The notes: generated by a model from the sequence alone, not told the origin. Positions 1 through 64,000 are shown, counted from the stretch's first letter. The stretch is DNA of 64,000 nucleotides from Dehalococcoidia bacterium (GCA_014874385.1 JACWAE010000039.1:1-64000), one strand, 5' to 3'. Program-made: numbers and translations.

Positions 1-2
1 AA

Positions 3-101
3 GAGAAAAAGGTGGCTCTTACTGCCTGTATGCGTAAGCTGCTCACCATCTTGAATGCCATGCTTAAACACCGCGCTCCGTGGAATTATGCAGTCGCCTA
101 G
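3..101 (+). pseudogene. C-terminal end of an IS110-family transposase (runs off window start)
   Basis: Frame 3 reads EKKVALTACMRKLLTILNAMLKHRAPWNYAVA*, typical of IS110/IS1111 transposase C-termini. Confidence 0.65.
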
Positions 102-336
102 ATCATTGTATTATGTCTTGACAAGCAAGACAGTTGCTACATTTTGGGTATAAAGTTTTGTGCCCCTACATACGGCTTTGAACAGGTGCTCCAAGCTACC
201 TATCGGGTGTTCAGTTGAACGCCTCTACGACGCTGGGGACTAAATCCCCCTTACCCCCTTTACGAAAGGGAGGATTCGGGCGCAATTCCCCCTCTCTCTA
301 ACTCTCTCCCTCCAGGGGCGAGATGATTTGGACGGG

Positions 337-398
337 GCACCTGGATTCCTGCTCAAGGCAGGAATGACACGAAGGGCGACCAGCCGTGCGCCCCTACA
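337..398. repeat. Dispersed repeat copy 1 (62 bp)
   Basis: gcacctggattcctgctcaaggcaggaatgacacgaagggcg...agccgtgcgcccctaca; about 60/62 identical to 1259..1320. Confidence 0.9.
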
Positions 399-527
399 AG
401 CTTGATATCACCAACTCTTTTCACTTTAATGGGCTGCGACACTACCCAACTCCTGAAGCCACGCAGAACCGAGGGATTTGTGGGATTCAAATGTTTTTCA
501 TCTTTCAACAGGACTCTAATCTTCTGC

Positions 528-974
528 TCAGAGATACATAATAGTGCCCCGTCTGAGTGCCGTCAGGACCAATCCGGCCAGAGCAAGAACTGGCAGGGCA
601 AGCAAAAGGACAACGATTCTGTACCAATCCAGCGGTGGTACGAGCATCTCGATAAAGAAAAATAAGAAAAGCAGGAGCGTGTAAACTGCAAGAACGTATA
701 ACACTTTTTTCGCAGTGCCACTTCTGGTTCTGAACAGTACCATGGTAGCAAATACGATAAGCGGTATGGAATACATAAGCAGCGGAACTGCGATCACCAC
801 CCAACTGGTGATTTGATTTCGCTGCGTCAATGTGCCCAGGGGCACCAAGTCGAAGATGCCAACAGCAAGCGTATATACAGCCAGAATTTTGAGTACTGTT
901 CTCATAGATGGCTTCGTCGACATCATGGAATACTCCCTCCGGCGAGGAATCAAAACGTAACGACTGGAAAACAA
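528..974 (-). CDS. Small multi-pass membrane protein, unknown function (start possibly 926)
   Basis: 148 aa ORF with about four hydrophobic segments. Confidence 0.55.
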   Translation of the reverse strand: MFSSRYVLIPRRREYSMMSTKPSMRTVLKILAVYTLAVGIFDLVPLGTLTQRNQITSWVVIAVPLLMYSIPLIVFATMVLFRTRSGTAKKVLYVLAVYTLLLFLFFFIEMLVPPLDWYRIVVLLLALPVLALAGLVLTALRRGTIMYL

Positions 975-1080
975 TCAATAGTATGATAATCCTGAAGGAC
1001 TATCCTGAAAATCTTATATCACTTTCGCGAATAGGTGTCAATATCTGAGGTTTATTCAAGAGATAACGAAAGATAATCCC

Positions 1081-1118
1081 GTTCGTGGTGAGCCCTTCGA
1101 CAGGCTCAGGGTGAACGG
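1081..1118. repeat. Intergenic repeat of the GTGAGCCCTTCGACAGGCTCAGGGTGAAC type
   Basis: Direct sequence match to a commonly seen intergenic repeat motif; imperfect palindrome CCTTCGACAGGCTCAGG. Confidence 0.5.
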
Positions 1119-1258
1119 ATTATCCCCCTCTCTCTTATCTCTCCCGCAAGGGGCGAGATGATTGGGCGCCTAATCCCCCTGTATCCCCCTTTAAAAAAGG
1201 GGGAGCGCGGCACGCATTCTCCTCATTCCTATCCCTCCAGGGGCGAGAGAATAAGGAG

Positions 1259-1320
1259 GCACCTGGATTCCTGCTCAAGGCAGGAATGACACGAAGGGCG
1301 CACAGCCGTGCGCCCCTACA
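1259..1320. repeat. Dispersed repeat copy 2 (62 bp)
   Basis: Near-identical to 337..398. Confidence 0.9.
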
Positions 1321-1456
1321 TCGCTTAATCTCACCCTTCGTTTTCATTCCACAATCCGCTTCTCCCTATCCTTTTCTCAGCGTTCTCCGCGACTTCTGCG
1401 GTTAATCTACTTCGTTGAGGCAAGACTCAAATGATGCTATAATTAGCCTGAGAGCG

Positions 1457-2842
1457 ATGGCAGCCGCTCTCTTTTCAAAGGAAGGCATCGAGATAGCTAA
1501 CATGGAAGACAGACCCCGAAAGCTGAATATCGAGGTCACCTCGAGATGCAACCTCAATTGCGATATGTGCATGAGGAAGGTCTTGATGGAGGAGTCAGGC
1601 GACATGAGCCTGGAGACCTATAAGGCTCTGCTGCCGGTCTTCCCCGAGCTCGAATCGGTCAACATCATCGGCATCGGCGAGCCTCTCCTGAACGAGAACA
1701 TCATCGAGATGATAAAGTTGGGCAAGAAACATCTTCCTCCCAATGGCACCTTCAGCCTCACTACCAATGCCACTCTCATCAATCAGAAAATGGCTAAGGA
1801 CCTGGTGGCCTCCGGCATCGATGACATCGTCATCTCCATGGACGGCGCTACCCCTGCCACCTTCAACGACATCAGGAAACAGGCCAGCTATGACGAGGTG
1901 CTGAAGAATATCGGGTTTCTCAATAAGGCTAAAAAAGCTCTGGGCAGCGTAACGCCCCGGCTGGGGTTCGAGTTCGTCGCTATGAAAAAGAATGTCGCCG
2001 AGCTGCCGCAGCTTGTCGACCTCGCCGCCAAACACGGCATAAGCTTCATCATCGTCACCAACCTGCTGCCCCACACCGAGGAGATGGCGCAGCAAGTCCT
2101 TTATGACTTCAACTCGGACAAGGCTATCGAGCTGTTCAACGAGGCTGTTGTTGAAGCCGGACGCCGCAATCTGGATATGGCATTCGAGAACATAGACGTG
2201 GAGAACTATGCCAGCGCCCTTTTCGGCGTGCCCCCTCTGAAAGACAAGCTCCGCAATCCTAAACCGATGCGGAAATGGGATAAGAGCCTGGAGAAGAAGT
2301 ACCAGTTGCTGGACGATATAGTCGCCAAGGCCCGCGAGGAGAACGTGGTGCTGAACTTGAAGAACCTGATGTCAAGAGACGGCACCAACCCCGAGCAGAC
2401 AGCCGCTATATTCGCCGAGACCAGCGCCAGGGCAAAGAAACACGGCATCAGTCTGGAGCTGCCGCCGCTGATACCCAGAAGCCAGAGGGAATGCGGCTTC
2501 ATGAAGGACAGAATCGCCTTCATAAGCTGGGACGGCTACGTCAGGCCCTGCAACAACCTCTATCATTCCTATATATGTTATGTCAACAACAGGAAGAAAA
2601 GCATAACCAGCGTAAGCTTCGGCAACGTAAACAAGCAGAGCTTCAATGAGATATGGAATTCGAGAGAGTACCGCAGCTTGCGCAGAAACGTGGATAAGTT
2701 CGACTTCGCTCCATGCGGGGACTGCCCTCACGCTGAGGCCTGTTTCGCGCTGCTTTCCCCGGTGTTCCGCAAAGACTGCTATGAATACACTCAGCCCTGC
2801 GGAGACTGCCCCTGGGCCCGGGGTATTCTGAAGTGCATGTAG
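1457..2842 (+). CDS. Radical SAM/SPASM domain protein (possible metalloenzyme maturase)
   Basis: CNLNCDMC radical SAM motif; C-terminal Cys-rich SPASM-like region (CNNLYHSYIC...CGDCPHAEAC...CGDCPWARGILKC). ORF track starts at a TTG (1415); ATG at 1457 or 1502 more likely. Confidence 0.8.
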   Translation: MAAALFSKEGIEIANMEDRPRKLNIEVTSRCNLNCDMCMRKVLMEESGDMSLETYKALLPVFPELESVNIIGIGEPLLNENIIEMIKLGKKHLPPNGTFSLTTNATLINQKMAKDLVASGIDDIVISMDGATPATFNDIRKQASYDEVLKNIGFLNKAKKALGSVTPRLGFEFVAMKKNVAELPQLVDLAAKHGISFIIVTNLLPHTEEMAQQVLYDFNSDKAIELFNEAVVEAGRRNLDMAFENIDVENYASALFGVPPLKDKLRNPKPMRKWDKSLEKKYQLLDDIVAKAREENVVLNLKNLMSRDGTNPEQTAAIFAETSARAKKHGISLELPPLIPRSQRECGFMKDRIAFISWDGYVRPCNNLYHSYICYVNNRKKSITSVSFGNVNKQSFNEIWNSREYRSLRRNVDKFDFAPCGDCPHAEACFALLSPVFRKDCYEYTQPCGDCPWARGILKCM

Positions 2843-2851
2843 TCCGAGAGG

Positions 2852-3172
2852 TTACTTCTTCTTCGTCCCTGAGGGGTAGGGAACGTTGGGGCGGTCCCCC
2901 CTCACCACCTTGAGAACATATTCAGTCTTGTTTCTCTCAGGGGGTATCTCAAACTTATATTCGACTAGCTTCCACACGGCCCGCTTGCCGCACTTAGGGC
3001 ACGGGGGCAGCAGCTCTCCCCGGAACTTGTAGACCTTGCTCTCCTTGGCCGAAGGCTTGCACTTTGAAGAAGCGATATGCTGTACGAATTCGTAATCGCC
3101 ATCGATAGGTGCCCTTACCGCAGTCCTGACCTCAGTGCCAAGCGGGATATCTATCATCTTGCGCTGCTGCAT
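2852..3172 (-). CDS. Small zinc-ribbon protein, unknown function
   Basis: 106 aa with CPKC motif. Confidence 0.6.
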   Translation of the reverse strand: MQQRKMIDIPLGTEVRTAVRAPIDGDYEFVQHIASSKCKPSAKESKVYKFRGELLPPCPKCGKRAVWKLVEYKFEIPPERNKTEYVLKVVRGDRPNVPYPSGTKKK

Positions 3173-3366
3173 CTTTTGCCCCCCTTTAAGGTTTGAGTAA
3201 TTACTAACGCAGTTCGTTCAAATAATAACATATCACGCTGCCATTGTCGAGTAGTTTTTGAATAACGCTCAATTGAACCGAGCGCAGCGATATGCTAGAA
3301 TATTCACGATTTTTAAGCACTCAAGCGCATTCTTAGACTCCCCTCTGGCGAAAGGAGCTTGATTAG

Positions 3367-4560
3367 ATGGAGTTCGGTTTCACCGAGAAAGAGAACACCC
3401 TGCGAAAAGAGCTCAGAGAGTTCATTGCCAAAGAGCTGCCGCCCGGATGGGTCGGAGAGGGTGGAGTTAATGAGGAATACGGCACCGACAAGGGCTGGGA
3501 GGCTGCCAAGATTATGGCCAAGAAGCTGGCAGCCAGGAAGTGGCTCACCATCGCCTGGCCCGAAGAATACGGGGGCCTCAGCGCCTCTCACATGGAGCAC
3601 GTCATCTACAGGGAAGAGGTGGCCTATCACTCGGTGCCCGGCACGGATATGGGTGTAGGCGGCGTCAACTGGATAGGGCCCACACTCATGATGTTCGGAA
3701 CCGAAGAGCAGAAGAACAGGCATCTACCTAAGATAGCTGCCGGGGAAACCTTCTGGTGTACTGCCTACAGCGAGCCCGAGGTCGGCTCCGACATGGCATC
3801 CATGAAGTGCCGCGCGGTGAGAAAAGATAATGAATACGTAATCAATGGCCAGAAGGTCTGGATCAGCGGGGGGCACCGCGCCGACTGGTGCTGGATAGGG
3901 GTTAGAACAGATCCCAATGTACCCAAACATAGAGGGATCACCTTGCTCCTGGTAAATATGAAAACCCCCGGGATAACTGTCAAACCTCTGCTCAACATGG
4001 CTAACTCATATGCCAACTCCGAGGTCTTCTTCGATGACGCTCATGTACCTGTAGAAAACCGCATCGGAGAGGAAAACCAGGGCTGGCGTTACATTATCAC
4101 AGCGCTGGATTTTGAGCGGACCGCCGGTATCGACCTCACTGCCAGGGCACATCGCATGGCAGACGAGCTCGTGAAATACTGCAAACAGGCAAAACGAAAT
4201 GGCAGGCCGTTGAGCGAAGACCCTGTGATACGCAACAGGCTGGCCGACCTCCTTGTCGAGTGCGAAGTGGGAAGGCTTATGTGCTACCGCATTGCCTGGA
4301 TGGAGGACAGAAGCCAGGTCCCGAACTATGAGTCATCCACAGCCAAGACACTGGGCGCAGAGCTGGGGCAGAAAATAAGCAACTTTGGACTGAATATCAT
4401 GGGACTCTATGGCCAGTTAGAACACAGCCACAGCGCACCGATAAAGGGAATGCTGCACGAAGCTTACCTCTACACGCGCGGCGATACCATTGCCGGCGGC
4501 ACTTCGGAGATAAATCGAAACGTCATCGCTATGAGAGGATTGGGTTTGCCCAGAGGCTAA
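3367..4560 (+). CDS. Acyl-CoA dehydrogenase family protein
   Basis: Motifs WCTAYSEPEVGSDMAS, GQKVWISGGHRADW, C-terminal GGTSEINRNVIA. Confidence 0.93.
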   Translation: MEFGFTEKENTLRKELREFIAKELPPGWVGEGGVNEEYGTDKGWEAAKIMAKKLAARKWLTIAWPEEYGGLSASHMEHVIYREEVAYHSVPGTDMGVGGVNWIGPTLMMFGTEEQKNRHLPKIAAGETFWCTAYSEPEVGSDMASMKCRAVRKDNEYVINGQKVWISGGHRADWCWIGVRTDPNVPKHRGITLLLVNMKTPGITVKPLLNMANSYANSEVFFDDAHVPVENRIGEENQGWRYIITALDFERTAGIDLTARAHRMADELVKYCKQAKRNGRPLSEDPVIRNRLADLLVECEVGRLMCYRIAWMEDRSQVPNYESSTAKTLGAELGQKISNFGLNIMGLYGQLEHSHSAPIKGMLHEAYLYTRGDTIAGGTSEINRNVIAMRGLGLPRG

Positions 4561-4583
4561 TAACAAAGGCGTCATGAACCCGT

Positions 4584-4612
4584 GTAGGGGCAGGTTTGAA
4601 ACCTGCCCCTAC
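4584..4612. repeat. Perfect palindrome GTAGGGGCAGGTTT-G-AAACCTGCCCCTAC between convergent genes
   Basis: 14+1+14 nt exact inverted repeat; may act as bidirectional terminator. Confidence 0.85.
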
Positions 4613-4622
4613 AGATTTTTTC

Positions 4623-5831
4623 CTAGAAAATCACTTTCTCCGCGGCAAGCTGAGCTATCTCCGACTCAGGCCTGCCCAGAAGCTCCCGGAACACATAGTC
4701 GTTGTGCTCACCGAGAAGCGGGGCATGCCGCCGAACTTCGGAAGGCATCCCGCTGAGCTTAAAAGGTATGCCTGCGATAATGCCAGTTCCGGTGGCAGGA
4801 TGCTCGACCTGCAAGTGGGTTCCTCGCTCCGAGTAGTGCGGGTCTGAGAATCGTTCCATCAAGTCCAGGCACGGGGCTGCCGCCACACCTGCCTTCTGCA
4901 AGATATGCATCACCTCATAATAGCTGTGCCCGATAGTCCAAGTTGAAATGAGCCTGTCCAATTCCTCCAGGTTTTTCTGCCGATTGAACTTATCGCTGAA
5001 CCTTTTCTCCTTAGCCCAGGGCGGGTTGCCCATGACAGCGCAGAGGCTGCGCCACTCCTCCTCAGTATCCACCGCTATGGAGACCCACCTGCCCTCCCCC
5101 TGACAGGGATAATTGTTATGCGGGGCCATGGTAGGGCTGCGGTTCCCCGTAGTGCCCAGGACTCTGCCGGTCATGAAGTATTCCATAAATGCCTCGCCAA
5201 TGACAGAGGCCCCCACCTCTATCTGGGCCATATCTATATACTGCCCCTTGCCCGTCCTTTCCCGATAGTAGAGGGCAGACAGCACTGCAAATGCCCCGTG
5301 AATGGCCGAGGTCACATCGAGATAGGGCGTCTGCTCTCCAAGCACCCGCTCGCCGGGATAGCCGATCAGACTGGAGTAGCCGCAGAGAGCGCCCAGAGAC
5401 GGGGCATAGGTGACTATATTCGATAAAGGCCCGTATTGCCCGGCAGCCGGGAGAGATATCATGACAAGCTGGGGATTGATTTTGCTCAGCTTTTCATATT
5501 CCAGGCCGAGCTTCCTCAATCCCTGCGGCGAGAAATTATCGAGCGCTACATCGCTGATACTGATGAGCTCTCTTATCAACTCAGCCCCCCTGGGCTCAGA
5601 CATATCCACGGTGACGCCCAGCTTGTTGCGGTTCATGCTATGAAACACGAAGTCTGTCTCAGGGCCCACGGTAGAACGCCCCGGGGTCAGCCGGGCGCTG
5701 TCCAGCCGCTTGTTCGTCTCCACCTTAATAACCTCGGCGCCCATATCAGCCAAAATCATGCCCAGCAGAGGGCCAGCCCACACCCACGAGAAATCAACCA
5801 CTCGATAACCTGTCAGTGGATAATTCGCCAT
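4623..5831 (-). CDS. CaiB/BaiF family (class III) CoA-transferase
   Basis: N-terminal VVDFSWVWAGPLLGMILADMGAEVIKVE, GKGQYIDMAQIE, C-terminal PLLGEHNDYV. Confidence 0.93.
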   Translation of the reverse strand: MANYPLTGYRVVDFSWVWAGPLLGMILADMGAEVIKVETNKRLDSARLTPGRSTVGPETDFVFHSMNRNKLGVTVDMSEPRGAELIRELISISDVALDNFSPQGLRKLGLEYEKLSKINPQLVMISLPAAGQYGPLSNIVTYAPSLGALCGYSSLIGYPGERVLGEQTPYLDVTSAIHGAFAVLSALYYRERTGKGQYIDMAQIEVGASVIGEAFMEYFMTGRVLGTTGNRSPTMAPHNNYPCQGEGRWVSIAVDTEEEWRSLCAVMGNPPWAKEKRFSDKFNRQKNLEELDRLISTWTIGHSYYEVMHILQKAGVAAAPCLDLMERFSDPHYSERGTHLQVEHPATGTGIIAGIPFKLSGMPSEVRRHAPLLGEHNDYVFRELLGRPESEIAQLAAEKVIF

Positions 5832-5856
5832 TTTCGGTAATTCTCCCTTACTTACG

Positions 5857-7068
5857 TTAGATAATCCCGCCTTTGCGCAGCCTCACCAAATCCTCTCTGG
5901 AGTAACCGAGGCGGCCACAGTATATCTCTTCGTTGTGCTCGCCCAAAAGCGGCGCCGGACGGCTGAGCTGCCACGGGCTCTGAGAAAGCTTATACGGCGC
6001 ACCGGGGTATTTCAGTACGCCTGTCTTGGCACGATCCTTCTCTACAAAATAGCCTCGCTCCCGGAAATGAGTGTCGTTAGCAACCTCGTCTATGCTCCGC
6101 ACGGGAGCGAAGGTAATCTGGTCGCGGCGGCATATTTCGAAAAGCTCGTCCTTGGTCTTTCCTATGATTAAAGCCTCGACCATTGCATCCATCTCGTCGG
6201 CGTATTCCAGCGCCACCACGATGCGGTCCCTGAATCTGGGATCGGCCATCCATTCCGGAGTGCCCATAGCTTCGAGAAACCTTTTCCACTGGAAGCCCTG
6301 AATAGCGATGAGGCACATGTAGCCGTCTTTGCAAGGGAGGATACACCAGGGATAGACGCTGATAGTGCGATGCCCCGACCTGATGCTCTTCCTCCCCTCG
6401 AAGACGCCCAGATGCACGCCGTGGCCCAGGTGAACGGTGGCCCATACCTCGGCCTCTGAAATGTCGACGTGCTGCCCCTCACCATTAGAGCGCCGGGCGA
6501 AAATGGCACCCATAGTCGCCGTGGCCGCCATAGCGCCGCTCTGATAGTTACTCTGCGAAAGCGGCGGAGCTAATGGCTCCCGCTGAGGCTCCCCGGTACG
6601 CATGGTCTGGCCTCCGAGGCCAGCAGTGTTGAGCGAGTAGCCTTTGTAATCTTTGTAGGGCCCCGTCTGGCCATAAGGGGTAATAGACGTTACGATAAGG
6701 CGCTGGCTTATCTTCTTCAGACTGGAGTAATCAAGACAGAGGTCAGCCATTTGCCTGGGCGGGTTATTCTCCACCAGGACATCGGCGTCTTTGAGCAACT
6801 GTTTCAGTATTTTTTGTCCTGTCTTCGTTTTGACATCAAGAGTGATACCCAGCTTATTGGTGTTCAGATACAAAAAAAGCCCGCTTTTCTCAGGGTGAGG
6901 CTCATCGTTGAGGAAAGGGCCATGCCACCTTGACTGGTCTCCCGAACCGGGCTCCTCTATCTTTACCACCTCAGCCCCGAGGTCAGCCATAAGCTTGGTA
7001 CAATAGGGAGCAGAAACAAAGTTGCCGTACTCCACTATTTTTAGTCCGGAAAGCGCCTGTTCAGCCAC
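5857..7068 (-). CDS. CaiB/BaiF family CoA-transferase
   Basis: VSAPYCTKLMADLGAEVVKIEEP, GEGQHVDISEAE, PLLGEHNEEI. Confidence 0.93.
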   Translation of the reverse strand: MAEQALSGLKIVEYGNFVSAPYCTKLMADLGAEVVKIEEPGSGDQSRWHGPFLNDEPHPEKSGLFLYLNTNKLGITLDVKTKTGQKILKQLLKDADVLVENNPPRQMADLCLDYSSLKKISQRLIVTSITPYGQTGPYKDYKGYSLNTAGLGGQTMRTGEPQREPLAPPLSQSNYQSGAMAATATMGAIFARRSNGEGQHVDISEAEVWATVHLGHGVHLGVFEGRKSIRSGHRTISVYPWCILPCKDGYMCLIAIQGFQWKRFLEAMGTPEWMADPRFRDRIVVALEYADEMDAMVEALIIGKTKDELFEICRRDQITFAPVRSIDEVANDTHFRERGYFVEKDRAKTGVLKYPGAPYKLSQSPWQLSRPAPLLGEHNEEIYCGRLGYSREDLVRLRKGGII

Positions 7069-7297
7069 TTATTAGACCTCCAATCTTTACCCGAGCATCA
7101 ACGTACAACATCACACAACACAAAGGGGGATTCATATCAGGATTTGACACCACACCAGCTAGATATTATGACTTAGTTGCCTCGTCTGAGCAAGGGGCGA
7201 AGGACTGGCGCGCCATGCCTTCACATCTAGATTAGCGAGGAGCTTGATAGTATAAAGTATCATGCTATCGGCTTCTCGTGTTATCATATTAACTAAG

Positions 7298-7699
7298 ATG
7301 AGAAACTTAATCTTATTAGCGATTGTATTTTTCGGACTGGTATTGGCCGGATTATCGGTCGGATGTTCTGGCGGCACCGCCGGGAGCGGAATACTTGAAG
7401 GCAACGTTACGATTGGGCCTATATGCCCGGTGGAGCAGCCAGGGAACCCTTGCCCTGTTCCATGTGAGATGTATCAGGCTAGAAAGGTGCTGATTTACGA
7501 CAGCAATGGGACTAAACTGATTGCGGAAGTGGACATAAATTGTAACGGGCACTACTCGATTGAATTAAAGCCTAGCATTTACACGGTCGATATCAACCGT
7601 GACGTCTTTGGACACGTTTCCGGCGTCCCGCAAAAGATAGAGATAAGTGCGGGGCAAACTGTTGAATTGAATATAGATATTGATACAGGCATTCGTTAA
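7298..7699 (+). CDS. Putative lipoprotein, carboxypeptidase-regulatory-like
   Basis: N-terminal signal with lipobox LSVGC; beta-rich remainder. ORF track start 7262; ATG 7298 fits the signal peptide. Confidence 0.6.
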   Translation: MRNLILLAIVFFGLVLAGLSVGCSGGTAGSGILEGNVTIGPICPVEQPGNPCPVPCEMYQARKVLIYDSNGTKLIAEVDINCNGHYSIELKPSIYTVDINRDVFGHVSGVPQKIEISAGQTVELNIDIDTGIR

Positions 7700-7722
7700 A
7701 TACGGCGGACAATTCTAAAATG

Positions 7723-7759
7723 TAGACAGAGCCCTTCAACAATTGAAGGGCTCTGTCTA
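7723..7759. terminator. Bidirectional hairpin TAGACAGAGCCCTTCAA-CAA-TTGAAGGGCTCTGTCTA
   Basis: 17-nt perfect stem with 3-nt loop between convergent CDSs. Confidence 0.8.
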
Positions 7760-7782
7760 ATTCATCAACATCGAGCCTGAAG

Positions 7783-7953
7783 TTACTTTTTGATTGCTTT
7801 CTTGATCGTATCCATCATCTCCGGCGTAATGTTTTTCATATTGTGCGCTTTGCCGGCATGTTCCTTTATCTTCTTCAAGAGTTCATCTTCGGTGTTCGCT
7901 GTTGCCTTCCAGTCATCTGTCATACCTACGTCTTTGCACGCAAAAGATGGCAT
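7783..7953 (-). CDS. DUF1059-family small protein (56 aa; below the ORF-track cut-off)
   Basis: Hand translation: MPSFACKDVGMTDDWKATANTEDELLKKIKEHAGKAHNMKNITPEMMDTIKKAIKK*; GGAGGTGAGC upstream of ATG. Confidence 0.85.
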   Translation of the reverse strand: MPSFACKDVGMTDDWKATANTEDELLKKIKEHAGKAHNMKNITPEMMDTIKKAIKK

Positions 7954-8138
7954 TGTTTGCTCACCTCCCCTCCTCCAAATTTTTTAAGCGGGTCCATTGG
8001 TCCAAGCCTTGCCCACTACATAGACATGCTAACTCACTTCTGATGAAGAAGTCATAAAATAGCTGCAAAAATTGTTGAAAATCTATGACATTTTCGAAGA
8101 ATCTGAGATAGAGTTAAGCAGATGACATGCCAAGCTGT

Positions 8139-8813
8139 TTACGAGGCTACAAAAAGACCAACGCATCCTATTACTTGAACAGAGCTATGTGCAAAATGCT
8201 GGGCTAGAGTTGCTTTCAAGCCTTCCAGGTCATCTTCCATATTAGTCATGAATCCCAGACGATTAGTTAGATACAGGGTAAAAGTTGCCAGGGGGCTTCT
8301 CTGAACTCCACCGTACAAGAAAGTCGAACCGAAAACAACGCCGTTGGGGTTCAGTAAAACCTTAAGATTACTGAATACAGCTCCTTTGCTCTTCATATTG
8401 CCGGGCAGGCAGTGCAGCAGGTTCATCATTCCTATCGAGTCAAAACCCGGGGTGTCAATATCAATGGGGGCTAAAACGTTCTTCTGGTATATCGAAGGTT
8501 TGTACCGTGCCAGGCGCTTGCCGCATACTTCGAGGCAATTGCGATTGAGATCCATCAACGCGAGCCGAGGGTTGGCGATGGGAAACTTGCAGTGATCCAA
8601 AAAATAACCCGTTCCCACACCGACATCCAGATGGTTTACAGAAACATGCCGGTTGTACAGCTCAAGCATATGATGTGAAGGACATCTCCATATAAAGCGG
8701 CAGTGCAGCCCGAGCAAGAGCCAATCGTATACCGCAAGCAGGGGCCTGGTATAGAGGGATTGTGCGGCTTTTATGCGTTCAACGTCACTATCTGGCATGA
8801 CTATACCCGGCAC
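8139..8813 (-). CDS. Class I SAM-dependent methyltransferase
   Basis: HLDVGVGTGYFLDHC motif I; MNLLHCLPG motif. Confidence 0.75.
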   Translation of the reverse strand: MPGIVMPDSDVERIKAAQSLYTRPLLAVYDWLLLGLHCRFIWRCPSHHMLELYNRHVSVNHLDVGVGTGYFLDHCKFPIANPRLALMDLNRNCLEVCGKRLARYKPSIYQKNVLAPIDIDTPGFDSIGMMNLLHCLPGNMKSKGAVFSNLKVLLNPNGVVFGSTFLYGGVQRSPLATFTLYLTNRLGFMTNMEDDLEGLKATLAQHFAHSSVQVIGCVGLFVAS

Positions 8814-9006
8814 AGCTGGATCATTTATTCTTTATACTATACTACCATACTACAATGATTCTGTTGGCTATCGCAAGCGGCTAAGTAGGTACTGCAAACT
8901 TTCTCTATAGCTTTTCATGTGGCCCGAGAAGATGAGCGGGCAATGATAGACCTTGATTTAAATCGTTCAGCAAGGTAGAATCCCTCTACCGGCAAAGGAG
9001 GATATC

Positions 9007-9435
9007 ATGAGTCGACGAGATCTGCACAGCCAGTTGCGAATACCAGAAGCAAGGTTCCAGGAACTGCAGAATGGAGTGCGAAATATAAGCACCTCCGATG
9101 CTGTAACTACGGCGGTTACCAGGATTTTAATTAAAGCACCCGAACTGCAGGAGTTTGTGCTAGGGTCTTGCCGATTCACTACCTATTCTCTCAAGGGCAG
9201 TATGATGAGAGAAGTGATACTGCGCCGGGGCCGCGAGACACCCGATATTAAGCTGTATCTCATCGTGGTTTCTGACCAGTTGCCGACAAAGCGAGAGAGA
9301 GTGCTTGAGTGGCATTTAGCCAGGCAGATTGCTTCCGCATGTCTACGTGTTTTCAACGTTGGGAAATCCCGGAGGAAGTTGAGGAGCGAAGCAGATGAGC
9401 TTGCCACGAGTTGGGGATTTTCTCCGGTAGAGTAA
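9007..9435 (+). CDS. Hypothetical protein
   Basis: 142 aa ORF with GGAGG-like RBS (aaaggaggatatc). Confidence 0.5.
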   Translation: MSRRDLHSQLRIPEARFQELQNGVRNISTSDAVTTAVTRILIKAPELQEFVLGSCRFTTYSLKGSMMREVILRRGRETPDIKLYLIVVSDQLPTKRERVLEWHLARQIASACLRVFNVGKSRRKLRSEADELATSWGFSPVE

Positions 9436-9490
9436 TCTAATGTCGATGACACGACGTAAGAGAAGAGTCAATAGACAATCGCCATAAGTC

Positions 9491-9895
9491 TCAGCGACTA
9501 TCCGGCAGAATTTTAACCAGCACACTGCGGCTTCTAGGACCATCGAATTCACAGAAGAAAATACCCTGCCATGTTCCCAGCACTAATCTACCACCATCCA
9601 CCGGAACCATAACAGAACTGCCAAATAAGCTGGCCTTGATATGGGCCGGAGAGTTGCCTTCCGAGTGATGATAGCCACCATGTTGAGGCACTAAAGCGTC
9701 GAGCTTTTCGGCAATGTCCTCGACAACGCTGGGATCGGCCTGCTCGTTCAATGTGACTGCGGCTGTGGTATGCGGAACGAATACGTAGCATACACCATTT
9801 TCAACGCGGCTGGAGTCCACAACCTCTTGCACGGCTCTGGTAATGTTCTGAAACTCCACTCTTGACCTTGTCTTTATGCTCACCCTGTGTAACAT
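9491..9895 (-). CDS. YjbQ family (UPF0047) protein
   Basis: FVPHTTAAVTLNEQADPSVVEDI...GTWQGIFFCEFDGPRSRSV. Confidence 0.9.
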   Translation of the reverse strand: MLHRVSIKTRSRVEFQNITRAVQEVVDSSRVENGVCYVFVPHTTAAVTLNEQADPSVVEDIAEKLDALVPQHGGYHHSEGNSPAHIKASLFGSSVMVPVDGGRLVLGTWQGIFFCEFDGPRSRSVLVKILPDSR

Positions 9896-10003
9896 TAAGA
9901 CAACCTCCCCAGCGACCAACTCAAACTTCTCACATACTATCTGATTCACCGCACATTCGCAATATCCCGCTCGATGAGGCTACCTTCTGACTTAACTGGT
10001 CTG

Positions 10004-11251
10004 CTATAAACTGGCTTTCTTATTCTGGCCTGTGGTACTCGTCAGCGGCGACATCTCCCTGAGCTTCTGCACTATACCCGGCAGGACAGAAAGCACATAA
10101 TCCACATCTTCATCGGTATTATCGGTACCAACCGTGAACCGAAGGCTGCCGTGAGCCAACTCCTCGGGAACTTTCGTGGCAACAAGCACATGCGAGGGGT
10201 CGTTGGAGCCAGTGGTACAGGCGCTGCCGCTTGATGCTGCTATACCCAGCAAATCCAGGTGCAGCAGGATGGATTCCCCTTCTACATACTGGAAGCATAA
10301 ATTCAAGTTGTTGGGCAGGCGCTGCGCAGGATGCCCGTTGAGATAAACTTCCCGGATTCGGGACATTATGCCCTCACGCAAGCGATCGCGCAGCCTCTGG
10401 CAATATTGACTATTCGACTCTCTGTTATCAGCGGCCATCTTTAGAGCAACCGCAGTGCCCACAATCCCCGGGATATTCTCAGTCCCCGCCCTGCGGTTAT
10501 TCTCCTGAGCACCGCCTGCCTGCTGGGGCACAAACGGAGTCCCTTTCCTCATGAATAAAACGCCTGCCCCCTTGGGCCCCTGGAACTTGTGTGCCGATAA
10601 GCTCAGCATATCTACACCTAGCTTATTCACATCGAGGTCCAACTCTCCGGCGCCCTGAACTGCGTCGGTATGGAATACTATTTTTCTCTGTTTAGCTTTG
10701 GCTTTAACCAACTTGGTAAACTCAGCTACAGGCTCTATGGTGCCAATCTCGTTGTTGGCCAGCATTATGCTGACCAGAATGGTCTTATCGGTAATCGCTT
10801 CCTCCAAATCATCGGCACTGATGAGACCGAAGCGGTCCACCGGGAGATAGGTCACTTTGAAGCCGAACTCCTCCAGATAGTGGCAAGTATGCAGCACAGC
10901 ATGATGCTCGATCGCGGAGGTAATGATATGGTTGCCCTCTTTCTGCAAAGCAAAGGCAGCACCTTTGATTGCAGCGTTGTCAGACTCGGTGCCGCCGCTG
11001 GTGAATATGACCTCTCCCGGTTTACACCCTAAAACACTGCCCACACTCGCCCGCGCTTCATCAACTGCCTTTCTGGCCTCCTGGGCGATGTAATAAATGC
11101 TTGAAGGGTTGCCATAAATCCGGTTGAAATAAGGAAGCATGGCATCCAGTACCTTGGGATGAACCGCGGTCGTTGCTGCGTGATCCATGTAAACCAATTT
11201 ATGCTTCAACTTTCCTCCTCCGCAGAGACATTTGACTGACTTCCGAGCCAT
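10004..11251 (-). CDS. Cysteine desulfurase (NifS/IscS-like)
   Basis: [49 protein letters not shown]. Confidence 0.93.
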
Positions 11252-11441
11252 CGGCAGAGCCTTAATCGCAATATATAACTAGCCCTCATCGAAATCATTA
11301 TAGAATAAATTCCTTTGTACTTCAGCAGATAGGAATTATAACATGCACTTCGATGCTGTCAACCCAACCTGGAGAGATGATTTATCCTTGACAATGAGAA
11401 GAGGAACTTATACAATTCGAAGCAGAGCCAATCGGCTTTGC

Positions 11442-11515
11442 GGCCCCGTGGTGTAGCGGTCTAACATATCTGCCTGTCACGCAGAAGATCGTGGGTTCGA
11501 ATCCCATCGGGGTCG
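11442..11515 (+). tRNA. tRNA-Asp (anticodon GTC at 11476-11478)
   Basis: GGCCCCG/CGGGGTC acceptor stem, TCTGC-CTGTCAC-GCAGA anticodon arm, GTGGG-TTCGAAT-CCCAT T-arm. Confidence 0.93.
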
Positions 11516-12004
11516 CTTCTTCATTACTTTGTTGACAAATTCCTCGTAGTTTAACGCGAAGAACGGCTGTAGCTCAGGTTGCGGTCTAACAGCCACAACC
11601 TGACTGTCTTTTATCCATATTTCCTGAAATAGAGTACGCGCCAGCTTGTTTCTTTGCTCGCCGGAAGCCACCCTCCAAGCTTCACCGATGTTGGCCAAGA
11701 ACAGAGCCAATTTGCTTAGATCCGCTTGGCGCGTCTTAGGTGCCAACCCGACCATTTCTTTTTGTATCGCTTCCTTCTCCAGCCGATAGTCTTCCTCGCC
11801 CATGTCGCCCCATTTGTAAAGCTTCTTTATCCTGTCCAACTGAGCCTCCCACCTTGCTCGCACTTCATCCACATTGTCGTCGTCTGGTTCCAATTTGCGC
11901 TGAGCTTCTAAAATTCTATCCCGGCAGTCTTCTGGGATATGAAAAGTGTCGAGGTATTCCTCAATTTGCTTTTCATAGATGCCGCTTGCTGTAGAATTTG
12001 CCAA
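11477..12004 (-). pseudogene. Serine recombinase (large resolvase) C-terminal remnant reading into the tRNA-Asp gene
   Basis: C-terminal coiled-coil region typical of large serine recombinases (RARWEAQLDRIKKLYKWGDMGEEDYRLEKEAI...RNKLARTLFQEIWIKDSQVVAVRPQPELQPFF); no catalytic domain; terminal RPRWDSNPRSSA is encoded by antisense tRNA sequence, stop at the anticodon. Confidence 0.8.
11497..11515. repeat. Candidate att site copy 1 (tRNA-Asp 3' end)
   Basis: tcgaatcccatcggggtcg, exact match to 27332..27350. Confidence 0.85.
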
Positions 12005-12487
12005 GTCACATCTGTATCAGGCTATGATAGAGACCGATAAGGTCAAGCATATGAAGCGGTAATAGGCAGGTTTAACGAGGATCACTGTAGCTTCGGTCGA
12101 AGCCAGAACTGAAAAAATCCACCGTTTGTAGGAAAAGTCAGGTTCGAATGTCTTCAGAAGTTTTACCTGTTAGCTTCCATGTGCCTTACACAGTACCGGG
12201 TTTCACGGTATGCTCAGACCCTAATATTGACAAAGATTCGGCGGCATGATAAAACTATCCACGCAGCCGAGGTGCCTTATTTGGCTAATCAGGAAAATTT
12301 CTTTCCTCGTGTCATCTTGGTTTGAATCGTCTTTGAGCCCCTCAACTGCACATAAGTAAGGAACCTAACATCGACAAGTAGCAATATAGCCCTCGTGTTA
12401 TTAGAAATCTTCGAGCTTATGATACAGTCTTGTGTTGGAAGTGACGCATTAGGTTCATAGTCTATTACATAAACAGGGAGGTGCAGA

Positions 12488-12880
12488 GTGCCAGTTTTTG
12501 AAAGTACCGAGAAAATGTACGATGTGTTGGGGGCTTTGTTCAATGCGTTAGCTGCAGATCCTGTGGCAGGCCCTAAGTACAGAGAGTCAAACATCATCAT
12601 TAGGTTCACTATAACTCAGCCAGATGGGTTCATCTGGTTGGATAAAAATGCGAAAGTCATATGTGGCCCCGCGGATCTCAAACCGACCATAGAGATGACC
12701 CTCGGTGGTGATACATGTCACGAATTTTGGCTTCAGAGAATCTCTATGCCAGTAGCTTTAGCTAAGGGTCGCATCAAGGTGAAAGGGCCATTACCGAAAG
12801 TAATCAAGTTGCTTCCTTTGTTGAAACCGGCATATGCCGCATATCCCGACATTGCTAGGAAGCACGGAATCCCTGTTTAG
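12488..12880 (+). CDS. SCP2 sterol-binding domain protein
   Basis: IIIRFTITQPDGFIWLDKNAKVICGPADLKPTIEMTLGGDTCHEFWLQRISMPVALAKGRIKVKGPLPKVIKLLPLLKPA; GTG start. Confidence 0.8.
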   Translation: MPVFESTEKMYDVLGALFNALAADPVAGPKYRESNIIIRFTITQPDGFIWLDKNAKVICGPADLKPTIEMTLGGDTCHEFWLQRISMPVALAKGRIKVKGPLPKVIKLLPLLKPAYAAYPDIARKHGIPV

Positions 12881-12899
12881 TAAATATCAGGAGGTTTTT

Positions 12900-13577
12900 A
12901 TGGCCAGGGAAGCTAGTGTAAAGCAATTTGAAGACGACAGGAAGGAAGCAATAAGAATAGCAGCACGGCTCCTGCTTGCATCAGGAACCACATCGCCCAG
13001 AGTAGGGGGGGTTGGTGAGACTACTATCCACATTATTGATGATGAATGTGACATTGAGGAGCTTTGCCAGACTATGGAAAGGATGGCCGATGAGAATAAA
13101 CGTTGGGACTTCTTCAAGAGGGATGCGGCGATGCTCAGGGATGCAGATGCTGTGTTAGTAGTCACTTCGCTGCGTTGTCTGTCTGATCCAGGTGATTTCA
13201 ATTGCAACCTATGCGGAAAACTCACCTGTGAATACAAAAGGCAAGCTGAAAGATTGCCCGACGAGCCGGGAATTGCCTTCCAAGGCCCACTATGCATATT
13301 TAGGGCAAACAACGTTGGCTATGCCATAGATAGCATGGTAGCACTAGCCAGAAATCTAGGTATTGATTATGGCGTTTACTGGTCAGCCGGTGCAGCGGCA
13401 ATGAGAATGAGGATTGTCCCGAAAAATACAGGTTTTGCCTTGGCTGTGGCCATATCTGCAACGGAGAAGAGCCCGTTCAGGGATATCCCTAAAAAATATC
13501 ACGAGATAAATGAGGCGATAATGAACGACCGAATCATTAAAAGGCTGTGGCCTCAGTTCCGTTCGATCTATAGTTAG
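12900..13577 (+). CDS. DUF2148 (ferredoxin-like domain) protein
   Basis: CNLCGKLTCEY Cys motif and two-part DUF2148 layout; ATG 12900 after aggaggt. Confidence 0.75.
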   Translation: MAREASVKQFEDDRKEAIRIAARLLLASGTTSPRVGGVGETTIHIIDDECDIEELCQTMERMADENKRWDFFKRDAAMLRDADAVLVVTSLRCLSDPGDFNCNLCGKLTCEYKRQAERLPDEPGIAFQGPLCIFRANNVGYAIDSMVALARNLGIDYGVYWSAGAAAMRMRIVPKNTGFALAVAISATEKSPFRDIPKKYHEINEAIMNDRIIKRLWPQFRSIYS

Positions 13578-13603
13578 AATAACACTAAAAAGGAGCTAGG
13601 ACA

Positions 13604-14260
13604 ATGGCTATACGAGAGGTAGACGACATGCTGCAAAGCGGACTTGACAAAGCTGTTGAGCTCATAGCAGTTGCGGCTCATAATAGTTTTCGTTTCGGAG
13701 GAAGAAATACTGTCAAAATCATCTGTGCTGGCAAAGAGGAGATGGTGAACATCGCGGAGTTCTGCTACTCCATGGGAGACATGTCTCCCCTTGCTGCTCG
13801 TGATGGCAGGTTCGTAATGGAGCTTGTCAAGGAACCGTGCGCTCTGCTCGTACTTGGAGACAAAAGGAAATCCGATTTTAACTATGATTGCGGTGCATGT
13901 GGCTATAGAACCTGTGCTGAGCTGAATAGAGCGGATTGCGTCGAGGCGCTTACAGGGAATGGCCCGAGCTGCCAATTTAAAAATATGAATGTTAACATAG
14001 CGGCTGATGCTGCCGCTGCTATGGCATGGAGGTTAGGATTACATTGCAGAGTTTTTGGTACACTTGGCATGGCTGCCTTCGCATTAAAAATAATCGACGG
14101 AGTAGATTTTGCTGTAAGCGTTTGTGTCAGCGTAGCCAAGACAGACCCCTTCTTTGACCGGCATCAGTTCTGGACCGACGAATATTGGGATGAAATATTT
14201 AGGAAGGAATTCCCTACTTTCACGCGCGGATTTATTGGAGCTATTGAGGAAGAAGACTAG
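13604..14260 (+). CDS. DUF2148 (ferredoxin-like domain) protein, paralog of preceding gene
   Basis: CGACGYRTCAELNRADC motif; co-directional. Confidence 0.78.
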   Translation: MAIREVDDMLQSGLDKAVELIAVAAHNSFRFGGRNTVKIICAGKEEMVNIAEFCYSMGDMSPLAARDGRFVMELVKEPCALLVLGDKRKSDFNYDCGACGYRTCAELNRADCVEALTGNGPSCQFKNMNVNIAADAAAAMAWRLGLHCRVFGTLGMAAFALKIIDGVDFAVSVCVSVAKTDPFFDRHQFWTDEYWDEIFRKEFPTFTRGFIGAIEEED

Positions 14261-14264
14261 GTAG

Positions 14265-15890
14265 ATGGGGGGTGTAATTGTGAGTAAGGCTCATCTGAAT
14301 CAGGTTATTGCTTCACACCTGGCAGAGATCAAAGCAGAAGAAGACCCAGATAGAGAAATATATATCTTCGAAAAAGGCGACCTTGGCGAAGATGTACTCA
14401 CTTACAAGGACCTTTATGTGAACTCTAACAAGATAGCTCGATTCTTTCTAGACAATGGTATCGGTAAAGGCGATGCATACGCTGTATTCATGAGGAATCA
14501 TCCTGAGTTCGTATACTCTCTTCTCGCTGGTCCGACTATAGGTTCAATTATGGTTCCTATAGATCCTCGCTCGAGGGGCGATCGACTGAAATTTCTTCTC
14601 AGGGATTGCGGAGCTAAAGTTGTTATCGTGTCAGGGGAATGCTTGAATCAGTTAGAAGAGGTCATTAAAGATGTGCCTTCTTTGAAGCTAATCTCAGTTG
14701 CCTATAGGCCTGAACAGGGTATCCAGGTAACCGGAAAATACCATGCGTTGAACGAAATTCTTGAGAAGACCTCATGGAAGGTAGTAGAGCAGCAAATAAT
14801 GGATGTCCGCCATCCTATGCAGATTATCTATACTTCGGGAACGACTGGAGATCCTAAAGGCGTAGCCATACGCAACAATAGAACTGGATTATTCAACATC
14901 CTCACCAAGATCGTTTGGAAATACGAGAACGATGATATCCTTTATAATGGCCTCTCATTAACACATGGCAATGCGCAGACAGTCACCCTGTTCCCTGCAT
15001 TCAGCATGGGAATCAAAGCGGTTTTCAGTCCCCGGTTTACCAGGAGCAGGATATGGGATATATGCAGGAAATACGGGTGCACCTCCTTTTCACTTCTGGG
15101 CGGAATGATGGCCAGTATATACAATGAACCAGAAAGACCAGACGACGCTGATAATCCGGTGCGTGTGGTCATTAGCGCAGGTACACCTCCGTCGCTCTGG
15201 GAAGGATTCGAGAAGAGGTTCAATGTAAAAATTCTAGAATGGTACGGTTCAGTGGAGGGTGGGTTTGCTTATAAACCGATAGGAGAGGGCCCAATAGGTT
15301 CATTCGGTAGACCTGTTCCCGGAGTAATGGAGATGAAGGTTGTGGACGAAAACGACAATGAAGTTCCTGTGGGGCAGACTGGAGAGCTAATCTGCAGACT
15401 GCTTAGGGGTGAAACAAAGGTTGATTACCTTGGAAAGCCGGAGGATTCTAAGGAGAAGACAAGGGGTGGTTGGCTGAGGACAGGCGACATGGTGCATAAA
15501 GACAAAGACGGCTGGTATTTTTTTGATTACAGGAAGGGTACTGAACTCCGCAGGGCAGGAGAATTCATCCAACCCGACTATGTTGAGACTGTAATCGGAA
15601 AGCACGAGGATGTTAGCGAGGTCTGTGTTTATGGAATTCCGGCTTCCTCTGGCGCACCTGGAGAGAGTGACTTGGTAGCCGCTGTGTCCCCATTAGAAAA
15701 GCACACAATTGAACCCAAATCCATTTTCGACCTTTGCAAAAAGGAGCTAGCAGCTAACTATATCCCTTCGTACCTTCAAGTCCTGGAAGAACTTCCCAAG
15801 ACACTCACAGAGAAGCCCTTGGAGCGTGAGCTCAAGCAGACATTAGCTAAGGGAGTGGGCAAAATCTACAAATTTGAGGACTACAAATAG
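14265..15890 (+). CDS. AMP-dependent acyl-CoA synthetase/ligase (CaiC/FadD-like)
   Basis: IIYTSGTTGDPKGVAI, EWYGSVEGG, GWLRTGDMVHKDKDGWYFFDYRKG. Confidence 0.92.
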   Translation: MGGVIVSKAHLNQVIASHLAEIKAEEDPDREIYIFEKGDLGEDVLTYKDLYVNSNKIARFFLDNGIGKGDAYAVFMRNHPEFVYSLLAGPTIGSIMVPIDPRSRGDRLKFLLRDCGAKVVIVSGECLNQLEEVIKDVPSLKLISVAYRPEQGIQVTGKYHALNEILEKTSWKVVEQQIMDVRHPMQIIYTSGTTGDPKGVAIRNNRTGLFNILTKIVWKYENDDILYNGLSLTHGNAQTVTLFPAFSMGIKAVFSPRFTRSRIWDICRKYGCTSFSLLGGMMASIYNEPERPDDADNPVRVVISAGTPPSLWEGFEKRFNVKILEWYGSVEGGFAYKPIGEGPIGSFGRPVPGVMEMKVVDENDNEVPVGQTGELICRLLRGETKVDYLGKPEDSKEKTRGGWLRTGDMVHKDKDGWYFFDYRKGTELRRAGEFIQPDYVETVIGKHEDVSEVCVYGIPASSGAPGESDLVAAVSPLEKHTIEPKSIFDLCKKELAANYIPSYLQVLEELPKTLTEKPLERELKQTLAKGVGKIYKFEDYK

Positions 15891-15983
15891 ATATTATGGT
15901 ACTACAGAATTCCGCCTGTTAATCGTTTGTTGAAAACGAGCAACAGAGTATAAAGGTATAAAGTAAACTCGGAGGTCTGGTCA

Positions 15984-17225
15984 ATGCCGTACAAAGAGCT
16001 GAATCTGGAGTTGACCGAGGAACATGAACTCCTTAAGAAGGAGGTGCATAAATTCGCCGTTGAGGTGCTAAGACCAGCATCGATAGAGCTGGACAAAATG
16101 TCTGCAGAGGATGTAATTAAGAAAGGCTCCCCTTACTGGGAGTGTATGGCTCAAGCATACCGGAACAACTACCATACCGTGCTCATCTCCGATGAATATG
16201 GTGGTTTGGGGCTCGACCCGCTAGGCGTACATATCTGCTGGGAGGAGTTGGCATATGGGAGCGTGGGGTTTGCTGTTTCTCTAGGGTGCAGTTGCTTTTC
16301 TGCATTTTACGCAACTATGTTTTGTGAGGATTACCTTATTGATAGATTCGTGGTTCCTTTTGTCAATTGCAAAGATGGTAGCGTGATGAGCTGCTGGGCT
16401 ATAACCGAGCCGACCCACGGTTCCGACAATCTAATGGCTGGAAGTCCTTTCTTCCGCGATCCTTGCGCCTTTCAAGAGGTCAGAGCTGTTAAGAAAGGTG
16501 GCAAATGGGTTATTAAGGGCCAGAAGTCAGCATGGGTTTCAAACGGACCCATTGCGTCAGATGCGGCCCTTTTCGTTAACATCGATCCGTCACTGGGTTT
16601 TGCAGGAGGAGGCATAGCCCTGGTCGATCTCAATCAGCCTGGTGTTTCCAGAGGCAAACCGCTCAACAAGATGGGCCAGAGGGAGTTACCACAGGGTGAA
16701 ATATTCTTCGATGATGCCATATGTCCTGAAGAATATATGATTGTAGACCCTGAGAGTTATGAATCAATGACCGAATTGACTCTTGGGCATGCCAATGCAA
16801 CTATGGGAGCGTATTTCACAGGCGTGGCGCAGGCAGCCTACGATATGGCTATACAGTACAGCCTTGAGCGAGTGCAGGGTGGCAAAGGGCTTTGCCACCA
16901 TCAGTTGGTGCAAAGGAAGCTGTTCGACATGTTCATTGGTATCGAGACAGCCAGGTCTTTCTCACGAAGCGCTATGGTGTTCAATATGAACACTACGCCA
17001 CCATTGGTGCAGTACTCCATCGCTTCGAAAGTGTATTGCACGGAGGTAGCCTTTAAGGTGACCAGCGAAACCCTGCAGCTATTCGGAGGGCACGGCTTGA
17101 CCAAGGATGCCCCTATAGAGAAGCTGTTTAGAGACGCCAGAGCAGGTATGATAGAGGATGGGTCGAATGATTCCCTCTCTATTGCCGCTGCAGAAATGTT
17201 GCTAAGGGAGGTACCGCGGCTATAA
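15984..17225 (+). CDS. Acyl-CoA dehydrogenase family protein
   Basis: CWAITEPTHGSDN, GGHGLTKDAPIEKLFRDARAGMIEDGSND. Confidence 0.92.
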   Translation: MPYKELNLELTEEHELLKKEVHKFAVEVLRPASIELDKMSAEDVIKKGSPYWECMAQAYRNNYHTVLISDEYGGLGLDPLGVHICWEELAYGSVGFAVSLGCSCFSAFYATMFCEDYLIDRFVVPFVNCKDGSVMSCWAITEPTHGSDNLMAGSPFFRDPCAFQEVRAVKKGGKWVIKGQKSAWVSNGPIASDAALFVNIDPSLGFAGGGIALVDLNQPGVSRGKPLNKMGQRELPQGEIFFDDAICPEEYMIVDPESYESMTELTLGHANATMGAYFTGVAQAAYDMAIQYSLERVQGGKGLCHHQLVQRKLFDMFIGIETARSFSRSAMVFNMNTTPPLVQYSIASKVYCTEVAFKVTSETLQLFGGHGLTKDAPIEKLFRDARAGMIEDGSNDSLSIAAAEMLLREVPRL

Positions 17226-17245
17226 ACGATGTATATATTATTGGC

Positions 17246-18463
17246 GTGGGGATGATACGGTTCGGCAAGTACGCCGACAGAACCGTGCGCTCAATGGCCG
17301 AAGAGGCCACCCGGCTTGTACTTCACGATGCCGGCTTAACTGCTCAAGATATACAGGCGGTCTTCTTCTCCAACACCTTTTGGGGAATGTTCTCGAATCA
17401 GCACTCAATCCGGGGGCAGGTCATTCTTCGAGGTATGAAGATCGATAAAATACCCGTTACTAATGTGGAGAACGCCTGCGCAGGAGGCTCGACTGCTCTA
17501 CACCTAGCGTATGCCGGCATACGGGCTGGCATATATGATGTAGCAATGGCGCTTGGCTCGGAAAAAATCAGCCATCCTGACAAGAATCTTTCGCTTGGAG
17601 CATATGCCTCCTGCATGGATGTGGAGAACTTCCTGCAGCATATAAACATGATTATGGAGGTCAGCAAGACCTTTAAAGTCAAAATACCAGAAGAGCAAAC
17701 TGCTCCGGGAGAGGGCCGTAGCATTTTTATGGACGCTTACGCTACTGCCGCGCGCTGGCATATGGATAGGTTTGGATCAACCCGATATCAGCTAGCCGTA
17801 ATCTGCTCTAAAAATCATTGGCATGGGTCTTTGAACCCTCTTTCGCAATATCAGAATGCTATGAGCGTTGAGGAAATACTGGCCGACAAACCCATTGCGT
17901 ATCCTCTGACTCGGGCAATGTGTGCACCTGTAGGTGACGGCGCTGCAGCAGCCATAGTCTGTTCAGAAGGATTCCTTAAAAAGCTTAGCAATCCTCGACC
18001 GGTTAGGATACTGGCATCGGTATTAGGTCAGGGAGCAGATAGGGGACTTGATGAGACCGATATCGGGGAAAGACTATCCAAACAAGCGTACGAGATTGCA
18101 GGACTGGGACCGAATGACATTGATACCGCTGAACTGCATGATGCTACTGCTTTTGGCGAGCTTCATCAAACTGAGGCGATGGGTTTCTGCCCCCTGGGAG
18201 AGGGTGGCCCGTATGCGGTGTCAGGAGCTACTAAACTTAGCGGTGCTAAGCCGATAAATACCAGTGGCGGACTAGAGTGCAGAGGACATCCCATAGGTGC
18301 GTCTGGACTGGCCCAGATTCATGAGATGGTAACACAACTCCGCGGTGGAGCTGGAGTCCGTCAGGTAGCCGGGGCACGTATAGCTCTTGCGGAAAACGGT
18401 GGCGGCAATATAGGTGTAGAAGAGGCTGCTATGTGTATACACATCCTTGAAAAGGCCAACTAG
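17246..18463 (+). CDS. Thiolase family protein (acetyl-CoA acetyltransferase/SCP-x like)
   Basis: VENACAGGSTALHLA nucleophile motif; NTSGGLECRGHPIGASG. True N-terminus uncertain (see findings). Confidence 0.9.
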   Translation: MGMIRFGKYADRTVRSMAEEATRLVLHDAGLTAQDIQAVFFSNTFWGMFSNQHSIRGQVILRGMKIDKIPVTNVENACAGGSTALHLAYAGIRAGIYDVAMALGSEKISHPDKNLSLGAYASCMDVENFLQHINMIMEVSKTFKVKIPEEQTAPGEGRSIFMDAYATAARWHMDRFGSTRYQLAVICSKNHWHGSLNPLSQYQNAMSVEEILADKPIAYPLTRAMCAPVGDGAAAAIVCSEGFLKKLSNPRPVRILASVLGQGADRGLDETDIGERLSKQAYEIAGLGPNDIDTAELHDATAFGELHQTEAMGFCPLGEGGPYAVSGATKLSGAKPINTSGGLECRGHPIGASGLAQIHEMVTQLRGGAGVRQVAGARIALAENGGGNIGVEEAAMCIHILEKAN

Positions 18464-18578
18464 CAATCCCCCAATATCAAATGTAATCGTAGTATCTACG
18501 GTTTCTGATATCAAACAAAAAGGCCGCCGGGTTACTATTTACAGAACAAGGTGCGTTCCAATTTAGAGGTTTAGCAAT

Positions 18579-19391
18579 TTGCCGAAGTTTAATTTAAAAG
18601 GAAGAAACATTCTGATCACGGGTGCTTCATCTGGAATAGGCAAGGAACTATCTAAGTGCTTTGCTGCTGAGGGAAGCAATCTTATACTGGGATGTCATCC
18701 ATCTGAAAAGGACGTTCTTGAAAGATGGGCTACTGAGCTGGCAGGCAAGTACGCGGTTAAAGTATCAGCTTTGCCTATCGACCTTTCAGATGACAAGGGC
18801 CCTGAAAATCTATACGATTTTGTCAAACGAAGTGTGGACAGGATAGATGTGCTGGTGAATAACGCAGGCATTTTACACTATGGTTGTTTTAGTGAGATAC
18901 CTCTTCAAGACCACGAATCGTTGGTTAAGGTAAATGTGATCGCATACTTGAAATTGATGAGGCTTTTTATGACAGATATGATCAAGGCTGGAGAAGGCAG
19001 AATACTTAATGTAGTATCAGCTGCGGCCTTCCAGCCAACGGTCTACCATGCGACATACGGTTCTTCCAAGGCATTCATCCAAAGCCTCAGTGAAGCAGTG
19101 AACGAAGAGCTTAAGGGTACCGGAGTTAAGGTCTTTACTTTCAATCCATCATATACCAAGACGCCTCTTCTCAATCGTGGAGGGTTCCCCGTAAGAATTT
19201 GGTGGTATAGAGTTAGCGGCCTTAGTGATCCGGCAGATATGGCACTCAAGGCCATAAAAGCCTTTAAGAAGGAGAAGGCTGTTTATATTCCAGGGTTCCG
19301 GAACTGGTTTGTACATTCAATTTTGATAAGACTAATGCCAAGGAAGTTCTTAAATACTCTAAGCCGATGGGCGTTACGAGGAGAGTGCTGA
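18579..19391 (+). CDS. Short-chain dehydrogenase/reductase
   Basis: ILITGASSGIGKEL, NNAGI, YHATYGSSKAF; TTG start. Confidence 0.92.
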   Translation: MPKFNLKGRNILITGASSGIGKELSKCFAAEGSNLILGCHPSEKDVLERWATELAGKYAVKVSALPIDLSDDKGPENLYDFVKRSVDRIDVLVNNAGILHYGCFSEIPLQDHESLVKVNVIAYLKLMRLFMTDMIKAGEGRILNVVSAAAFQPTVYHATYGSSKAFIQSLSEAVNEELKGTGVKVFTFNPSYTKTPLLNRGGFPVRIWWYRVSGLSDPADMALKAIKAFKKEKAVYIPGFRNWFVHSILIRLMPRKFLNTLSRWALRGEC

Positions 19392-19410
19392 GGTTAATCG
19401 GAAGGAGCCG

Positions 19411-19557
19411 ATGGAGAGGGTATTTATAACAGGTATTTCTGGGTACATTGGCAGTAAATTAGTCTCTCGCCTGATCCAGATAGGAAACATAAAGGAAATT
19501 GTTGGAATAGATATAGTTGAACACAGGGCTCACGCTTTTAGCTTCAAAATACCTTAG
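19411..19557 (+). pseudogene. Truncated NAD-dependent epimerase/dehydratase (extended SDR) N-terminus
   Basis: Hand translation MERVFITGISGYIGSKLVSRLIQIGNIKEIVGIDIVEHRAHAFSFKIP*; Rossmann start only. Confidence 0.7.
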
Positions 19558-19580
19558 CTCAGTAATTGGCTTTCTCTGTC

Positions 19581-20858
19581 CTATTCTATGACTTTCTCCT
19601 TTCTTAGCTGTGCAATATCTTGAGTAGACATGCCTAAAATCTCTTGCAGGATTTCATCAGTGTGTTCTCCAAGTAAAGGGGCATATCTGCTGGGAAGAGC
19701 AGGCGTACGGGAAAGCTTAATCGGTTCACCCAGGTAGAGGTGCCTGCCCGCTGCAGGATGGTCAAGCTCGATTATGAAGCTCCGGTGCTTTAACTGCTTA
19801 TCCTTATTAACCTGGTCTTCTGCACACTCCACAACACCTGCCGGAACTCCCGCTTGCTGCAGGATTTCCATTGCTTCAAACGGGTCGCGCTGGCGGGTCC
19901 ATTCCTCTATCAAGCGGTCGAGCTCCTCCACGTTTTCCAGACGCTGCTCCAGTGTGGCGAATTTCTGATTTGTCGTCCACTCGGGGTTACCGATCGCCCT
20001 GCAAAATCCTTCCCACTCCTCTTCGCTGGATACAGAGATAGCTATCCAGCAATCTTCGGTCGGTTCCTGCGGCACTCGGATGTCAGTGCCTCCCATATGG
20101 GGATACCCCGGCTCGTAGTTGACTAGACCTTTGCACTTATAACAGCCGTGGGGAGCTGCGTAAAGACTGCGGTTGCCCATGGGAGGTTCCAGGCGCTGAT
20201 TCATACTGACATCCAGGTAGACCTCTCCAATCAATCCGGCCGCTACCTCGATCTGAGATAAATCGATGAGTTGCCCTTTACCTGTACGGCGTCTGTAATC
20301 AAGGGCCGCCAGCAAGGCAATGAAACACATCTTTGAGGCTATATTGTCCGGATGAATCAGGTTACCGCCGATGGGGTAAGGGCTGTCCTGATGGTTCCAT
20401 AACCAAGTCAAACCTGTGACATGCTGGGCATGCGGCCCATAGGTCTGGAATCCCTCATATGGCCCTCCGTAGCCCCATCCGTGCGATGACACATATATCA
20501 TATCTGGCTTTACCTTCTTCAGACTATCGTAATCAAGACCCCAGTTAACCATGACTGAAGGACGATAGCTCTCCGCTATAATATCGCTCACCTTAATAAG
20601 CTCCAGGATAATCTCGCGTCCTTCCGGTGTTGTCAGGTTGACCCCGAGGCATCTCCTGTTGCGGAATGCGTCGTTGTGCGCAGGGCTTTTATTGGGGTCA
20701 AAATCTATTCCCAACCTGCGCAGGAACTCCGGGTATTCCGAACATGCTACTTCTATAACATCGGCGCCGAATTCACCGCACATTTTCAAAGTCTCGGGCA
20801 GTGCAGCACCGTTGCTGAAATCAAGCACTCTGATTCCTTCAAGTACTTGCCTGGACAT
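19581..20858 (-). CDS. CaiB/BaiF family CoA-transferase
   Basis: RVLDFSNGAALPETLKMCGEFGADVIEV, GKGQLIDLSQIE, PLLGEHTDEIL. Confidence 0.92.
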   Translation of the reverse strand: MSRQVLEGIRVLDFSNGAALPETLKMCGEFGADVIEVACSEYPEFLRRLGIDFDPNKSPAHNDAFRNRRCLGVNLTTPEGREIILELIKVSDIIAESYRPSVMVNWGLDYDSLKKVKPDMIYVSSHGWGYGGPYEGFQTYGPHAQHVTGLTWLWNHQDSPYPIGGNLIHPDNIASKMCFIALLAALDYRRRTGKGQLIDLSQIEVAAGLIGEVYLDVSMNQRLEPPMGNRSLYAAPHGCYKCKGLVNYEPGYPHMGGTDIRVPQEPTEDCWIAISVSSEEEWEGFCRAIGNPEWTTNQKFATLEQRLENVEELDRLIEEWTRQRDPFEAMEILQQAGVPAGVVECAEDQVNKDKQLKHRSFIIELDHPAAGRHLYLGEPIKLSRTPALPSRYAPLLGEHTDEILQEILGMSTQDIAQLRKEKVIE

Positions 20859-20895
20859 TGCTGCCTCCTTGTGGAGAAGCCTTATTCATCGGATG

Positions 20896-22107
20896 CTAAA
20901 TAATGCCCGCTCTTCTAAAGGCGCTCAACTCTTCGAGGGAGAGGCCCATCTCATCATGATAAATCTCCCGGTTATGCTGCCCGAGGCGCGGAGCCGGAAG
21001 GCGCACCTCGGCGGGAGTCTCGGTCATCTTAAAAGGCATTGCGGCATAGAGGCCTTTACCGACTTCCGGGTGCTCTACTTCCTTGAAGAAACTTCGTGCC
21101 CTCACGTGCGGATTATCAATATACTCGGCAGGGGTACACACCGGACAACAAGGTAGACCGAATTTTCCCTGACCTTGCTCGAAGAATTCCCGCATGGTCA
21201 TGTTCATAGTATGGCGAGTGACCTTTTCGATGTGCTCGCCTATCCTTGGAGCTACGTCAAGGATATTGTTTCCCATCTCTACAAGCTCAGGGGGACTGCC
21301 CAGAAGTTCGTAAAGAGCATCGAACTGCCTTGGCGATGTGGCCAGCCAATGTATATAGCCATCTTTACAGGGGACAATTGCTAAAGAGCCGGTTCTCGGC
21401 ATCATACGGGGCCCGGCAAAGGGGATTCGTCCGGCAGCGGACCTGTAGCTGTATCCAGGTATTGACCACGAGAAAAGGCCGGCAAGGGCAGCTTCCTGCG
21501 CAGATATTTCCACGTATTGGCCTTCGCCGGTGAAGGCACGGGCATATAGAGCGAGCATCACGCCGCACATGGCGTATATAGCTGCACAATCCCTTGCTGG
21601 TGAACCCGGCATGTTTACAGGTGCGCGGTCTGGTGTACCATTGACAATCATCGCTCCACTCATAGCGAAATCAACAATATCCGACCCTTTATAGTGACTG
21701 TACGGCCCGGTTTGGCCGAAATCGGTTATGGAGGCCATGATAACCCGAGGGTTGATCTTGCGCAGCGCTTCATAATCGAGGCCTAACTGCTTCATGTATC
21801 CCGGCTCAAATGTTTCCACCACCACATCAGTAATCTTTATGAGTCGTTTAAAGATTTCCCTTCCCTCTTTCGAATTGAGGTTCAGTGTTATGCTGCGTTT
21901 GTTTACATTGCGATATAGCCAATACAGGCTTCTTTCATGTCCCGGCAAGTCGCCTGCAAAGGGAGGAATGCTGCGCATAGGATCGCCGCCAGGAGGTTCC
22001 ACTTTTATTACATCAGCTCCCAGATCAGCTAATATCCTTGTGCCATAGGCCCCTTTCCCATCAGATAAATCCAGCACCCTGATGCCTGGCAACGCAAGTG
22101 GTGGCAT
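20896..22107 (-). CDS. CaiB/BaiF family CoA-transferase
   Basis: RVLDLSDGKGAYGTRILADLGADVIKVEPPGGDP, GEGQYVEISAQE, RLGQHNREIY. Confidence 0.92.
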   Translation of the reverse strand: MPPLALPGIRVLDLSDGKGAYGTRILADLGADVIKVEPPGGDPMRSIPPFAGDLPGHERSLYWLYRNVNKRSITLNLNSKEGREIFKRLIKITDVVVETFEPGYMKQLGLDYEALRKINPRVIMASITDFGQTGPYSHYKGSDIVDFAMSGAMIVNGTPDRAPVNMPGSPARDCAAIYAMCGVMLALYARAFTGEGQYVEISAQEAALAGLFSWSIPGYSYRSAAGRIPFAGPRMMPRTGSLAIVPCKDGYIHWLATSPRQFDALYELLGSPPELVEMGNNILDVAPRIGEHIEKVTRHTMNMTMREFFEQGQGKFGLPCCPVCTPAEYIDNPHVRARSFFKEVEHPEVGKGLYAAMPFKMTETPAEVRLPAPRLGQHNREIYHDEMGLSLEELSAFRRAGII

Positions 22108-22690
22108 TATTTACCTCCAGTGGAAGGAACTGCTTATCCGACAGCTCTTTGATAATAGACAACGCTAAAATTCATGTGGGAATCTTGCAAATCATGGCAA
22201 AGGAATACAGCCATAAGGCTGGAGACAGTATTATTATGGCAGGAAACTCGCGACCGACTAACTTATAACATCGGCCTTACAAGATGTCAATAGTCGAGTC
22301 AGCAACGCCGAAAAGGCCAGGGACAATCTCAGAATATGGGTCAGTGCAATGATTTCGAGGCCGAGACGGATAAGTGACGGTCTATCTGAAAGCTCAACCC
22401 GATTAAGTAGGTTTACGGTGCCATATTTAGTGTGACTTCTCGACCGAGAATGGGAAGTCGGTTTCTCGAATTGCCGTGTCCATCTAGCTTGGCTCTCGAC
22501 GTCCTTACTTGTTTGTATAATTTCTGGTCAACAAAATTGGAGGCGGGGCTTGATACTGGAGAATACAGACACCGTGAAACTGTGCCATGGCAGCAGCCAG
22601 GAAAGTATCTTGACATGCTGCAGCAGGCGAAATATGATGGCTACGTCATTGGAATCTGACGCCGATTCGTCTTGAGAGGTGGGCGAGTTC

Positions 22691-23461
22691 ATGACTAAAA
22701 CGATTGTGATGATCCACGGGATGTGGGGCGGTGGTTGGTACTGGGAGAACTACAAGAGGTTCTTTCAAGGCAAGGGTTATCAATGCATTACTCCCACGTT
22801 GCGTTTTCACGATATGGCTCCTGACGAACTGCCTAATCCTCAACTAGGGACCACCAGCCTGCTAGACTACGTTGAAGACCTTGAAAAGGAAATCCACCAA
22901 CTCGACGTACTACCTATTCTGATGGGGCACTCTATGGGTGGGCTTCTTGCACAAATGCTTGGGAGTCGAGGATTAGCCAAAGCCCTTGTACTGCTAACTC
23001 CTGCATCACCAAGGGGCATTATCGCTTTGACGCCATCGGTGATAAGAAGCTTTTGGAGCGGACTTACAAAATGGGGCTTTTGGAGAAAGCCAATGCGCCA
23101 GAACTTCAATGAGGCTGTCTATTCGATGCTACAGCTACTGCCCGCGGAAGAGCAGAAGAAGATTTTCGACCGATTTGTCTACGAGTCCGGCCAAGCGGCC
23201 TTTGAAATCGGCTTCTGGTTCCTCGATAGGAAAGGCGCTGCGCGAGTAGATGAAGCCAACGTTACTTGTCCTATACTCGTTGTCGCCGGACGCCAAGATC
23301 GGATCACTCCGGCTTCGGTCGTGCGGAAAGTTGCTGCCAAATACAGAGCTGTCTCAACCTATAAGGAATTCCCAAATCACGCGCACTGGGTTATTGGGGA
23401 ACCCCACTGGCAAGAAGTAGCAGAGCATGTTTCTCATTGGCTAGAGCGAGTCCAAGCCTAA
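22691..23461 (+). CDS. Alpha/beta hydrolase
   Basis: VMIHGMWGGGWYW, GHSMGGLLAQ nucleophile elbow, NHAHW. Confidence 0.88.
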   Translation: MTKTIVMIHGMWGGGWYWENYKRFFQGKGYQCITPTLRFHDMAPDELPNPQLGTTSLLDYVEDLEKEIHQLDVLPILMGHSMGGLLAQMLGSRGLAKALVLLTPASPRGIIALTPSVIRSFWSGLTKWGFWRKPMRQNFNEAVYSMLQLLPAEEQKKIFDRFVYESGQAAFEIGFWFLDRKGAARVDEANVTCPILVVAGRQDRITPASVVRKVAAKYRAVSTYKEFPNHAHWVIGEPHWQEVAEHVSHWLERVQA

Positions 23462-23970
23462 GTGGCTGAGAACCCCGCTTCGCACGGTGCCGTCATACTT
23501 TGCGCGTCATCACTTTTCAGGAAGCAGACTCCCACACTGAGACATTAGATAACAATACTCGGTTTTGTGCACTCATCCTAACATAGTTATAGCCCAACCT
23601 CCCCACTCACCCCATGCCCACCACCGCTTCCAAGCTCCAAAATTCAAAGCAAAGCACCTAAATTTTGCAACCCATATAAACCCGCACACGCCTGTATTGT
23701 AAATACAAATACGTTGTATTGTAGTGCTTTGGGGAAGGGTTGTAGTTAAGTACTTGGGTGTAAAGGGTTTGGGGTTTGGCTTGTTCCAAGAGCCTTATAG
23801 CAGCATGGACCACTACAGGGCGGTGGCAGTATATGATATACTTATGGTGACAAATTCAGAAAGATGAGGGAGGCAAACGATGGAATTGATAGATCAATAT
23901 TTATCTGCAGTTTAGCTGGTATGTCAAATAACTAAGAGAGGAATGGATAGTAAACGCATATGGAGGGGGT

Positions 23971-24189
23971 ATGCATATTAGCGAAATACTTGGAAAGGGA
24001 GTATTGGACAGGAATGCCAACATCGTAGGGAAGGTGATTGATATTGATATCAACCTTTCGCCCTGGACGATCAACCACTTCATAGTAAAGATGGGTATTA
24101 CTAAAAAGTTACCTATTGGTGTAGAAAAAGTGGACAAAATCGGCGACAAAGTTATATTGAAGGTTACTAAGGAAGAACTAGGGATATGA
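23971..24189 (+). CDS. PRC-barrel-like small protein (72 aa)
   Basis: GVLDRNANIVGKVIDIDINLSPWTINHFIVKMG pattern of PRC-barrel proteins. Confidence 0.6.
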   Translation: MHISEILGKGVLDRNANIVGKVIDIDINLSPWTINHFIVKMGITKKLPIGVEKVDKIGDKVILKVTKEELGI

Positions 24190-24277
24190 CCAAACTCATT
24201 TGAGTCCAGCTTTAACGTTAATACAATGGCCAGATATCAATGGTGTGGTCAGTAGTAGTTATACTATCCATAAAGGA

Positions 24278-24308
24278 AAAAGTCCCTAATAATCATATTA
24301 AGGACTTT
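24278..24308. terminator. Stem-loop AAAGTCC..TAAT/ATTA..GGACTTT followed by pyrimidine tract
   Basis: Inverted repeat about 90 nt after the PRC-barrel CDS. Confidence 0.5.
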
Positions 24309-24462
24309 CTTTCTCATTAGTCCAAACTCTCACATTTTGAGAGATCAGGCTGAACTAAACGTGATCACAGACCGCTAAATAACGGGACCTCCTCACTTCT
24401 GGCGACATTCTACTACGAAATGTATAATGTCACAAGAAGTCATAGGTAAGAAGGAAAAGCTA

Positions 24463-24595
24463 GTGGCTAAGACTCTTAGTGGCAAGAAGATTGTCTCCGT
24501 TCCGCCTCATGCAAGAAAAGAAACCAGGTGGTAAATATAAGACCGTAAAAGTCCCCGGTCATCGCAGGTCCACACCACAGCGTAGCAGAAGCTAG
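24463..24595 (+). pseudogene. Possible frameshifted small basic protein
   Basis: GTG frame reads MAKTLSGKKIVSVPPHARKETRW*; overlapping ATG 24509 frame reads MQEKKPGGKYKTVKVPGHRRSTPQRSRS*. Confidence 0.25.
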
Positions 24596-24910
24596 GTTCA
24601 AAGACTATTCCGAATTACAAAGGCCCCCTATCGCAAGTCCTAATAGTCATAATCTGAGGTTTTTTGGGGGGCAAGGCTGAGGTGAATGTCATGCAAGCCA
24701 GCATGAAGTACTACACGGCAATGGTGGGGGGCCTCGATAGCATTACGAACTCCTGTACATGCAGAGCGTAATCGGGCATTTGAACGTGAATTTGTTATAG
24801 CTTGAAAAAAGTGAGATAGCTGATAACGAGAAGGCCCACTTTGAAACTATTATTTTAGCTTCACTGGCTGGTAGTCAAATTACTTATTAATATTTCCTAA
24901 ATGGAAAGTT

Positions 24911-25912
24911 TTAACTTAATCTTCGAGTAAGCTCATCTACGGTGAGGAATTTCCTAGTAGTCTCTACTTGGTGAACCAATTCAACCATCAAAGAATTAAC
25001 CGGGGTTGGAATACCCTTTTTCTTTCCTAAGTTCACGATTTCACCATTCATATAATCAACTTCCGTGCTTTTTCCTCTCTTTATGCTCTGGAGGATAGAA
25101 CCAAGAACAGGTAGCTCACCTGAAGACTCGATGATATTCTTCATCATAGATGAAGCCTCTGGCAGTGGCATTTTAGCCATTGTTTCAATCAAGGAAAGCG
25201 GAAAGCCAGGTACCGGCACTGTTTTGATTCCAGCTAGTTTGACGACTTCTAAACCTTCTTTCACCAGGTTGATGTTTAATTCTCTAATTTGGGGGTAATG
25301 ATTACCTTCTTGATATGATAAGCCTGTCACTGCTGGGACAGCAGTAATTAGATTCCAGAGAAGCTTGGTCCAGTGCGCTCCACGAATGTCCTCACTTATA
25401 TCCGTGGGTAATGCTTTATTGAACAACCCTGAAAGACTTTGTAATCGGTTTCCCTTGGCGCCAAAGGGTTCTCCTATCAGAAGGACTGTTTTGCTTAATA
25501 GGCTAGAGTATAACGCTTTACCCGGTTCAAGGAATTCACCATTAAATGTAACAACGCTGCTGATGATATTTTCTTTTCCCAAAACCCCGGCTACAAGGTC
25601 ATCGCTCTGAACTCCGTTTTGCATAGTGACTACTGGAACGCCAGACAGATATGACTGCACTTTCCTGACTGAAGATTCGACGTCCTGGGTCTTTACAGCT
25701 AGCAAGGCTAAATCCGGTTTGAAATGAAGATTTTCTGCAGCTTTAACCTGGATTACCGTTTTACCAGATTCTCCCTCAAGGATTAACCCGTGCTGGTTTA
25801 TGGCATCAACATGAGGTTTCCGACCTATTAGAGTGACATCTTCTCCAGCTTTAGATAAAAGACCACCAATTACACTTCCAATAGCTCCCGCACCGATAAC
25901 AGCTATCTTCAT
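24911..25912 (-). CDS. Ketopantoate reductase family (2-dehydropantoate 2-reductase)
   Basis: MKIAVIGAGAIGSVIGGLLSKAGEDVTLIGR; AVKTQDVES; ITAVPAVTGLSYQEG. Confidence 0.9.
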   Translation of the reverse strand: MKIAVIGAGAIGSVIGGLLSKAGEDVTLIGRKPHVDAINQHGLILEGESGKTVIQVKAAENLHFKPDLALLAVKTQDVESSVRKVQSYLSGVPVVTMQNGVQSDDLVAGVLGKENIISSVVTFNGEFLEPGKALYSSLLSKTVLLIGEPFGAKGNRLQSLSGLFNKALPTDISEDIRGAHWTKLLWNLITAVPAVTGLSYQEGNHYPQIRELNINLVKEGLEVVKLAGIKTVPVPGFPLSLIETMAKMPLPEASSMMKNIIESSGELPVLGSILQSIKRGKSTEVDYMNGEIVNLGKKKGIPTPVNSLMVELVHQVETTRKFLTVDELTRRLS

Positions 25913-26166
25913 AATGGTGACTCCCTTTCTAATTATATTTACTGTATTATATCGCAGACGAATCTTGAAGGAAAGCGGGCTGCGGGAGTTAACCGTGATG
26001 ACGACTAGGGCTTAGTGGCCGATGGCTGGTTTTGTGGTATGATGCTCAAAGATTGTTTACGAGTAGTTGTAGCAAATCAACATCGGCATGACTACGTGGA
26101 TGTAGAACCGATATTCAATTTATCTTTTCCTACACAAGTTCGAATATTCCTATTCGCTGCAGTGTC

Positions 26167-27000
26167 CTACCAACCAGCCCCCTTGCTTTCCCTGTTCTTA
26201 GTTACCTCTGGCGGCTGCCTTCTCGTATTTATCAACCGTTTTAGCAGGGTTGCTGTCGCTTCAGGATACTCCAATGGGAAAAGATGTGACCCACCAGCAA
26301 AGCATTCAAAATACAGCCGGTGTTTCAAGGCGAATCCTTCGACAAACCGCCGGAATTCACTCCGCTCGCCCACAACCAGACTCCCAGGGATGCTCACTCC
26401 CGGCTTGAACCTGTGCATGTCATGAGGTGTCGTTTTGAATATGTCCACTTCTACTTTCGGGTCGAAAGTCAGTCTTACTCCAGAAGGGGTCTCAACCATT
26501 CCATTATCAATGTAATCTGAAAAACAGTCCGGGTCAAAACGGCTAAAAAGGGCCTTGCCCCGCAAATGTGCTCTTGCCTCCTCACGGCTGGGCCATTCTT
26601 TACGCCGCCCTTTCGTCACGGCTGCCGGCCCCATGCGCCCGGCAAGCCGGAGCTTTTTGACAGCGGCCAAGAAGAGAGCGAAAGAACCATACACCAGTGG
26701 GGGATCAAGCATAATAATCTGCTGGAACAGGTCTGGCCTTTCGTACGCGGCCCTGAAGTTGAGAATCGCCCCCAGGGAATGCCCGAGCCCGATCACTGGC
26801 TCGTCGGAATTGTCCTCAATGTGTTGAATAAGCTCGCCGGTTAGGCTAACCCAGTTGTCGTCCACTGGATACCTAGCGCTGTGTCCGAGCCTGTCAATCG
26901 AGATTACCGAATATTCCGGTCCCAGCAACCGGAAGAGCTTGTTATAGGTACCGGAAGGAAAGCCGTTGGCATGTGCAAAATGTATTATTGTCTTCTGCAT
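26167..27000 (-). CDS. Alpha/beta hydrolase
   Basis: HFAHANGFPSGTYNKLF, GLGHSLGAILNF. Confidence 0.87.
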   Translation of the reverse strand: MQKTIIHFAHANGFPSGTYNKLFRLLGPEYSVISIDRLGHSARYPVDDNWVSLTGELIQHIEDNSDEPVIGLGHSLGAILNFRAAYERPDLFQQIIMLDPPLVYGSFALFLAAVKKLRLAGRMGPAAVTKGRRKEWPSREEARAHLRGKALFSRFDPDCFSDYIDNGMVETPSGVRLTFDPKVEVDIFKTTPHDMHRFKPGVSIPGSLVVGERSEFRRFVEGFALKHRLYFECFAGGSHLFPLEYPEATATLLKRLINTRRQPPEVTKNRESKGAGW

Positions 27001-27120
27001 GACCTTCCCTGTGCAGTAACTGTCATATCAGAGTCTTTGCTGCCGCCGTCCTCTCCTGAAAACAGCCGGCATCCAGGTCTCTGCCGCTCCGGCTTTGCAG
27101 GCAATTTCTCATTCGTCCCA

Positions 27121-27357
27121 TTATACCACCTCCGCCCGCCTCGTCGCCTTTTTTATTCGCCTCACCGTCTCATATGATACCCCATACTCCTTTGCAAGCT
27201 GACGAAGACTCCCAACTTTATTCCGTTCCACAAGCTCCGCTAAAAGTGAGGGCGGCAACTTGCCGCGAGGCTTTACTGCGGTTACAATGCATACCGGATA
27301 AAGACCCATCGCCAATAATGAAGGTGTGAAGTCGAATCCCATCGGGGTCGGATGCAA
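27121..27357 (-). CDS. Small HTH-domain protein or resolvase-like HTH fragment
   Basis: KVGSLRQLAKEYGVSYETVRRIKKATRR helix-turn-helix; the ORF 5' end is built from the tRNA-derived repeat, so the true start is uncertain. Confidence 0.5.
   Translation of the reverse strand: MHPTPMGFDFTPSLLAMGLYPVCIVTAVKPRGKLPPSLLAELVERNKVGSLRQLAKEYGVSYETVRRIKKATRRAEVV
27332..27350. repeat. Candidate att site copy 2
   Basis: Exact 19-bp copy of the tRNA-Asp 3' end (tcgaatcccatcggggtcg). Confidence 0.85.
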
Positions 27358-27480
27358 TATCTCTGGCGTGACATTCTAAGTTAAGTCTGAAGAATGGCTC
27401 CAGTTCAGGTCGTGGCGGTTAAGCCACGACCTTCCTATTCTCGACCACTGCTTTTCAAGGAGAACAATGTCTATCAACTA
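27351..27480 (-). pseudogene. Second serine recombinase C-terminal remnant
   Basis: Minus-strand reading VA*PPRPELEPFFRLNLE aligns with VAVRPQPELQPFFALNYE of the 11477..12004 remnant; stops and frameshift present. Confidence 0.65.
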
Positions 27481-27741
27481 TTCCTTATTATGTCAAATTT
27501 CTGGCAGAGGCTTGACAAACTACAAAAAATCGTGTAGGAAAGTAACAGCCGAATAGCATTGCGTTATCATTTGCTAGCGTCGCCTTACATTGCAAGACAT
27601 TGTTGAATATAGTTATTGTATCGTGGGAGCTATCTCACTTTTAAGGTAATTTGATTAGTTAATCCAGTGAAAGGAGGTGACGGAACAGCTAAAACAAACA
27701 AGGTCGGGCCCACAGTGAATTCAACAGGAGGTGAATATATC

Positions 27742-29031
27742 GTGAAGATTATATCAAAAGTAGTCGTCATCCTCTTGCTCGCAAGTCTGATAATAGGCGT
27801 GGGCGGCTGCGGTGGCAAGGCAGCAAACGAGATTAAGATAGGTGTGATTGGCCCGATGCAGTTCGAGATGGGCAAACAACACTGGGAGGGGGCGACCCTG
27901 GCGGCGGATGAGATCAATGCGGCAGGCGGAGTAAAGGTGGGGAATGAGTCCTACCAGATAAAATTGGTACAGGTCGACTCCAATGAGCTCGTGAGCCCTG
28001 CCGATGCTGCGAGTGCAGCGGAGAGAGCAATCACCGATGATAAAGTAGACTTCCTGGTAGGGACGATCAGAAGCGAGGCCGCATTAGCAGTGCAAGAAGT
28101 TGCCATGGATCATCAGAAGATATTCATGAGCTGCGGTTCCAGTGAGACGAAGCTAAGCGATAATGTAGCTGCTAACTACGACCGCTATAAGTACTGGTTC
28201 AGGGTCACCCCGGTCAACAATAACTACCTGGCGCAGTTGAACTTCCTGCTAGTAGGGATGGTGGCACAGAAAATAGGTGCACAACTCAAGATGGCACCCA
28301 AATTGGCTATAATGGCGGAGAAAGCATCCTGGACAGAAGCCATAATTGCTGCTGCCCAACAGTACCTTCCCCCACAGGGAATACAAATCGTGGGCGTCTG
28401 GCAGCCCTCGGCTGAAGCCACGGATGTAACGGCAGAGCTGCAGGCCATTAAAGACTCGGGTGCTAATATGATTATGACCGCGCTCTCTGGGACAGTGGGC
28501 ATACCTTACGCCAGAGAGTGGGAGGAACTGCAGATACCGGCAGCCTCGGTCGGTATCAACGTGATGGCCCAATCCGACGATTTCTTTACGAATACAGGCG
28601 GCTACGGTAACTACGAGACGACATTAAACACTTATGCTCGGGGTGTAGAGTACACTAATAAGACTGCCCCATTTATGAACGCGTTCATTGCAAAAATGGG
28701 GGAGACCCCGACCTATAATGCCGGAACCTACGACGCGCTCTATATCCTTAAGGGGGCTATAGAGAGAGCAGGCAGCCTCAACGAAGATGAGATAGTCAGT
28801 GAACTAGAAAAAACCGATTACGTCGGCACAGCAGGACGTGTTGTATTCGATGCTAACCATGACGTAAAATGGGGGCCTGGCTACGTGACCGCCGTAGGTG
28901 TCCAATGGCAGAATGGAGAACTCAAGGGTATCTGGCCGCCAGCAGACGGATCCTGGTACGGAGTCAAGTACGCAGGCATTGTGGATTACCAGCTACCTCC
29001 CTGGGTGGTCTCATACTGGACACAACAGTAG
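27742..29031 (+). CDS. ABC transporter substrate-binding lipoprotein, branched-chain amino acid type (LivJ/K)
   Basis: GTG start after aggaggtga; lipobox IIGVGGC; KIGVIGPMQFEMGKQHWEGATLAADEINAAGGV. Confidence 0.9.
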   Translation: MKIISKVVVILLLASLIIGVGGCGGKAANEIKIGVIGPMQFEMGKQHWEGATLAADEINAAGGVKVGNESYQIKLVQVDSNELVSPADAASAAERAITDDKVDFLVGTIRSEAALAVQEVAMDHQKIFMSCGSSETKLSDNVAANYDRYKYWFRVTPVNNNYLAQLNFLLVGMVAQKIGAQLKMAPKLAIMAEKASWTEAIIAAAQQYLPPQGIQIVGVWQPSAEATDVTAELQAIKDSGANMIMTALSGTVGIPYAREWEELQIPAASVGINVMAQSDDFFTNTGGYGNYETTLNTYARGVEYTNKTAPFMNAFIAKMGETPTYNAGTYDALYILKGAIERAGSLNEDEIVSELEKTDYVGTAGRVVFDANHDVKWGPGYVTAVGVQWQNGELKGIWPPADGSWYGVKYAGIVDYQLPPWVVSYWTQQ

Positions 29032-29108
29032 AAATCAGAGCCAAGGGTTATTCTGCTGGTTAGTAAATTAATTAAGGAAGTAGCCAAGGTTAGTCCTAGG
29101 TAAAGGGT

Positions 29109-29143
29109 ATCCCCTCGGTGAGGCAGAAACTCACCGAGGGGAT
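29109..29143. promoter_or_regulatory. Intercistronic stem-loop ATCCCCTCGGTGAG/CTCACCGAGGGGAT
   Basis: 14-nt perfect stem, 7-nt loop, no U-tract; between the binding-protein and permease genes. Confidence 0.7.
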
Positions 29144-29178
29144 ATGTAAAGTTGCTGGACTTCCGAGCTGGATAGTAT

Positions 29179-30051
29179 ATGGCAGAGAATATAATTGTAT
29201 ATGGGCTTGTCTCAAGCGGAGTATACGCCCTGCTTGCTGTGGGGTTTTCCCTCATATTCGGTGTCGCGCGCATAGTCAACCTCTCTCACACTGCATTCTA
29301 CATGCTTGCAGCTTACTTGATTTACAGTTTGACCATTGCCGCAGGTCTGAATATTTACCTTTCTATCGCTATTGCAATCTTTGCAGTTGCTGTGGTGGGA
29401 ACAATCAGCTACAGGCTGGTCATTGCCCGGGTCCGTCAGCACGAGGCTACGACCCTTATAGTGACCATAGCCCTAGCGGTCATAATACAGGAAGCTATAC
29501 TGAAGGGTTTCGGCGGCAACCCTCGGAGCGTTCCCAAACTCATCTCGGGGGCAACGGAGATATTTGGCGTTGGCGTACTCAATCAACAACTACTGACCCT
29601 GGGTGTAGTACTCTTACTGATATTGGCCACCTGGTTATTCTTAATGAAAACAAAGTCGGGTGTTGCAATCCGCTCCACTGCTCAGGATAGAGAAACTGCC
29701 AACCTCATGGGAATAAACGTTCCCAGGATCGAGACGCTCACGATGGCCATATCTGTCGGTCTTGCTGCAATAGCAGGCGCACTGGTAGCACCTCTTTTCG
29801 TACTGACCCCCGGGATGTGGACACACCCCCTGGTAATGGTCCTTGCTATAGTGGTACTCGGAGGTCTGGGCAGCCTTCAAGGAAGCCTGATAGGAGCAGT
29901 CATACTTGGTTTCTCTGAGAACCTGGTCGTTTTCCTGGCGCCATCGGGAGCCTTTCTTAAAACTTCGGTGGCTCTGACTATTATGCTTATAGTGATATTA
30001 ATCAGGCCAGAAGGCCTTTTCGGAGTCAAGTTCGAGGAAGAGAGGGGATGA
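29179..30051 (+). CDS. Branched-chain amino acid ABC transporter permease (LivH-like)
   Basis: Multi-TM; GINVPRIETLTMAISVGLAAIAGAL; LGGLGSLQGSLIGAVILG. Confidence 0.9.
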   Translation: MAENIIVYGLVSSGVYALLAVGFSLIFGVARIVNLSHTAFYMLAAYLIYSLTIAAGLNIYLSIAIAIFAVAVVGTISYRLVIARVRQHEATTLIVTIALAVIIQEAILKGFGGNPRSVPKLISGATEIFGVGVLNQQLLTLGVVLLLILATWLFLMKTKSGVAIRSTAQDRETANLMGINVPRIETLTMAISVGLAAIAGALVAPLFVLTPGMWTHPLVMVLAIVVLGGLGSLQGSLIGAVILGFSENLVVFLAPSGAFLKTSVALTIMLIVILIRPEGLFGVKFEEERG

Positions 30052-31103
30052 CCGCACCGGCAGCCTACGTCACCAAGTTGTTTAAGCTATTGAGGACGGA
30101 AGTATTTGTACTGCCCGGCAGGACGGCGGCCCTGTTCATTTGCCTTCTGCTACTGATATTCCCCATCATTTCGCCAGAGTCGTATATTCTCCGCGTGCTT
30201 ATTATCGCCAGTATCTACGCCATCTTTGCAGCGAGTTGGGACTTGCTGTCGGGTTTCACCGGGCAGATCAACTTCGGACATGCTCTATTTTTTGGAGTAG
30301 CCGCCTATACGGCAGCCATATTGAACCTCAACCTGGGATTAGCACCATGGGCGACAATACCCCTGGGTGCCGTTGCTGCGGTTTTAGCGGGGTTGGTTGT
30401 AGGTGTGCCCTGTCTAAGATTGCGAGGCACATATCTGGCCTTTGCTACCCTCGCGTTTCCCTTGATCCTGGTAGGCGTGGTATACGCCATTCCCAGCGTT
30501 ACTCATGGTGAGTTGGGTATCTACGGGATAGCCTCCTTGTCCGGGTCAAGAATAACTTCATATTATATCGTCATCCCCTCTATGCTGGCTCTCGGGTTCA
30601 TTATGTGGAAAATCTCCGATTCTAAGACTGGCCTCATCTTTCACGCCATCCGGGAGGACGAGGTCACTGCCAGGGCATCGGGAATAAACACGACCCGCTA
30701 CAAACTTCTGGCCTTTTGCTTGAGCGGGCTTTTCGCTGGAATCGCGGGGGGGCTTTACGCACATTTCACCAAGTCAGCAGGACCATCGACGTTGGATCTT
30801 TTGCTTTCCTTTCAGGCAATCATATGGGCGGTTTTCGGCGGTATCGCGACTATATATGGACCTATAGCCGGTGTCCTCATCCTCTACCCGCTCACTGAGT
30901 ATGTGCTCATAAAGTATTTCGCAGTTCCTACTGAGGCGAGATTGCTCATCACTGCCATAATAGTACTGCTTGTACTCCTTTTTATGCCTCGAGGCCTCAC
31001 GACGTGGTTTCGGGACAAGACAGAAAAGGTATGTCCCAGATGCAAGTTGCAGAATGTAGCCTGGCGCAAGAAATGCAGGGTATGTACAGCGGAACTAGAT
31101 TGA
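30048..31103 (+). CDS. Branched-chain amino acid ABC transporter permease (LivM-like) with C-terminal zinc ribbon
   Basis: DLLSGFTGQINFGHALFFGVAAYTAA; C-terminal CPRCKLQNVAWRKKCRVC. Confidence 0.9.
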   Translation: MTAPAAYVTKLFKLLRTEVFVLPGRTAALFICLLLLIFPIISPESYILRVLIIASIYAIFAASWDLLSGFTGQINFGHALFFGVAAYTAAILNLNLGLAPWATIPLGAVAAVLAGLVVGVPCLRLRGTYLAFATLAFPLILVGVVYAIPSVTHGELGIYGIASLSGSRITSYYIVIPSMLALGFIMWKISDSKTGLIFHAIREDEVTARASGINTTRYKLLAFCLSGLFAGIAGGLYAHFTKSAGPSTLDLLLSFQAIIWAVFGGIATIYGPIAGVLILYPLTEYVLIKYFAVPTEARLLITAIIVLLVLLFMPRGLTTWFRDKTEKVCPRCKLQNVAWRKKCRVCTAELD

Positions 31104-31112
31104 AATAACTGT

Positions 31113-31862
31113 CTACAGGCCCAGGTATGTTTTTCTAATGGTCTCGTCCCGAAGTAATTCCTCGCCAGTTCCTTCAGCGATCACCCTTCCGTGGGAAAGA
31201 ACGTAGCTCCTGCCGGCGAGTGAGAACGCAGAGCCAACGTCTTGCTCCACCAATAGCAGTGCAATCCCTGTTTCTCGAATTTCCTTAATGCGCTGAAATA
31301 ACTCGGTTTTCAACTTAGAGGAGAGACCAGTCGATGGTTCATCGATGCACAGCAGTTTAGGCCGTATCATCAGCGCTCGCCCGATGGCCAGCATCTGCCG
31401 CTCTCCTCCTGACAGCGTCCCTGATATCTGGCTACTCCGTTCCTTGAGCACTGGAAATAACTTATACACCTTCTCAAGATTTGTCTTGATCTCTCCTCTG
31501 TCTTTGCAGAGGTAAGCGCCCGCTCTCAGATTGTCCATCACAGTCATCTCCGCAAAAACACGCGCTCTCTCAGGACAATGTACCAGCCCCATCTTGGCAA
31601 TCTCGTGCGGTTCAATTGAGTCAATCCTCTCCCCATCGAAGGTTACAGTACCCTCGATGGTGATGTCGCCCGCGCGTGTTCCCTTCATCATGGAGCGTTC
31701 CCATCTCACTAGCCCTGTTATGGTTCGAAGTAATGTTGACTTACCGGCACCGTTCGGTCCGACCAGGCTGACCAGTTCTCCCTCGCCGACATGCAAACTA
31801 ACGTCGTTCAGCAGCATAGCGGTAGCGTAACAGACTTTCAGGTCACTTACTTCAAGCAGCAA
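31113..31862 (-). CDS. ABC transporter ATP-binding protein (LivF-like)
   Basis: GPNGAGKST Walker A, LSGGERQMLAIGRALM, LLCIDEPSTGL. Confidence 0.93.
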   Translation of the reverse strand: MLLEVSDLKVCYATAMLLNDVSLHVGEGELVSLVGPNGAGKSTLLRTITGLVRWERSMMKGTRAGDITIEGTVTFDGERIDSIEPHEIAKMGLVHCPERARVFAEMTVMDNLRAGAYLCKDRGEIKTNLEKVYKLFPVLKERSSQISGTLSGGERQMLAIGRALMIRPKLLCIDEPSTGLSSKLKTELFQRIKEIRETGIALLLVEQDVGSAFSLAGRSYVLSHGRVIAEGTGEELLRDETIRKTYLGL

Positions 31863-31863
31863 T

Positions 31864-32631
31864 TCAGCAAACCACCTTCCCTATGCAAGCTTCGATAACC
31901 CTCTCATTCTTGATTATGTCTTCAGGTATACCATCCGCAATCAGTTCGCCGAAATCGAGCACTATGACTCGATCTACTATTTTCATAAGCTCTGCCAGCT
32001 TGTGTTCTATGATAATCATCGCTGGTCCTTCGCTGTGTAATCTGCCAAACCTGCCTCCTTTATGCAACCTCTTTATAGACTTGGCCAGCAACTCAGTCTC
32101 GGCAGGATTCAACCCGCTGAACGGCTCGTCTAATAGGAGTAACTCGGGGTCGGTGGCTATCGCCCGTGCCATCTCCAAACGTCTCAGATCTCCCTGAGAC
32201 AAGCAGGAAGCTGGCTCCAGAGCGAGGTCGGAAATGCCAACGAACTCCAATGCATCTAGAGCTTTGGCCTCAACCGTTTTAACCCATTCTCCCCTCTTCA
32301 TTGCCCTGGGTGAAAGACAGGCTACTATCACATTGGCAATAATAGGCAAACGGCGAAATGGTCTCGTCACCTGGAATGTGCCAGCTATTCCTTGGTTCAC
32401 GATGGTCCAGGGTTTGGCCCGGGTGATATCCTTGCCTTTAAATCTCACCTTGCCGGAATCTGGCTTCAATATGCCGGTTATGAGGCGCAGCACTGTGGTC
32501 TTTCCTGCACCGTTGGGGCCTATCAAGCCAACCATCTCATTTCTACCCATCTGGAAGCTTATATTGTTAACAGCTACCAGGCCGCCAAAGCGCTTGGTTA
32601 GCTTCTCAATTTCAAGGAATGGCACTGTCAT
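31864..32631 (-). CDS. ABC transporter ATP-binding protein (LivG-like)
   Basis: GPNGAGKTTVLRLITG, LSQGDLRRLEMARAIATDPELLLLDEPFSGLNPAE. Confidence 0.92.
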   Translation of the reverse strand: MTVPFLEIEKLTKRFGGLVAVNNISFQMGRNEMVGLIGPNGAGKTTVLRLITGILKPDSGKVRFKGKDITRAKPWTIVNQGIAGTFQVTRPFRRLPIIANVIVACLSPRAMKRGEWVKTVEAKALDALEFVGISDLALEPASCLSQGDLRRLEMARAIATDPELLLLDEPFSGLNPAETELLAKSIKRLHKGGRFGRLHSEGPAMIIIEHKLAELMKIVDRVIVLDFGELIADGIPEDIIKNERVIEACIGKVVC

Positions 32632-32632
32632 C

Positions 32633-34342
32633 TCATGTTTCCTCTAGCTCTTCTCTCAACTCCCTATGAGATACCTTTCCTACATCTGTCTTGGGAAGCT
32701 CTCCTCTGAATTCCACAATCTTAGGAACCTTGTAATGGGCCAGTCTTTCCTCACAGAATTTGATTATCTCCTCCTCGGAAACCTTGCCTCTTGCCTCGGT
32801 TTGGAGGACAACTATAGCCTTGATCATCTGCCCTACGCTGGGGTCGCGAACCCCTAGCACCCCCGCTGCTTTAACCATCGGATGTTGGTGCAGCACCTCC
32901 TCTATCTCCCGAGCGAAAACTGAATAACCCTTATACTTGATCATATCTTTCTTCCTATCATAGAAGAAAAAATATCCCTCATCATCCATCCTTACCAGGT
33001 CACCGGTTTTTAGCCAGGTCTGACCATCCATCTCGATCAAGGTTTCTCTACTTTCATCGGGTCTCTTCCAGTACCCCGTCATAATATTCGGCCCGGCGAG
33101 CAGCAGCTCACCTACCTCACCCGGGGGGATAATCTCACCGGTATCAGGATTGACCACTGCTGCCATGATATTGGGCAAGGGTACACCGAATGAACCGACC
33201 TTAGACCTACCCATAGGGTTAAGATGGGATACGGCGCTACACTCAGTTAGCCCGTACCCTTCTATAATCCTGGCTCCTGTTCTTCTTTCCCAATCACTGA
33301 CGGTTGACTCATGGAGTGTATCTGCGCCACTCGTAATGATTTTGAGCCGCTTCCAGTCAAACCTTCCGGTCTTATCATAATCTTTAAGAAACAGGTAAGC
33401 AGTGGGCACGCTGAAGAATGCGGTTGCCCTATAGCTTTCCATAGCTGACAGTACTTCATCGAGGTCAGGGGTGGTAAACAGAATTAAAGTTGCACCCAAC
33501 AGTAATCCGTCCAACATCACTGCTACCTGCCCATATATGTGGTAAAAGGGCAGCAACGCTGGAATGACCTCTTTACCCTCCTCAAATATGGGCCAGAATG
33601 CTCGTACCTGCATTTGACACGCGAGCAGATTATAATGTGTCAGCACTGCGCCTTTGGGCAATCCTGTGGTTCCTCCGGTATATGGGAGAACGGCTATATC
33701 ATCCTTGGCTTTGATCTCAACTTTCTGTGATTGCGGCGGTGATTTTTTTATCAGCTTCTGGAATTCATAGAAACCCGGCTCATCAAAGATTCGGGGACTC
33801 GGCTTGGCCATCTTTGCATATCTCCCCAGCATACTTTTGCCCATAAGTTTCTTGGAAAGAGGCAGATACTCTGCAACATCTGTGAGAATCACGTTATCCA
33901 GTTTTACGCCTGCCCTTTCAACATTGTCATAGAGAAAATCCTGGCACACAATTGACCTGGCTTCGCTATCCTCTAGCTGATGCTTAACCTCTATGCTTGT
34001 GTAGACAGGACTTATCGGTGTCAGAACAGCGCCCAGCTTGAGGGCACCGAAATAGGCGATGATGTACTGCGGAGTGTTCAGCAGGTAGAGGGCGATTCTA
34101 TCGCCCTTCTTTATTCCCAATTCGCTTAAAGCTGCTGCGAATCCATCTACATATTCCTTTAGCTTTCCATAGCTTATCCTATTACCATAGTAAATTACAG
34201 CAGTATTATTTGAATACTTCCGGGCTACCTCATCGAAGACCTCTGGCAAAGAACGCTCGGGGACATCAATATTACCTGGTACCCCTTCCGGGTAGAATTT
34301 CAACCATGGCTTTTCGTAGTATTTAGCTTTTACCTCCATCAT
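32633..34342 (-). CDS. Long-chain acyl-CoA synthetase/AMP-ligase
   Basis: LPYTGGTTGLPKGAVLTH, EGYGLTECSAV, WLKTGDLVRMDDEGYFFFYDRKKDMIKYKGY. Confidence 0.92.
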   Translation of the reverse strand: MMEVKAKYYEKPWLKFYPEGVPGNIDVPERSLPEVFDEVARKYSNNTAVIYYGNRISYGKLKEYVDGFAAALSELGIKKGDRIALYLLNTPQYIIAYFGALKLGAVLTPISPVYTSIEVKHQLEDSEARSIVCQDFLYDNVERAGVKLDNVILTDVAEYLPLSKKLMGKSMLGRYAKMAKPSPRIFDEPGFYEFQKLIKKSPPQSQKVEIKAKDDIAVLPYTGGTTGLPKGAVLTHYNLLACQMQVRAFWPIFEEGKEVIPALLPFYHIYGQVAVMLDGLLLGATLILFTTPDLDEVLSAMESYRATAFFSVPTAYLFLKDYDKTGRFDWKRLKIITSGADTLHESTVSDWERRTGARIIEGYGLTECSAVSHLNPMGRSKVGSFGVPLPNIMAAVVNPDTGEIIPPGEVGELLLAGPNIMTGYWKRPDESRETLIEMDGQTWLKTGDLVRMDDEGYFFFYDRKKDMIKYKGYSVFAREIEEVLHQHPMVKAAGVLGVRDPSVGQMIKAIVVLQTEARGKVSEEEIIKFCEERLAHYKVPKIVEFRGELPKTDVGKVSHRELREELEET

Positions 34343-34738
34343 GACCTCCTACAATATGTTTAGGCAGACGAGGGAATGCTTCGGGCATTGGATATATATA
34401 GTTTACCTGTTTGACAAAGTATGCAAGGAATAAATCAGCGATACCTTGCTTGAGTAAGATTACTGCCAGGAATCCCTCATCCAGCAACTTCAGTTAGGAC
34501 ATTATACACTATTTACCTCTGTATACGACAGAGGTTATTTCCTGTACGATTGTTTTGAATTAACGCTCCAACTAAAAGGAAAATGTCCACAGAATCTCTC
34601 ATTCTATTTAAAACGAGACAAAAGTCACATACAAGGTGTATTTCATATTCTAATATTTTAGTGTTATTATATTAAAGGTTGGTCTGGTCTTTTAGCATCG
34701 AGCGCAGAAAAATCTAGAGAGAAAGGCGGTAATACAAA

Positions 34739-34921
34739 ATGCCTGTCTATCAGTATGAGTGTGAAAAATGCGGACACAAGTTTGAAGTTCAGAGGAAAAT
34801 AGGAGAGGGCGATAAAGAGTTGAAATGCCCTAAATGTGGAGCTGAGCATCCGCAAAGGGACTACTCCGGATTCAACACATGTTCACCGAGCGCATCGTGG
34901 GCTTCTCGAGGTGGCGGCTGA
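34739..34921 (+). CDS. FmdB-family zinc ribbon protein
   Basis: MPVYQYECEKCGHKFEVQRKIGEGDKELKCPKCG. Confidence 0.85.
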   Translation: MPVYQYECEKCGHKFEVQRKIGEGDKELKCPKCGAEHPQRDYSGFNTCSPSASWASRGGG

Positions 34922-35002
34922 GGCCCGAGGATGTGGTAAGGCAGTTTGCCTTTCTCAAACATCTTAAATATATCAATATATCCAATCTTGAGATAACTCT
35001 AT

Positions 35003-35027
35003 AGGGGCGGGTTTGAAACCCGCCCCT
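35003..35027. repeat. Palindrome AGGGGCGGGTTT-G-AAACCCGCCCCT
   Basis: 12+1+12 nt exact inverted repeat; same family as 4584..4612. Confidence 0.85.
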
Positions 35028-35124
35028 GTTCTTCATTTTCCGACTGCTACCCTTGCCTCGAATATTTGACTCTGTCACATTGGGGACTTAAAATTAAACA
35101 TATTATGAATAAAAAGGCTTTGAG

Positions 35125-35340
35125 ATGAGCACCAAGGGCTATATCGAAATAGACCAGGAGCTTTGTAAGGGATGCGAGATTTGCATCCACTTTTGCCCCA
35201 AGCACGCCATCTCTCAATCCAATAAAGTCAATGCCAGCGGCTATCCGCCAGCTTCCTTCGATACCAGCGGCGAATGCACTGGCTGCGCTATCTGTGCTGT
35301 AGTATGTCCCGAAGTGGCTATAGAGGTTTACCGTGGCTAA
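35125..35340 (+). CDS. 4Fe-4S ferredoxin, 2-oxoacid:acceptor oxidoreductase delta subunit
   Basis: CKGCEICIHFCPKHA and CTGCAICAVVCPEVA. Confidence 0.9.
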   Translation: MSTKGYIEIDQELCKGCEICIHFCPKHAISQSNKVNASGYPPASFDTSGECTGCAICAVVCPEVAIEVYRG

Positions 35341-36400
35341 AGTCCTTATGACAGGCAACGCTGCAATAGGAGAGGCAGCCATCAGGGCTGGCTGCCAGTG
35401 CTATTTCGGCTATCCGATAACTCCTCAGAACGAACTTACCGAATATATGGCTACCCACTTGAGCCGAAGGAAAGGCTGTTCCTTTATTCAGGCGGAGAGT
35501 GAGATTTCCGCCATCAATATGGTTTACGGAGCCAGCGTGGCCGGAGCCAGGGCGATGACCTCCTCCTCCAGCCCCGGGATCAGCCTGAAACAGGAAGGAA
35601 TCTCTTATCTGGCAGCCTGCGAACTCCCTGCGGTGATTGTCAATATGTCCCGGGGCGGGCCTGGTTTGGGAAGTATCTCCGCCGCTCAGTCAGATTACTT
35701 CCAGGCCACACGCGGCGGAGGCCACGGCGACTACCGCACTATAGTGCTGGCACCGTCATCGGTGCAGGAGTTGGCGGATTTCACACACAGCGCCTTCGAC
35801 CTCGCCGACAAGTATCTCATTCCCGTGATTATCCTCGGAGACGGTATGCTGGGGCAGATGATGGAGCCGGTGGAGTTCAAACACGAGGCCCCTGAGGAAT
35901 TGCCAATCAGAAGCCGCGCATTAAGAGGAGCCAAGGGGCGGCCCAGCAGGATTATCAAAACTTTTACCTCTAAGCCAGCCGAGCTCGAAGAAATCAACTG
36001 GAGCCTGTTCAGAAGATACCAACTGATTAAGAAACGGGAGACCACTTACGATACTTTTATGACTGAAGATGCTAGACTGATAGTTGTAGCCTTTGGGATA
36101 GCAGCCCGTATCGCTAAGGGGGCGATCAAAACCGCACGGGCGAATGGTATGAAGGTGGGAATGTTAAGGCCGATCACTCTATGGCCGTTCCCTACCGAGG
36201 AAGTTCGAGAGCTAGCTAAAAATACCAAGCATTTCCTCGTCTTTGAGATGAATATGGGCCAGATGGTAGAGGATGTGCAACTGGCATTGGAAGGCAAGGG
36301 CGAGGTATCCTTCTACGGCAGGCCGGGAGGCGTAATCCCCACGCCCAGCGAGGTCAATAAAGTGATTTCGCGCCTTTATTATCAGAAAGGTTTGAAATAA
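35333..36400 (+). CDS. 2-oxoacid:ferredoxin oxidoreductase alpha subunit (VorB/KorA-like)
   Basis: GCQCYFGYPITPQNELTEYMA...FIQAESEISAINMVYGAS...TSSSSPGISLKQEG. Confidence 0.92.
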   Translation: MAKVLMTGNAAIGEAAIRAGCQCYFGYPITPQNELTEYMATHLSRRKGCSFIQAESEISAINMVYGASVAGARAMTSSSSPGISLKQEGISYLAACELPAVIVNMSRGGPGLGSISAAQSDYFQATRGGGHGDYRTIVLAPSSVQELADFTHSAFDLADKYLIPVIILGDGMLGQMMEPVEFKHEAPEELPIRSRALRGAKGRPSRIIKTFTSKPAELEEINWSLFRRYQLIKKRETTYDTFMTEDARLIVVAFGIAARIAKGAIKTARANGMKVGMLRPITLWPFPTEEVRELAKNTKHFLVFEMNMGQMVEDVQLALEGKGEVSFYGRPGGVIPTPSEVNKVISRLYYQKGLK

Positions 36401-37143
36401 TGGAGAAGGTTTACACACGACCCAGGTCGTTGAAAAAAGTCACCTTCCATTACTGTCCAGGGTGCGGGCATTCCATAGTCCACAGGATTATGTGCGAGGT
36501 TATCGACGAGATGAACCTTCAGGAGAGAGCTATCGGCATTCCCCCGCCCGGGTGCTCGGTCTTCGCCTACCATTATTTCGATGTGGACATGGCGGAATCA
36601 GCGCATGGCAGGGGAGCTGCCGTAGCTACCGGCATAAAAAGGGCATACCCCGAGGCAATAGTATTCACTTATCAGGGCGATGGCGACCTCGCTGCAATAG
36701 GCACGGGCGAGACCATACATGCCGCCAATAGAGGGGAAAAGGTAACCGCTATCTTCATCAATAATGCAGTCTACGGCATGACCGGCGGCCAGATGGCTCC
36801 GACCACGCTCCTGGAGCAAAAGACCACCACGACTCCTTACGGACGCGATATAAATCTTGAAGGATACCCCATCAAGATAAGCGAGATGCTAGCCTTGACT
36901 AAAGGTGCGGTATATATTGAGCGCACAGCCGTGAACTCCCCGGCCAATATCAGAAAGACCAAGAAGGCTATACACAAGGCATTTCAAACACAAATAGACA
37001 ATCTGGGTTTCTCTCTGGTAGAGATACTCTCTCCCTGCCCCACCAACTGGAGGATGACACCACTGGAAGCATGGCAGTGGATAGACAAAGTGATGACAAA
37101 AGAATACCCATTGGGAGTAATCAAGGATATAACCGGGAAGTAA
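36400..37143 (+). CDS. 2-oxoacid:ferredoxin oxidoreductase beta subunit (TPP-binding)
   Basis: CPGCGHSIVHR, GRGAAVATGIKRAYPEAIVFTYQGDGDLAAIGTGE...NNAVYGMTGGQ. Confidence 0.92.
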   Translation: MEKVYTRPRSLKKVTFHYCPGCGHSIVHRIMCEVIDEMNLQERAIGIPPPGCSVFAYHYFDVDMAESAHGRGAAVATGIKRAYPEAIVFTYQGDGDLAAIGTGETIHAANRGEKVTAIFINNAVYGMTGGQMAPTTLLEQKTTTTPYGRDINLEGYPIKISEMLALTKGAVYIERTAVNSPANIRKTKKAIHKAFQTQIDNLGFSLVEILSPCPTNWRMTPLEAWQWIDKVMTKEYPLGVIKDITGK

Positions 37144-37144
37144 G

Positions 37145-37681
37145 ATGCTGATTAAGACGGTATTCGCAGGGTTCGGTGGCCAGGGTGTTCTCTCCATGGG
37201 CCTCAATCTGGCGCAGGCAGCGATGACGGAGGGGAAAAACGTAACCTATTTGCCATCTTATGGCGCTGAGGTACGCGGCGGAACCGCCAACTGCACGGTC
37301 GCTATATCCGACGAGGAGATTGCCTCCCCTGTCGCTTCGGCGCCTGAGTTCGTTGTAGCCATGAACAAGCCCTCCGTGATGAGATTCCAGAACCAGATAC
37401 AATCTGGAGGCGTGCTCATCATCAATTCCACCCTTGTAGATGCCGAAATTTCCCGAGGCGATGTTGACGTTGTCAAAGTTCCGGCAGGTGAAATCGCCGA
37501 TAAGATGGGCAGCCCCAAATCCGCCAACATGGTGATGCTGGGCACCTTCATAAAGAAAAGCAACCTGGTTTCTATCTCCACCGTAGTCGAAGAGCTGAAG
37601 AACACCCTGAAGAAGAAGGAAAAACTAATCGCCATCAATGAAAAAGCATTGATGGCAGGATACAACCTTGTGAACGGGTAG
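37145..37681 (+). CDS. 2-oxoacid:ferredoxin oxidoreductase gamma subunit
   Basis: FAGFGGQGVLSMG, YGAEVRGGTANCTVAISDEEI. Confidence 0.92.
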   Translation: MLIKTVFAGFGGQGVLSMGLNLAQAAMTEGKNVTYLPSYGAEVRGGTANCTVAISDEEIASPVASAPEFVVAMNKPSVMRFQNQIQSGGVLIINSTLVDAEISRGDVDVVKVPAGEIADKMGSPKSANMVMLGTFIKKSNLVSISTVVEELKNTLKKKEKLIAINEKALMAGYNLVNG

Positions 37682-37742
37682 GGGCAGACCCATGTGTCTG
37701 CCCATTTCAGAGCCGAGGGCGAACACACGGGTTCGCCCCTAC
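37678..37742. repeat. Double-hairpin repeat GTAGGGGCAGAC..GTCTGCCC..GGGCGAAC..GTTCGCCCCTAC
   Basis: Two adjacent inverted repeats inside the operon; overlaps the stop codon of the gamma subunit. Confidence 0.8.
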
Positions 37743-37774
37743 GGATTCTACGAGAAGGGGCTAAGAGGTGGTCA

Positions 37775-38206
37775 ATGAGCGTAAAACAGCTTTCGGTGAG
37801 TCTTGATAACGCACCGGGAAAGTTCCTGGCTGTCAGCGAATTCCTGGGGGCTGAAGGGATAAATATCAGGGCTATCTCGGTAGCCGACACATCAGATATC
37901 AGCACCGTGCGATTTGTAGTAGACGACCTTGAGAAATGCCTTAACGTCTTGAGAAGTCGCGGCTACTCTGTGAAAGAGACCGAGGTTATAGCAGTGGAGG
38001 TCCCCGACCACCCCGGCGGCCTTCAGGCTATACTTAAGCCCCTGAAGGCTGCCAATATCAACGTTCTCTATCTCTATCCATACCTGGGCCGAGGGGAAAG
38101 CGGTCAGCCCATAGTTATAGTGGGCGTCGATAAAACCGAAGAGGCGGTCAAGGTCCTGAAGAAGAACTGGGTACACACCTTCGACAAAGAGATTTACACA
38201 CTTTAG
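37775..38206 (+). CDS. ACT-domain protein (tandem ACT)
   Basis: VKQLSVSLDNAPGKFLAVSEFLGAEGINIRAISVADTSDISTVRFVVDD; ORF-track start 37694 lies in the repeat; ATG 37775 preferred. Confidence 0.85.
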   Translation: MSVKQLSVSLDNAPGKFLAVSEFLGAEGINIRAISVADTSDISTVRFVVDDLEKCLNVLRSRGYSVKETEVIAVEVPDHPGGLQAILKPLKAANINVLYLYPYLGRGESGQPIVIVGVDKTEEAVKVLKKNWVHTFDKEIYTL

Positions 38207-38463
38207 CTCGTCGGTTCTGAAATATCGATAGCCTTATGTAAAGTAGTTTATTATTCCCCGGCAGCTTCAATAATTCTAACTTTCAATCATTTAGTTATGA
38301 TTTTATACTTCCAGATAAGTCCAGCCAATCGGGTGACTTAGGTTCGCACCTCTTCTTAGCTAGAGTCGCAATATAAGCAAGTGTTTTGCCTTCATGTTTA
38401 ATGTCTATTTCAGACTCTTGAAAATTGACATATCCCCCGAATTTCTGTGATGTTACTTCGTAA

Positions 38464-38619
38464 GCTGGCTGGTTTAACAGCCTGAAAGATGCCAAGGACA
38501 TTATCGAAAGATGGAGGATAGACTATAATGAGGACAGATCTCATACTTCGCTCGGAGGTCTCTCCCCCTTGGAGTATGCTAGGGACAACGGGAAGACTCT
38601 AACTGCAGTTGGCCTATAA
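38464..38619 (+). pseudogene. IS3-family transposase C-terminal fragment
   Basis: Hand translation [51 protein letters not shown]. Confidence 0.85.
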
Positions 38620-38835
38620 AATGGGGGAAGGGCATGAGCCTCTAAGGACGATGGCGTGTTAACCATTAATACTTCATCAGCTACCGGTTTTTTCCCAAGA
38701 GACCTACGGCGCTGGGATACAGCTGCCTTGAGCGAGCAGTTGGAGTTCCCGGACTTACAGACTTCAACCAAGCACTCTTTATCAGACAATGTCCCTCCAA
38801 TTAGCAGGACGTCTTAAAGGTACTCTATAAATGAG

Positions 38836-39216
38836 CTATTGGAACTCAATTACGATGGCTATTGCCGTTGCGATCTCATCGAGAACAGATGCCTGTATCA
38901 CACCTAGTTTGGTTACGAAACGCTCATAGCTCACGCATCGGAGTTGGAGGGCATCGGCAGCTGAATCATGGTCCAGACCATTATTCGCGTCAGCTACGAT
39001 CCTGACCATCCACTGAGCGCTTGAAAATCTTTCTTGCCAGGTAGTCAGGGGTACGACAAGTTTAGTTTTAAGGGGATTGAATGAATCTGTGCTTATTACA
39101 ATTGCTGGACGAAGTTTTTTTATCTCGTCGCCTTTAACCGGATTAAATTCCACGCGCCAAACCTCGCCACGCAAAGGAAGTACCATGGATGCTTGCGGAA
39201 TACCTTTAATAGTCAT
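38836..39216 (-). CDS. PemK/MazF-like type II toxin (likely start 39186)
   Basis: PLRGEVWRVEFNPVKGDEIKKLRPAIVISTDSFN...KLVVPLTTW. Confidence 0.85.
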   Translation of the reverse strand: MTIKGIPQASMVLPLRGEVWRVEFNPVKGDEIKKLRPAIVISTDSFNPLKTKLVVPLTTWQERFSSAQWMVRIVADANNGLDHDSAADALQLRCVSYERFVTKLGVIQASVLDEIATAIAIVIEFQ

Positions 39217-40384
39217 TTATTTTATCCTCTGTGGTTAGGAATTCCGCTTCTTTTTCATAATATCCCGCTAACAGTTGCGCCTGTTCAATAAGTTTTTTCC
39301 TACGTTGCTCTATCGGAAGTTCTAAGAAAGCACGACGTTGCACAATGTTTTGAGGTTGCTGGACACCAATACTCGCACCTAACATACGCTCAGCTTCTTC
39401 TTGGTTAATCGCGCCTTCTCCAACTAAACGCGAGAGATTCCTCTTAAGCCATTGGGGGGTTTCTCTTTCTAACTCATCAGGTTCCTGTTTTTTCCAGCCC
39501 TGCTTACTTATGTACACACACCATCGCCTGTAATAGGTATCGTTAATAATGCCGAGATCTCGCATTCGACGCAGTAAGGCTTGAAGGCTTATCCCGAATT
39601 GTCTCTTTAAAATTAATAGTTCTGAGATGTGAACGTATGAACGCCTGGCTCCCACTTCTTTTATCAACCGCTCTCCAGGAACTAAAAACGCAGACCCAAA
39701 CCTGAAAGCTGCTTGTTCCTCATCAATGTTTGAAGGGATTTTCAAGACTGAATGCCCGAGTTCGTGAGTCAGGTTAAGTCGTTGCCTTTCCCCAGAAACT
39801 CCTTGCCGAGTAACGAGAGCGCCAGCTAATATATTCCCCGAAGTATCACGACCCAGCGCTGAAATGCCATCGAACTTTTCGTCTGCTTCAATTGAGAGTA
39901 TACAAAGTTGATGCTCCTCGAAAGTTCCTACTACGTTACTTATGGGACTTGCTCCAAGCTCCCAGAGCATTCTAATTTCATTGGCATGTTTCTCAGTATC
40001 TTCTAATGAAGAAATCACAAGTTGATTCCAAGGCAAAAAGTCCGGTTTGCCTTGTCCAATAAGAGTTTGTACTCTCACTCTATCTTCAAGACATTGGGTA
40101 ACAACACTTTTTACCCTAGCTTTCTCTCTCTCCGGTAAAGATGTGGCTTTACGATAGGCAATAAATTCTACAAAAATGTGAGAAGGTGAAAGAAGATAAT
40201 TCGCTTTTACACCAAGGGCAGCACTTAACTTGGTCAACACAATCGGTGATGGTTGCGCTTGATTTTGTTCATATTTAGACAGAGCTTGTTTAGTAACAAT
40301 CCCCCCCATTTTCTCAGCTAAAGCGTCCAAGGTCAGATTCTGGGCTAATCTAAGTTGTATTAATCGCTCACCGATCATTGGCAT
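39206..40384 (-). CDS. XRE-family HTH + ImmA/IrrE-type zinc metallopeptidase
   Basis: N-terminal RLIQLRLAQNLTLDALAEKMGGIVTKQALSKYEQNQAQPSP; LTHELGHSVLKIPSNIDEEQAAFRFGSAFLVP (HExxH). Confidence 0.9.
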   Translation of the reverse strand: MPMIGERLIQLRLAQNLTLDALAEKMGGIVTKQALSKYEQNQAQPSPIVLTKLSAALGVKANYLLSPSHIFVEFIAYRKATSLPEREKARVKSVVTQCLEDRVRVQTLIGQGKPDFLPWNQLVISSLEDTEKHANEIRMLWELGASPISNVVGTFEEHQLCILSIEADEKFDGISALGRDTSGNILAGALVTRQGVSGERQRLNLTHELGHSVLKIPSNIDEEQAAFRFGSAFLVPGERLIKEVGARRSYVHISELLILKRQFGISLQALLRRMRDLGIINDTYYRRWCVYISKQGWKKQEPDELERETPQWLKRNLSRLVGEGAINQEEAERMLGASIGVQQPQNIVQRRAFLELPIEQRRKKLIEQAQLLAGYYEKEAEFLTTEDKINDY

Positions 40385-40406
40385 TCTCCAGTCGTCTCAG
40401 TTGACA

Positions 40407-40435
40407 ATTATACATATTTATAGCGACTTTGTCAA
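40407..40435 (-). promoter_or_regulatory. Sigma70-type promoter for the XRE-ImmA gene
   Basis: Minus strand TTGACA-N17-TATAAT (exact consensus). Confidence 0.8.
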
Positions 40436-40545
40436 CTACTCACTGAACAGACTCTATCCATATACAAATAATCTTTAGCAGAACCTCCGACAACACAATT
40501 AATTGTTAAACAGTAACTAATAGATGTATAATGCAAACCTAACAG

Positions 40546-40574
40546 TTGACATATGGTAATTAATAAGATAAAAT
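40546..40574 (+). promoter_or_regulatory. Sigma70-type promoter for the HTH/UDG genes
   Basis: TTGACA-N17-TAAAAT ending 6 nt before the GTG start at 40581. Confidence 0.75.
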
Positions 40575-40580
40575 CAATGC

Positions 40581-40811
40581 GTGGATAGTATTCGTATACC
40601 AGTAAATCTATACAGCGTTTCTCAAGCCCTAACATTCTTGGAAGGACTCGGGCTAAAACTGTCCGATACGTGGTTACGAAAACGAATGAAAGATGAAAAG
40701 TTAGAGATTTACAGAGTCGGAAAGACGGAATTTGTAACCGAAACAGATCTTTATAGGCTCTCTTTGTTACCAAGAGCGAAGCCCGGGCCAAAAAAGAAAG
40801 CTCAAAAATAA
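40581..40811 (+). CDS. Small DNA-binding (excisionase/MerR-like HTH) protein
   Basis: SVSQALTFLEGLGLKLSDTWLRKRMKDEKLEIYRVGKTEFVTETDLYRL; Lys-rich tail. Confidence 0.6.
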   Translation: MDSIRIPVNLYSVSQALTFLEGLGLKLSDTWLRKRMKDEKLEIYRVGKTEFVTETDLYRLSLLPRAKPGPKKKAQK

Positions 40812-40812
40812 T

Positions 40813-41322
40813 TTGTTGGTGGTCGGAAACTTGAACGGTAAGAAGCCTTTAGTGTATTTCATCGGTTTATCAGCCAAACCGAACTGTGACCATCTCTCTC
40901 CACAAACTAACACTGGAAATATAGTTGAGCAAATTATTCATGGCCTTCCTTACGTAACAAGCGTTAAAACAAATCTTGTAAAGACCCCACCCCTTGACCA
41001 AAGAGGCAACCTTCGTTACCCTAACTTCAGTGAAATGGAACAAGGCTGGAAGGAATTACAAAATGAAATGGATCAGATGTTTCCTAACCTTTTAGTAACT
41101 CTAGGACAGCAAGTTTCCTTTTTCTTAAGATCACGGATGGGGATTCAACCCGTAAAGCCAATACTGCCGGCTGATTTCTCGTCTAAAACATATTTGTCAC
41201 AATCCGAACATCATCTACTTTCTGTTCATCATCCATCTTTTGTTTTTGTTTATAGAAGGAGATACATTGACAACTACGTTAACAATGTTGTTCAGTCAGT
41301 CTCTTCTCTAATCCTTGAATGA
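40813..41322 (+). CDS. Uracil-DNA glycosylase superfamily-like protein
   Basis: PLVYFIGLSAKPNCDHLSP...TSVKTNLVKTPPLD...LLVTLGQQVSFFL...LLSVHHPSFVF, resembling UDG motifs. Confidence 0.6.
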   Translation: MLVVGNLNGKKPLVYFIGLSAKPNCDHLSPQTNTGNIVEQIIHGLPYVTSVKTNLVKTPPLDQRGNLRYPNFSEMEQGWKELQNEMDQMFPNLLVTLGQQVSFFLRSRMGIQPVKPILPADFSSKTYLSQSEHHLLSVHHPSFVFVYRRRYIDNYVNNVVQSVSSLILE

Positions 41323-41446
41323 GAGTATTTCTATATGCAAGCGGCAATAGGGATTTTACAACCTTTATGCTGCCTTGCGTAGGTTGTGTTTAATAAATCC
41401 AGATAGACCGTCCTTCCCTAATGTATAAGCACCTGATAATTGAAGC

Positions 41447-41591
41447 TGACCATCCCCCCGAAAACCAGGCCAGTTGCTCTTAGAGTTCCCGTATAATAAA
41501 AGATGTATTGAGGAGGGACTCTATGAAGGCAAAAAGACATACGGAGGAACAGATCATCGCCGTGCTGAAAGAGGGAGAGGCGGGAGCCTGA
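41447..41591 (+). pseudogene. IS3-family (IS407-like) left end and truncated orfA
   Basis: ATG 41523: MKAKRHTEEQIIAVLKEGEAGA*; preceding TGACCATCCCCCCGAAAACCAGG resembles an IS3-type terminal repeat. Confidence 0.75.
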
Positions 41592-41600
41592 GCCCCGCTT

Positions 41601-42446
41601 CTATTTGTTTCCCGCCTCTCTAACCGCCACCCCCATAGCCCCCGGGCCAGCGTGAGTGCCAAGCACAGGGCCAACCCTTGTTAAATAGAGGGGCACATCG
41701 TGAAAAACTGACTTTATACGCCCGGCAAGCGCCTCAGCCTCTTCACCAGTGGTTGTATACGACACCGCTATTTCGCTAACACGGGGGAAGCCTTCCACAA
41801 AATCATAGAGACGATTGATAGCCTTGGCCCTGGTGCGCGCCACGCCAGCAAGCATAAGCTTACCATCACGAATGGTGAGAAAAGGCTTAACTCTCAACAC
41901 TGACCCCAGCAAGCCATAGCCCTTGCCAACACGCCCTCCCCTGACCACATATTTGAGGGTATCGAGAACCAATAAAAGATGCATCCGGGGGATAGATTGC
42001 CGCACCATCTCAGCCACTTTTTCCAGACTCGCTCCAGTTTTAGCCTCTTTAGCAGCAGCAATAGCCAGTATCCCATAGCTCATCGCCACCGACTGGGAGT
42101 CTATCACCTCAATGTGGCACTTCTTATTAACAAGCTCTTTGCCCAACAACGCTGAGTTGTAAACGCCACTTTCTCTAGATGTGAGATGTATCGAGATTAT
42201 TTCATCCGTCTCATCGGCAAGCTTATTATAGACATCAGCGAAGTCTTGCGGGGAAGGCACTGAAGTCGTGGGGAAAACTGAATCATGATCTAGCCTGGCG
42301 TAGACCTCATCCTCGCTTATATCCAACCTGTCACGGTAAGATTTGCCTCCAAACACTACATACGCAGGCACCACTGTAATGTCCCACTCTTTCGCCAACT
42401 GTGCCGGAATATCGGATGTGCTGTCGACCACAACCTTTACCGTCAT
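41601..42446 (-). CDS. DegV family protein
   Basis: VKVVVDSTSDIPAQLAKEWDITVVPAYVVFGGKSYRD; TSVPSPQDF; THAGPGAMGVAV. Confidence 0.93.
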   Translation of the reverse strand: MTVKVVVDSTSDIPAQLAKEWDITVVPAYVVFGGKSYRDRLDISEDEVYARLDHDSVFPTTSVPSPQDFADVYNKLADETDEIISIHLTSRESGVYNSALLGKELVNKKCHIEVIDSQSVAMSYGILAIAAAKEAKTGASLEKVAEMVRQSIPRMHLLLVLDTLKYVVRGGRVGKGYGLLGSVLRVKPFLTIRDGKLMLAGVARTRAKAINRLYDFVEGFPRVSEIAVSYTTTGEEAEALAGRIKSVFHDVPLYLTRVGPVLGTHAGPGAMGVAVREAGNK

Positions 42447-42557
42447 ACAACTCCTTCAAACCTATTTTACAATACTCGCTTAGCCTGGCAACCTGCGCAC
42501 TTGCTCCCCGTCCACTGGCCTAAGCGCAGAGTTAAAACTATAATCATAAGATCACAG

Positions 42558-44531
42558 TCAATCAGCCTCGCTTTTGAAGAAGCTGGTAGCAAGAGGCGGC
42601 AAGGTCATGTTCAGGGAGTATGGGCGGCCATGAAATGAAATAGGTTCAGCTTCGATGCCACCCAGATTACCCTGGCCGCTGCCTCCATAGTCCTTGGCGT
42701 CACCGTTCAGAAGCTCTTTCCAGAAACCGCTGCGCGGGACGCCCACCCTGTAGTTGAACCTGGTCATAGGTGTAAAATTGCAGACAACAAGCACAATATT
42801 GTCCGCCGCACGACCTTTACGCAAGAAGCTGATGATATTCTGATCTGAGTCGTTGCAATCTACCCACTCGAATCCAGCCGGGCTGAAGTCAAGCTCATTG
42901 AGCGACGGCTCGCTTTTGTAGAGGTGATTCAGGTCCTCAACCCATTTCTGAAGGCCGATATGCGGGGCATAATCAAGGAGATGCCACTCCAAGCTCTGGT
43001 CGTGGTTCCATTCCTGCCACTGGCCAAACTCTCCACCCATGAAAAGTAATTTCTTCCCCGGCTGGCTATACATATATCCCAGGAGCAGCCTCAGGTTAGC
43101 GAACTTCTGCCAGAGGTCACCCGGCATCTTGCTCAGGAGCGCTCCTTTGCCATGTACCACCTCATCATGAGAAAGAGGAAGAACAAAGTTCTCGGTGAAG
43201 GCATAGATCATGCGAAAGGTCAACTGGTTGTGATGGTATTTCCTGTAGATTGGGTCTCTGGTAATGTACACCAAAGTATCATGCATCCAGCCCATGTCCC
43301 ATTTAGCGCCGAATCCCAGGCCACCCACATATGTCGGTCTGGATACCATGGGCCAGGCAGTGGACTCCTCGGCGAATGTCTGAATATCCGGATGTTTTTT
43401 ATAGACCTCCTCGTTGAAGCGGCGCAAAAAGTCGATGGCATCAAGGTTCTCTTTGCCCCCGTATTTATTGGGTATCCAGTTACCATCCTTACGAGAATAG
43501 TCCAGATAGAGCATGGAGGCAACTGCATCCAAACGCAGGCCATCTGCATGATATTTATCCAGCCAGAATAGTGCACTGCTGATAAGAAAGCTTCGCACTT
43601 CGTTCCGCCCGTAGTTGAAGATAAAGCTGTTCCAGTCGGGATGAAGCCCTTTATGGGGGTCAGCGTGCTCGTAGAGATGAGTTCCATCGAAAAAGCCCAA
43701 CCCGTGTTCATCGGTGGGAAAGTGCGACGGCACCCAATCCAGGATGACCCCGATGCCGTGCTGGTGCAGGGTATCAACCAAATACATAAAGTCCTGAGGA
43801 GTGCCATAGCGACTCGTGGGAGCGAAATAGCCGGTTGCCTGGTAGCCCCAGGAGGCATAAAAAGGATGCTCCATAATGGGGAGGAGCTCGACATGGGTAA
43901 AGCCCATATGCTGGACATACTCAACCAGCCTCACCGCCAGTTCCTTGTATGTCAGAGGGCGGTTCCCCTCCTCGGGCACACGCCGCCAGGAACCCAGATG
44001 CACCTCGTAGATAGAAATGGCGCTATCCAATGAGTTGCGGCTGCGGCGTTTCTCCATCCATTCCCCATCACCCCAGGTGTAGTCCAGATTCCAAACAATG
44101 GAGGCCGTCTTGGGAGACACCTCGTTATAAAACGCAAACGGATCCGTTTTATCTGCTCGATAGCCACTGTACCTGGAACAGACATAGTACTTGTAAAGTA
44201 TTCCCTTCCCCAAGCCGGAGATGAAGCATTCCCAGATTCCCGACTGGCCTCTGGAACGCATGGGGTGGCTCGCCCTGTTCCAGCCATTGAAGTCCCCCGT
44301 GATATACACCTGCTCGGCATCAGGAGCCCATACGGCGAAATAAGTACCCTCTACACCATCTTTACTGAGATAATGTGCCCCCAGCTTGTCATAGAGGCAG
44401 AAGTGATTCCCCTCGTTAAATAGGTAGAGGTCATCCTCGGTCAATAGAGTCATATCATAGGACACCTGATAACTCCCGTCCTTCAACAAAGGAGTCGGCG
44501 TCAGCTCGCTATTGTCTCTTCTCTCCATCAC
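42558..44531 (-). CDS. glgB: 1,4-alpha-glucan branching enzyme
   Basis: [77 protein letters not shown]. Confidence 0.95.
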
Positions 44532-44730
44532 TGCAAACCTCTCACCTCGGCTGCGTATATCCTATATTTTTATCTACCTCATTCTCGCCAAGTATAAGAC
44601 GCTTCGGGTTCAAGGTCAAGGGCTATTACTCCAGATGCTAGGGGGAATTGACCAGGTAGCCTGTTAATCAATGCAAAGGAAATGGTAATATCTAGAGACT
44701 TAGTCTGTAATTGGCTTGCAGCAGACGCAG

Positions 44731-45165
44731 TCAGAGTCGTTTATGCATTTTGATATGCCTGATGTTAGCTTCCCAGAACGGTGAGCCTGATTCCTGAAAG
44801 CCACATGACTTATAGAACTCGACTGCCCCTTCTTGCGCATGGATGACTAATTGCTGCACTTGTTTGTCCCTTAGTTCTTCATCGAGGAAGGCAATGAGCC
44901 CTCTTCCTATCCCCTTATGTCGAAAAGCTTTGGTAACAGCCATTCTTTCCAATTTTGCTTCATTGTTCCCTAGAAATCGAACTCTGGCAGTGCCGATAAT
45001 TTGCGCTCCGTCCTCGACCACGACATGCAGTGCATCGCGGTCACTGTTATCGAACACCAGGTCTTCTGAAATACCTTGCTCACGAACGAAAACCTGCCTC
45101 CTTACATCAAAGGCCTCTCTTAAGTCTGCGTCGCTTGCCATCAATTTGTATGTGAGTTTGCTCAT
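44731..45165 (-). CDS. GNAT family N-acetyltransferase
   Basis: VRRQVFVREQGISEDLVFDNSDRDALHVV...LERMAVTKAFRHKGIGRGLIAFL. Confidence 0.9.
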   Translation of the reverse strand: MSKLTYKLMASDADLREAFDVRRQVFVREQGISEDLVFDNSDRDALHVVVEDGAQIIGTARVRFLGNNEAKLERMAVTKAFRHKGIGRGLIAFLDEELRDKQVQQLVIHAQEGAVEFYKSCGFQESGSPFWEANIRHIKMHKRL

Positions 45166-45182
45166 ATCGGTGTAAATAAATA

Positions 45183-45533
45183 TCACTTGCATTGGCGCTG
45201 ATTGAGAATAACAGAATCATCCCTGAATTGCTCGCCGGCAGCCCGCTCGAAGGCGTTCACCAGGTCGGCAATCGTAAGTCTCTTCTTGTCTTCTTCACCA
45301 ACGTCTATTACAAGCCGACCTCTGTGCATCATAACCAGCCTGTTTCCGTACCGTAAGGCAATATCCATATTATGGGTAACCATAATTGTGGTCATTTTTT
45401 CACGGCGCACGATGAAATCACTTAGTTGAAGCACGGTTTCAGCAGTCTTCGGGTCCAGAGTAGCTATATGTTCGTCGAGTAGCAGTATACTGGGCTTGCT
45501 CAGAGTAGCCATTACCAGGGCCAGAGCCTGTCT
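45183..45533 (-). pseudogene. ABC transporter ATP-binding protein, C-terminal fragment
   Basis: (D)QRQALALVMATLSKPSILLLDEHIATLDPKTAETVL...TIMVTHNMDIALRYGNRLVMMHRG; Walker A and start of the LSGGQ signature missing. Confidence 0.8.
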
Positions 45534-45538
45534 TTGGT

Positions 45539-45754
45539 CATGGCATTAGCCTTGACCTCAACACGTCCAAGGGCCAGGAAATAGCTAAGAAGCTGGTTTC
45601 TTGGGCGGACATTGTCACGGATAGCATGTCTCCGGGAGCCATGGCTAAGTGTAGTTTAGTTCCTGGGGTCTCTGACGATGAGATTGCTGATCTGCTCATT
45701 GAAGGAGTGGTCAACACGGAAACCGATATGCCCGAGGTACTGGGCGCTAAATAA
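45539..45754 (+). pseudogene. Internally deleted CaiB/BaiF CoA-transferase remnant
   Basis: HGISLDLNTSKGQEIAKKLVSWADIVTDSMSPGAMAK joined to SLVPGVSDDEIADLLIEGVVNTETDMPEVLGAK*. Confidence 0.75.
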
Positions 45755-45871
45755 TAAGGCTAATCACATTTGAACTGCTACTTGAAAACGGTTGGGGAGG
45801 TTTTTATAAATATCTAAACCGGAAGCCGGCGGTATAAGAAGGACTGCACTAATGAATAATTACACTATAAG

Positions 45872-46558
45872 TTAAAACCAGAGACTGGTATCCAATACTA
45901 CGCGCAAGCCCGAAATTTTTACAGCACTCCGGTGATATCCATACGGGAATAACTTTTCAAGGTCTCCCAAATCGATGTTATTTGATTCACAGCATTCGAA
46001 TACCGTGGGCACGATACCACTCTTTTGATAATTATCACGAAGGAAATAAATTATCTTCCAGTGTTTATCTGTCAGACCCCCGGGTATTTTCATTTCCAGC
46101 GCCTTGTTAATCGCAAATTCCTCGTCCCATTCGGAGGGATCGATGAGAAATCCTTCCGCGTCGATTCGATAGCTTTTTTCTCTTTGGTTAATTTCAGATT
46201 TCTCGATTGGACGTACAGGGCCCGGTTCTCTATAATAATTTACAATATGATCCCCGTGGTTTAATCCTGCAATTAAGCAGGCGCCTCTGTGGTATCCTGT
46301 CGGGAACAGTTCCTTAAGTTCCAGCCATGTTAGTTCATTCGCTCTGCAAGTTTCATACACTGTAGGGCACTTTCCGTTTTGATAAAATGAATCTCGGATA
46401 AAATGAATTATGGCCCAGTGTTTTTCTGAGAGTTTTTCGGACATGCCGAGTTTTGATGCTATTAGGATAGCGAAGTTTTCATCCCACTGATTATCGTCAA
46501 CTAAAAAACCTTCGTCATCTATGTTATAGTTCTTATCTTTATAAGTAATGGTCTTCAT
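45872..46558 (-). CDS. Tandem DsrC/TusE-like two-domain protein
   Basis: Two DsrC-like repeats: DDEGFLVDDNQWDENFAI...LSEKHWAIIHFIRDSFYQNGKCPTVYETCRANELTWLELKELFPTGYHRGACLIAGL and DAEGFLIDPSEWDEEFAI...LTDKHWKIIYFLRDNYQKSGIVPTVFECCESNNIDLGDLEKLFPYGYHRSAVKISGL. Confidence 0.82.
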   Translation of the reverse strand: MKTITYKDKNYNIDDEGFLVDDNQWDENFAILIASKLGMSEKLSEKHWAIIHFIRDSFYQNGKCPTVYETCRANELTWLELKELFPTGYHRGACLIAGLNHGDHIVNYYREPGPVRPIEKSEINQREKSYRIDAEGFLIDPSEWDEEFAINKALEMKIPGGLTDKHWKIIYFLRDNYQKSGIVPTVFECCESNNIDLGDLEKLFPYGYHRSAVKISGLRVVLDTSLWF

Positions 46559-46647
46559 TTTTCATTCCCTGCCCTCGCTAGAAACATGACACGCTTTTAA
46601 TGCTATGGTTCTCTAAATCTTTTATATTCGCCAGTCATTATTGTACT

Positions 46648-46671
46648 GGTCTGGTTATCTGTAACCTGACC
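46648..46671. promoter_or_regulatory. Inverted repeat GGTCTGGTTA-tctg-TAACCTGACC in divergent intergenic region
   Basis: 10-nt arms with one mismatch, between the DsrC-like and hydrogenase genes. Confidence 0.4.
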
Positions 46672-46925
46672 AATAAATAGATTTATTTTTAATATCCTCA
46701 AATATATATTTTCAATTATTTTATAAGATTTGATTAGGGCAATAATGCTTGTTTCTGGCGAATCAGTTAGGCAATTTAATCTAACACCATTTGAGTATTT
46801 TTACCTACCTGGAACAAGCATTAATACTGTGCAAGAGTTAATAGCTCTACCTGTAATATAATAAGAATATCCAGTACAAAGTTTGTAATTATTCAAATCA
46901 GGAAGTCATACCAAGGAGACTAACA

Positions 46926-47819
46926 ATGCCACAATCACCAGTCGAAGAGTATCCAGTGATTTGGTTACAGGGCGCTACCTGCACAGGGTGTTCGGTATCG
47001 GTTCTCAATTCAGTCAGCCCTACGATCAAGAATGTGCTGGTTGACGAGGTAATCCCCGGCAAGCACGTTAATCTCAGATTTCAGGCTACGGTGATGGCAG
47101 GGGCAGGAGAACTTGTAATCAAAGCATTGGAAGAGACCTGGAAAGCAAAAAAAGGAAACTATGTGCTGGTAGTCGAGGGCGCGATCCCCATGAAAGCAGG
47201 CGGCGCTTACGGCTCGATCGGCGAAAATAAGGACGGCAAGCCAGTATCTATAGCCACTAGAGTTGAAACCCTCGGGCGTGACGCGCTTGCAGTAATCGCT
47301 CTCGGCACGTGCGCTTCCTGGGGCGGTATCCCGGCTGCCAAACCTAATCCTTCGCAATGCGTCAATGTGATGCAAATTTTTCAATCTGAGGGCATAACTA
47401 CCCCCCTGATCAATGTACCCGGTTGTCCACCCCATCCCGACTGGTTTGTTGGAACAGTGGCGAGCTTGTTGCTCAACGGCTTACCGAAGAACGGTGAATT
47501 GGACGAAATTCATCGTCCCCGATTATTCTACGGGCAATTAATTCATGAAAACTGCCCTCGACGTGCCTATTATGATGAGAAGAAATTCGCTAAAAAGCTA
47601 AGTGAACCTGGCTGTCTCTATGAACTGGGCTGCAAAGGGCCAGTTACCCACGCAGATTGCGCCACGAGAATGTGGAATAACAAGATTAACTGGTGCGTCG
47701 GTTGCGGGGGACTGTGTATCGGCTGCGCTGCTCCTGGTTTCCCGGACCTTGTTTCCCCGTTATATGAAAAGACACCAGACATCACGTTACCGAATATAGG
47801 TCAAAGGGTGGTTCAGTAA
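46926..47819 (+). CDS. [NiFe] hydrogenase small subunit, no Tat signal
   Basis: VIWLQGATCTGCSVSVLN; GTCASWGGIPAAKPNP; NVPGCPPHPDW; CYS-rich CATRMWNNKINWCVGCGGLCIGCAAPGFPD. Confidence 0.93.
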   Translation: MPQSPVEEYPVIWLQGATCTGCSVSVLNSVSPTIKNVLVDEVIPGKHVNLRFQATVMAGAGELVIKALEETWKAKKGNYVLVVEGAIPMKAGGAYGSIGENKDGKPVSIATRVETLGRDALAVIALGTCASWGGIPAAKPNPSQCVNVMQIFQSEGITTPLINVPGCPPHPDWFVGTVASLLLNGLPKNGELDEIHRPRLFYGQLIHENCPRRAYYDEKKFAKKLSEPGCLYELGCKGPVTHADCATRMWNNKINWCVGCGGLCIGCAAPGFPDLVSPLYEKTPDITLPNIGQRVVQ

Positions 47820-47820
47820 A

Positions 47821-49380
47821 ATGGGCAAAATAATAATCGATCCAATCACGCGTATTGAAGGCCATCTGAAGGTCGAAGCTATTGTCGAGAAAGGCGTAGT
47901 AAAAGATGCTAAAAGTTCAGGCACTCTTTTCCGGGGGTTCGAGATAATCCTTAAAGGGCGTGACCCCCGTGATGCACAACGTATTACCCAGCGTATTTGC
48001 GGCGTCTGCCCAACCAGTCATTCTATTGCTTCAACTCTCTGTCTGGATAGTGCATTTGGCCTCGGGGGCTCGATCCCCGACAATGGAAGGCTCCTCCGCA
48101 ACCTTATTTTGGGGTCGGCTCATATCGCCGACCACATCCTCCATTTCTATCACCTTGCAGCTCTGGACTATGTAGATATTACAAAGGTTGCTAATTACGA
48201 AGGCGCTGATTCTACACTCAATTCGGTAAAGGAGTTCATCCAGCGTGGCGAACCCGGGCCATTCGTGCCTAGATATGAAGGAGATTACCGCTTTCCAGAT
48301 GCAGTTGACCGGCAATTGGTGGGGCATTATATCGAGGCTTTAAGAATGAGGCGTAAGGCTCAGGAGATGTGTTCCATATTTGGGGGCAAGATGCCACATA
48401 ATATGGCTGTAGTTCCCGGAGGGGTGACAGAGGTACCTACTATAGATAAAATCGCGTCTTTTCTTTGGAGGCTCAATGAGCTAAGAACCTTTATCGACCA
48501 GGTATATTTACCGGATGTATTAGCAGCGGCAGAAGTATATAGCGACTACTTTGAGATAGGCATCGGGTGTCGCAGACTCCTGTCATACGGAAGCTATGAG
48601 TTGGATGGTAAAGAACCCGATCTTACGAAGAGAAAGAGGTTATTCAAACAAGGTACTGTGGATTCCAATTTGAGCCTGCGACAGATTGATATAAGCGTAA
48701 TCGCCGAGGATGTAAAATACTCTTGGTACAATGACTCCACTACAGGCAGAAAACCAACTCAGGGGGAAACTATCCCTCAAGAGGACAAGGCTGGCGCCTA
48801 TTCGTGGGTAAAATCACCACGCTACAATGGACACGTGTATGAGGTAGGGCCACTTGCCCGTATAATGGCCACTTATCTCAATGGCGATGAGAAGGTGAAA
48901 TCGATTGTAGACCCGGCCCTGGCTAAATTTAAGGCCAGCCCGAAAGTGATGTTCTCGACTCTGGGACGCCACCTGGCGCGAGCTGTGAGTTGCAAGGTGA
49001 TTGCTGATACTATGCCGACCTGGCTGCTCGAGCTAAAGCCTGGGGAGCCTGTATATCAAGAATATGAGATCCCGGATGAATCCTCTGGTATGGGTTTAGT
49101 TGACGCAGCAAGGGGCGCTTTGGGGCATTTCATTCAGATAAAGGATAAACGGATTGCAAATTACCAGTGTGTTGTACCCAGCACGTGGAATATGTCCCCC
49201 AGAGACGATAACGGACAGCCTGGACCTTTAGAGCAGGCGCTGATTGGCACCAGGATCAAAGATGAGGCCAATCCGGTTGAGATCGTGCGAATTGTCCGCT
49301 CCTTCGATCCCTGCCTTGCCTGCGCTGTACACCTTATCACTCCAAAAGGCGGGACCCTAAGTAAATTTAAAATCCTGTAA
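47821..49380 (+). CDS. [NiFe] hydrogenase large subunit
   Basis: DPITRIEGHLKVE; L1 RICGVCPTSHSIAS; L2 SFDPCLACAVH followed by a 15-aa cleavable tail LITPKGGTLSKFKIL. Confidence 0.95.
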   Translation: MGKIIIDPITRIEGHLKVEAIVEKGVVKDAKSSGTLFRGFEIILKGRDPRDAQRITQRICGVCPTSHSIASTLCLDSAFGLGGSIPDNGRLLRNLILGSAHIADHILHFYHLAALDYVDITKVANYEGADSTLNSVKEFIQRGEPGPFVPRYEGDYRFPDAVDRQLVGHYIEALRMRRKAQEMCSIFGGKMPHNMAVVPGGVTEVPTIDKIASFLWRLNELRTFIDQVYLPDVLAAAEVYSDYFEIGIGCRRLLSYGSYELDGKEPDLTKRKRLFKQGTVDSNLSLRQIDISVIAEDVKYSWYNDSTTGRKPTQGETIPQEDKAGAYSWVKSPRYNGHVYEVGPLARIMATYLNGDEKVKSIVDPALAKFKASPKVMFSTLGRHLARAVSCKVIADTMPTWLLELKPGEPVYQEYEIPDESSGMGLVDAARGALGHFIQIKDKRIANYQCVVPSTWNMSPRDDNGQPGPLEQALIGTRIKDEANPVEIVRIVRSFDPCLACAVHLITPKGGTLSKFKIL

Positions 49381-49407
49381 TGCAGTAGCTATGAAGGTTC
49401 TATAGAG

Positions 49408-49863
49408 ATGACGACTACCGTGATTCTCGGCGCTGGCAACGAGCTGATGAAAGATGAGGGGGTAGGAGTGCATGCTATTCGAATCTTGCATAATGAGTTG
49501 TGTGACTCTCGCCCTGATATTAAACTCATGGATGTAGGCACTTCATCTGATTTCGGGCACTTGATCGAAGGTGCGGATAAACTTGTGATTGTCGATGCTG
49601 TGGAAGGTGGCTGTGAACCCGGGACAATTTATCGTTTTACACCGCAGCAGATAGAATCTGAATCCAGACTGACTACATCTTTTCATCAGATAGGGATATT
49701 AGAGAACCTCAGGATGATGGAACTCATGGGGATGAAGATAGCGGAGACCGTGATTATAGGCATTGAGCCGGCTGAAGTTCAGTTAGGTTTGTCATTATCT
49801 CCAGAAATAAAATTACAGATGCCCAGAATTATCCAGTCAGTGCTGGACGAGATATATCATTAA
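49408..49863 (+). CDS. Hydrogenase maturation protease (HyaD/HycI family)
   Basis: VILGAGNELMKDEGVGVHAIRIL; VDAVEGGCEPGTIYRF; SFHQIGILENLRMMELMG. Confidence 0.93.
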   Translation: MTTTVILGAGNELMKDEGVGVHAIRILHNELCDSRPDIKLMDVGTSSDFGHLIEGADKLVIVDAVEGGCEPGTIYRFTPQQIESESRLTTSFHQIGILENLRMMELMGMKIAETVIIGIEPAEVQLGLSLSPEIKLQMPRIIQSVLDEIYH

Positions 49864-49901
49864 TAGTACCGCCAAAACAAGAACAAAGCGAGGGCGCTAA
49901 A

Positions 49902-50546
49902 ATGTTGACGACTGAGCAAAAACCGATCGAGGAAATCCTAAAATACCTTGAAGGTGACAAAGACGTTTTCATTGTAGGTTGCCGGGGCTGTGCTGAAGGT
50001 TGTCACACCGGAGGCGAACAAGAGGTCTTGGATATAAAGCAGAAGTTAGGAGACGCAGGTAAAACTGTTACTGGCACATCTCTTATCGACTTCATGTGTA
50101 ATGAGAACTTGGTCCGAATGACATTGCAAGCACAGGAAGACAAGATCGTAGATGCTGATTCGTTGATCGTTCTATGTTGTGGTATTGGGGTACAGGCAAC
50201 CTCGGCAGTTGTCGACAAAATAGTTCACCCCGGTTGCAATACTGTTTCGATGGGGGGCCGACACGGCGAATGGCGAGACGGCGAGCGATGTCTGGAATGC
50301 GGCAATTGCATATTGGAATTTACCGGTGGAATTTGCCCTATTGCGAGGTGCGCTAAAAGCCTTCTTCATGGCCCCTGCGGTGGTTCAGAAGGAGGCAAGT
50401 GCGAGGTTCATCCCGATTTACCTTGCGCTTGGGATTTAATTATACAGCGACTCACCAAGTTAGGGAAGCTGGATATTTTAGAGGATATTGTACCACCCAA
50501 AAACTGGGGAGTGAGCCTTACGGGAGGGCCACCACGGCCTCGTTAG
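49902..50546 (+). CDS. metV: Methylene-THF reductase-associated zinc/Fe-S protein (MetV-like)
   Basis: KPIEEILKYLEGDKDVFIVGCRGCAEGCHTGGEQEV; LECGNCILEFTGGICPIARCAKSLLHGPCGGSEGGKCEVHPDLPCAW. Confidence 0.88.
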   Translation: MLTTEQKPIEEILKYLEGDKDVFIVGCRGCAEGCHTGGEQEVLDIKQKLGDAGKTVTGTSLIDFMCNENLVRMTLQAQEDKIVDADSLIVLCCGIGVQATSAVVDKIVHPGCNTVSMGGRHGEWRDGERCLECGNCILEFTGGICPIARCAKSLLHGPCGGSEGGKCEVHPDLPCAWDLIIQRLTKLGKLDILEDIVPPKNWGVSLTGGPPRPR

Positions 50547-50581
50547 ACATCGTATGGACGCCTACTCGCTAAAGGTGTAAT

Positions 50582-51760
50582 ATGGGCCAGAGTAACAGAA
50601 TGATAGCGCAAGTTGGCAAACGAGAATTGGACAGCATTAAAAAGACTTTTAAAAAGTCCAATATGTTCGATGAGCTAACAGACGCTGAGTTGGAAGAAGT
50701 GGCGAAGCTTAGCAAAAAAAGGGTTTACCGGGCAGGAGATATTGTTTTCACTGAAGGAGAGACGGCTAAGGAACTCTACATTATTGAAGATGGTACAGTT
50801 GTGTTGGAGATGTCAATTCGACTGGGTCGAAGTTCGGGCAGACAGGGCTCGATCGATGTCTTATCCAAGGGGCAGGTCTTCGGCTGGTCAGCAATTGCCG
50901 AGCCAAATATTTTTACCATGTCAGCAAGGTGTCTTGAAAAAACAATAGTCATAGCTATAGACCGGGCACGTCTTCAGCTTCTGTTTGATGAGAACAGCAG
51001 CCTGGGATTTAAACTTATGAAGAAGATAGTTGGCGTGGTGTCTTCACGTTTGGCAAGGTCTAGAGATACATTAGCACATATTATGTCTATAGCTTTCCAC
51101 GATCTAAAGTCCCCTCTGGCTGCAGTTCAAAGCTATCTCCAGGTGATACTCGACGGTTACACTGGGGATATCAGTGAAAAACAAAGAGGGATGCTAATAA
51201 GAAGCAGCGAGAGAATAAAAGAGCTGTTGAACCTGATAAATAATATTTTAGACATTTCTCGTATAGACACAGGCCAATTGCAGATGGAGAAAATATCCTT
51301 GCTTGAGATAATAGATAGTTCCGTAGAAACGGCCCGGCGCATAGCTAAGGAAAAGGGATTGAAAATTACGACAGAGATTCCTAAAGAGTTATCACTTATT
51401 GATGCGGCCCCGAACCGTATCCAGCAGTTGATGAATAACCTGTTGGGCAATGCAATTAAATTTACTCCTGAAGGGGGCACAATAAACCTGAAAGTATCTG
51501 AAAGAAGAGAAAACATCCTGATAGAGATTCAAGATACCGGTATCGGCATCAAAGCTGTAGACCTGCCCAGAATATTTGATGATTTCTATCGAGGTGCCGA
51601 CGTCGATACACCAGGGGCCGGCCTGGGACTTTCAATAGCGAAGAAGATAGTCAGAGCTCACTGCGGTAAAATATGGGTAGAAAGTCCCTGCCCCGAAACG
51701 GGGGCCGGAAGTAAATTCAGTTTCACTCTACCTAAAAGTACAGCTACCCTCGGAGCGTGA
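50582..51760 (+). CDS. Soluble histidine kinase with N-terminal cyclic-nucleotide-binding-like (CRP/FNR) domain
   Basis: VYRAGDIVFTEGETAKELYIIEDGTVVLEM cNMP-like domain; H-box SIAFHDLKSPLAAVQ; N box NNLLGNAIKFTPEGG; GAGLGLSIAKKIV; no TM segment. Confidence 0.92.
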   Translation: MGQSNRMIAQVGKRELDSIKKTFKKSNMFDELTDAELEEVAKLSKKRVYRAGDIVFTEGETAKELYIIEDGTVVLEMSIRLGRSSGRQGSIDVLSKGQVFGWSAIAEPNIFTMSARCLEKTIVIAIDRARLQLLFDENSSLGFKLMKKIVGVVSSRLARSRDTLAHIMSIAFHDLKSPLAAVQSYLQVILDGYTGDISEKQRGMLIRSSERIKELLNLINNILDISRIDTGQLQMEKISLLEIIDSSVETARRIAKEKGLKITTEIPKELSLIDAAPNRIQQLMNNLLGNAIKFTPEGGTINLKVSERRENILIEIQDTGIGIKAVDLPRIFDDFYRGADVDTPGAGLGLSIAKKIVRAHCGKIWVESPCPETGAGSKFSFTLPKSTATLGA

Positions 51761-51780
51761 AAAGGAAGGGGTATAATCCC

Positions 51781-52698
51781 ATGAAAGCGGGAACTAATTT
51801 AGAGAAGATCCTGGAAAGCGGAAGATTTGCGGTGACCGCTGAGGTAGGCCCACCGAGAGGAGCCGTGGCGAGCGTTGTGCAAAGGAAGGGAGAACTTCTA
51901 AAGCCTTTTTGCGATGCATTGAATGTTACCGATAACCAAACAGCTATCGTAAGGATGTCAAGCAAAAGTGCCTGCATTCTATTAAAACAACTAGGGATCG
52001 ATCCGGTAATGCAAATGGTCTGTCGTGACAGAAACAGGATCGCCATTCAAAGCGATATACTGGGAGCCGTGGCTCTTGGTATCGGCAATATCCTGTGTTT
52101 GAGTGGTGACTACCCAAGCTTTGGCGATCATCCTACAGCCAAAGCAGTTTTTGATCTGGACTCAGTTCAGCTAATTCGATTGGTACGACAAATGCGGGAC
52201 GAGCATAAATTCCTGTCAGGAGAAAAGATCTCGGGAGATCTCCCAGTTTTCATCGGCGCTGTAGAGAACCCGTTTGCAGACCCATTCGAGTACAGGGTAC
52301 GGAGACTGGCTAGAAAGGTAAAGGCTGGTGCTGATTTCATCCAGACACAAGCTGTTTTCAATGTAACCAAGTTTGCCAAATGGATGGAAATGGTTACAGA
52401 ACGAGGACTTGATAAAGAAATCCACATACTTGCTGGCGTTATACCAGTGAGGTCAGTAGGTATGGCCCGTCATATGCGGGACAATGTACCTGGCGTGAAT
52501 GTCCCAGATGAAATAGTTACAAGGATGGAGGACGCCAAGGATACTAAAAGCGAAGGATTAGCGATATGCCTTGAAATCATAGAACAAATCAAGGAAATAC
52601 CGGGTATCCACGGAATACACATAATGGCTGTAGGCTGGGAGGATATTGTTCCCACGATTATTGAAAAAGCAGGGTTACTACCTCGACCATTGATTTAG
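51781..52698 (+). CDS. metF: Methylenetetrahydrofolate reductase
   Basis: AVTAEVGPPRGA; VTDNQTAIVRMSS; CRDRNRIAIQSDILGA; LCLSGDYP; FIQTQAVF. ORF track starts at GTG 51757; ATG 51781 equally plausible. Confidence 0.92.
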   Translation: MKAGTNLEKILESGRFAVTAEVGPPRGAVASVVQRKGELLKPFCDALNVTDNQTAIVRMSSKSACILLKQLGIDPVMQMVCRDRNRIAIQSDILGAVALGIGNILCLSGDYPSFGDHPTAKAVFDLDSVQLIRLVRQMRDEHKFLSGEKISGDLPVFIGAVENPFADPFEYRVRRLARKVKAGADFIQTQAVFNVTKFAKWMEMVTERGLDKEIHILAGVIPVRSVGMARHMRDNVPGVNVPDEIVTRMEDAKDTKSEGLAICLEIIEQIKEIPGIHGIHIMAVGWEDIVPTIIEKAGLLPRPLI

Positions 52699-52707
52699 GA
52701 GGCAGAC

Positions 52708-53115
52708 ATGCAAAGTCAGACTAAGATTTTAATAGTGGACGATGATCCTGACATCAGAGAAGCAGTAAGTACTATTTTGGAGGCCCATTCATATCAAGTG
52801 GTTACTGCTAATAATGGTGAGGAAGGCTTGAGAAAGCTAAAAGAGGAGAGACCTAACTTAATGATCCTGGACCTTTTAATGCCCAAGCTGGATGGATTTG
52901 GCGTATTGAAAGAAATACAGGACCCAAGGTGGTCAAAGTATAGCAAAATTCCCATTCTGATTTTAACCTCGATTAAAGAGGATGTCAGCCGACGCAGGTA
53001 TGAACTGGAAACAGGATTGGATCTCAATATCGATGACTATGTTGAAAAGCCAATAAACCCAGGTATTTTAATTGAACGTGTAAAAAAGCTCTTGGAAAAG
53101 AGAACACATTCTTGA
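52708..53115 (+). CDS. Single-domain response regulator
   Basis: ILIVDDDPDIREAV...LMILDLLMPKLDGFG...ILTS...VEKPI. Confidence 0.93.
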   Translation: MQSQTKILIVDDDPDIREAVSTILEAHSYQVVTANNGEEGLRKLKEERPNLMILDLLMPKLDGFGVLKEIQDPRWSKYSKIPILILTSIKEDVSRRRYELETGLDLNIDDYVEKPINPGILIERVKKLLEKRTHS

Positions 53116-53146
53116 GTTCGATGCACTGTGTCAAAGGAGGTAAGGG

Positions 53147-53539
53147 ATGGGTAAGCAAGCTACAGTACTCTTAGTAGATGATGATCCTGATTTCGTTGAA
53201 GCGACAAAAGTCGTCCTTGAGAGTAAATATCGGGTTATAGTTGCATACAACGGAGAAGATGGCCTGAAGAAGGTCGTCGATGCAAAGCCTGACTTAGTGA
53301 TTTTGGACGTGGTAATGCCCGGAAGGAATGGTTTTGAAATTTGTAAAGAACTCAAAACAGCTCCCAAGTATCAGGCCTACTGCAAAATTCCAGTGATAAT
53401 GCTTACCGTTTATCCAGATGATAGGGAGAAAGCTCGTCTAACTATGTTTGAAGGAATGATTATGGAGGCGGATGAATATCTACAGAAGCCCGTCGCGCCT
53501 ACTGATTTGCTGAGACAAGTAGAAAGTTTATTGAAGTGA
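53147..53539 (+). CDS. Single-domain response regulator
   Basis: VLLVDDDPDFVEAT...LVILDVVMPGRNGFE...MLTV...LQKPV. Confidence 0.93.
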   Translation: MGKQATVLLVDDDPDFVEATKVVLESKYRVIVAYNGEDGLKKVVDAKPDLVILDVVMPGRNGFEICKELKTAPKYQAYCKIPVIMLTVYPDDREKARLTMFEGMIMEADEYLQKPVAPTDLLRQVESLLK

Positions 53540-53642
53540 ATATATTAGATGACAAGATGTGCACAAAATAAATCTTATCTATGTCGTATACCTAGTTATA
53601 GGAGTGAACTCCTAGCACTAGAATACCCGGAACTATATCACA

Positions 53643-54065
53643 ATGTTTAAGATTTATTATGGGAATCCCCAAACGAGTGCTGCCTTGTATGAAATAGAGC
53701 TTGCAACTCTTTTTTACAGAAGACTGCCAATCTGCATGACGAACTATACCGGTGTCTGCGCTAGTTGTCCGCTCGAACTCGTTTCACCCTGCCCTGTTAG
53801 AGTTGATCCCATATATCGTTCTTACTTACTTCGTTTGCATTTAACTCAATCTAAGTATGAGATAGAGGAACAGCAACTAGTAAAAACGCTCAAAGCCATA
53901 TTGAAGGAATTCGGCCCTTCTTTACACTGGCAGCATCTAGCCGTCCTCGCACTGCGTCAAGACCTTAGTCTATTTCCATCCGTAGTTTCAATAAAATCTT
54001 TAGTCTATTTCAATCCTGACATTTTTAATATAGATGACGGCGGAATAGTTACTTTGCGCTCATGA
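53643..54065 (+). CDS. Hypothetical protein with Cys cluster
   Basis: CMTNYTGVCASCPLELVSPCP near N-terminus; winged-helix-like C-terminus. Confidence 0.5.
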   Translation: MFKIYYGNPQTSAALYEIELATLFYRRLPICMTNYTGVCASCPLELVSPCPVRVDPIYRSYLLRLHLTQSKYEIEEQQLVKTLKAILKEFGPSLHWQHLAVLALRQDLSLFPSVVSIKSLVYFNPDIFNIDDGGIVTLRS

Positions 54066-54076
54066 TTTTTTGAATA

Positions 54077-54301
54077 CTATATTGTACTCTTCTGACTTTC
54101 TTCTTCCTTTTCAACTTCGGTTGCTCCAATTATCTTCGCGAAGACATGTTTCTCATAAAAGCCCTCTGGGGCAAGCCCTCCTCCTGCTTCATATCTCTTC
54201 TCCAGCAACAGGACTTTTTGTCCCGCTTTGCTCAGGTAGGCTCCGATAGCCAGTCTGTTGGGCCCGCTACCTATGATGATTACATCGTATTGCCCCGACA
54301 T
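54077..54301 (-). pseudogene. Truncated phytoene desaturase-like FAD oxidoreductase N-terminus
   Basis: MSGQYDVIIIGSGPNRLAIGAYLSKAGQKVLLLEKRYEAGGGLAPEGF... then stops; full-length paralogs follow upstream. Confidence 0.65.
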
Positions 54302-54373
54302 TTTCGTCTTCTTTCCCAACAACTTACCTGCCTATTTGTTAGCCAATAGTGAACGCAGGTAATGAAGTGCGTA

Positions 54374-56104
54374 TCACTTTGGCACCTTAAACGCTTCTCG
54401 CGCTTTGTTAACTGCCCACCGGGTCGTCTCAACCAGGGAATCAGGTTCTTCTTTACCCTTTTCCTCCCATGGCTTGCCCAACCCCATATCGCTGGCCATG
54501 ATTTTGTAGCAATTGTAGGCGGCGTCTGCACTGGCGTTCGAGCCCACATGCCAGTAACCCCCGGTACAGTAGAGGTTCTGAATCGGGGTTCTGTGATTGG
54601 CCAGCTCAGGCGTGGGTCTATTAGCCCCACGCTGGGACAGGGACTGGTCGATTCCTGAGAAATTACCATGGGGCGCCAAATTCTTCATGCGCAGGTTGTC
54701 CCAGGGGCTATTAGTATCAACACCGACGATGTTATCCCAGTTCATGTTGGTAGCATAATTCCCCCAGACATGGATCAGGTCCTCGGCAAATTTTGTTTTG
54801 AGCTTCAACCACTCTCTCTCGCTCATGTCGGTGGCACGAGGTCCCTGCATCTCGCACTGAGCCACATGCTTCCCGGGCGGTGCATAAGCGGGGTCTGCCA
54901 GGCTGTGGCACCAGACAACCGGGTTGTACTCATGAAGGGGCGGGAGCATACCCATATTGGCGTAGTGGCACTCTCTAGCGATGTGTTCGAGGTCGGCACT
55001 CTCCGCCAGACCTAGCCACTCAGTCTTGTTTATATCGGGGTTGAACGCAGCAGCCTTATACTTAGGAGCCTCATTCAGGGCGAAGCTATACCACATCAGA
55101 TTGCCTATGTTTGAGGTTGATAACTTGTCGACTCGTCCAGCTATCTTTTCTCCAACTATATCCCTGCCTATCAAATCGAAACATAGCTGTGCGGCGCTCA
55201 GGCCAGCGCTGACGACGACCTTTCTGGCACCGATAACAGTGCCATCTGTGAGACGGATGCCTTTAGCCACTCCGTCTTCGATAATGGCTTTGGCAACCTC
55301 GGCGTGGGTGAAGAACTTAACGCCGTTCTGCACCAGAATCTGGTGGCAAGCATGTGCAATCTGATGGGTTCCCCCTCTGGCATAACCTATGGTTGCCAAA
55401 GTCCCTATCATCCCCAGAGTCTCGGCTCCCTGTGAGGGGTCGTTAACACTGCGTGCTCCTGAGACAATAAATCGGCAAAGGCAGTATTGCAGCTCCCTAC
55501 AATCAAAAAATTCCTGCGCGGCGCGTTTAGGGGTGGCTGCTAGAACTAGAGAGTCAGGGTCGACCCCTATTTCCAGAGCTTTGGGGTATACGGCTATTTG
55601 CCTTTCCAGGTACTCGGGCGCTGCTTGCCATTCGTGGGGATTGAAAATGTTGTCTATCTGCACCCTCTGTATTTCATCCCCTTGGGTCAGTCCCGCAAAC
55701 TTGAGCCATCTTTCGGCATCTTTTTTGGAGAACTTGGCGATCTCTCTCGCCGTCCTCTCCCCGGTCGGGTCATCCTTTATGCTGTAGATAGCAAGGCAGG
55801 TGTCGTTGTTTCTGAAAGCTGCACCGTCACTTACCAGATACTGGTCATACTGACCACCGTAATCCCAGAAATCGGGGAAGTCACGATAAAGAGGTGCGTA
55901 GTACCAGGGGAGAATTATGTTGGCATGGGTGTTACCGCGAAATCCCGGTGCCGCTGTTTCCTCAGTGGCCAGCCCACCTCCTATCTCATGTCTTCTTTCA
56001 AATATGCCAACGCTCATACCAGCGTACTTGCTCAAGTACATAGCAAGCATCAAGGCTTTGTTTCCCCCACCGCATACTACTGCATCGAACGTCAAATCAG
56101 ACAT
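54374..56104 (-). CDS. FAD-dependent oxidoreductase, phytoene desaturase-like
   Basis: FDAVVCGGGNKALMLAMYLSKYAGMSVGIFERRHEIGGGLATEE; CTGGYWHVGSNASADAAYNC; ORF extends to 56155. Confidence 0.87.
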   Translation of the reverse strand: MSDLTFDAVVCGGGNKALMLAMYLSKYAGMSVGIFERRHEIGGGLATEETAAPGFRGNTHANIILPWYYAPLYRDFPDFWDYGGQYDQYLVSDGAAFRNNDTCLAIYSIKDDPTGERTAREIAKFSKKDAERWLKFAGLTQGDEIQRVQIDNIFNPHEWQAAPEYLERQIAVYPKALEIGVDPDSLVLAATPKRAAQEFFDCRELQYCLCRFIVSGARSVNDPSQGAETLGMIGTLATIGYARGGTHQIAHACHQILVQNGVKFFTHAEVAKAIIEDGVAKGIRLTDGTVIGARKVVVSAGLSAAQLCFDLIGRDIVGEKIAGRVDKLSTSNIGNLMWYSFALNEAPKYKAAAFNPDINKTEWLGLAESADLEHIARECHYANMGMLPPLHEYNPVVWCHSLADPAYAPPGKHVAQCEMQGPRATDMSEREWLKLKTKFAEDLIHVWGNYATNMNWDNIVGVDTNSPWDNLRMKNLAPHGNFSGIDQSLSQRGANRPTPELANHRTPIQNLYCTGGYWHVGSNASADAAYNCYKIMASDMGLGKPWEEKGKEEPDSLVETTRWAVNKAREAFKVPK

Positions 56105-56223
56105 TGCAAGCTCCTTCTCATTTCTCAATACAGAGTACTGATTTTGAGTATGCAAACGCTTTAGCCATTTTTACGATTAACTCAGGGAATATATTAGTTC
56201 TCAGATAATCACACTTCCCGGTT

Positions 56224-57702
56224 TCAATCCCTGAGTATAGATTTCCTTTCCAAAAAATAATGGCGCACTAGTGGCGCTACCCTCAAACCGGAGCTCACCG
56301 CCTGGTGTGTACCAATGAAGGCTCCTCCACCGGCATCGTGTCCCACGAAGAAGAGACCTGGCAGCGGCGATTTGGGAGACGGCTTGTTCTTCCCACAGTA
56401 GCCTACGGTCACTGCCAAGCCCACAGCCTCGCCTCCCAGGCCAGGCAACACGCGATCCCTGCTCAGCTTCGATACCTGCGCTGGTCCCACATAACCTTCT
56501 CTAGACTCAATGTAGGGGACTGCTTCGGGGAACATTTCTTCAAATAGCTCATCTACCTTCTTCTGCACCGCCTTTATCTCTTTGGCATCAGGGTCAGGTG
56601 AACACCAGGCACCGATGAGCAGTAACTGCTTGCCCTTAGGAGCCATATCGGGGTCAAAGACGGCCGGACACACCCCATATACAGATAGAACCTCGGGTAT
56701 CTTGCCTTTTTTCATCTCGGCAAGGCGCTCTACGTCGATATAACTGTCCTCAGATGTTCCCAGGAACATGCCATGCTTCATCACCGGCTTGCTGAAGATG
56801 TAGCGCTGGTTACAGAATCCGAGGCTGGGAACGATGTCCTTTACATAGCCAACGTAGCTCTTGTCAAAATGCTCCTCACCGACCAACTTCAAAACTGTTG
56901 GCTGAAGGCCTGCATTGCTCACGACGATGCGTGATTTGTAGACCCTGTCTTTGGTAGCAACGCCAGTGACGCGGCCCTGTTCAACAAGGATCTTCTCCAC
57001 CCTCGTGTTGAGCTTGAGAGTGCCGCCATTAGCTTTGAACACATCTAGTATATCGTCGACCACTCGTGCATAGCCGCCTCTGGGAAAGCCTGTAGTACTG
57101 GAACCGAAGATCTGCATAATCCTCGATATCTCGGACATGGCAACAAGTTCATAGAGTCCGGTGGCCATGAGATTTGAGTGCACAGCAAAGAAACCGAACA
57201 GGGGCTTCGGTATTTCCCCTCTCTGAGCCACCCATTCCTTGACACTGACATCGTCGAGCGCGTCCAACTGCTCCGGGGTCAATAGGGCCGCTTCGGCCAG
57301 CACCCGCAGGGCGACCTCGCGCTCTTTGGGTTTCAAATTCCAGGAATTGAACATGTTTTCCGCGGGGTCTGTTTCCTGATGCCCTCCGGTAACAGAGGTT
57401 ATCCACTTCCCGTTCGGGCGTCGATACATCAGCGCGTTGGTCTTCGGTATTACATCCAGTTTGGATTCGATGCCCAGCGCCTTGAATGCCTCCACGAAAG
57501 GCCCTATCTCGATGGGGATTCCGTAGGTGGGCCACATCTCGAATTTGAAACCATTTGCTGAGAAGCCCATCTGCTTCCCGCCGGGGCGGGTGTTCTTGTC
57601 AAGCACCAGTGTTTTGCAGCCCCACTTAGCTAACAGGGCACCGCAAACGACACCTCCCAGTCCTGCTCCGACCACAATCACATCATACTTCTCTGCCATC
57701 AT
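56224..57702 (-). CDS. FAD-dependent oxidoreductase, phytoene desaturase-like
   Basis: YDVIVVGAGLGGVVCGALLAKWGCKTLVLDKNTRPGGK; GLFFVGHDAGGGAFIG. Confidence 0.9.
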   Translation of the reverse strand: MMAEKYDVIVVGAGLGGVVCGALLAKWGCKTLVLDKNTRPGGKQMGFSANGFKFEMWPTYGIPIEIGPFVEAFKALGIESKLDVIPKTNALMYRRPNGKWITSVTGGHQETDPAENMFNSWNLKPKEREVALRVLAEAALLTPEQLDALDDVSVKEWVAQRGEIPKPLFGFFAVHSNLMATGLYELVAMSEISRIMQIFGSSTTGFPRGGYARVVDDILDVFKANGGTLKLNTRVEKILVEQGRVTGVATKDRVYKSRIVVSNAGLQPTVLKLVGEEHFDKSYVGYVKDIVPSLGFCNQRYIFSKPVMKHGMFLGTSEDSYIDVERLAEMKKGKIPEVLSVYGVCPAVFDPDMAPKGKQLLLIGAWCSPDPDAKEIKAVQKKVDELFEEMFPEAVPYIESREGYVGPAQVSKLSRDRVLPGLGGEAVGLAVTVGYCGKNKPSPKSPLPGLFFVGHDAGGGAFIGTHQAVSSGLRVAPLVRHYFLERKSILRD

Positions 57703-57749
57703 TCACCCCCCTCAAAAATTTTCCGTGATGTACTTTGCACGTATAGTTT

Positions 57750-59216
57750 TTAGAACTGAGCGCGGTGAGTAAACCAGTAGTCGCGCACAATATTGAACAG
57801 GTTCATGCCGGATTCCACACACATGTGATTGCCGAAACCTGAGCTTCCGGCATCGGCGCCGACGTAGAAAAGACCTCCCACAGGGGCTTTGGGAGATGGT
57901 TTCAGGTTGCCGCACTGCCCTACTATCTGGCCGAGACCGATGCACTCTCCACCTGTGCCGGGAACTACCGAGTCCCTCGACAGGCGGGATATCTGTGCCG
58001 GCCCGTAGTACTCTTTCTCCTCAATGTACTTAAAGACATCGGGCCACAGCCTGGCAATCTCTGCCTCGACTTTGTCCAAGTAGTGCTTGATTTTCGTCCT
58101 GGGGTCGGCAGGGCATGTGATGCCCGTATAGACGAGTTGCTTGCCTGGGGGCGCCATACCCGGGTACAACGAATTCGTGGACATGAAGATATACATCTGC
58201 TTGGGCATCTCGCCGGTCTCGGCCCTTAGATGCTCTTCCAGGGAAGTTACGGTGTTGTCGGAACAATAAACGTACATGAAGCAATCCAGCACAGGCTTGC
58301 TCAAGAAATACCTCGCTCCGGCGAAACCGAGGCTGGGGACTAAGTCTCTTACATAGTTCACATAGCTTTTATCGAAATGCTCCTCGCCCACCAGCTTGAG
58401 CACTGTAGGCTGGATGCCGGCATTGGATACCACGATAGGCGCCTGGAAAGACCCCTTGTTAGTGATTACTCCTTTAACCCGGCCGTTCTCCACCGCAATG
58501 CGCTCGACTTTCGTTCGCATAAGGAGGTCGCCGCCGTATGACTGCATAACCCTGGCTATGGCCCCGTACAGTCTGCCGAAGCCGCCCGATGGGTAGAGGC
58601 CACCGCCCTGAGTGTTATTCTGCTGAAAGACTTTTATGAACTCCGAGGCGCACGCAATAGGTCCGGCGACTTCGAGAGTGCCCTCGCTTTGCAGGGTGGC
58701 GAGCATAGAATAGAGAGAGCGTGGTATTTGATAGCGATCGAGGAATTGCACGACACTGACTTCGTCCAGCAGGTTTTGGTCGTGGCGTGACATGCCCAGT
58801 ATATCGGTAAAGAGCCGCATGACTTCCGGCATATCGGCATCAGTGACGCCAAGCATGTTGAATAAATCTTGCGGGTCTACCGGTTTCCCACCTCCGGGAA
58901 GCACTAAATTCTTTATCTCGCCGGAGGGCGTCTCATAGAACATGCGGCCCATAGGGTCGGGCGCTATCAGCTCTATTTCGTTCTCCAGTCCCAGTATCCT
59001 GAGCAACGAGTGGATTTCTGTGTTGCTGGACGGGCACGCTGCGATGGGCCAGTACTCATAACGGAATCCATTCTTGGCAACAGTCATCGCCTTGCCGCCG
59101 ACCTGGGCATTTTTGTCTATTAGGAGGGTTTTAAGACCCCACTTGGCGAGCAGGGCTCCGCAAGTCACTCCGCCGGGGCCTGCTCCGATCACGATTACAT
59201 CATAATTCTTTGCCAA
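57750..59216 (-). CDS. FAD-dependent oxidoreductase, phytoene desaturase-like
   Basis: YDVIVIGAGPGGVTCGALLAKWGLKTLLIDKNAQVGGKAM; GLFYVGADAGSSGFGN. Confidence 0.9.
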   Translation of the reverse strand: MAKNYDVIVIGAGPGGVTCGALLAKWGLKTLLIDKNAQVGGKAMTVAKNGFRYEYWPIAACPSSNTEIHSLLRILGLENEIELIAPDPMGRMFYETPSGEIKNLVLPGGGKPVDPQDLFNMLGVTDADMPEVMRLFTDILGMSRHDQNLLDEVSVVQFLDRYQIPRSLYSMLATLQSEGTLEVAGPIACASEFIKVFQQNNTQGGGLYPSGGFGRLYGAIARVMQSYGGDLLMRTKVERIAVENGRVKGVITNKGSFQAPIVVSNAGIQPTVLKLVGEEHFDKSYVNYVRDLVPSLGFAGARYFLSKPVLDCFMYVYCSDNTVTSLEEHLRAETGEMPKQMYIFMSTNSLYPGMAPPGKQLVYTGITCPADPRTKIKHYLDKVEAEIARLWPDVFKYIEEKEYYGPAQISRLSRDSVVPGTGGECIGLGQIVGQCGNLKPSPKAPVGGLFYVGADAGSSGFGNHMCVESGMNLFNIVRDYWFTHRAQF

Positions 59217-59264
59217 TTTCCTCCTCCTTCAATAGTAATACAGAAAATATTGTTGCTTATTTCT

Positions 59265-59840
59265 TCAATCCTCAATTTTGAATTCCCACTGGCAGCAGGT
59301 GTCATCTTTGCTCTTTCGTGGAGGTAGCTTTAGCCCTTTGCATTTCATTTTGGGATTAAAGTATTGGCAAATCGCAACGAAGGCCCGTTCCTCTACGCCG
59401 CCCGGCCCGCAAAGGCTGTTTATATCCTTGATATTCCCTTTTCTCTCAAAATAGAACAGGGAAGGACATCTAGTGAAGGTCATTATGGCATGGTTGTTGT
59501 TTTTGATTTCATAGTTGCATTCGTACAGTCCCTCTCGGGCGCCGTCCGGGGCAAACTGGCAGTACTTCAGCATGGTGACTACATCGTTCCCCTGAATATT
59601 CAGGGCCTGCGTTACCAGCGGGAGTGAGAACTTGCTTAACATCCTTTCATAAACATCTGCATCCAGTTTAAACGCATCTTCTGTACTCATTCTTTCCCGG
59701 TTCATGGTGTTCCACATCCCCATCAGTCCTACAAAGCTGAGCTGATAGCTTTTGATTAATCGGATGAGCGCCTCTTTGGAAAAGTCCTCGAACCTCAAAT
59801 CTGTATTGTACTTACCGCTGTAATCTTTAAGCTCTTTCAT
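59265..59840 (-). CDS. Hypothetical protein (possibly DUF6125-like)
   Basis: MKELKDYSGKYNTDLRFEDFSKEALIRLIKSYQ; several conserved-looking Cys. Confidence 0.5.
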   Translation of the reverse strand: MKELKDYSGKYNTDLRFEDFSKEALIRLIKSYQLSFVGLMGMWNTMNRERMSTEDAFKLDADVYERMLSKFSLPLVTQALNIQGNDVVTMLKYCQFAPDGAREGLYECNYEIKNNNHAIMTFTRCPSLFYFERKGNIKDINSLCGPGGVEERAFVAICQYFNPKMKCKGLKLPPRKSKDDTCCQWEFKIED

Positions 59841-60035
59841 AAACAGTCCTCCCTATGAAAAGTTAAATTGCACCGGGGCTGAATAATACCGAATGATAAC
59901 GAGAGGGCTATATTTATAGCCTAATCTCGGCCTCAAGTGTTTCCAGGTGGAAAGGCGTGCTTCCAAAGCTCAATTCGAAAGCTTTGGCTCGGCGAAAATA
60001 GAAATGAAGGCCTTCGCTGAGCGTAAAGTCCATGT

Positions 60036-60470
60036 CTACTTCTTCTTTATCGGTCTGAACCAGGGGAGCGACCATTCATCGTTTATGGGCACGAAGACCA
60101 CTTCAACAGGCATACCAAAATAAAGGTCTTCGGGTTTGCCTTCGGCCATATTGGATATGAAACGGACCCCCTTCTCTTCCATGTCTACGAGGACAACTTC
60201 GAAGGGGACTCTGTAAAGCGGGTGTACTTCTCTGGTGAAAACGACCCAGCTATATATCTTCCCTTTTCCGCTAGATTCCACCCATTCCAGGTCATAGCTG
60301 TGGCATTTGTGACACATAGGACGCGGCGGATGAAGAAACTCTTTGCAGTTTTTACATCTCTGGAAGACCAGCCTTTTCTGTTTGATAGCCTGCCAGAAAC
60401 CATCTTCGAAGGATTCAGCGACCGGCTCATAAAAGTACTGCAAATATCTTTTATTCAATTCTAGAGCCAT
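60036..60470 (-). CDS. Zn-ribbon/OB-fold (DUF35) protein
   Basis: CKNCKEFLHPPRPMCHKCHSYDLEWVESSGKGKIYSWVVF. Confidence 0.92.
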   Translation of the reverse strand: MALELNKRYLQYFYEPVAESFEDGFWQAIKQKRLVFQRCKNCKEFLHPPRPMCHKCHSYDLEWVESSGKGKIYSWVVFTREVHPLYRVPFEVVLVDMEEKGVRFISNMAEGKPEDLYFGMPVEVVFVPINDEWSLPWFRPIKKK

Positions 60471-60473
60471 TTT

Positions 60474-61649
60474 CTACCTCCCTTGCCCTAAGATGAGAGC
60501 GCTTGTTGGGACACCGAGTCCGCCCGTGACCAGGACATGCTCCACCTTTTTGATTTGCGTTATGGCTGTGCCTCTGATCTGCCTCACACCCTCGGCAATC
60601 ATGTTCATTCCGTGTATATAGGCCTCGGATAGCATGCCACCAGATGTATTGATGGGCAGCTCTCCAGTCGGCCGAATCCTGTCGCCTCCTTCACAGAAGG
60701 GGCCCCCTTCGCCAACTTTGACAAATCCCAACGCCTCCATCTGCATGGGCACCAGGGAGGTGAAGGCATCGTAGAACTGAACCACATCCATGTGTTTCGG
60801 TGTTAGCCCTGTTTGTTTCCAGAGCTCTTTTCCGGCCTCTTCCATTTCCGGGATCCCGATGTTTTCCCGGTAGTAGCTGGTCATACAGTACGAGTCCCAC
60901 CCAGTGGCCTCGGTAGCGCCTACGATATATGCCGGTTTTTGCCTTAGATGTTTGGCCCTATCAGGAGTCGTTACTATCAGCGCAACTGACCCATCGTTTT
61001 CCAGACAGGTGTCATTCATACGAAACGGGTCGCACAGCATGGGCGACTTGTAGTAGTCCTCCATCGTCATAGGTCTGCCGTAAAAGATGGCCCTGGGATT
61101 TCGGACAGCGTTTTCTCTGCAGACGATAGCGACCCAACCCAGTTGGTCATTAGTGGCCCCTGTCTCGTGCATCCACCTCCGAGTGAACATTGCGACCCAC
61201 GAGGTCGGACTGGCGAATCCAAAAGGCATGGTGTAGCTCCAGTGAGCGTCAATCGGTATCCTGGTCGGGCGGCCGTAGCGCACCGTCCCACTGGCTGGTT
61301 TCAAAGAGCGGAAGCACAGAACATAGTCAGCCATTCCGTTCGACACCGCCAATGCGGCATGCAGGACTGTGGCACAACAGGCGCCACCTCCCCACGGAGC
61401 CTCGACAAAGTACCGCAGATTGCGAATGGCCAGACAGCGGGCGACATCTGTCTCGGTAGTATACTCTGTGCAGTTCTGTCCGGCGGTACCAAACTTCACT
61501 GCTCCGTCGATCTGCTCAGGCTTGATTCCTGCGTCTTGGCACGCTGCCATTGACGCATCAACAGCCATATGGATCTCGCTGCGCCCGCTGACCCTCGAGA
61601 ATTCGGTTGAACCTATACCCACTATGCAGGCCTTGTTTTTCATTGTCAT
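60474..61649 (-). CDS. Thiolase-like protein (Ltp2/lipid-transfer-protein type)
   Basis: ACIVGIGSTEFSRVSGRS; INTSGGMLSEAYIHGMNMIAEGVRQIRG; adjacent to DUF35. Confidence 0.88.
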   Translation of the reverse strand: MTMKNKACIVGIGSTEFSRVSGRSEIHMAVDASMAACQDAGIKPEQIDGAVKFGTAGQNCTEYTTETDVARCLAIRNLRYFVEAPWGGGACCATVLHAALAVSNGMADYVLCFRSLKPASGTVRYGRPTRIPIDAHWSYTMPFGFASPTSWVAMFTRRWMHETGATNDQLGWVAIVCRENAVRNPRAIFYGRPMTMEDYYKSPMLCDPFRMNDTCLENDGSVALIVTTPDRAKHLRQKPAYIVGATEATGWDSYCMTSYYRENIGIPEMEEAGKELWKQTGLTPKHMDVVQFYDAFTSLVPMQMEALGFVKVGEGGPFCEGGDRIRPTGELPINTSGGMLSEAYIHGMNMIAEGVRQIRGTAITQIKKVEHVLVTGGLGVPTSALILGQGR

Positions 61650-61662
61650 TTTCTAACCCTCT

Positions 61663-62121
61663 CTAACCTTTTGTTGGCAGAGCCATAACGGCTGTTCCCA
61701 CAACGTGGGGACCCATGCTATTGTCTCCAGATATGGTAAGTTCAATCAGATGGTCTTTCCCATCCTTATATTTCTTAGTAATTCTTGCGTTCATAGCCAT
61801 CTTGTTGCCGGGGGTCGGGAAATTGGGTACCTGAAGGCCAATGTTCATCTTCCTCAATTCAGCCTCAGTCCCGGCCCACTGCTCCAGGTATGTAGCCATG
61901 AGTCCATTAGAGGTCAAAATGTTCATAAAGATATCCGGTGCTCCTTTTCCCTGCGCGAAGTCTCTACTATGATGCACCGGCATAAAGTCGTGCGAAGCCC
62001 ATATGGCACCGGCGATTATAAGCGTCGTATCTATAGCTCGCGATTTTTCGGGCAGGTCCTGTCCAACCTTGACATCTTCCCAGTAAATATTCTTTAATTC
62101 CTTTGCTGTTTTCTTTGCCAT
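61663..62121 (-). CDS. MaoC-like hotdog dehydratase
   Basis: YWEDVKVGQDLPEKSRAIDTTLIIAGAIWASHDFMPVHHSRDFAQ. Confidence 0.82.
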   Translation of the reverse strand: MAKKTAKELKNIYWEDVKVGQDLPEKSRAIDTTLIIAGAIWASHDFMPVHHSRDFAQGKGAPDIFMNILTSNGLMATYLEQWAGTEAELRKMNIGLQVPNFPTPGNKMAMNARITKKYKDGKDHLIELTISGDNSMGPHVVGTAVMALPTKG

Positions 62122-62141
62122 GTTATCCTCCTCTTCCTGAT

Positions 62142-62750
62142 TTAGCCCTCATACAGATGGCGCGTAGTTGCGGGCGGCTTATATTTGAGTATTCTGAACG
62201 TTTCCCTGCATACCTCTTCATTTTTCTGGTTTACAAACGTATACAAGATATCAACGTAGCGTCCAACTCCCTGACGTGTGAAACTGTCATATTTGGCCAC
62301 GTAGCCAACTGTGATTTTGGTGCGGATGACGTCACCCGGTCTTATTGGCTTCAGGTATGTTTGCTCTTGTGCCGTAGCAACAACGCCAGTGTAGCCTTCT
62401 TCATCCAGGATGCCCGTTACCTGGTTATGCGGGTCCTCCATGAAAGGCGTCTTTTCTTCGACAAATCGCTGCAATGCGTAGTATAAGTCGTCCAACGACC
62501 ATGTCTGCACCATTGCCGGAGGGGCTATGATTCCTTTATATTTGCTTTTTTGGGCAAATTCTTCATCTGCATACAGCGGATTGGGGTCCTGCATAACTTC
62601 GCACCAGTGTCTGATATCCGATTGAGTCACTATGTCATGCGGGTCGTGATATGGTGATAACTTCCCTATCAGGTGAGCCACCCTCGAATAATCCAGTGTT
62701 TTTTCAGGAGGACCTGAGAAGGGTTTTACCCTGTCGTTTTCTTTTCCCAT
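62142..62750 (-). CDS. FAS1-like/MaoC hotdog dehydratase domain protein
   Basis: SDIRHWCEVMQDPNPLYADEEFAQKSKYKGIIAPPAMVQTW...YLKPIRPGDVIRTK. Confidence 0.85.
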   Translation of the reverse strand: MGKENDRVKPFSGPPEKTLDYSRVAHLIGKLSPYHDPHDIVTQSDIRHWCEVMQDPNPLYADEEFAQKSKYKGIIAPPAMVQTWSLDDLYYALQRFVEEKTPFMEDPHNQVTGILDEEGYTGVVATAQEQTYLKPIRPGDVIRTKITVGYVAKYDSFTRQGVGRYVDILYTFVNQKNEEVCRETFRILKYKPPATTRHLYEG

Positions 62751-62781
62751 GACAAATGCAACCTCCTTGGTAATTTGCCCA

Positions 62782-63264
62782 TTACTGTTTCAGCGCCATT
62801 TTTTGCAGCGCAAGGATTGTGTAGCTCTGCTTGCTGACCGTCTCCCCTTTCTGATTGGAAAACGTGTAGTTCAGGACGACCTTGTATCCTATTCCCATCT
62901 TCGTCTTTTCCTCGGCTGATGACACACTGGCAACCTTGACCTTGTAGCTTAAGGTGTCACCGAGGCGTACTGGCTTAAGATACTGCTGGTCAAGGCTGAT
63001 GCCAAGGGCTAGGCCATAACCCAAATCTTCCAGCAGTTTCAATACCTGCTGGTGAGGCTCAGTGGCCTCCACCCTCTTCGGCCATAGCGGGTCCATCGTC
63101 CAGGCTATTAGCATGGGCGCGGGAGCCTCTTTAGTGTTCCAGGAATCCTTTTTCCCCTCCATCAGTTCGCGCCAGTGCCTGATATCAGATGTGCTTACCA
63201 CATCGAGAGCCTGCATGATACTTGATTCTTTACCGATAAAACCTTTCACCTGACTTGAGTTCAT
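62782..63264 (-). CDS. FAS1-like hotdog protein
   Basis: SDIRHWRELMEGKKDSWNTKEAPAPMLIAWTMDPLW...QQYLKPVRLGDTLSYKVK. Confidence 0.8.
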   Translation of the reverse strand: MNSSQVKGFIGKESSIMQALDVVSTSDIRHWRELMEGKKDSWNTKEAPAPMLIAWTMDPLWPKRVEATEPHQQVLKLLEDLGYGLALGISLDQQYLKPVRLGDTLSYKVKVASVSSAEEKTKMGIGYKVVLNYTFSNQKGETVSKQSYTILALQKMALKQ

Positions 63265-63285
63265 ACTCTACCTCCTTTCTGCAAT

Positions 63286-64000
63286 CTACATAGCTCTTGG
63301 CATGCCCAGGCCAGCTATCGCTATGATATTCCTTTGAATCTCCAGAGCGCCCCCACCGAAGATGAGCACAATATCCATTCTCAGCGCATGTTCCACCTTT
63401 CCTTTGAGTGGGGCCCACTTGGAACCCATCTGCAATTGCCCGAACTGGCCCATGATGTGCAGTAAAGAACTATTAAGCCGCTGATTCAACTCTACACCGT
63501 AGACCTTGATCATGGATGATTCCGCATACACGAGTGCGTCCCTGGTTATCAACCAGACCACATAGTAGTTGAGCATTTTGAGGACTTCCAATTCCATCAT
63601 CAGCTCAGTGAACTTCTGCCTGACCCAGGGTCGTTCAATGATGGGTTTGCCATCACAATATGTCTCTTTCGCCCACTGAATAGTTTGCTCAAGATTCCGC
63701 CTCATCGGGGCTGAAGGGACAAGCGCTATGCGTTCGAAGCTCAGTTGCGTTGTCATGTATTTCCAGCCTTTGTTCTCCTCGCCAATAAGACAATCCTTAG
63801 GAACCCGAACATTGTCAAAGAAAACCTGGTTTGTTCTTTCCCCACCCATGGTCATAATGGGTTTAATGGAAATGCCAGGGGTATTCATGGGCAGCACGAA
63901 GACGGAAATTCCCCTATGTTTGGGGACTTCAGTATTGGTTCTGGCAGCCAGCCATATATAGTCGGCAAAGTCCGCATTAGTAATGAAGACTTTCTGACCA
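63286..64000 (-). CDS. Acyl-CoA dehydrogenase (runs off window end)
   Basis: MNTPGISIKPIMTMGGERTNQVFFDNVRVPKDCLIGEENKGWKYM; frame remains open to 64000 (GQKVFITNADFADYIWLAARTNTEVPKHRGISVFVL). Confidence 0.92.
   Translation of the reverse strand, partial: GQKVFITNADFADYIWLAARTNTEVPKHRGISVFVLPMNTPGISIKPIMTMGGERTNQVFFDNVRVPKDCLIGEENKGWKYMTTQLSFERIALVPSAPMRRNLEQTIQWAKETYCDGKPIIERPWVRQKFTELMMELEVLKMLNYYVVWLITRDALVYAESSMIKVYGVELNQRLNSSLLHIMGQFGQLQMGSKWAPLKGKVEHALRMDIVLIFGGGALEIQRNIIAIAGLGMPRAM

Follow-up and report, generated by a model that had tools for sequence, protein, structure and literature searches.

A cytoplasmic [NiFe] hydrogenase co-inherited with the MetV subunit of methylene-THF reductase suggests direct use of H2 in the Wood-Ljungdahl pathway

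In a Dehalococcoidia bacterium and in relatives from about 14 bacterial phyla, a cytoplasmic [NiFe] hydrogenase is inherited as a unit with MetV, the iron-sulfur subunit of methylene-THF reductase, which suggests an enzyme that uses H2 directly for one step of the Wood-Ljungdahl pathway. The analysis started from a 64,000-nucleotide stretch of DNA (GCA_014874385.1, JACWAE010000039.1:1-64000; here called the window), a contig of a 2.8-Mb genome bin consisting of 118 contigs with 95% completeness and 6% contamination. A preliminary description of the window had proposed a co-directional cluster of hydrogenase, protease, metV, histidine kinase, metF, and two receiver genes, and all eight genes were confirmed to be present, intact, and on the same strand (Table 1), with gaps of 1, 27, 38, 35, -4, 9, and 31 nt. 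MetF has a better ATG start at 51781 behind AAGGAAGGGG, which lies just after the stop codon of the kinase gene. In a scan for promoters and terminators, promoter matches were near chance and terminators fewer than chance.

Table 1. Genes of the hydrogenase-metVF cluster, numbered from the first nucleotide of the window
Position	Strand	Product	Length (aa)	Features
46926..47819	+	HydS, [NiFe] hydrogenase small subunit	297	No Tat signal, no C-terminal anchor helix; ligands for three Fe-S clusters (C19 C22 C129 C167 / H207 C210 C230 C236 / C245 C257 C264 C267)
47821..49380	+	HydL, [NiFe] hydrogenase large subunit	519	Cys (not Sec) ligands C60 C63 C498 C501; cleavable tail after H504
49408..49863	+	HycI-type hydrogenase maturation endopeptidase		TIGR00072, PF01750
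49902..50546	+	MetV, Fe-S/Zn subunit of methylene-THF reductase, hydrogenase-linked subclade		PF12225; 12 conserved Cys; diagnostic W124
50582..51760	+	Soluble histidine kinase		N-terminal cNMP-binding-like domain; HisKA and HATPase domains
51757..52698	+	MetF, flavin subunit of methylene-THF reductase		PF02219; likely start ATG 51781
52708..53115	+	RR1, stand-alone receiver		No output domain
53147..53539	+	RR2, stand-alone receiver		No output domain

The family assignments are unambiguous, with Pfam and NCBIfam agreeing on each gene for which they have a model; HydL, for example, scored 726 bits against NF033181 (cutoff 600). The nearest solved relatives of HydL are [NiFeSe] and [NiFe] group 1 large subunits, and HydS is nearest to the [NiFeSe] small subunit 1cc1_S (3e-79), although HydL carries Cys rather than Sec in its C-terminal motif (DPCLAC). 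HydS starts with MPQSPVEEYPVIWLQGATCTGC, only 18 residues before its first CxGC motif, so that there is no room for a Tat signal. The four Ni-Fe cysteines of HydL are invariant, and HydS possesses all ligands of three clusters, including C257, which is present in 79% of the hydrogenase-linked HydS proteins. The MetV cysteines at positions 27, 30, 66, 93, 130, 133, 136, 145, 150, 159, 167, and 175 are all present in the window; 11 of the 12 are invariant in 125 MetVs. A sequence search of the PDB with MetV found nothing, and a fold search with its predicted model (pLDDT of 85) gave only weak Rossmann-like matches, so that no structural template for docking was obtained.

To test whether the gene order is a local accident, 393 genomes of the class were surveyed, 45 of which carry group-1-type HydL. 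In 24 of 24 testable loci, i.e., those not cut by a contig end, HydSL without a Tat signal is followed by MetV and MetF, in one genome (G004) on two contigs. In addition, a scan of one genome per species by HydL similarity only gave 80 loci. Taken together, all 62 complete Tat-less HydS/HydL pairs sit beside metV, whereas none of 26 Tat-bearing pairs does. Apparent exceptions proved to be artifacts, namely a wrong HydS ORF start in a HydL-HycI-HydS arrangement (locus L194), a MetV gene overlapped by another ORF (L238; overlapping ORFs initially also hid MetV in L092), and contig ends (L087 and L223; the MetV of G004 is carried by L088). Named hosts include Chloroflexota, Actinomycetota, Planctomycetota, Armatimonadota, Thermodesulfobacteriota, Nitrospirota, Deltaproteobacteria/Myxococcota, Bacillota (including a Moorellales bin), Elusimicrobiota, Spirochaetota, Omnitrophota, Poribacteria, Aerophobetes, and Bipolaricaulota. 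Note that the phylum names come from record titles of genome bins, that almost all data are from metagenome bins, and that the trait is patchy, since the sister genome (G001) lacks this hydrogenase. Conversely, a profile of linked MetVs found four hits above 325 bits in 400 Chloroflexota genomes, all four of them beside HydSL, with the next best hit at 257 bits.

Phylogenetic analysis indicated that MetV goes with the hydrogenase, whereas MetF is exchangeable. In a first MetV tree, 70 hydrogenase-linked MetVs formed one side of a branch (SH-aLRT 99), and after addition of MetV paralogues from the other phyla the split was 71 against 54 with a support of 99.8. Paralogues from the same genomes, including the two further MetVs of the bin studied here, fall outside this clade. 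Consistently, HydL and MetV distances correlate with a Spearman coefficient of 0.66, which none of 999 permutations reached (maximum, 0.27), while the coefficient was 0.59 for MetV-MetF and only 0.25 for HydL-MetF; MetF changes between hydrogenase-linked and other contexts about 15 times on its tree, MetV once. In the HydL tree, the MetV-linked sequences need three changes against the Tat-bearing ones, and the Tat-type pair of one Dehalococcoidia family (f16; small single-contig, Dehalococcoides-like genomes) falls among cytosolic ones with weak support. Related sequences share neighbors by descent, so that these counts are not independent events; the spread over phyla and the contrast with the paralogues are the stronger points. 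Intriguingly, Trp124 is found in 71 of 71 linked MetVs and in 0 of the others, and further residues separating the two groups include G29, D63, and F64. In HydS, the separating residues include positions 208, 214, 218, and 220, which lie around the distal-cluster ligands H207, C210, and C230. This fits docking at the distal cluster but is an inference; the two HydS groups also differ by ancestry.

The genomic context points to the Wood-Ljungdahl pathway. Specifically, one locus (L145) has the order CODH, AcsB, AcsC (CdhD family), pterin-binding methyltransferase, HydS, HydL, MetV, MetF, another (L143) has the order Fhs, FolD, HydSL, HycI, MetVF, and in a third (L193) an FTCD_C cyclodeaminase follows MetF. 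AcsB was found in 49 of 56 host genomes and in 16 of 16 that are at least 90% complete and at most 5% contaminated. Sixteen genomes have the hydrogenase-linked MetV as their only MetV, 13 of them with AcsB, although "only" is provisional because the bins are incomplete. The bin studied here encodes acetyl-CoA synthase, HypD, and formate-THF ligase as well as three metV and three metF genes. No Hdr, MvhD, RnfC, or NuoF gene lies in the cluster, in agreement with the preliminary description, which had reported the absence of HdrABC, MvhD, and diaphorase genes, but the same genome has a second MetV beside an HdrA of 1480 aa. Other MetV loci of the class sit by HdrA of about 1480 aa, NuoF-GltD, or HdrA-MvhD fusions, so the hydrogenase takes the place of those input modules.

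The most likely explanation, in which we have fairly high confidence based on comparative genomics only, is that hydS-hydL-hycI-metV-metF encodes a soluble cytoplasmic H2:methylene-THF oxidoreductase, the direct enzyme that the preliminary description had put forward as a testable idea. In this reading, HydL, matured by HycI, splits H2 (or makes it), and electrons run through the three Fe-S clusters of HydS, leave at the distal cluster into the Fe-S clusters of MetV, and reach the FAD of MetF, where methylene-THF is reduced to methyl-THF. MetV would be the adaptor that fits MetF to this donor, as other MetVs fit it to HdrA, RnfC2, or NuoF-type donors, and the kinase and receivers would regulate MetF activity or expression as an optional add-on. 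The physical complex, the electron path, the activity, and its direction are inferred, but the idea withstood those of the originally suggested challenges that could be addressed, as the gene order is not unique and hydrogenase and MetVF co-occur by inheritance and not merely in one contig. On the other hand, no HydS-MetV fusion was seen in the fetched loci, although MetF-MetV fusions exist, and MetVF of Sporomusa ovata was purified without its Hdr partners (PMC9430772), so operon partners need not form tight complexes. Moreover, a drop from H2 (-414 mV, standard) to methylene-THF (-200 mV) without energy capture looks wasteful at high H2.

Among the alternatives, the one that survives best concerns direction rather than mechanism and is a subcase of the direct enzyme: the complex might run mainly in reverse, oxidizing methyl-THF with H2 release during acetate or methyl-group oxidation. 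The electron wire would be reversible, and at very low H2 the two couples come close (by our calculation, about -270 mV at 10 nM H2 against -200 mV), but the reaction is still uphill at these levels, and operons with fhs, folD, and CODH/ACS do not tell direction; we regard this as possible but doubtful. A functional but indirect link, in which HydSL reduces ferredoxin or another soluble carrier that MetVF then uses and the genes are only co-regulated, is considered unlikely. Purified MetVF enzymes of acetogens do accept reduced ferredoxin (PMC9430772, PMC8760232), but no ferredoxin gene is conserved in the clusters, a general ferredoxin user would not need a hydrogenase-specific MetV clade or signature residues, and at nanomolar H2 ferredoxin reduction is unfavorable according to our estimate. 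Still less likely is a bifurcating assembly with an unlinked Hdr or NuoF/flavin module that captures part of the energy: other MetVF enzymes use HdrA/MvhD, and a NuoF-like gene lies upstream in one Dehalococcoidia family (L136), but no flavin bifurcation subunit is conserved in the clusters, and by our calculation there is little energy to bifurcate at sediment H2 levels.

Least likely is that HydSL is an H2 sensor feeding the histidine kinase that lies in the same operon, since 52 of 62 MetF loci of HydSL-MetVF clusters have no kinase, kinases also sit by MetF in Hdr- or NuoF-type loci without this hydrogenase, and HydL keeps its cleavable tail and HycI protease, apparently in contrast to sensory hydrogenases. 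The H2-responsive phosphorelay, offered as a second idea in the preliminary description, is thus not supported. Specifically, kinase and receivers track MetF and occur in a subset of clusters only, namely in the window, in five further genomes of the survey (G056, G087, G010, G049, and G148), in two other Chloroflexota, and in two Nitrospirota (receivers), but also in a genome (G044) beside an HdrA-type MetV without this hydrogenase. The sensor domains differ (cNMP, GAF, or PilS-like), and the cNMP domain of the window has GWSAIAEPNIFTMSARC at the position where cAMP-binding domains usually appear to have an Arg for the phosphate, so that cAMP is doubtful as a ligand.

The adjacency itself has been noted before. 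In Great Salt Lake "Ca. Bipolaricaulia," group 1a HysAB was described in one sentence as positioned adjacent to MetVF and possibly providing electrons for methylene-THF reduction (PMC11287216), and L238 is a Bipolaricaulota bin whose name (GSL_CB2_2) points to the same site; that report covered one lineage and included no test of signal peptides, phylogeny, co-inheritance, or breadth. No other mention was found in openly accessible full texts, including the searched passages of PMC5736913, PMC9430772, PMC7325909, PMC10689502, PMC8671834, PMC6305446, and PMC2702500, and the breadth, co-inheritance, and signature residues appear to be new. An extra electron-input module in an operon with MetV and MetF has a counterpart in Chloroflexi DscP3, in which a phoBR-like pair flanks metF (PMC5736913), but here the input module is a [NiFe] hydrogenase pair, there is no HdrA flavin and no MvhD, and MetV belongs to another clade. 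The MetVF core is shared with MetVF-RnfC2 (NADH) and plain MetVF (ferredoxin) reductases, but there is no RnfC-like subunit, and the donor is predicted to be H2. The periplasmic group 1 HupSL/HysAB hydrogenases (Dehalococcoides type, Desulfomicrobium) have homologous HydS/HydL (58 to 61% HydL identity to the Tat-type pair of family f16) but carry a Tat signal, mostly a C-terminal anchor, and have no metV neighbor.

Which donor feeds methylene-THF reductase decides how acetogens conserve energy and has long been argued over, with four types of the enzyme being recognized in acetogens (PMC9430772); the arrangement described here would represent a fifth electron-input class of MetVF reductase. 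It is more likely than not that HydSL-MetVF is one enzyme, a hydrogen-dependent methylene-THF reductase spread over about 14 phyla of mostly uncultured anaerobes and often their only MetV-type reductase. It would then mark the second Wood-Ljungdahl step at which H2 is used directly, after that of the hydrogen-dependent CO2 reductase (HDCR), which appears to work alike but has an [FeFe] hydrogenase and formate dehydrogenase and is not homologous. With an E0' of -200 mV for methylene-THF, we estimate that the step yields about -41 kJ/mol at 1 bar H2 but only about -13 kJ/mol at 10 nM H2, so that in sediments little is lost by not bifurcating. The finding also suggests that cytoplasmic "group 1" hydrogenases may be misread as respiratory uptake enzymes.

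On the strand opposite to the hydrogenase operon and divergent from it, a gene for a protein featuring two tandem DsrC-like domains was identified. A run of genes located downstream of the operon on the other strand resembles phytoene desaturases and FAD amine oxidases. Elsewhere in the window, a tRNA-Asp was found to overlap the end of an ORF on the other strand with a recombinase-like tail, as at an integration site.

Coordinates of additional features in the window and in loci fetched for comparison (L numbers)
Location	Position	Strand	Feature
Window	45872-46558	-	Protein with two tandem DsrC-like domains (228 aa)
Window	54077-59216	-	Run of phytoene-desaturase/FAD amine-oxidase-like genes
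Window	11442-12004		tRNA-Asp overlapping the end of an ORF
L273	2248-4227		Single ~660-aa protein fusing MTHFR and the MetV C-terminal domain
L274	1846-3822		Single ~660-aa protein fusing MTHFR and the MetV C-terminal domain
L150	5055-6629	-	HydL of a Tat-type hydrogenase with in-frame TGA
L137	5823-6683	-	Second, divergent MetV copy
L172			Second, divergent MetV copy

Variations in MetV arrangement were also observed. The fusion proteins of L273 and L274 possess an N-terminal stretch that looks receiver-like by eye, but this was not found by Pfam. In the hydrogenase clusters of L137 and L172, the additional MetV copy is positioned between MetV and MetF. At G044:C93 (a contig of another genome), L092, the order MetV-kinase-MetF-RR1-RR2 is that of the window, but with a 1476-aa HdrA upstream in place of the hydrogenase.

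In the Tat-type HydL of L150, the TGA is located at the second Cys of the N-terminal motif (QRICGV*P); it was seen once and may represent selenocysteine, a mutation, or a sequencing error. In the HydL tree the Tat-type (periplasmic) hydrogenase of the Dehalococcoides-like family f16 falls among cytosolic MetV-linked hydrogenases (support 80), so it may descend from them.
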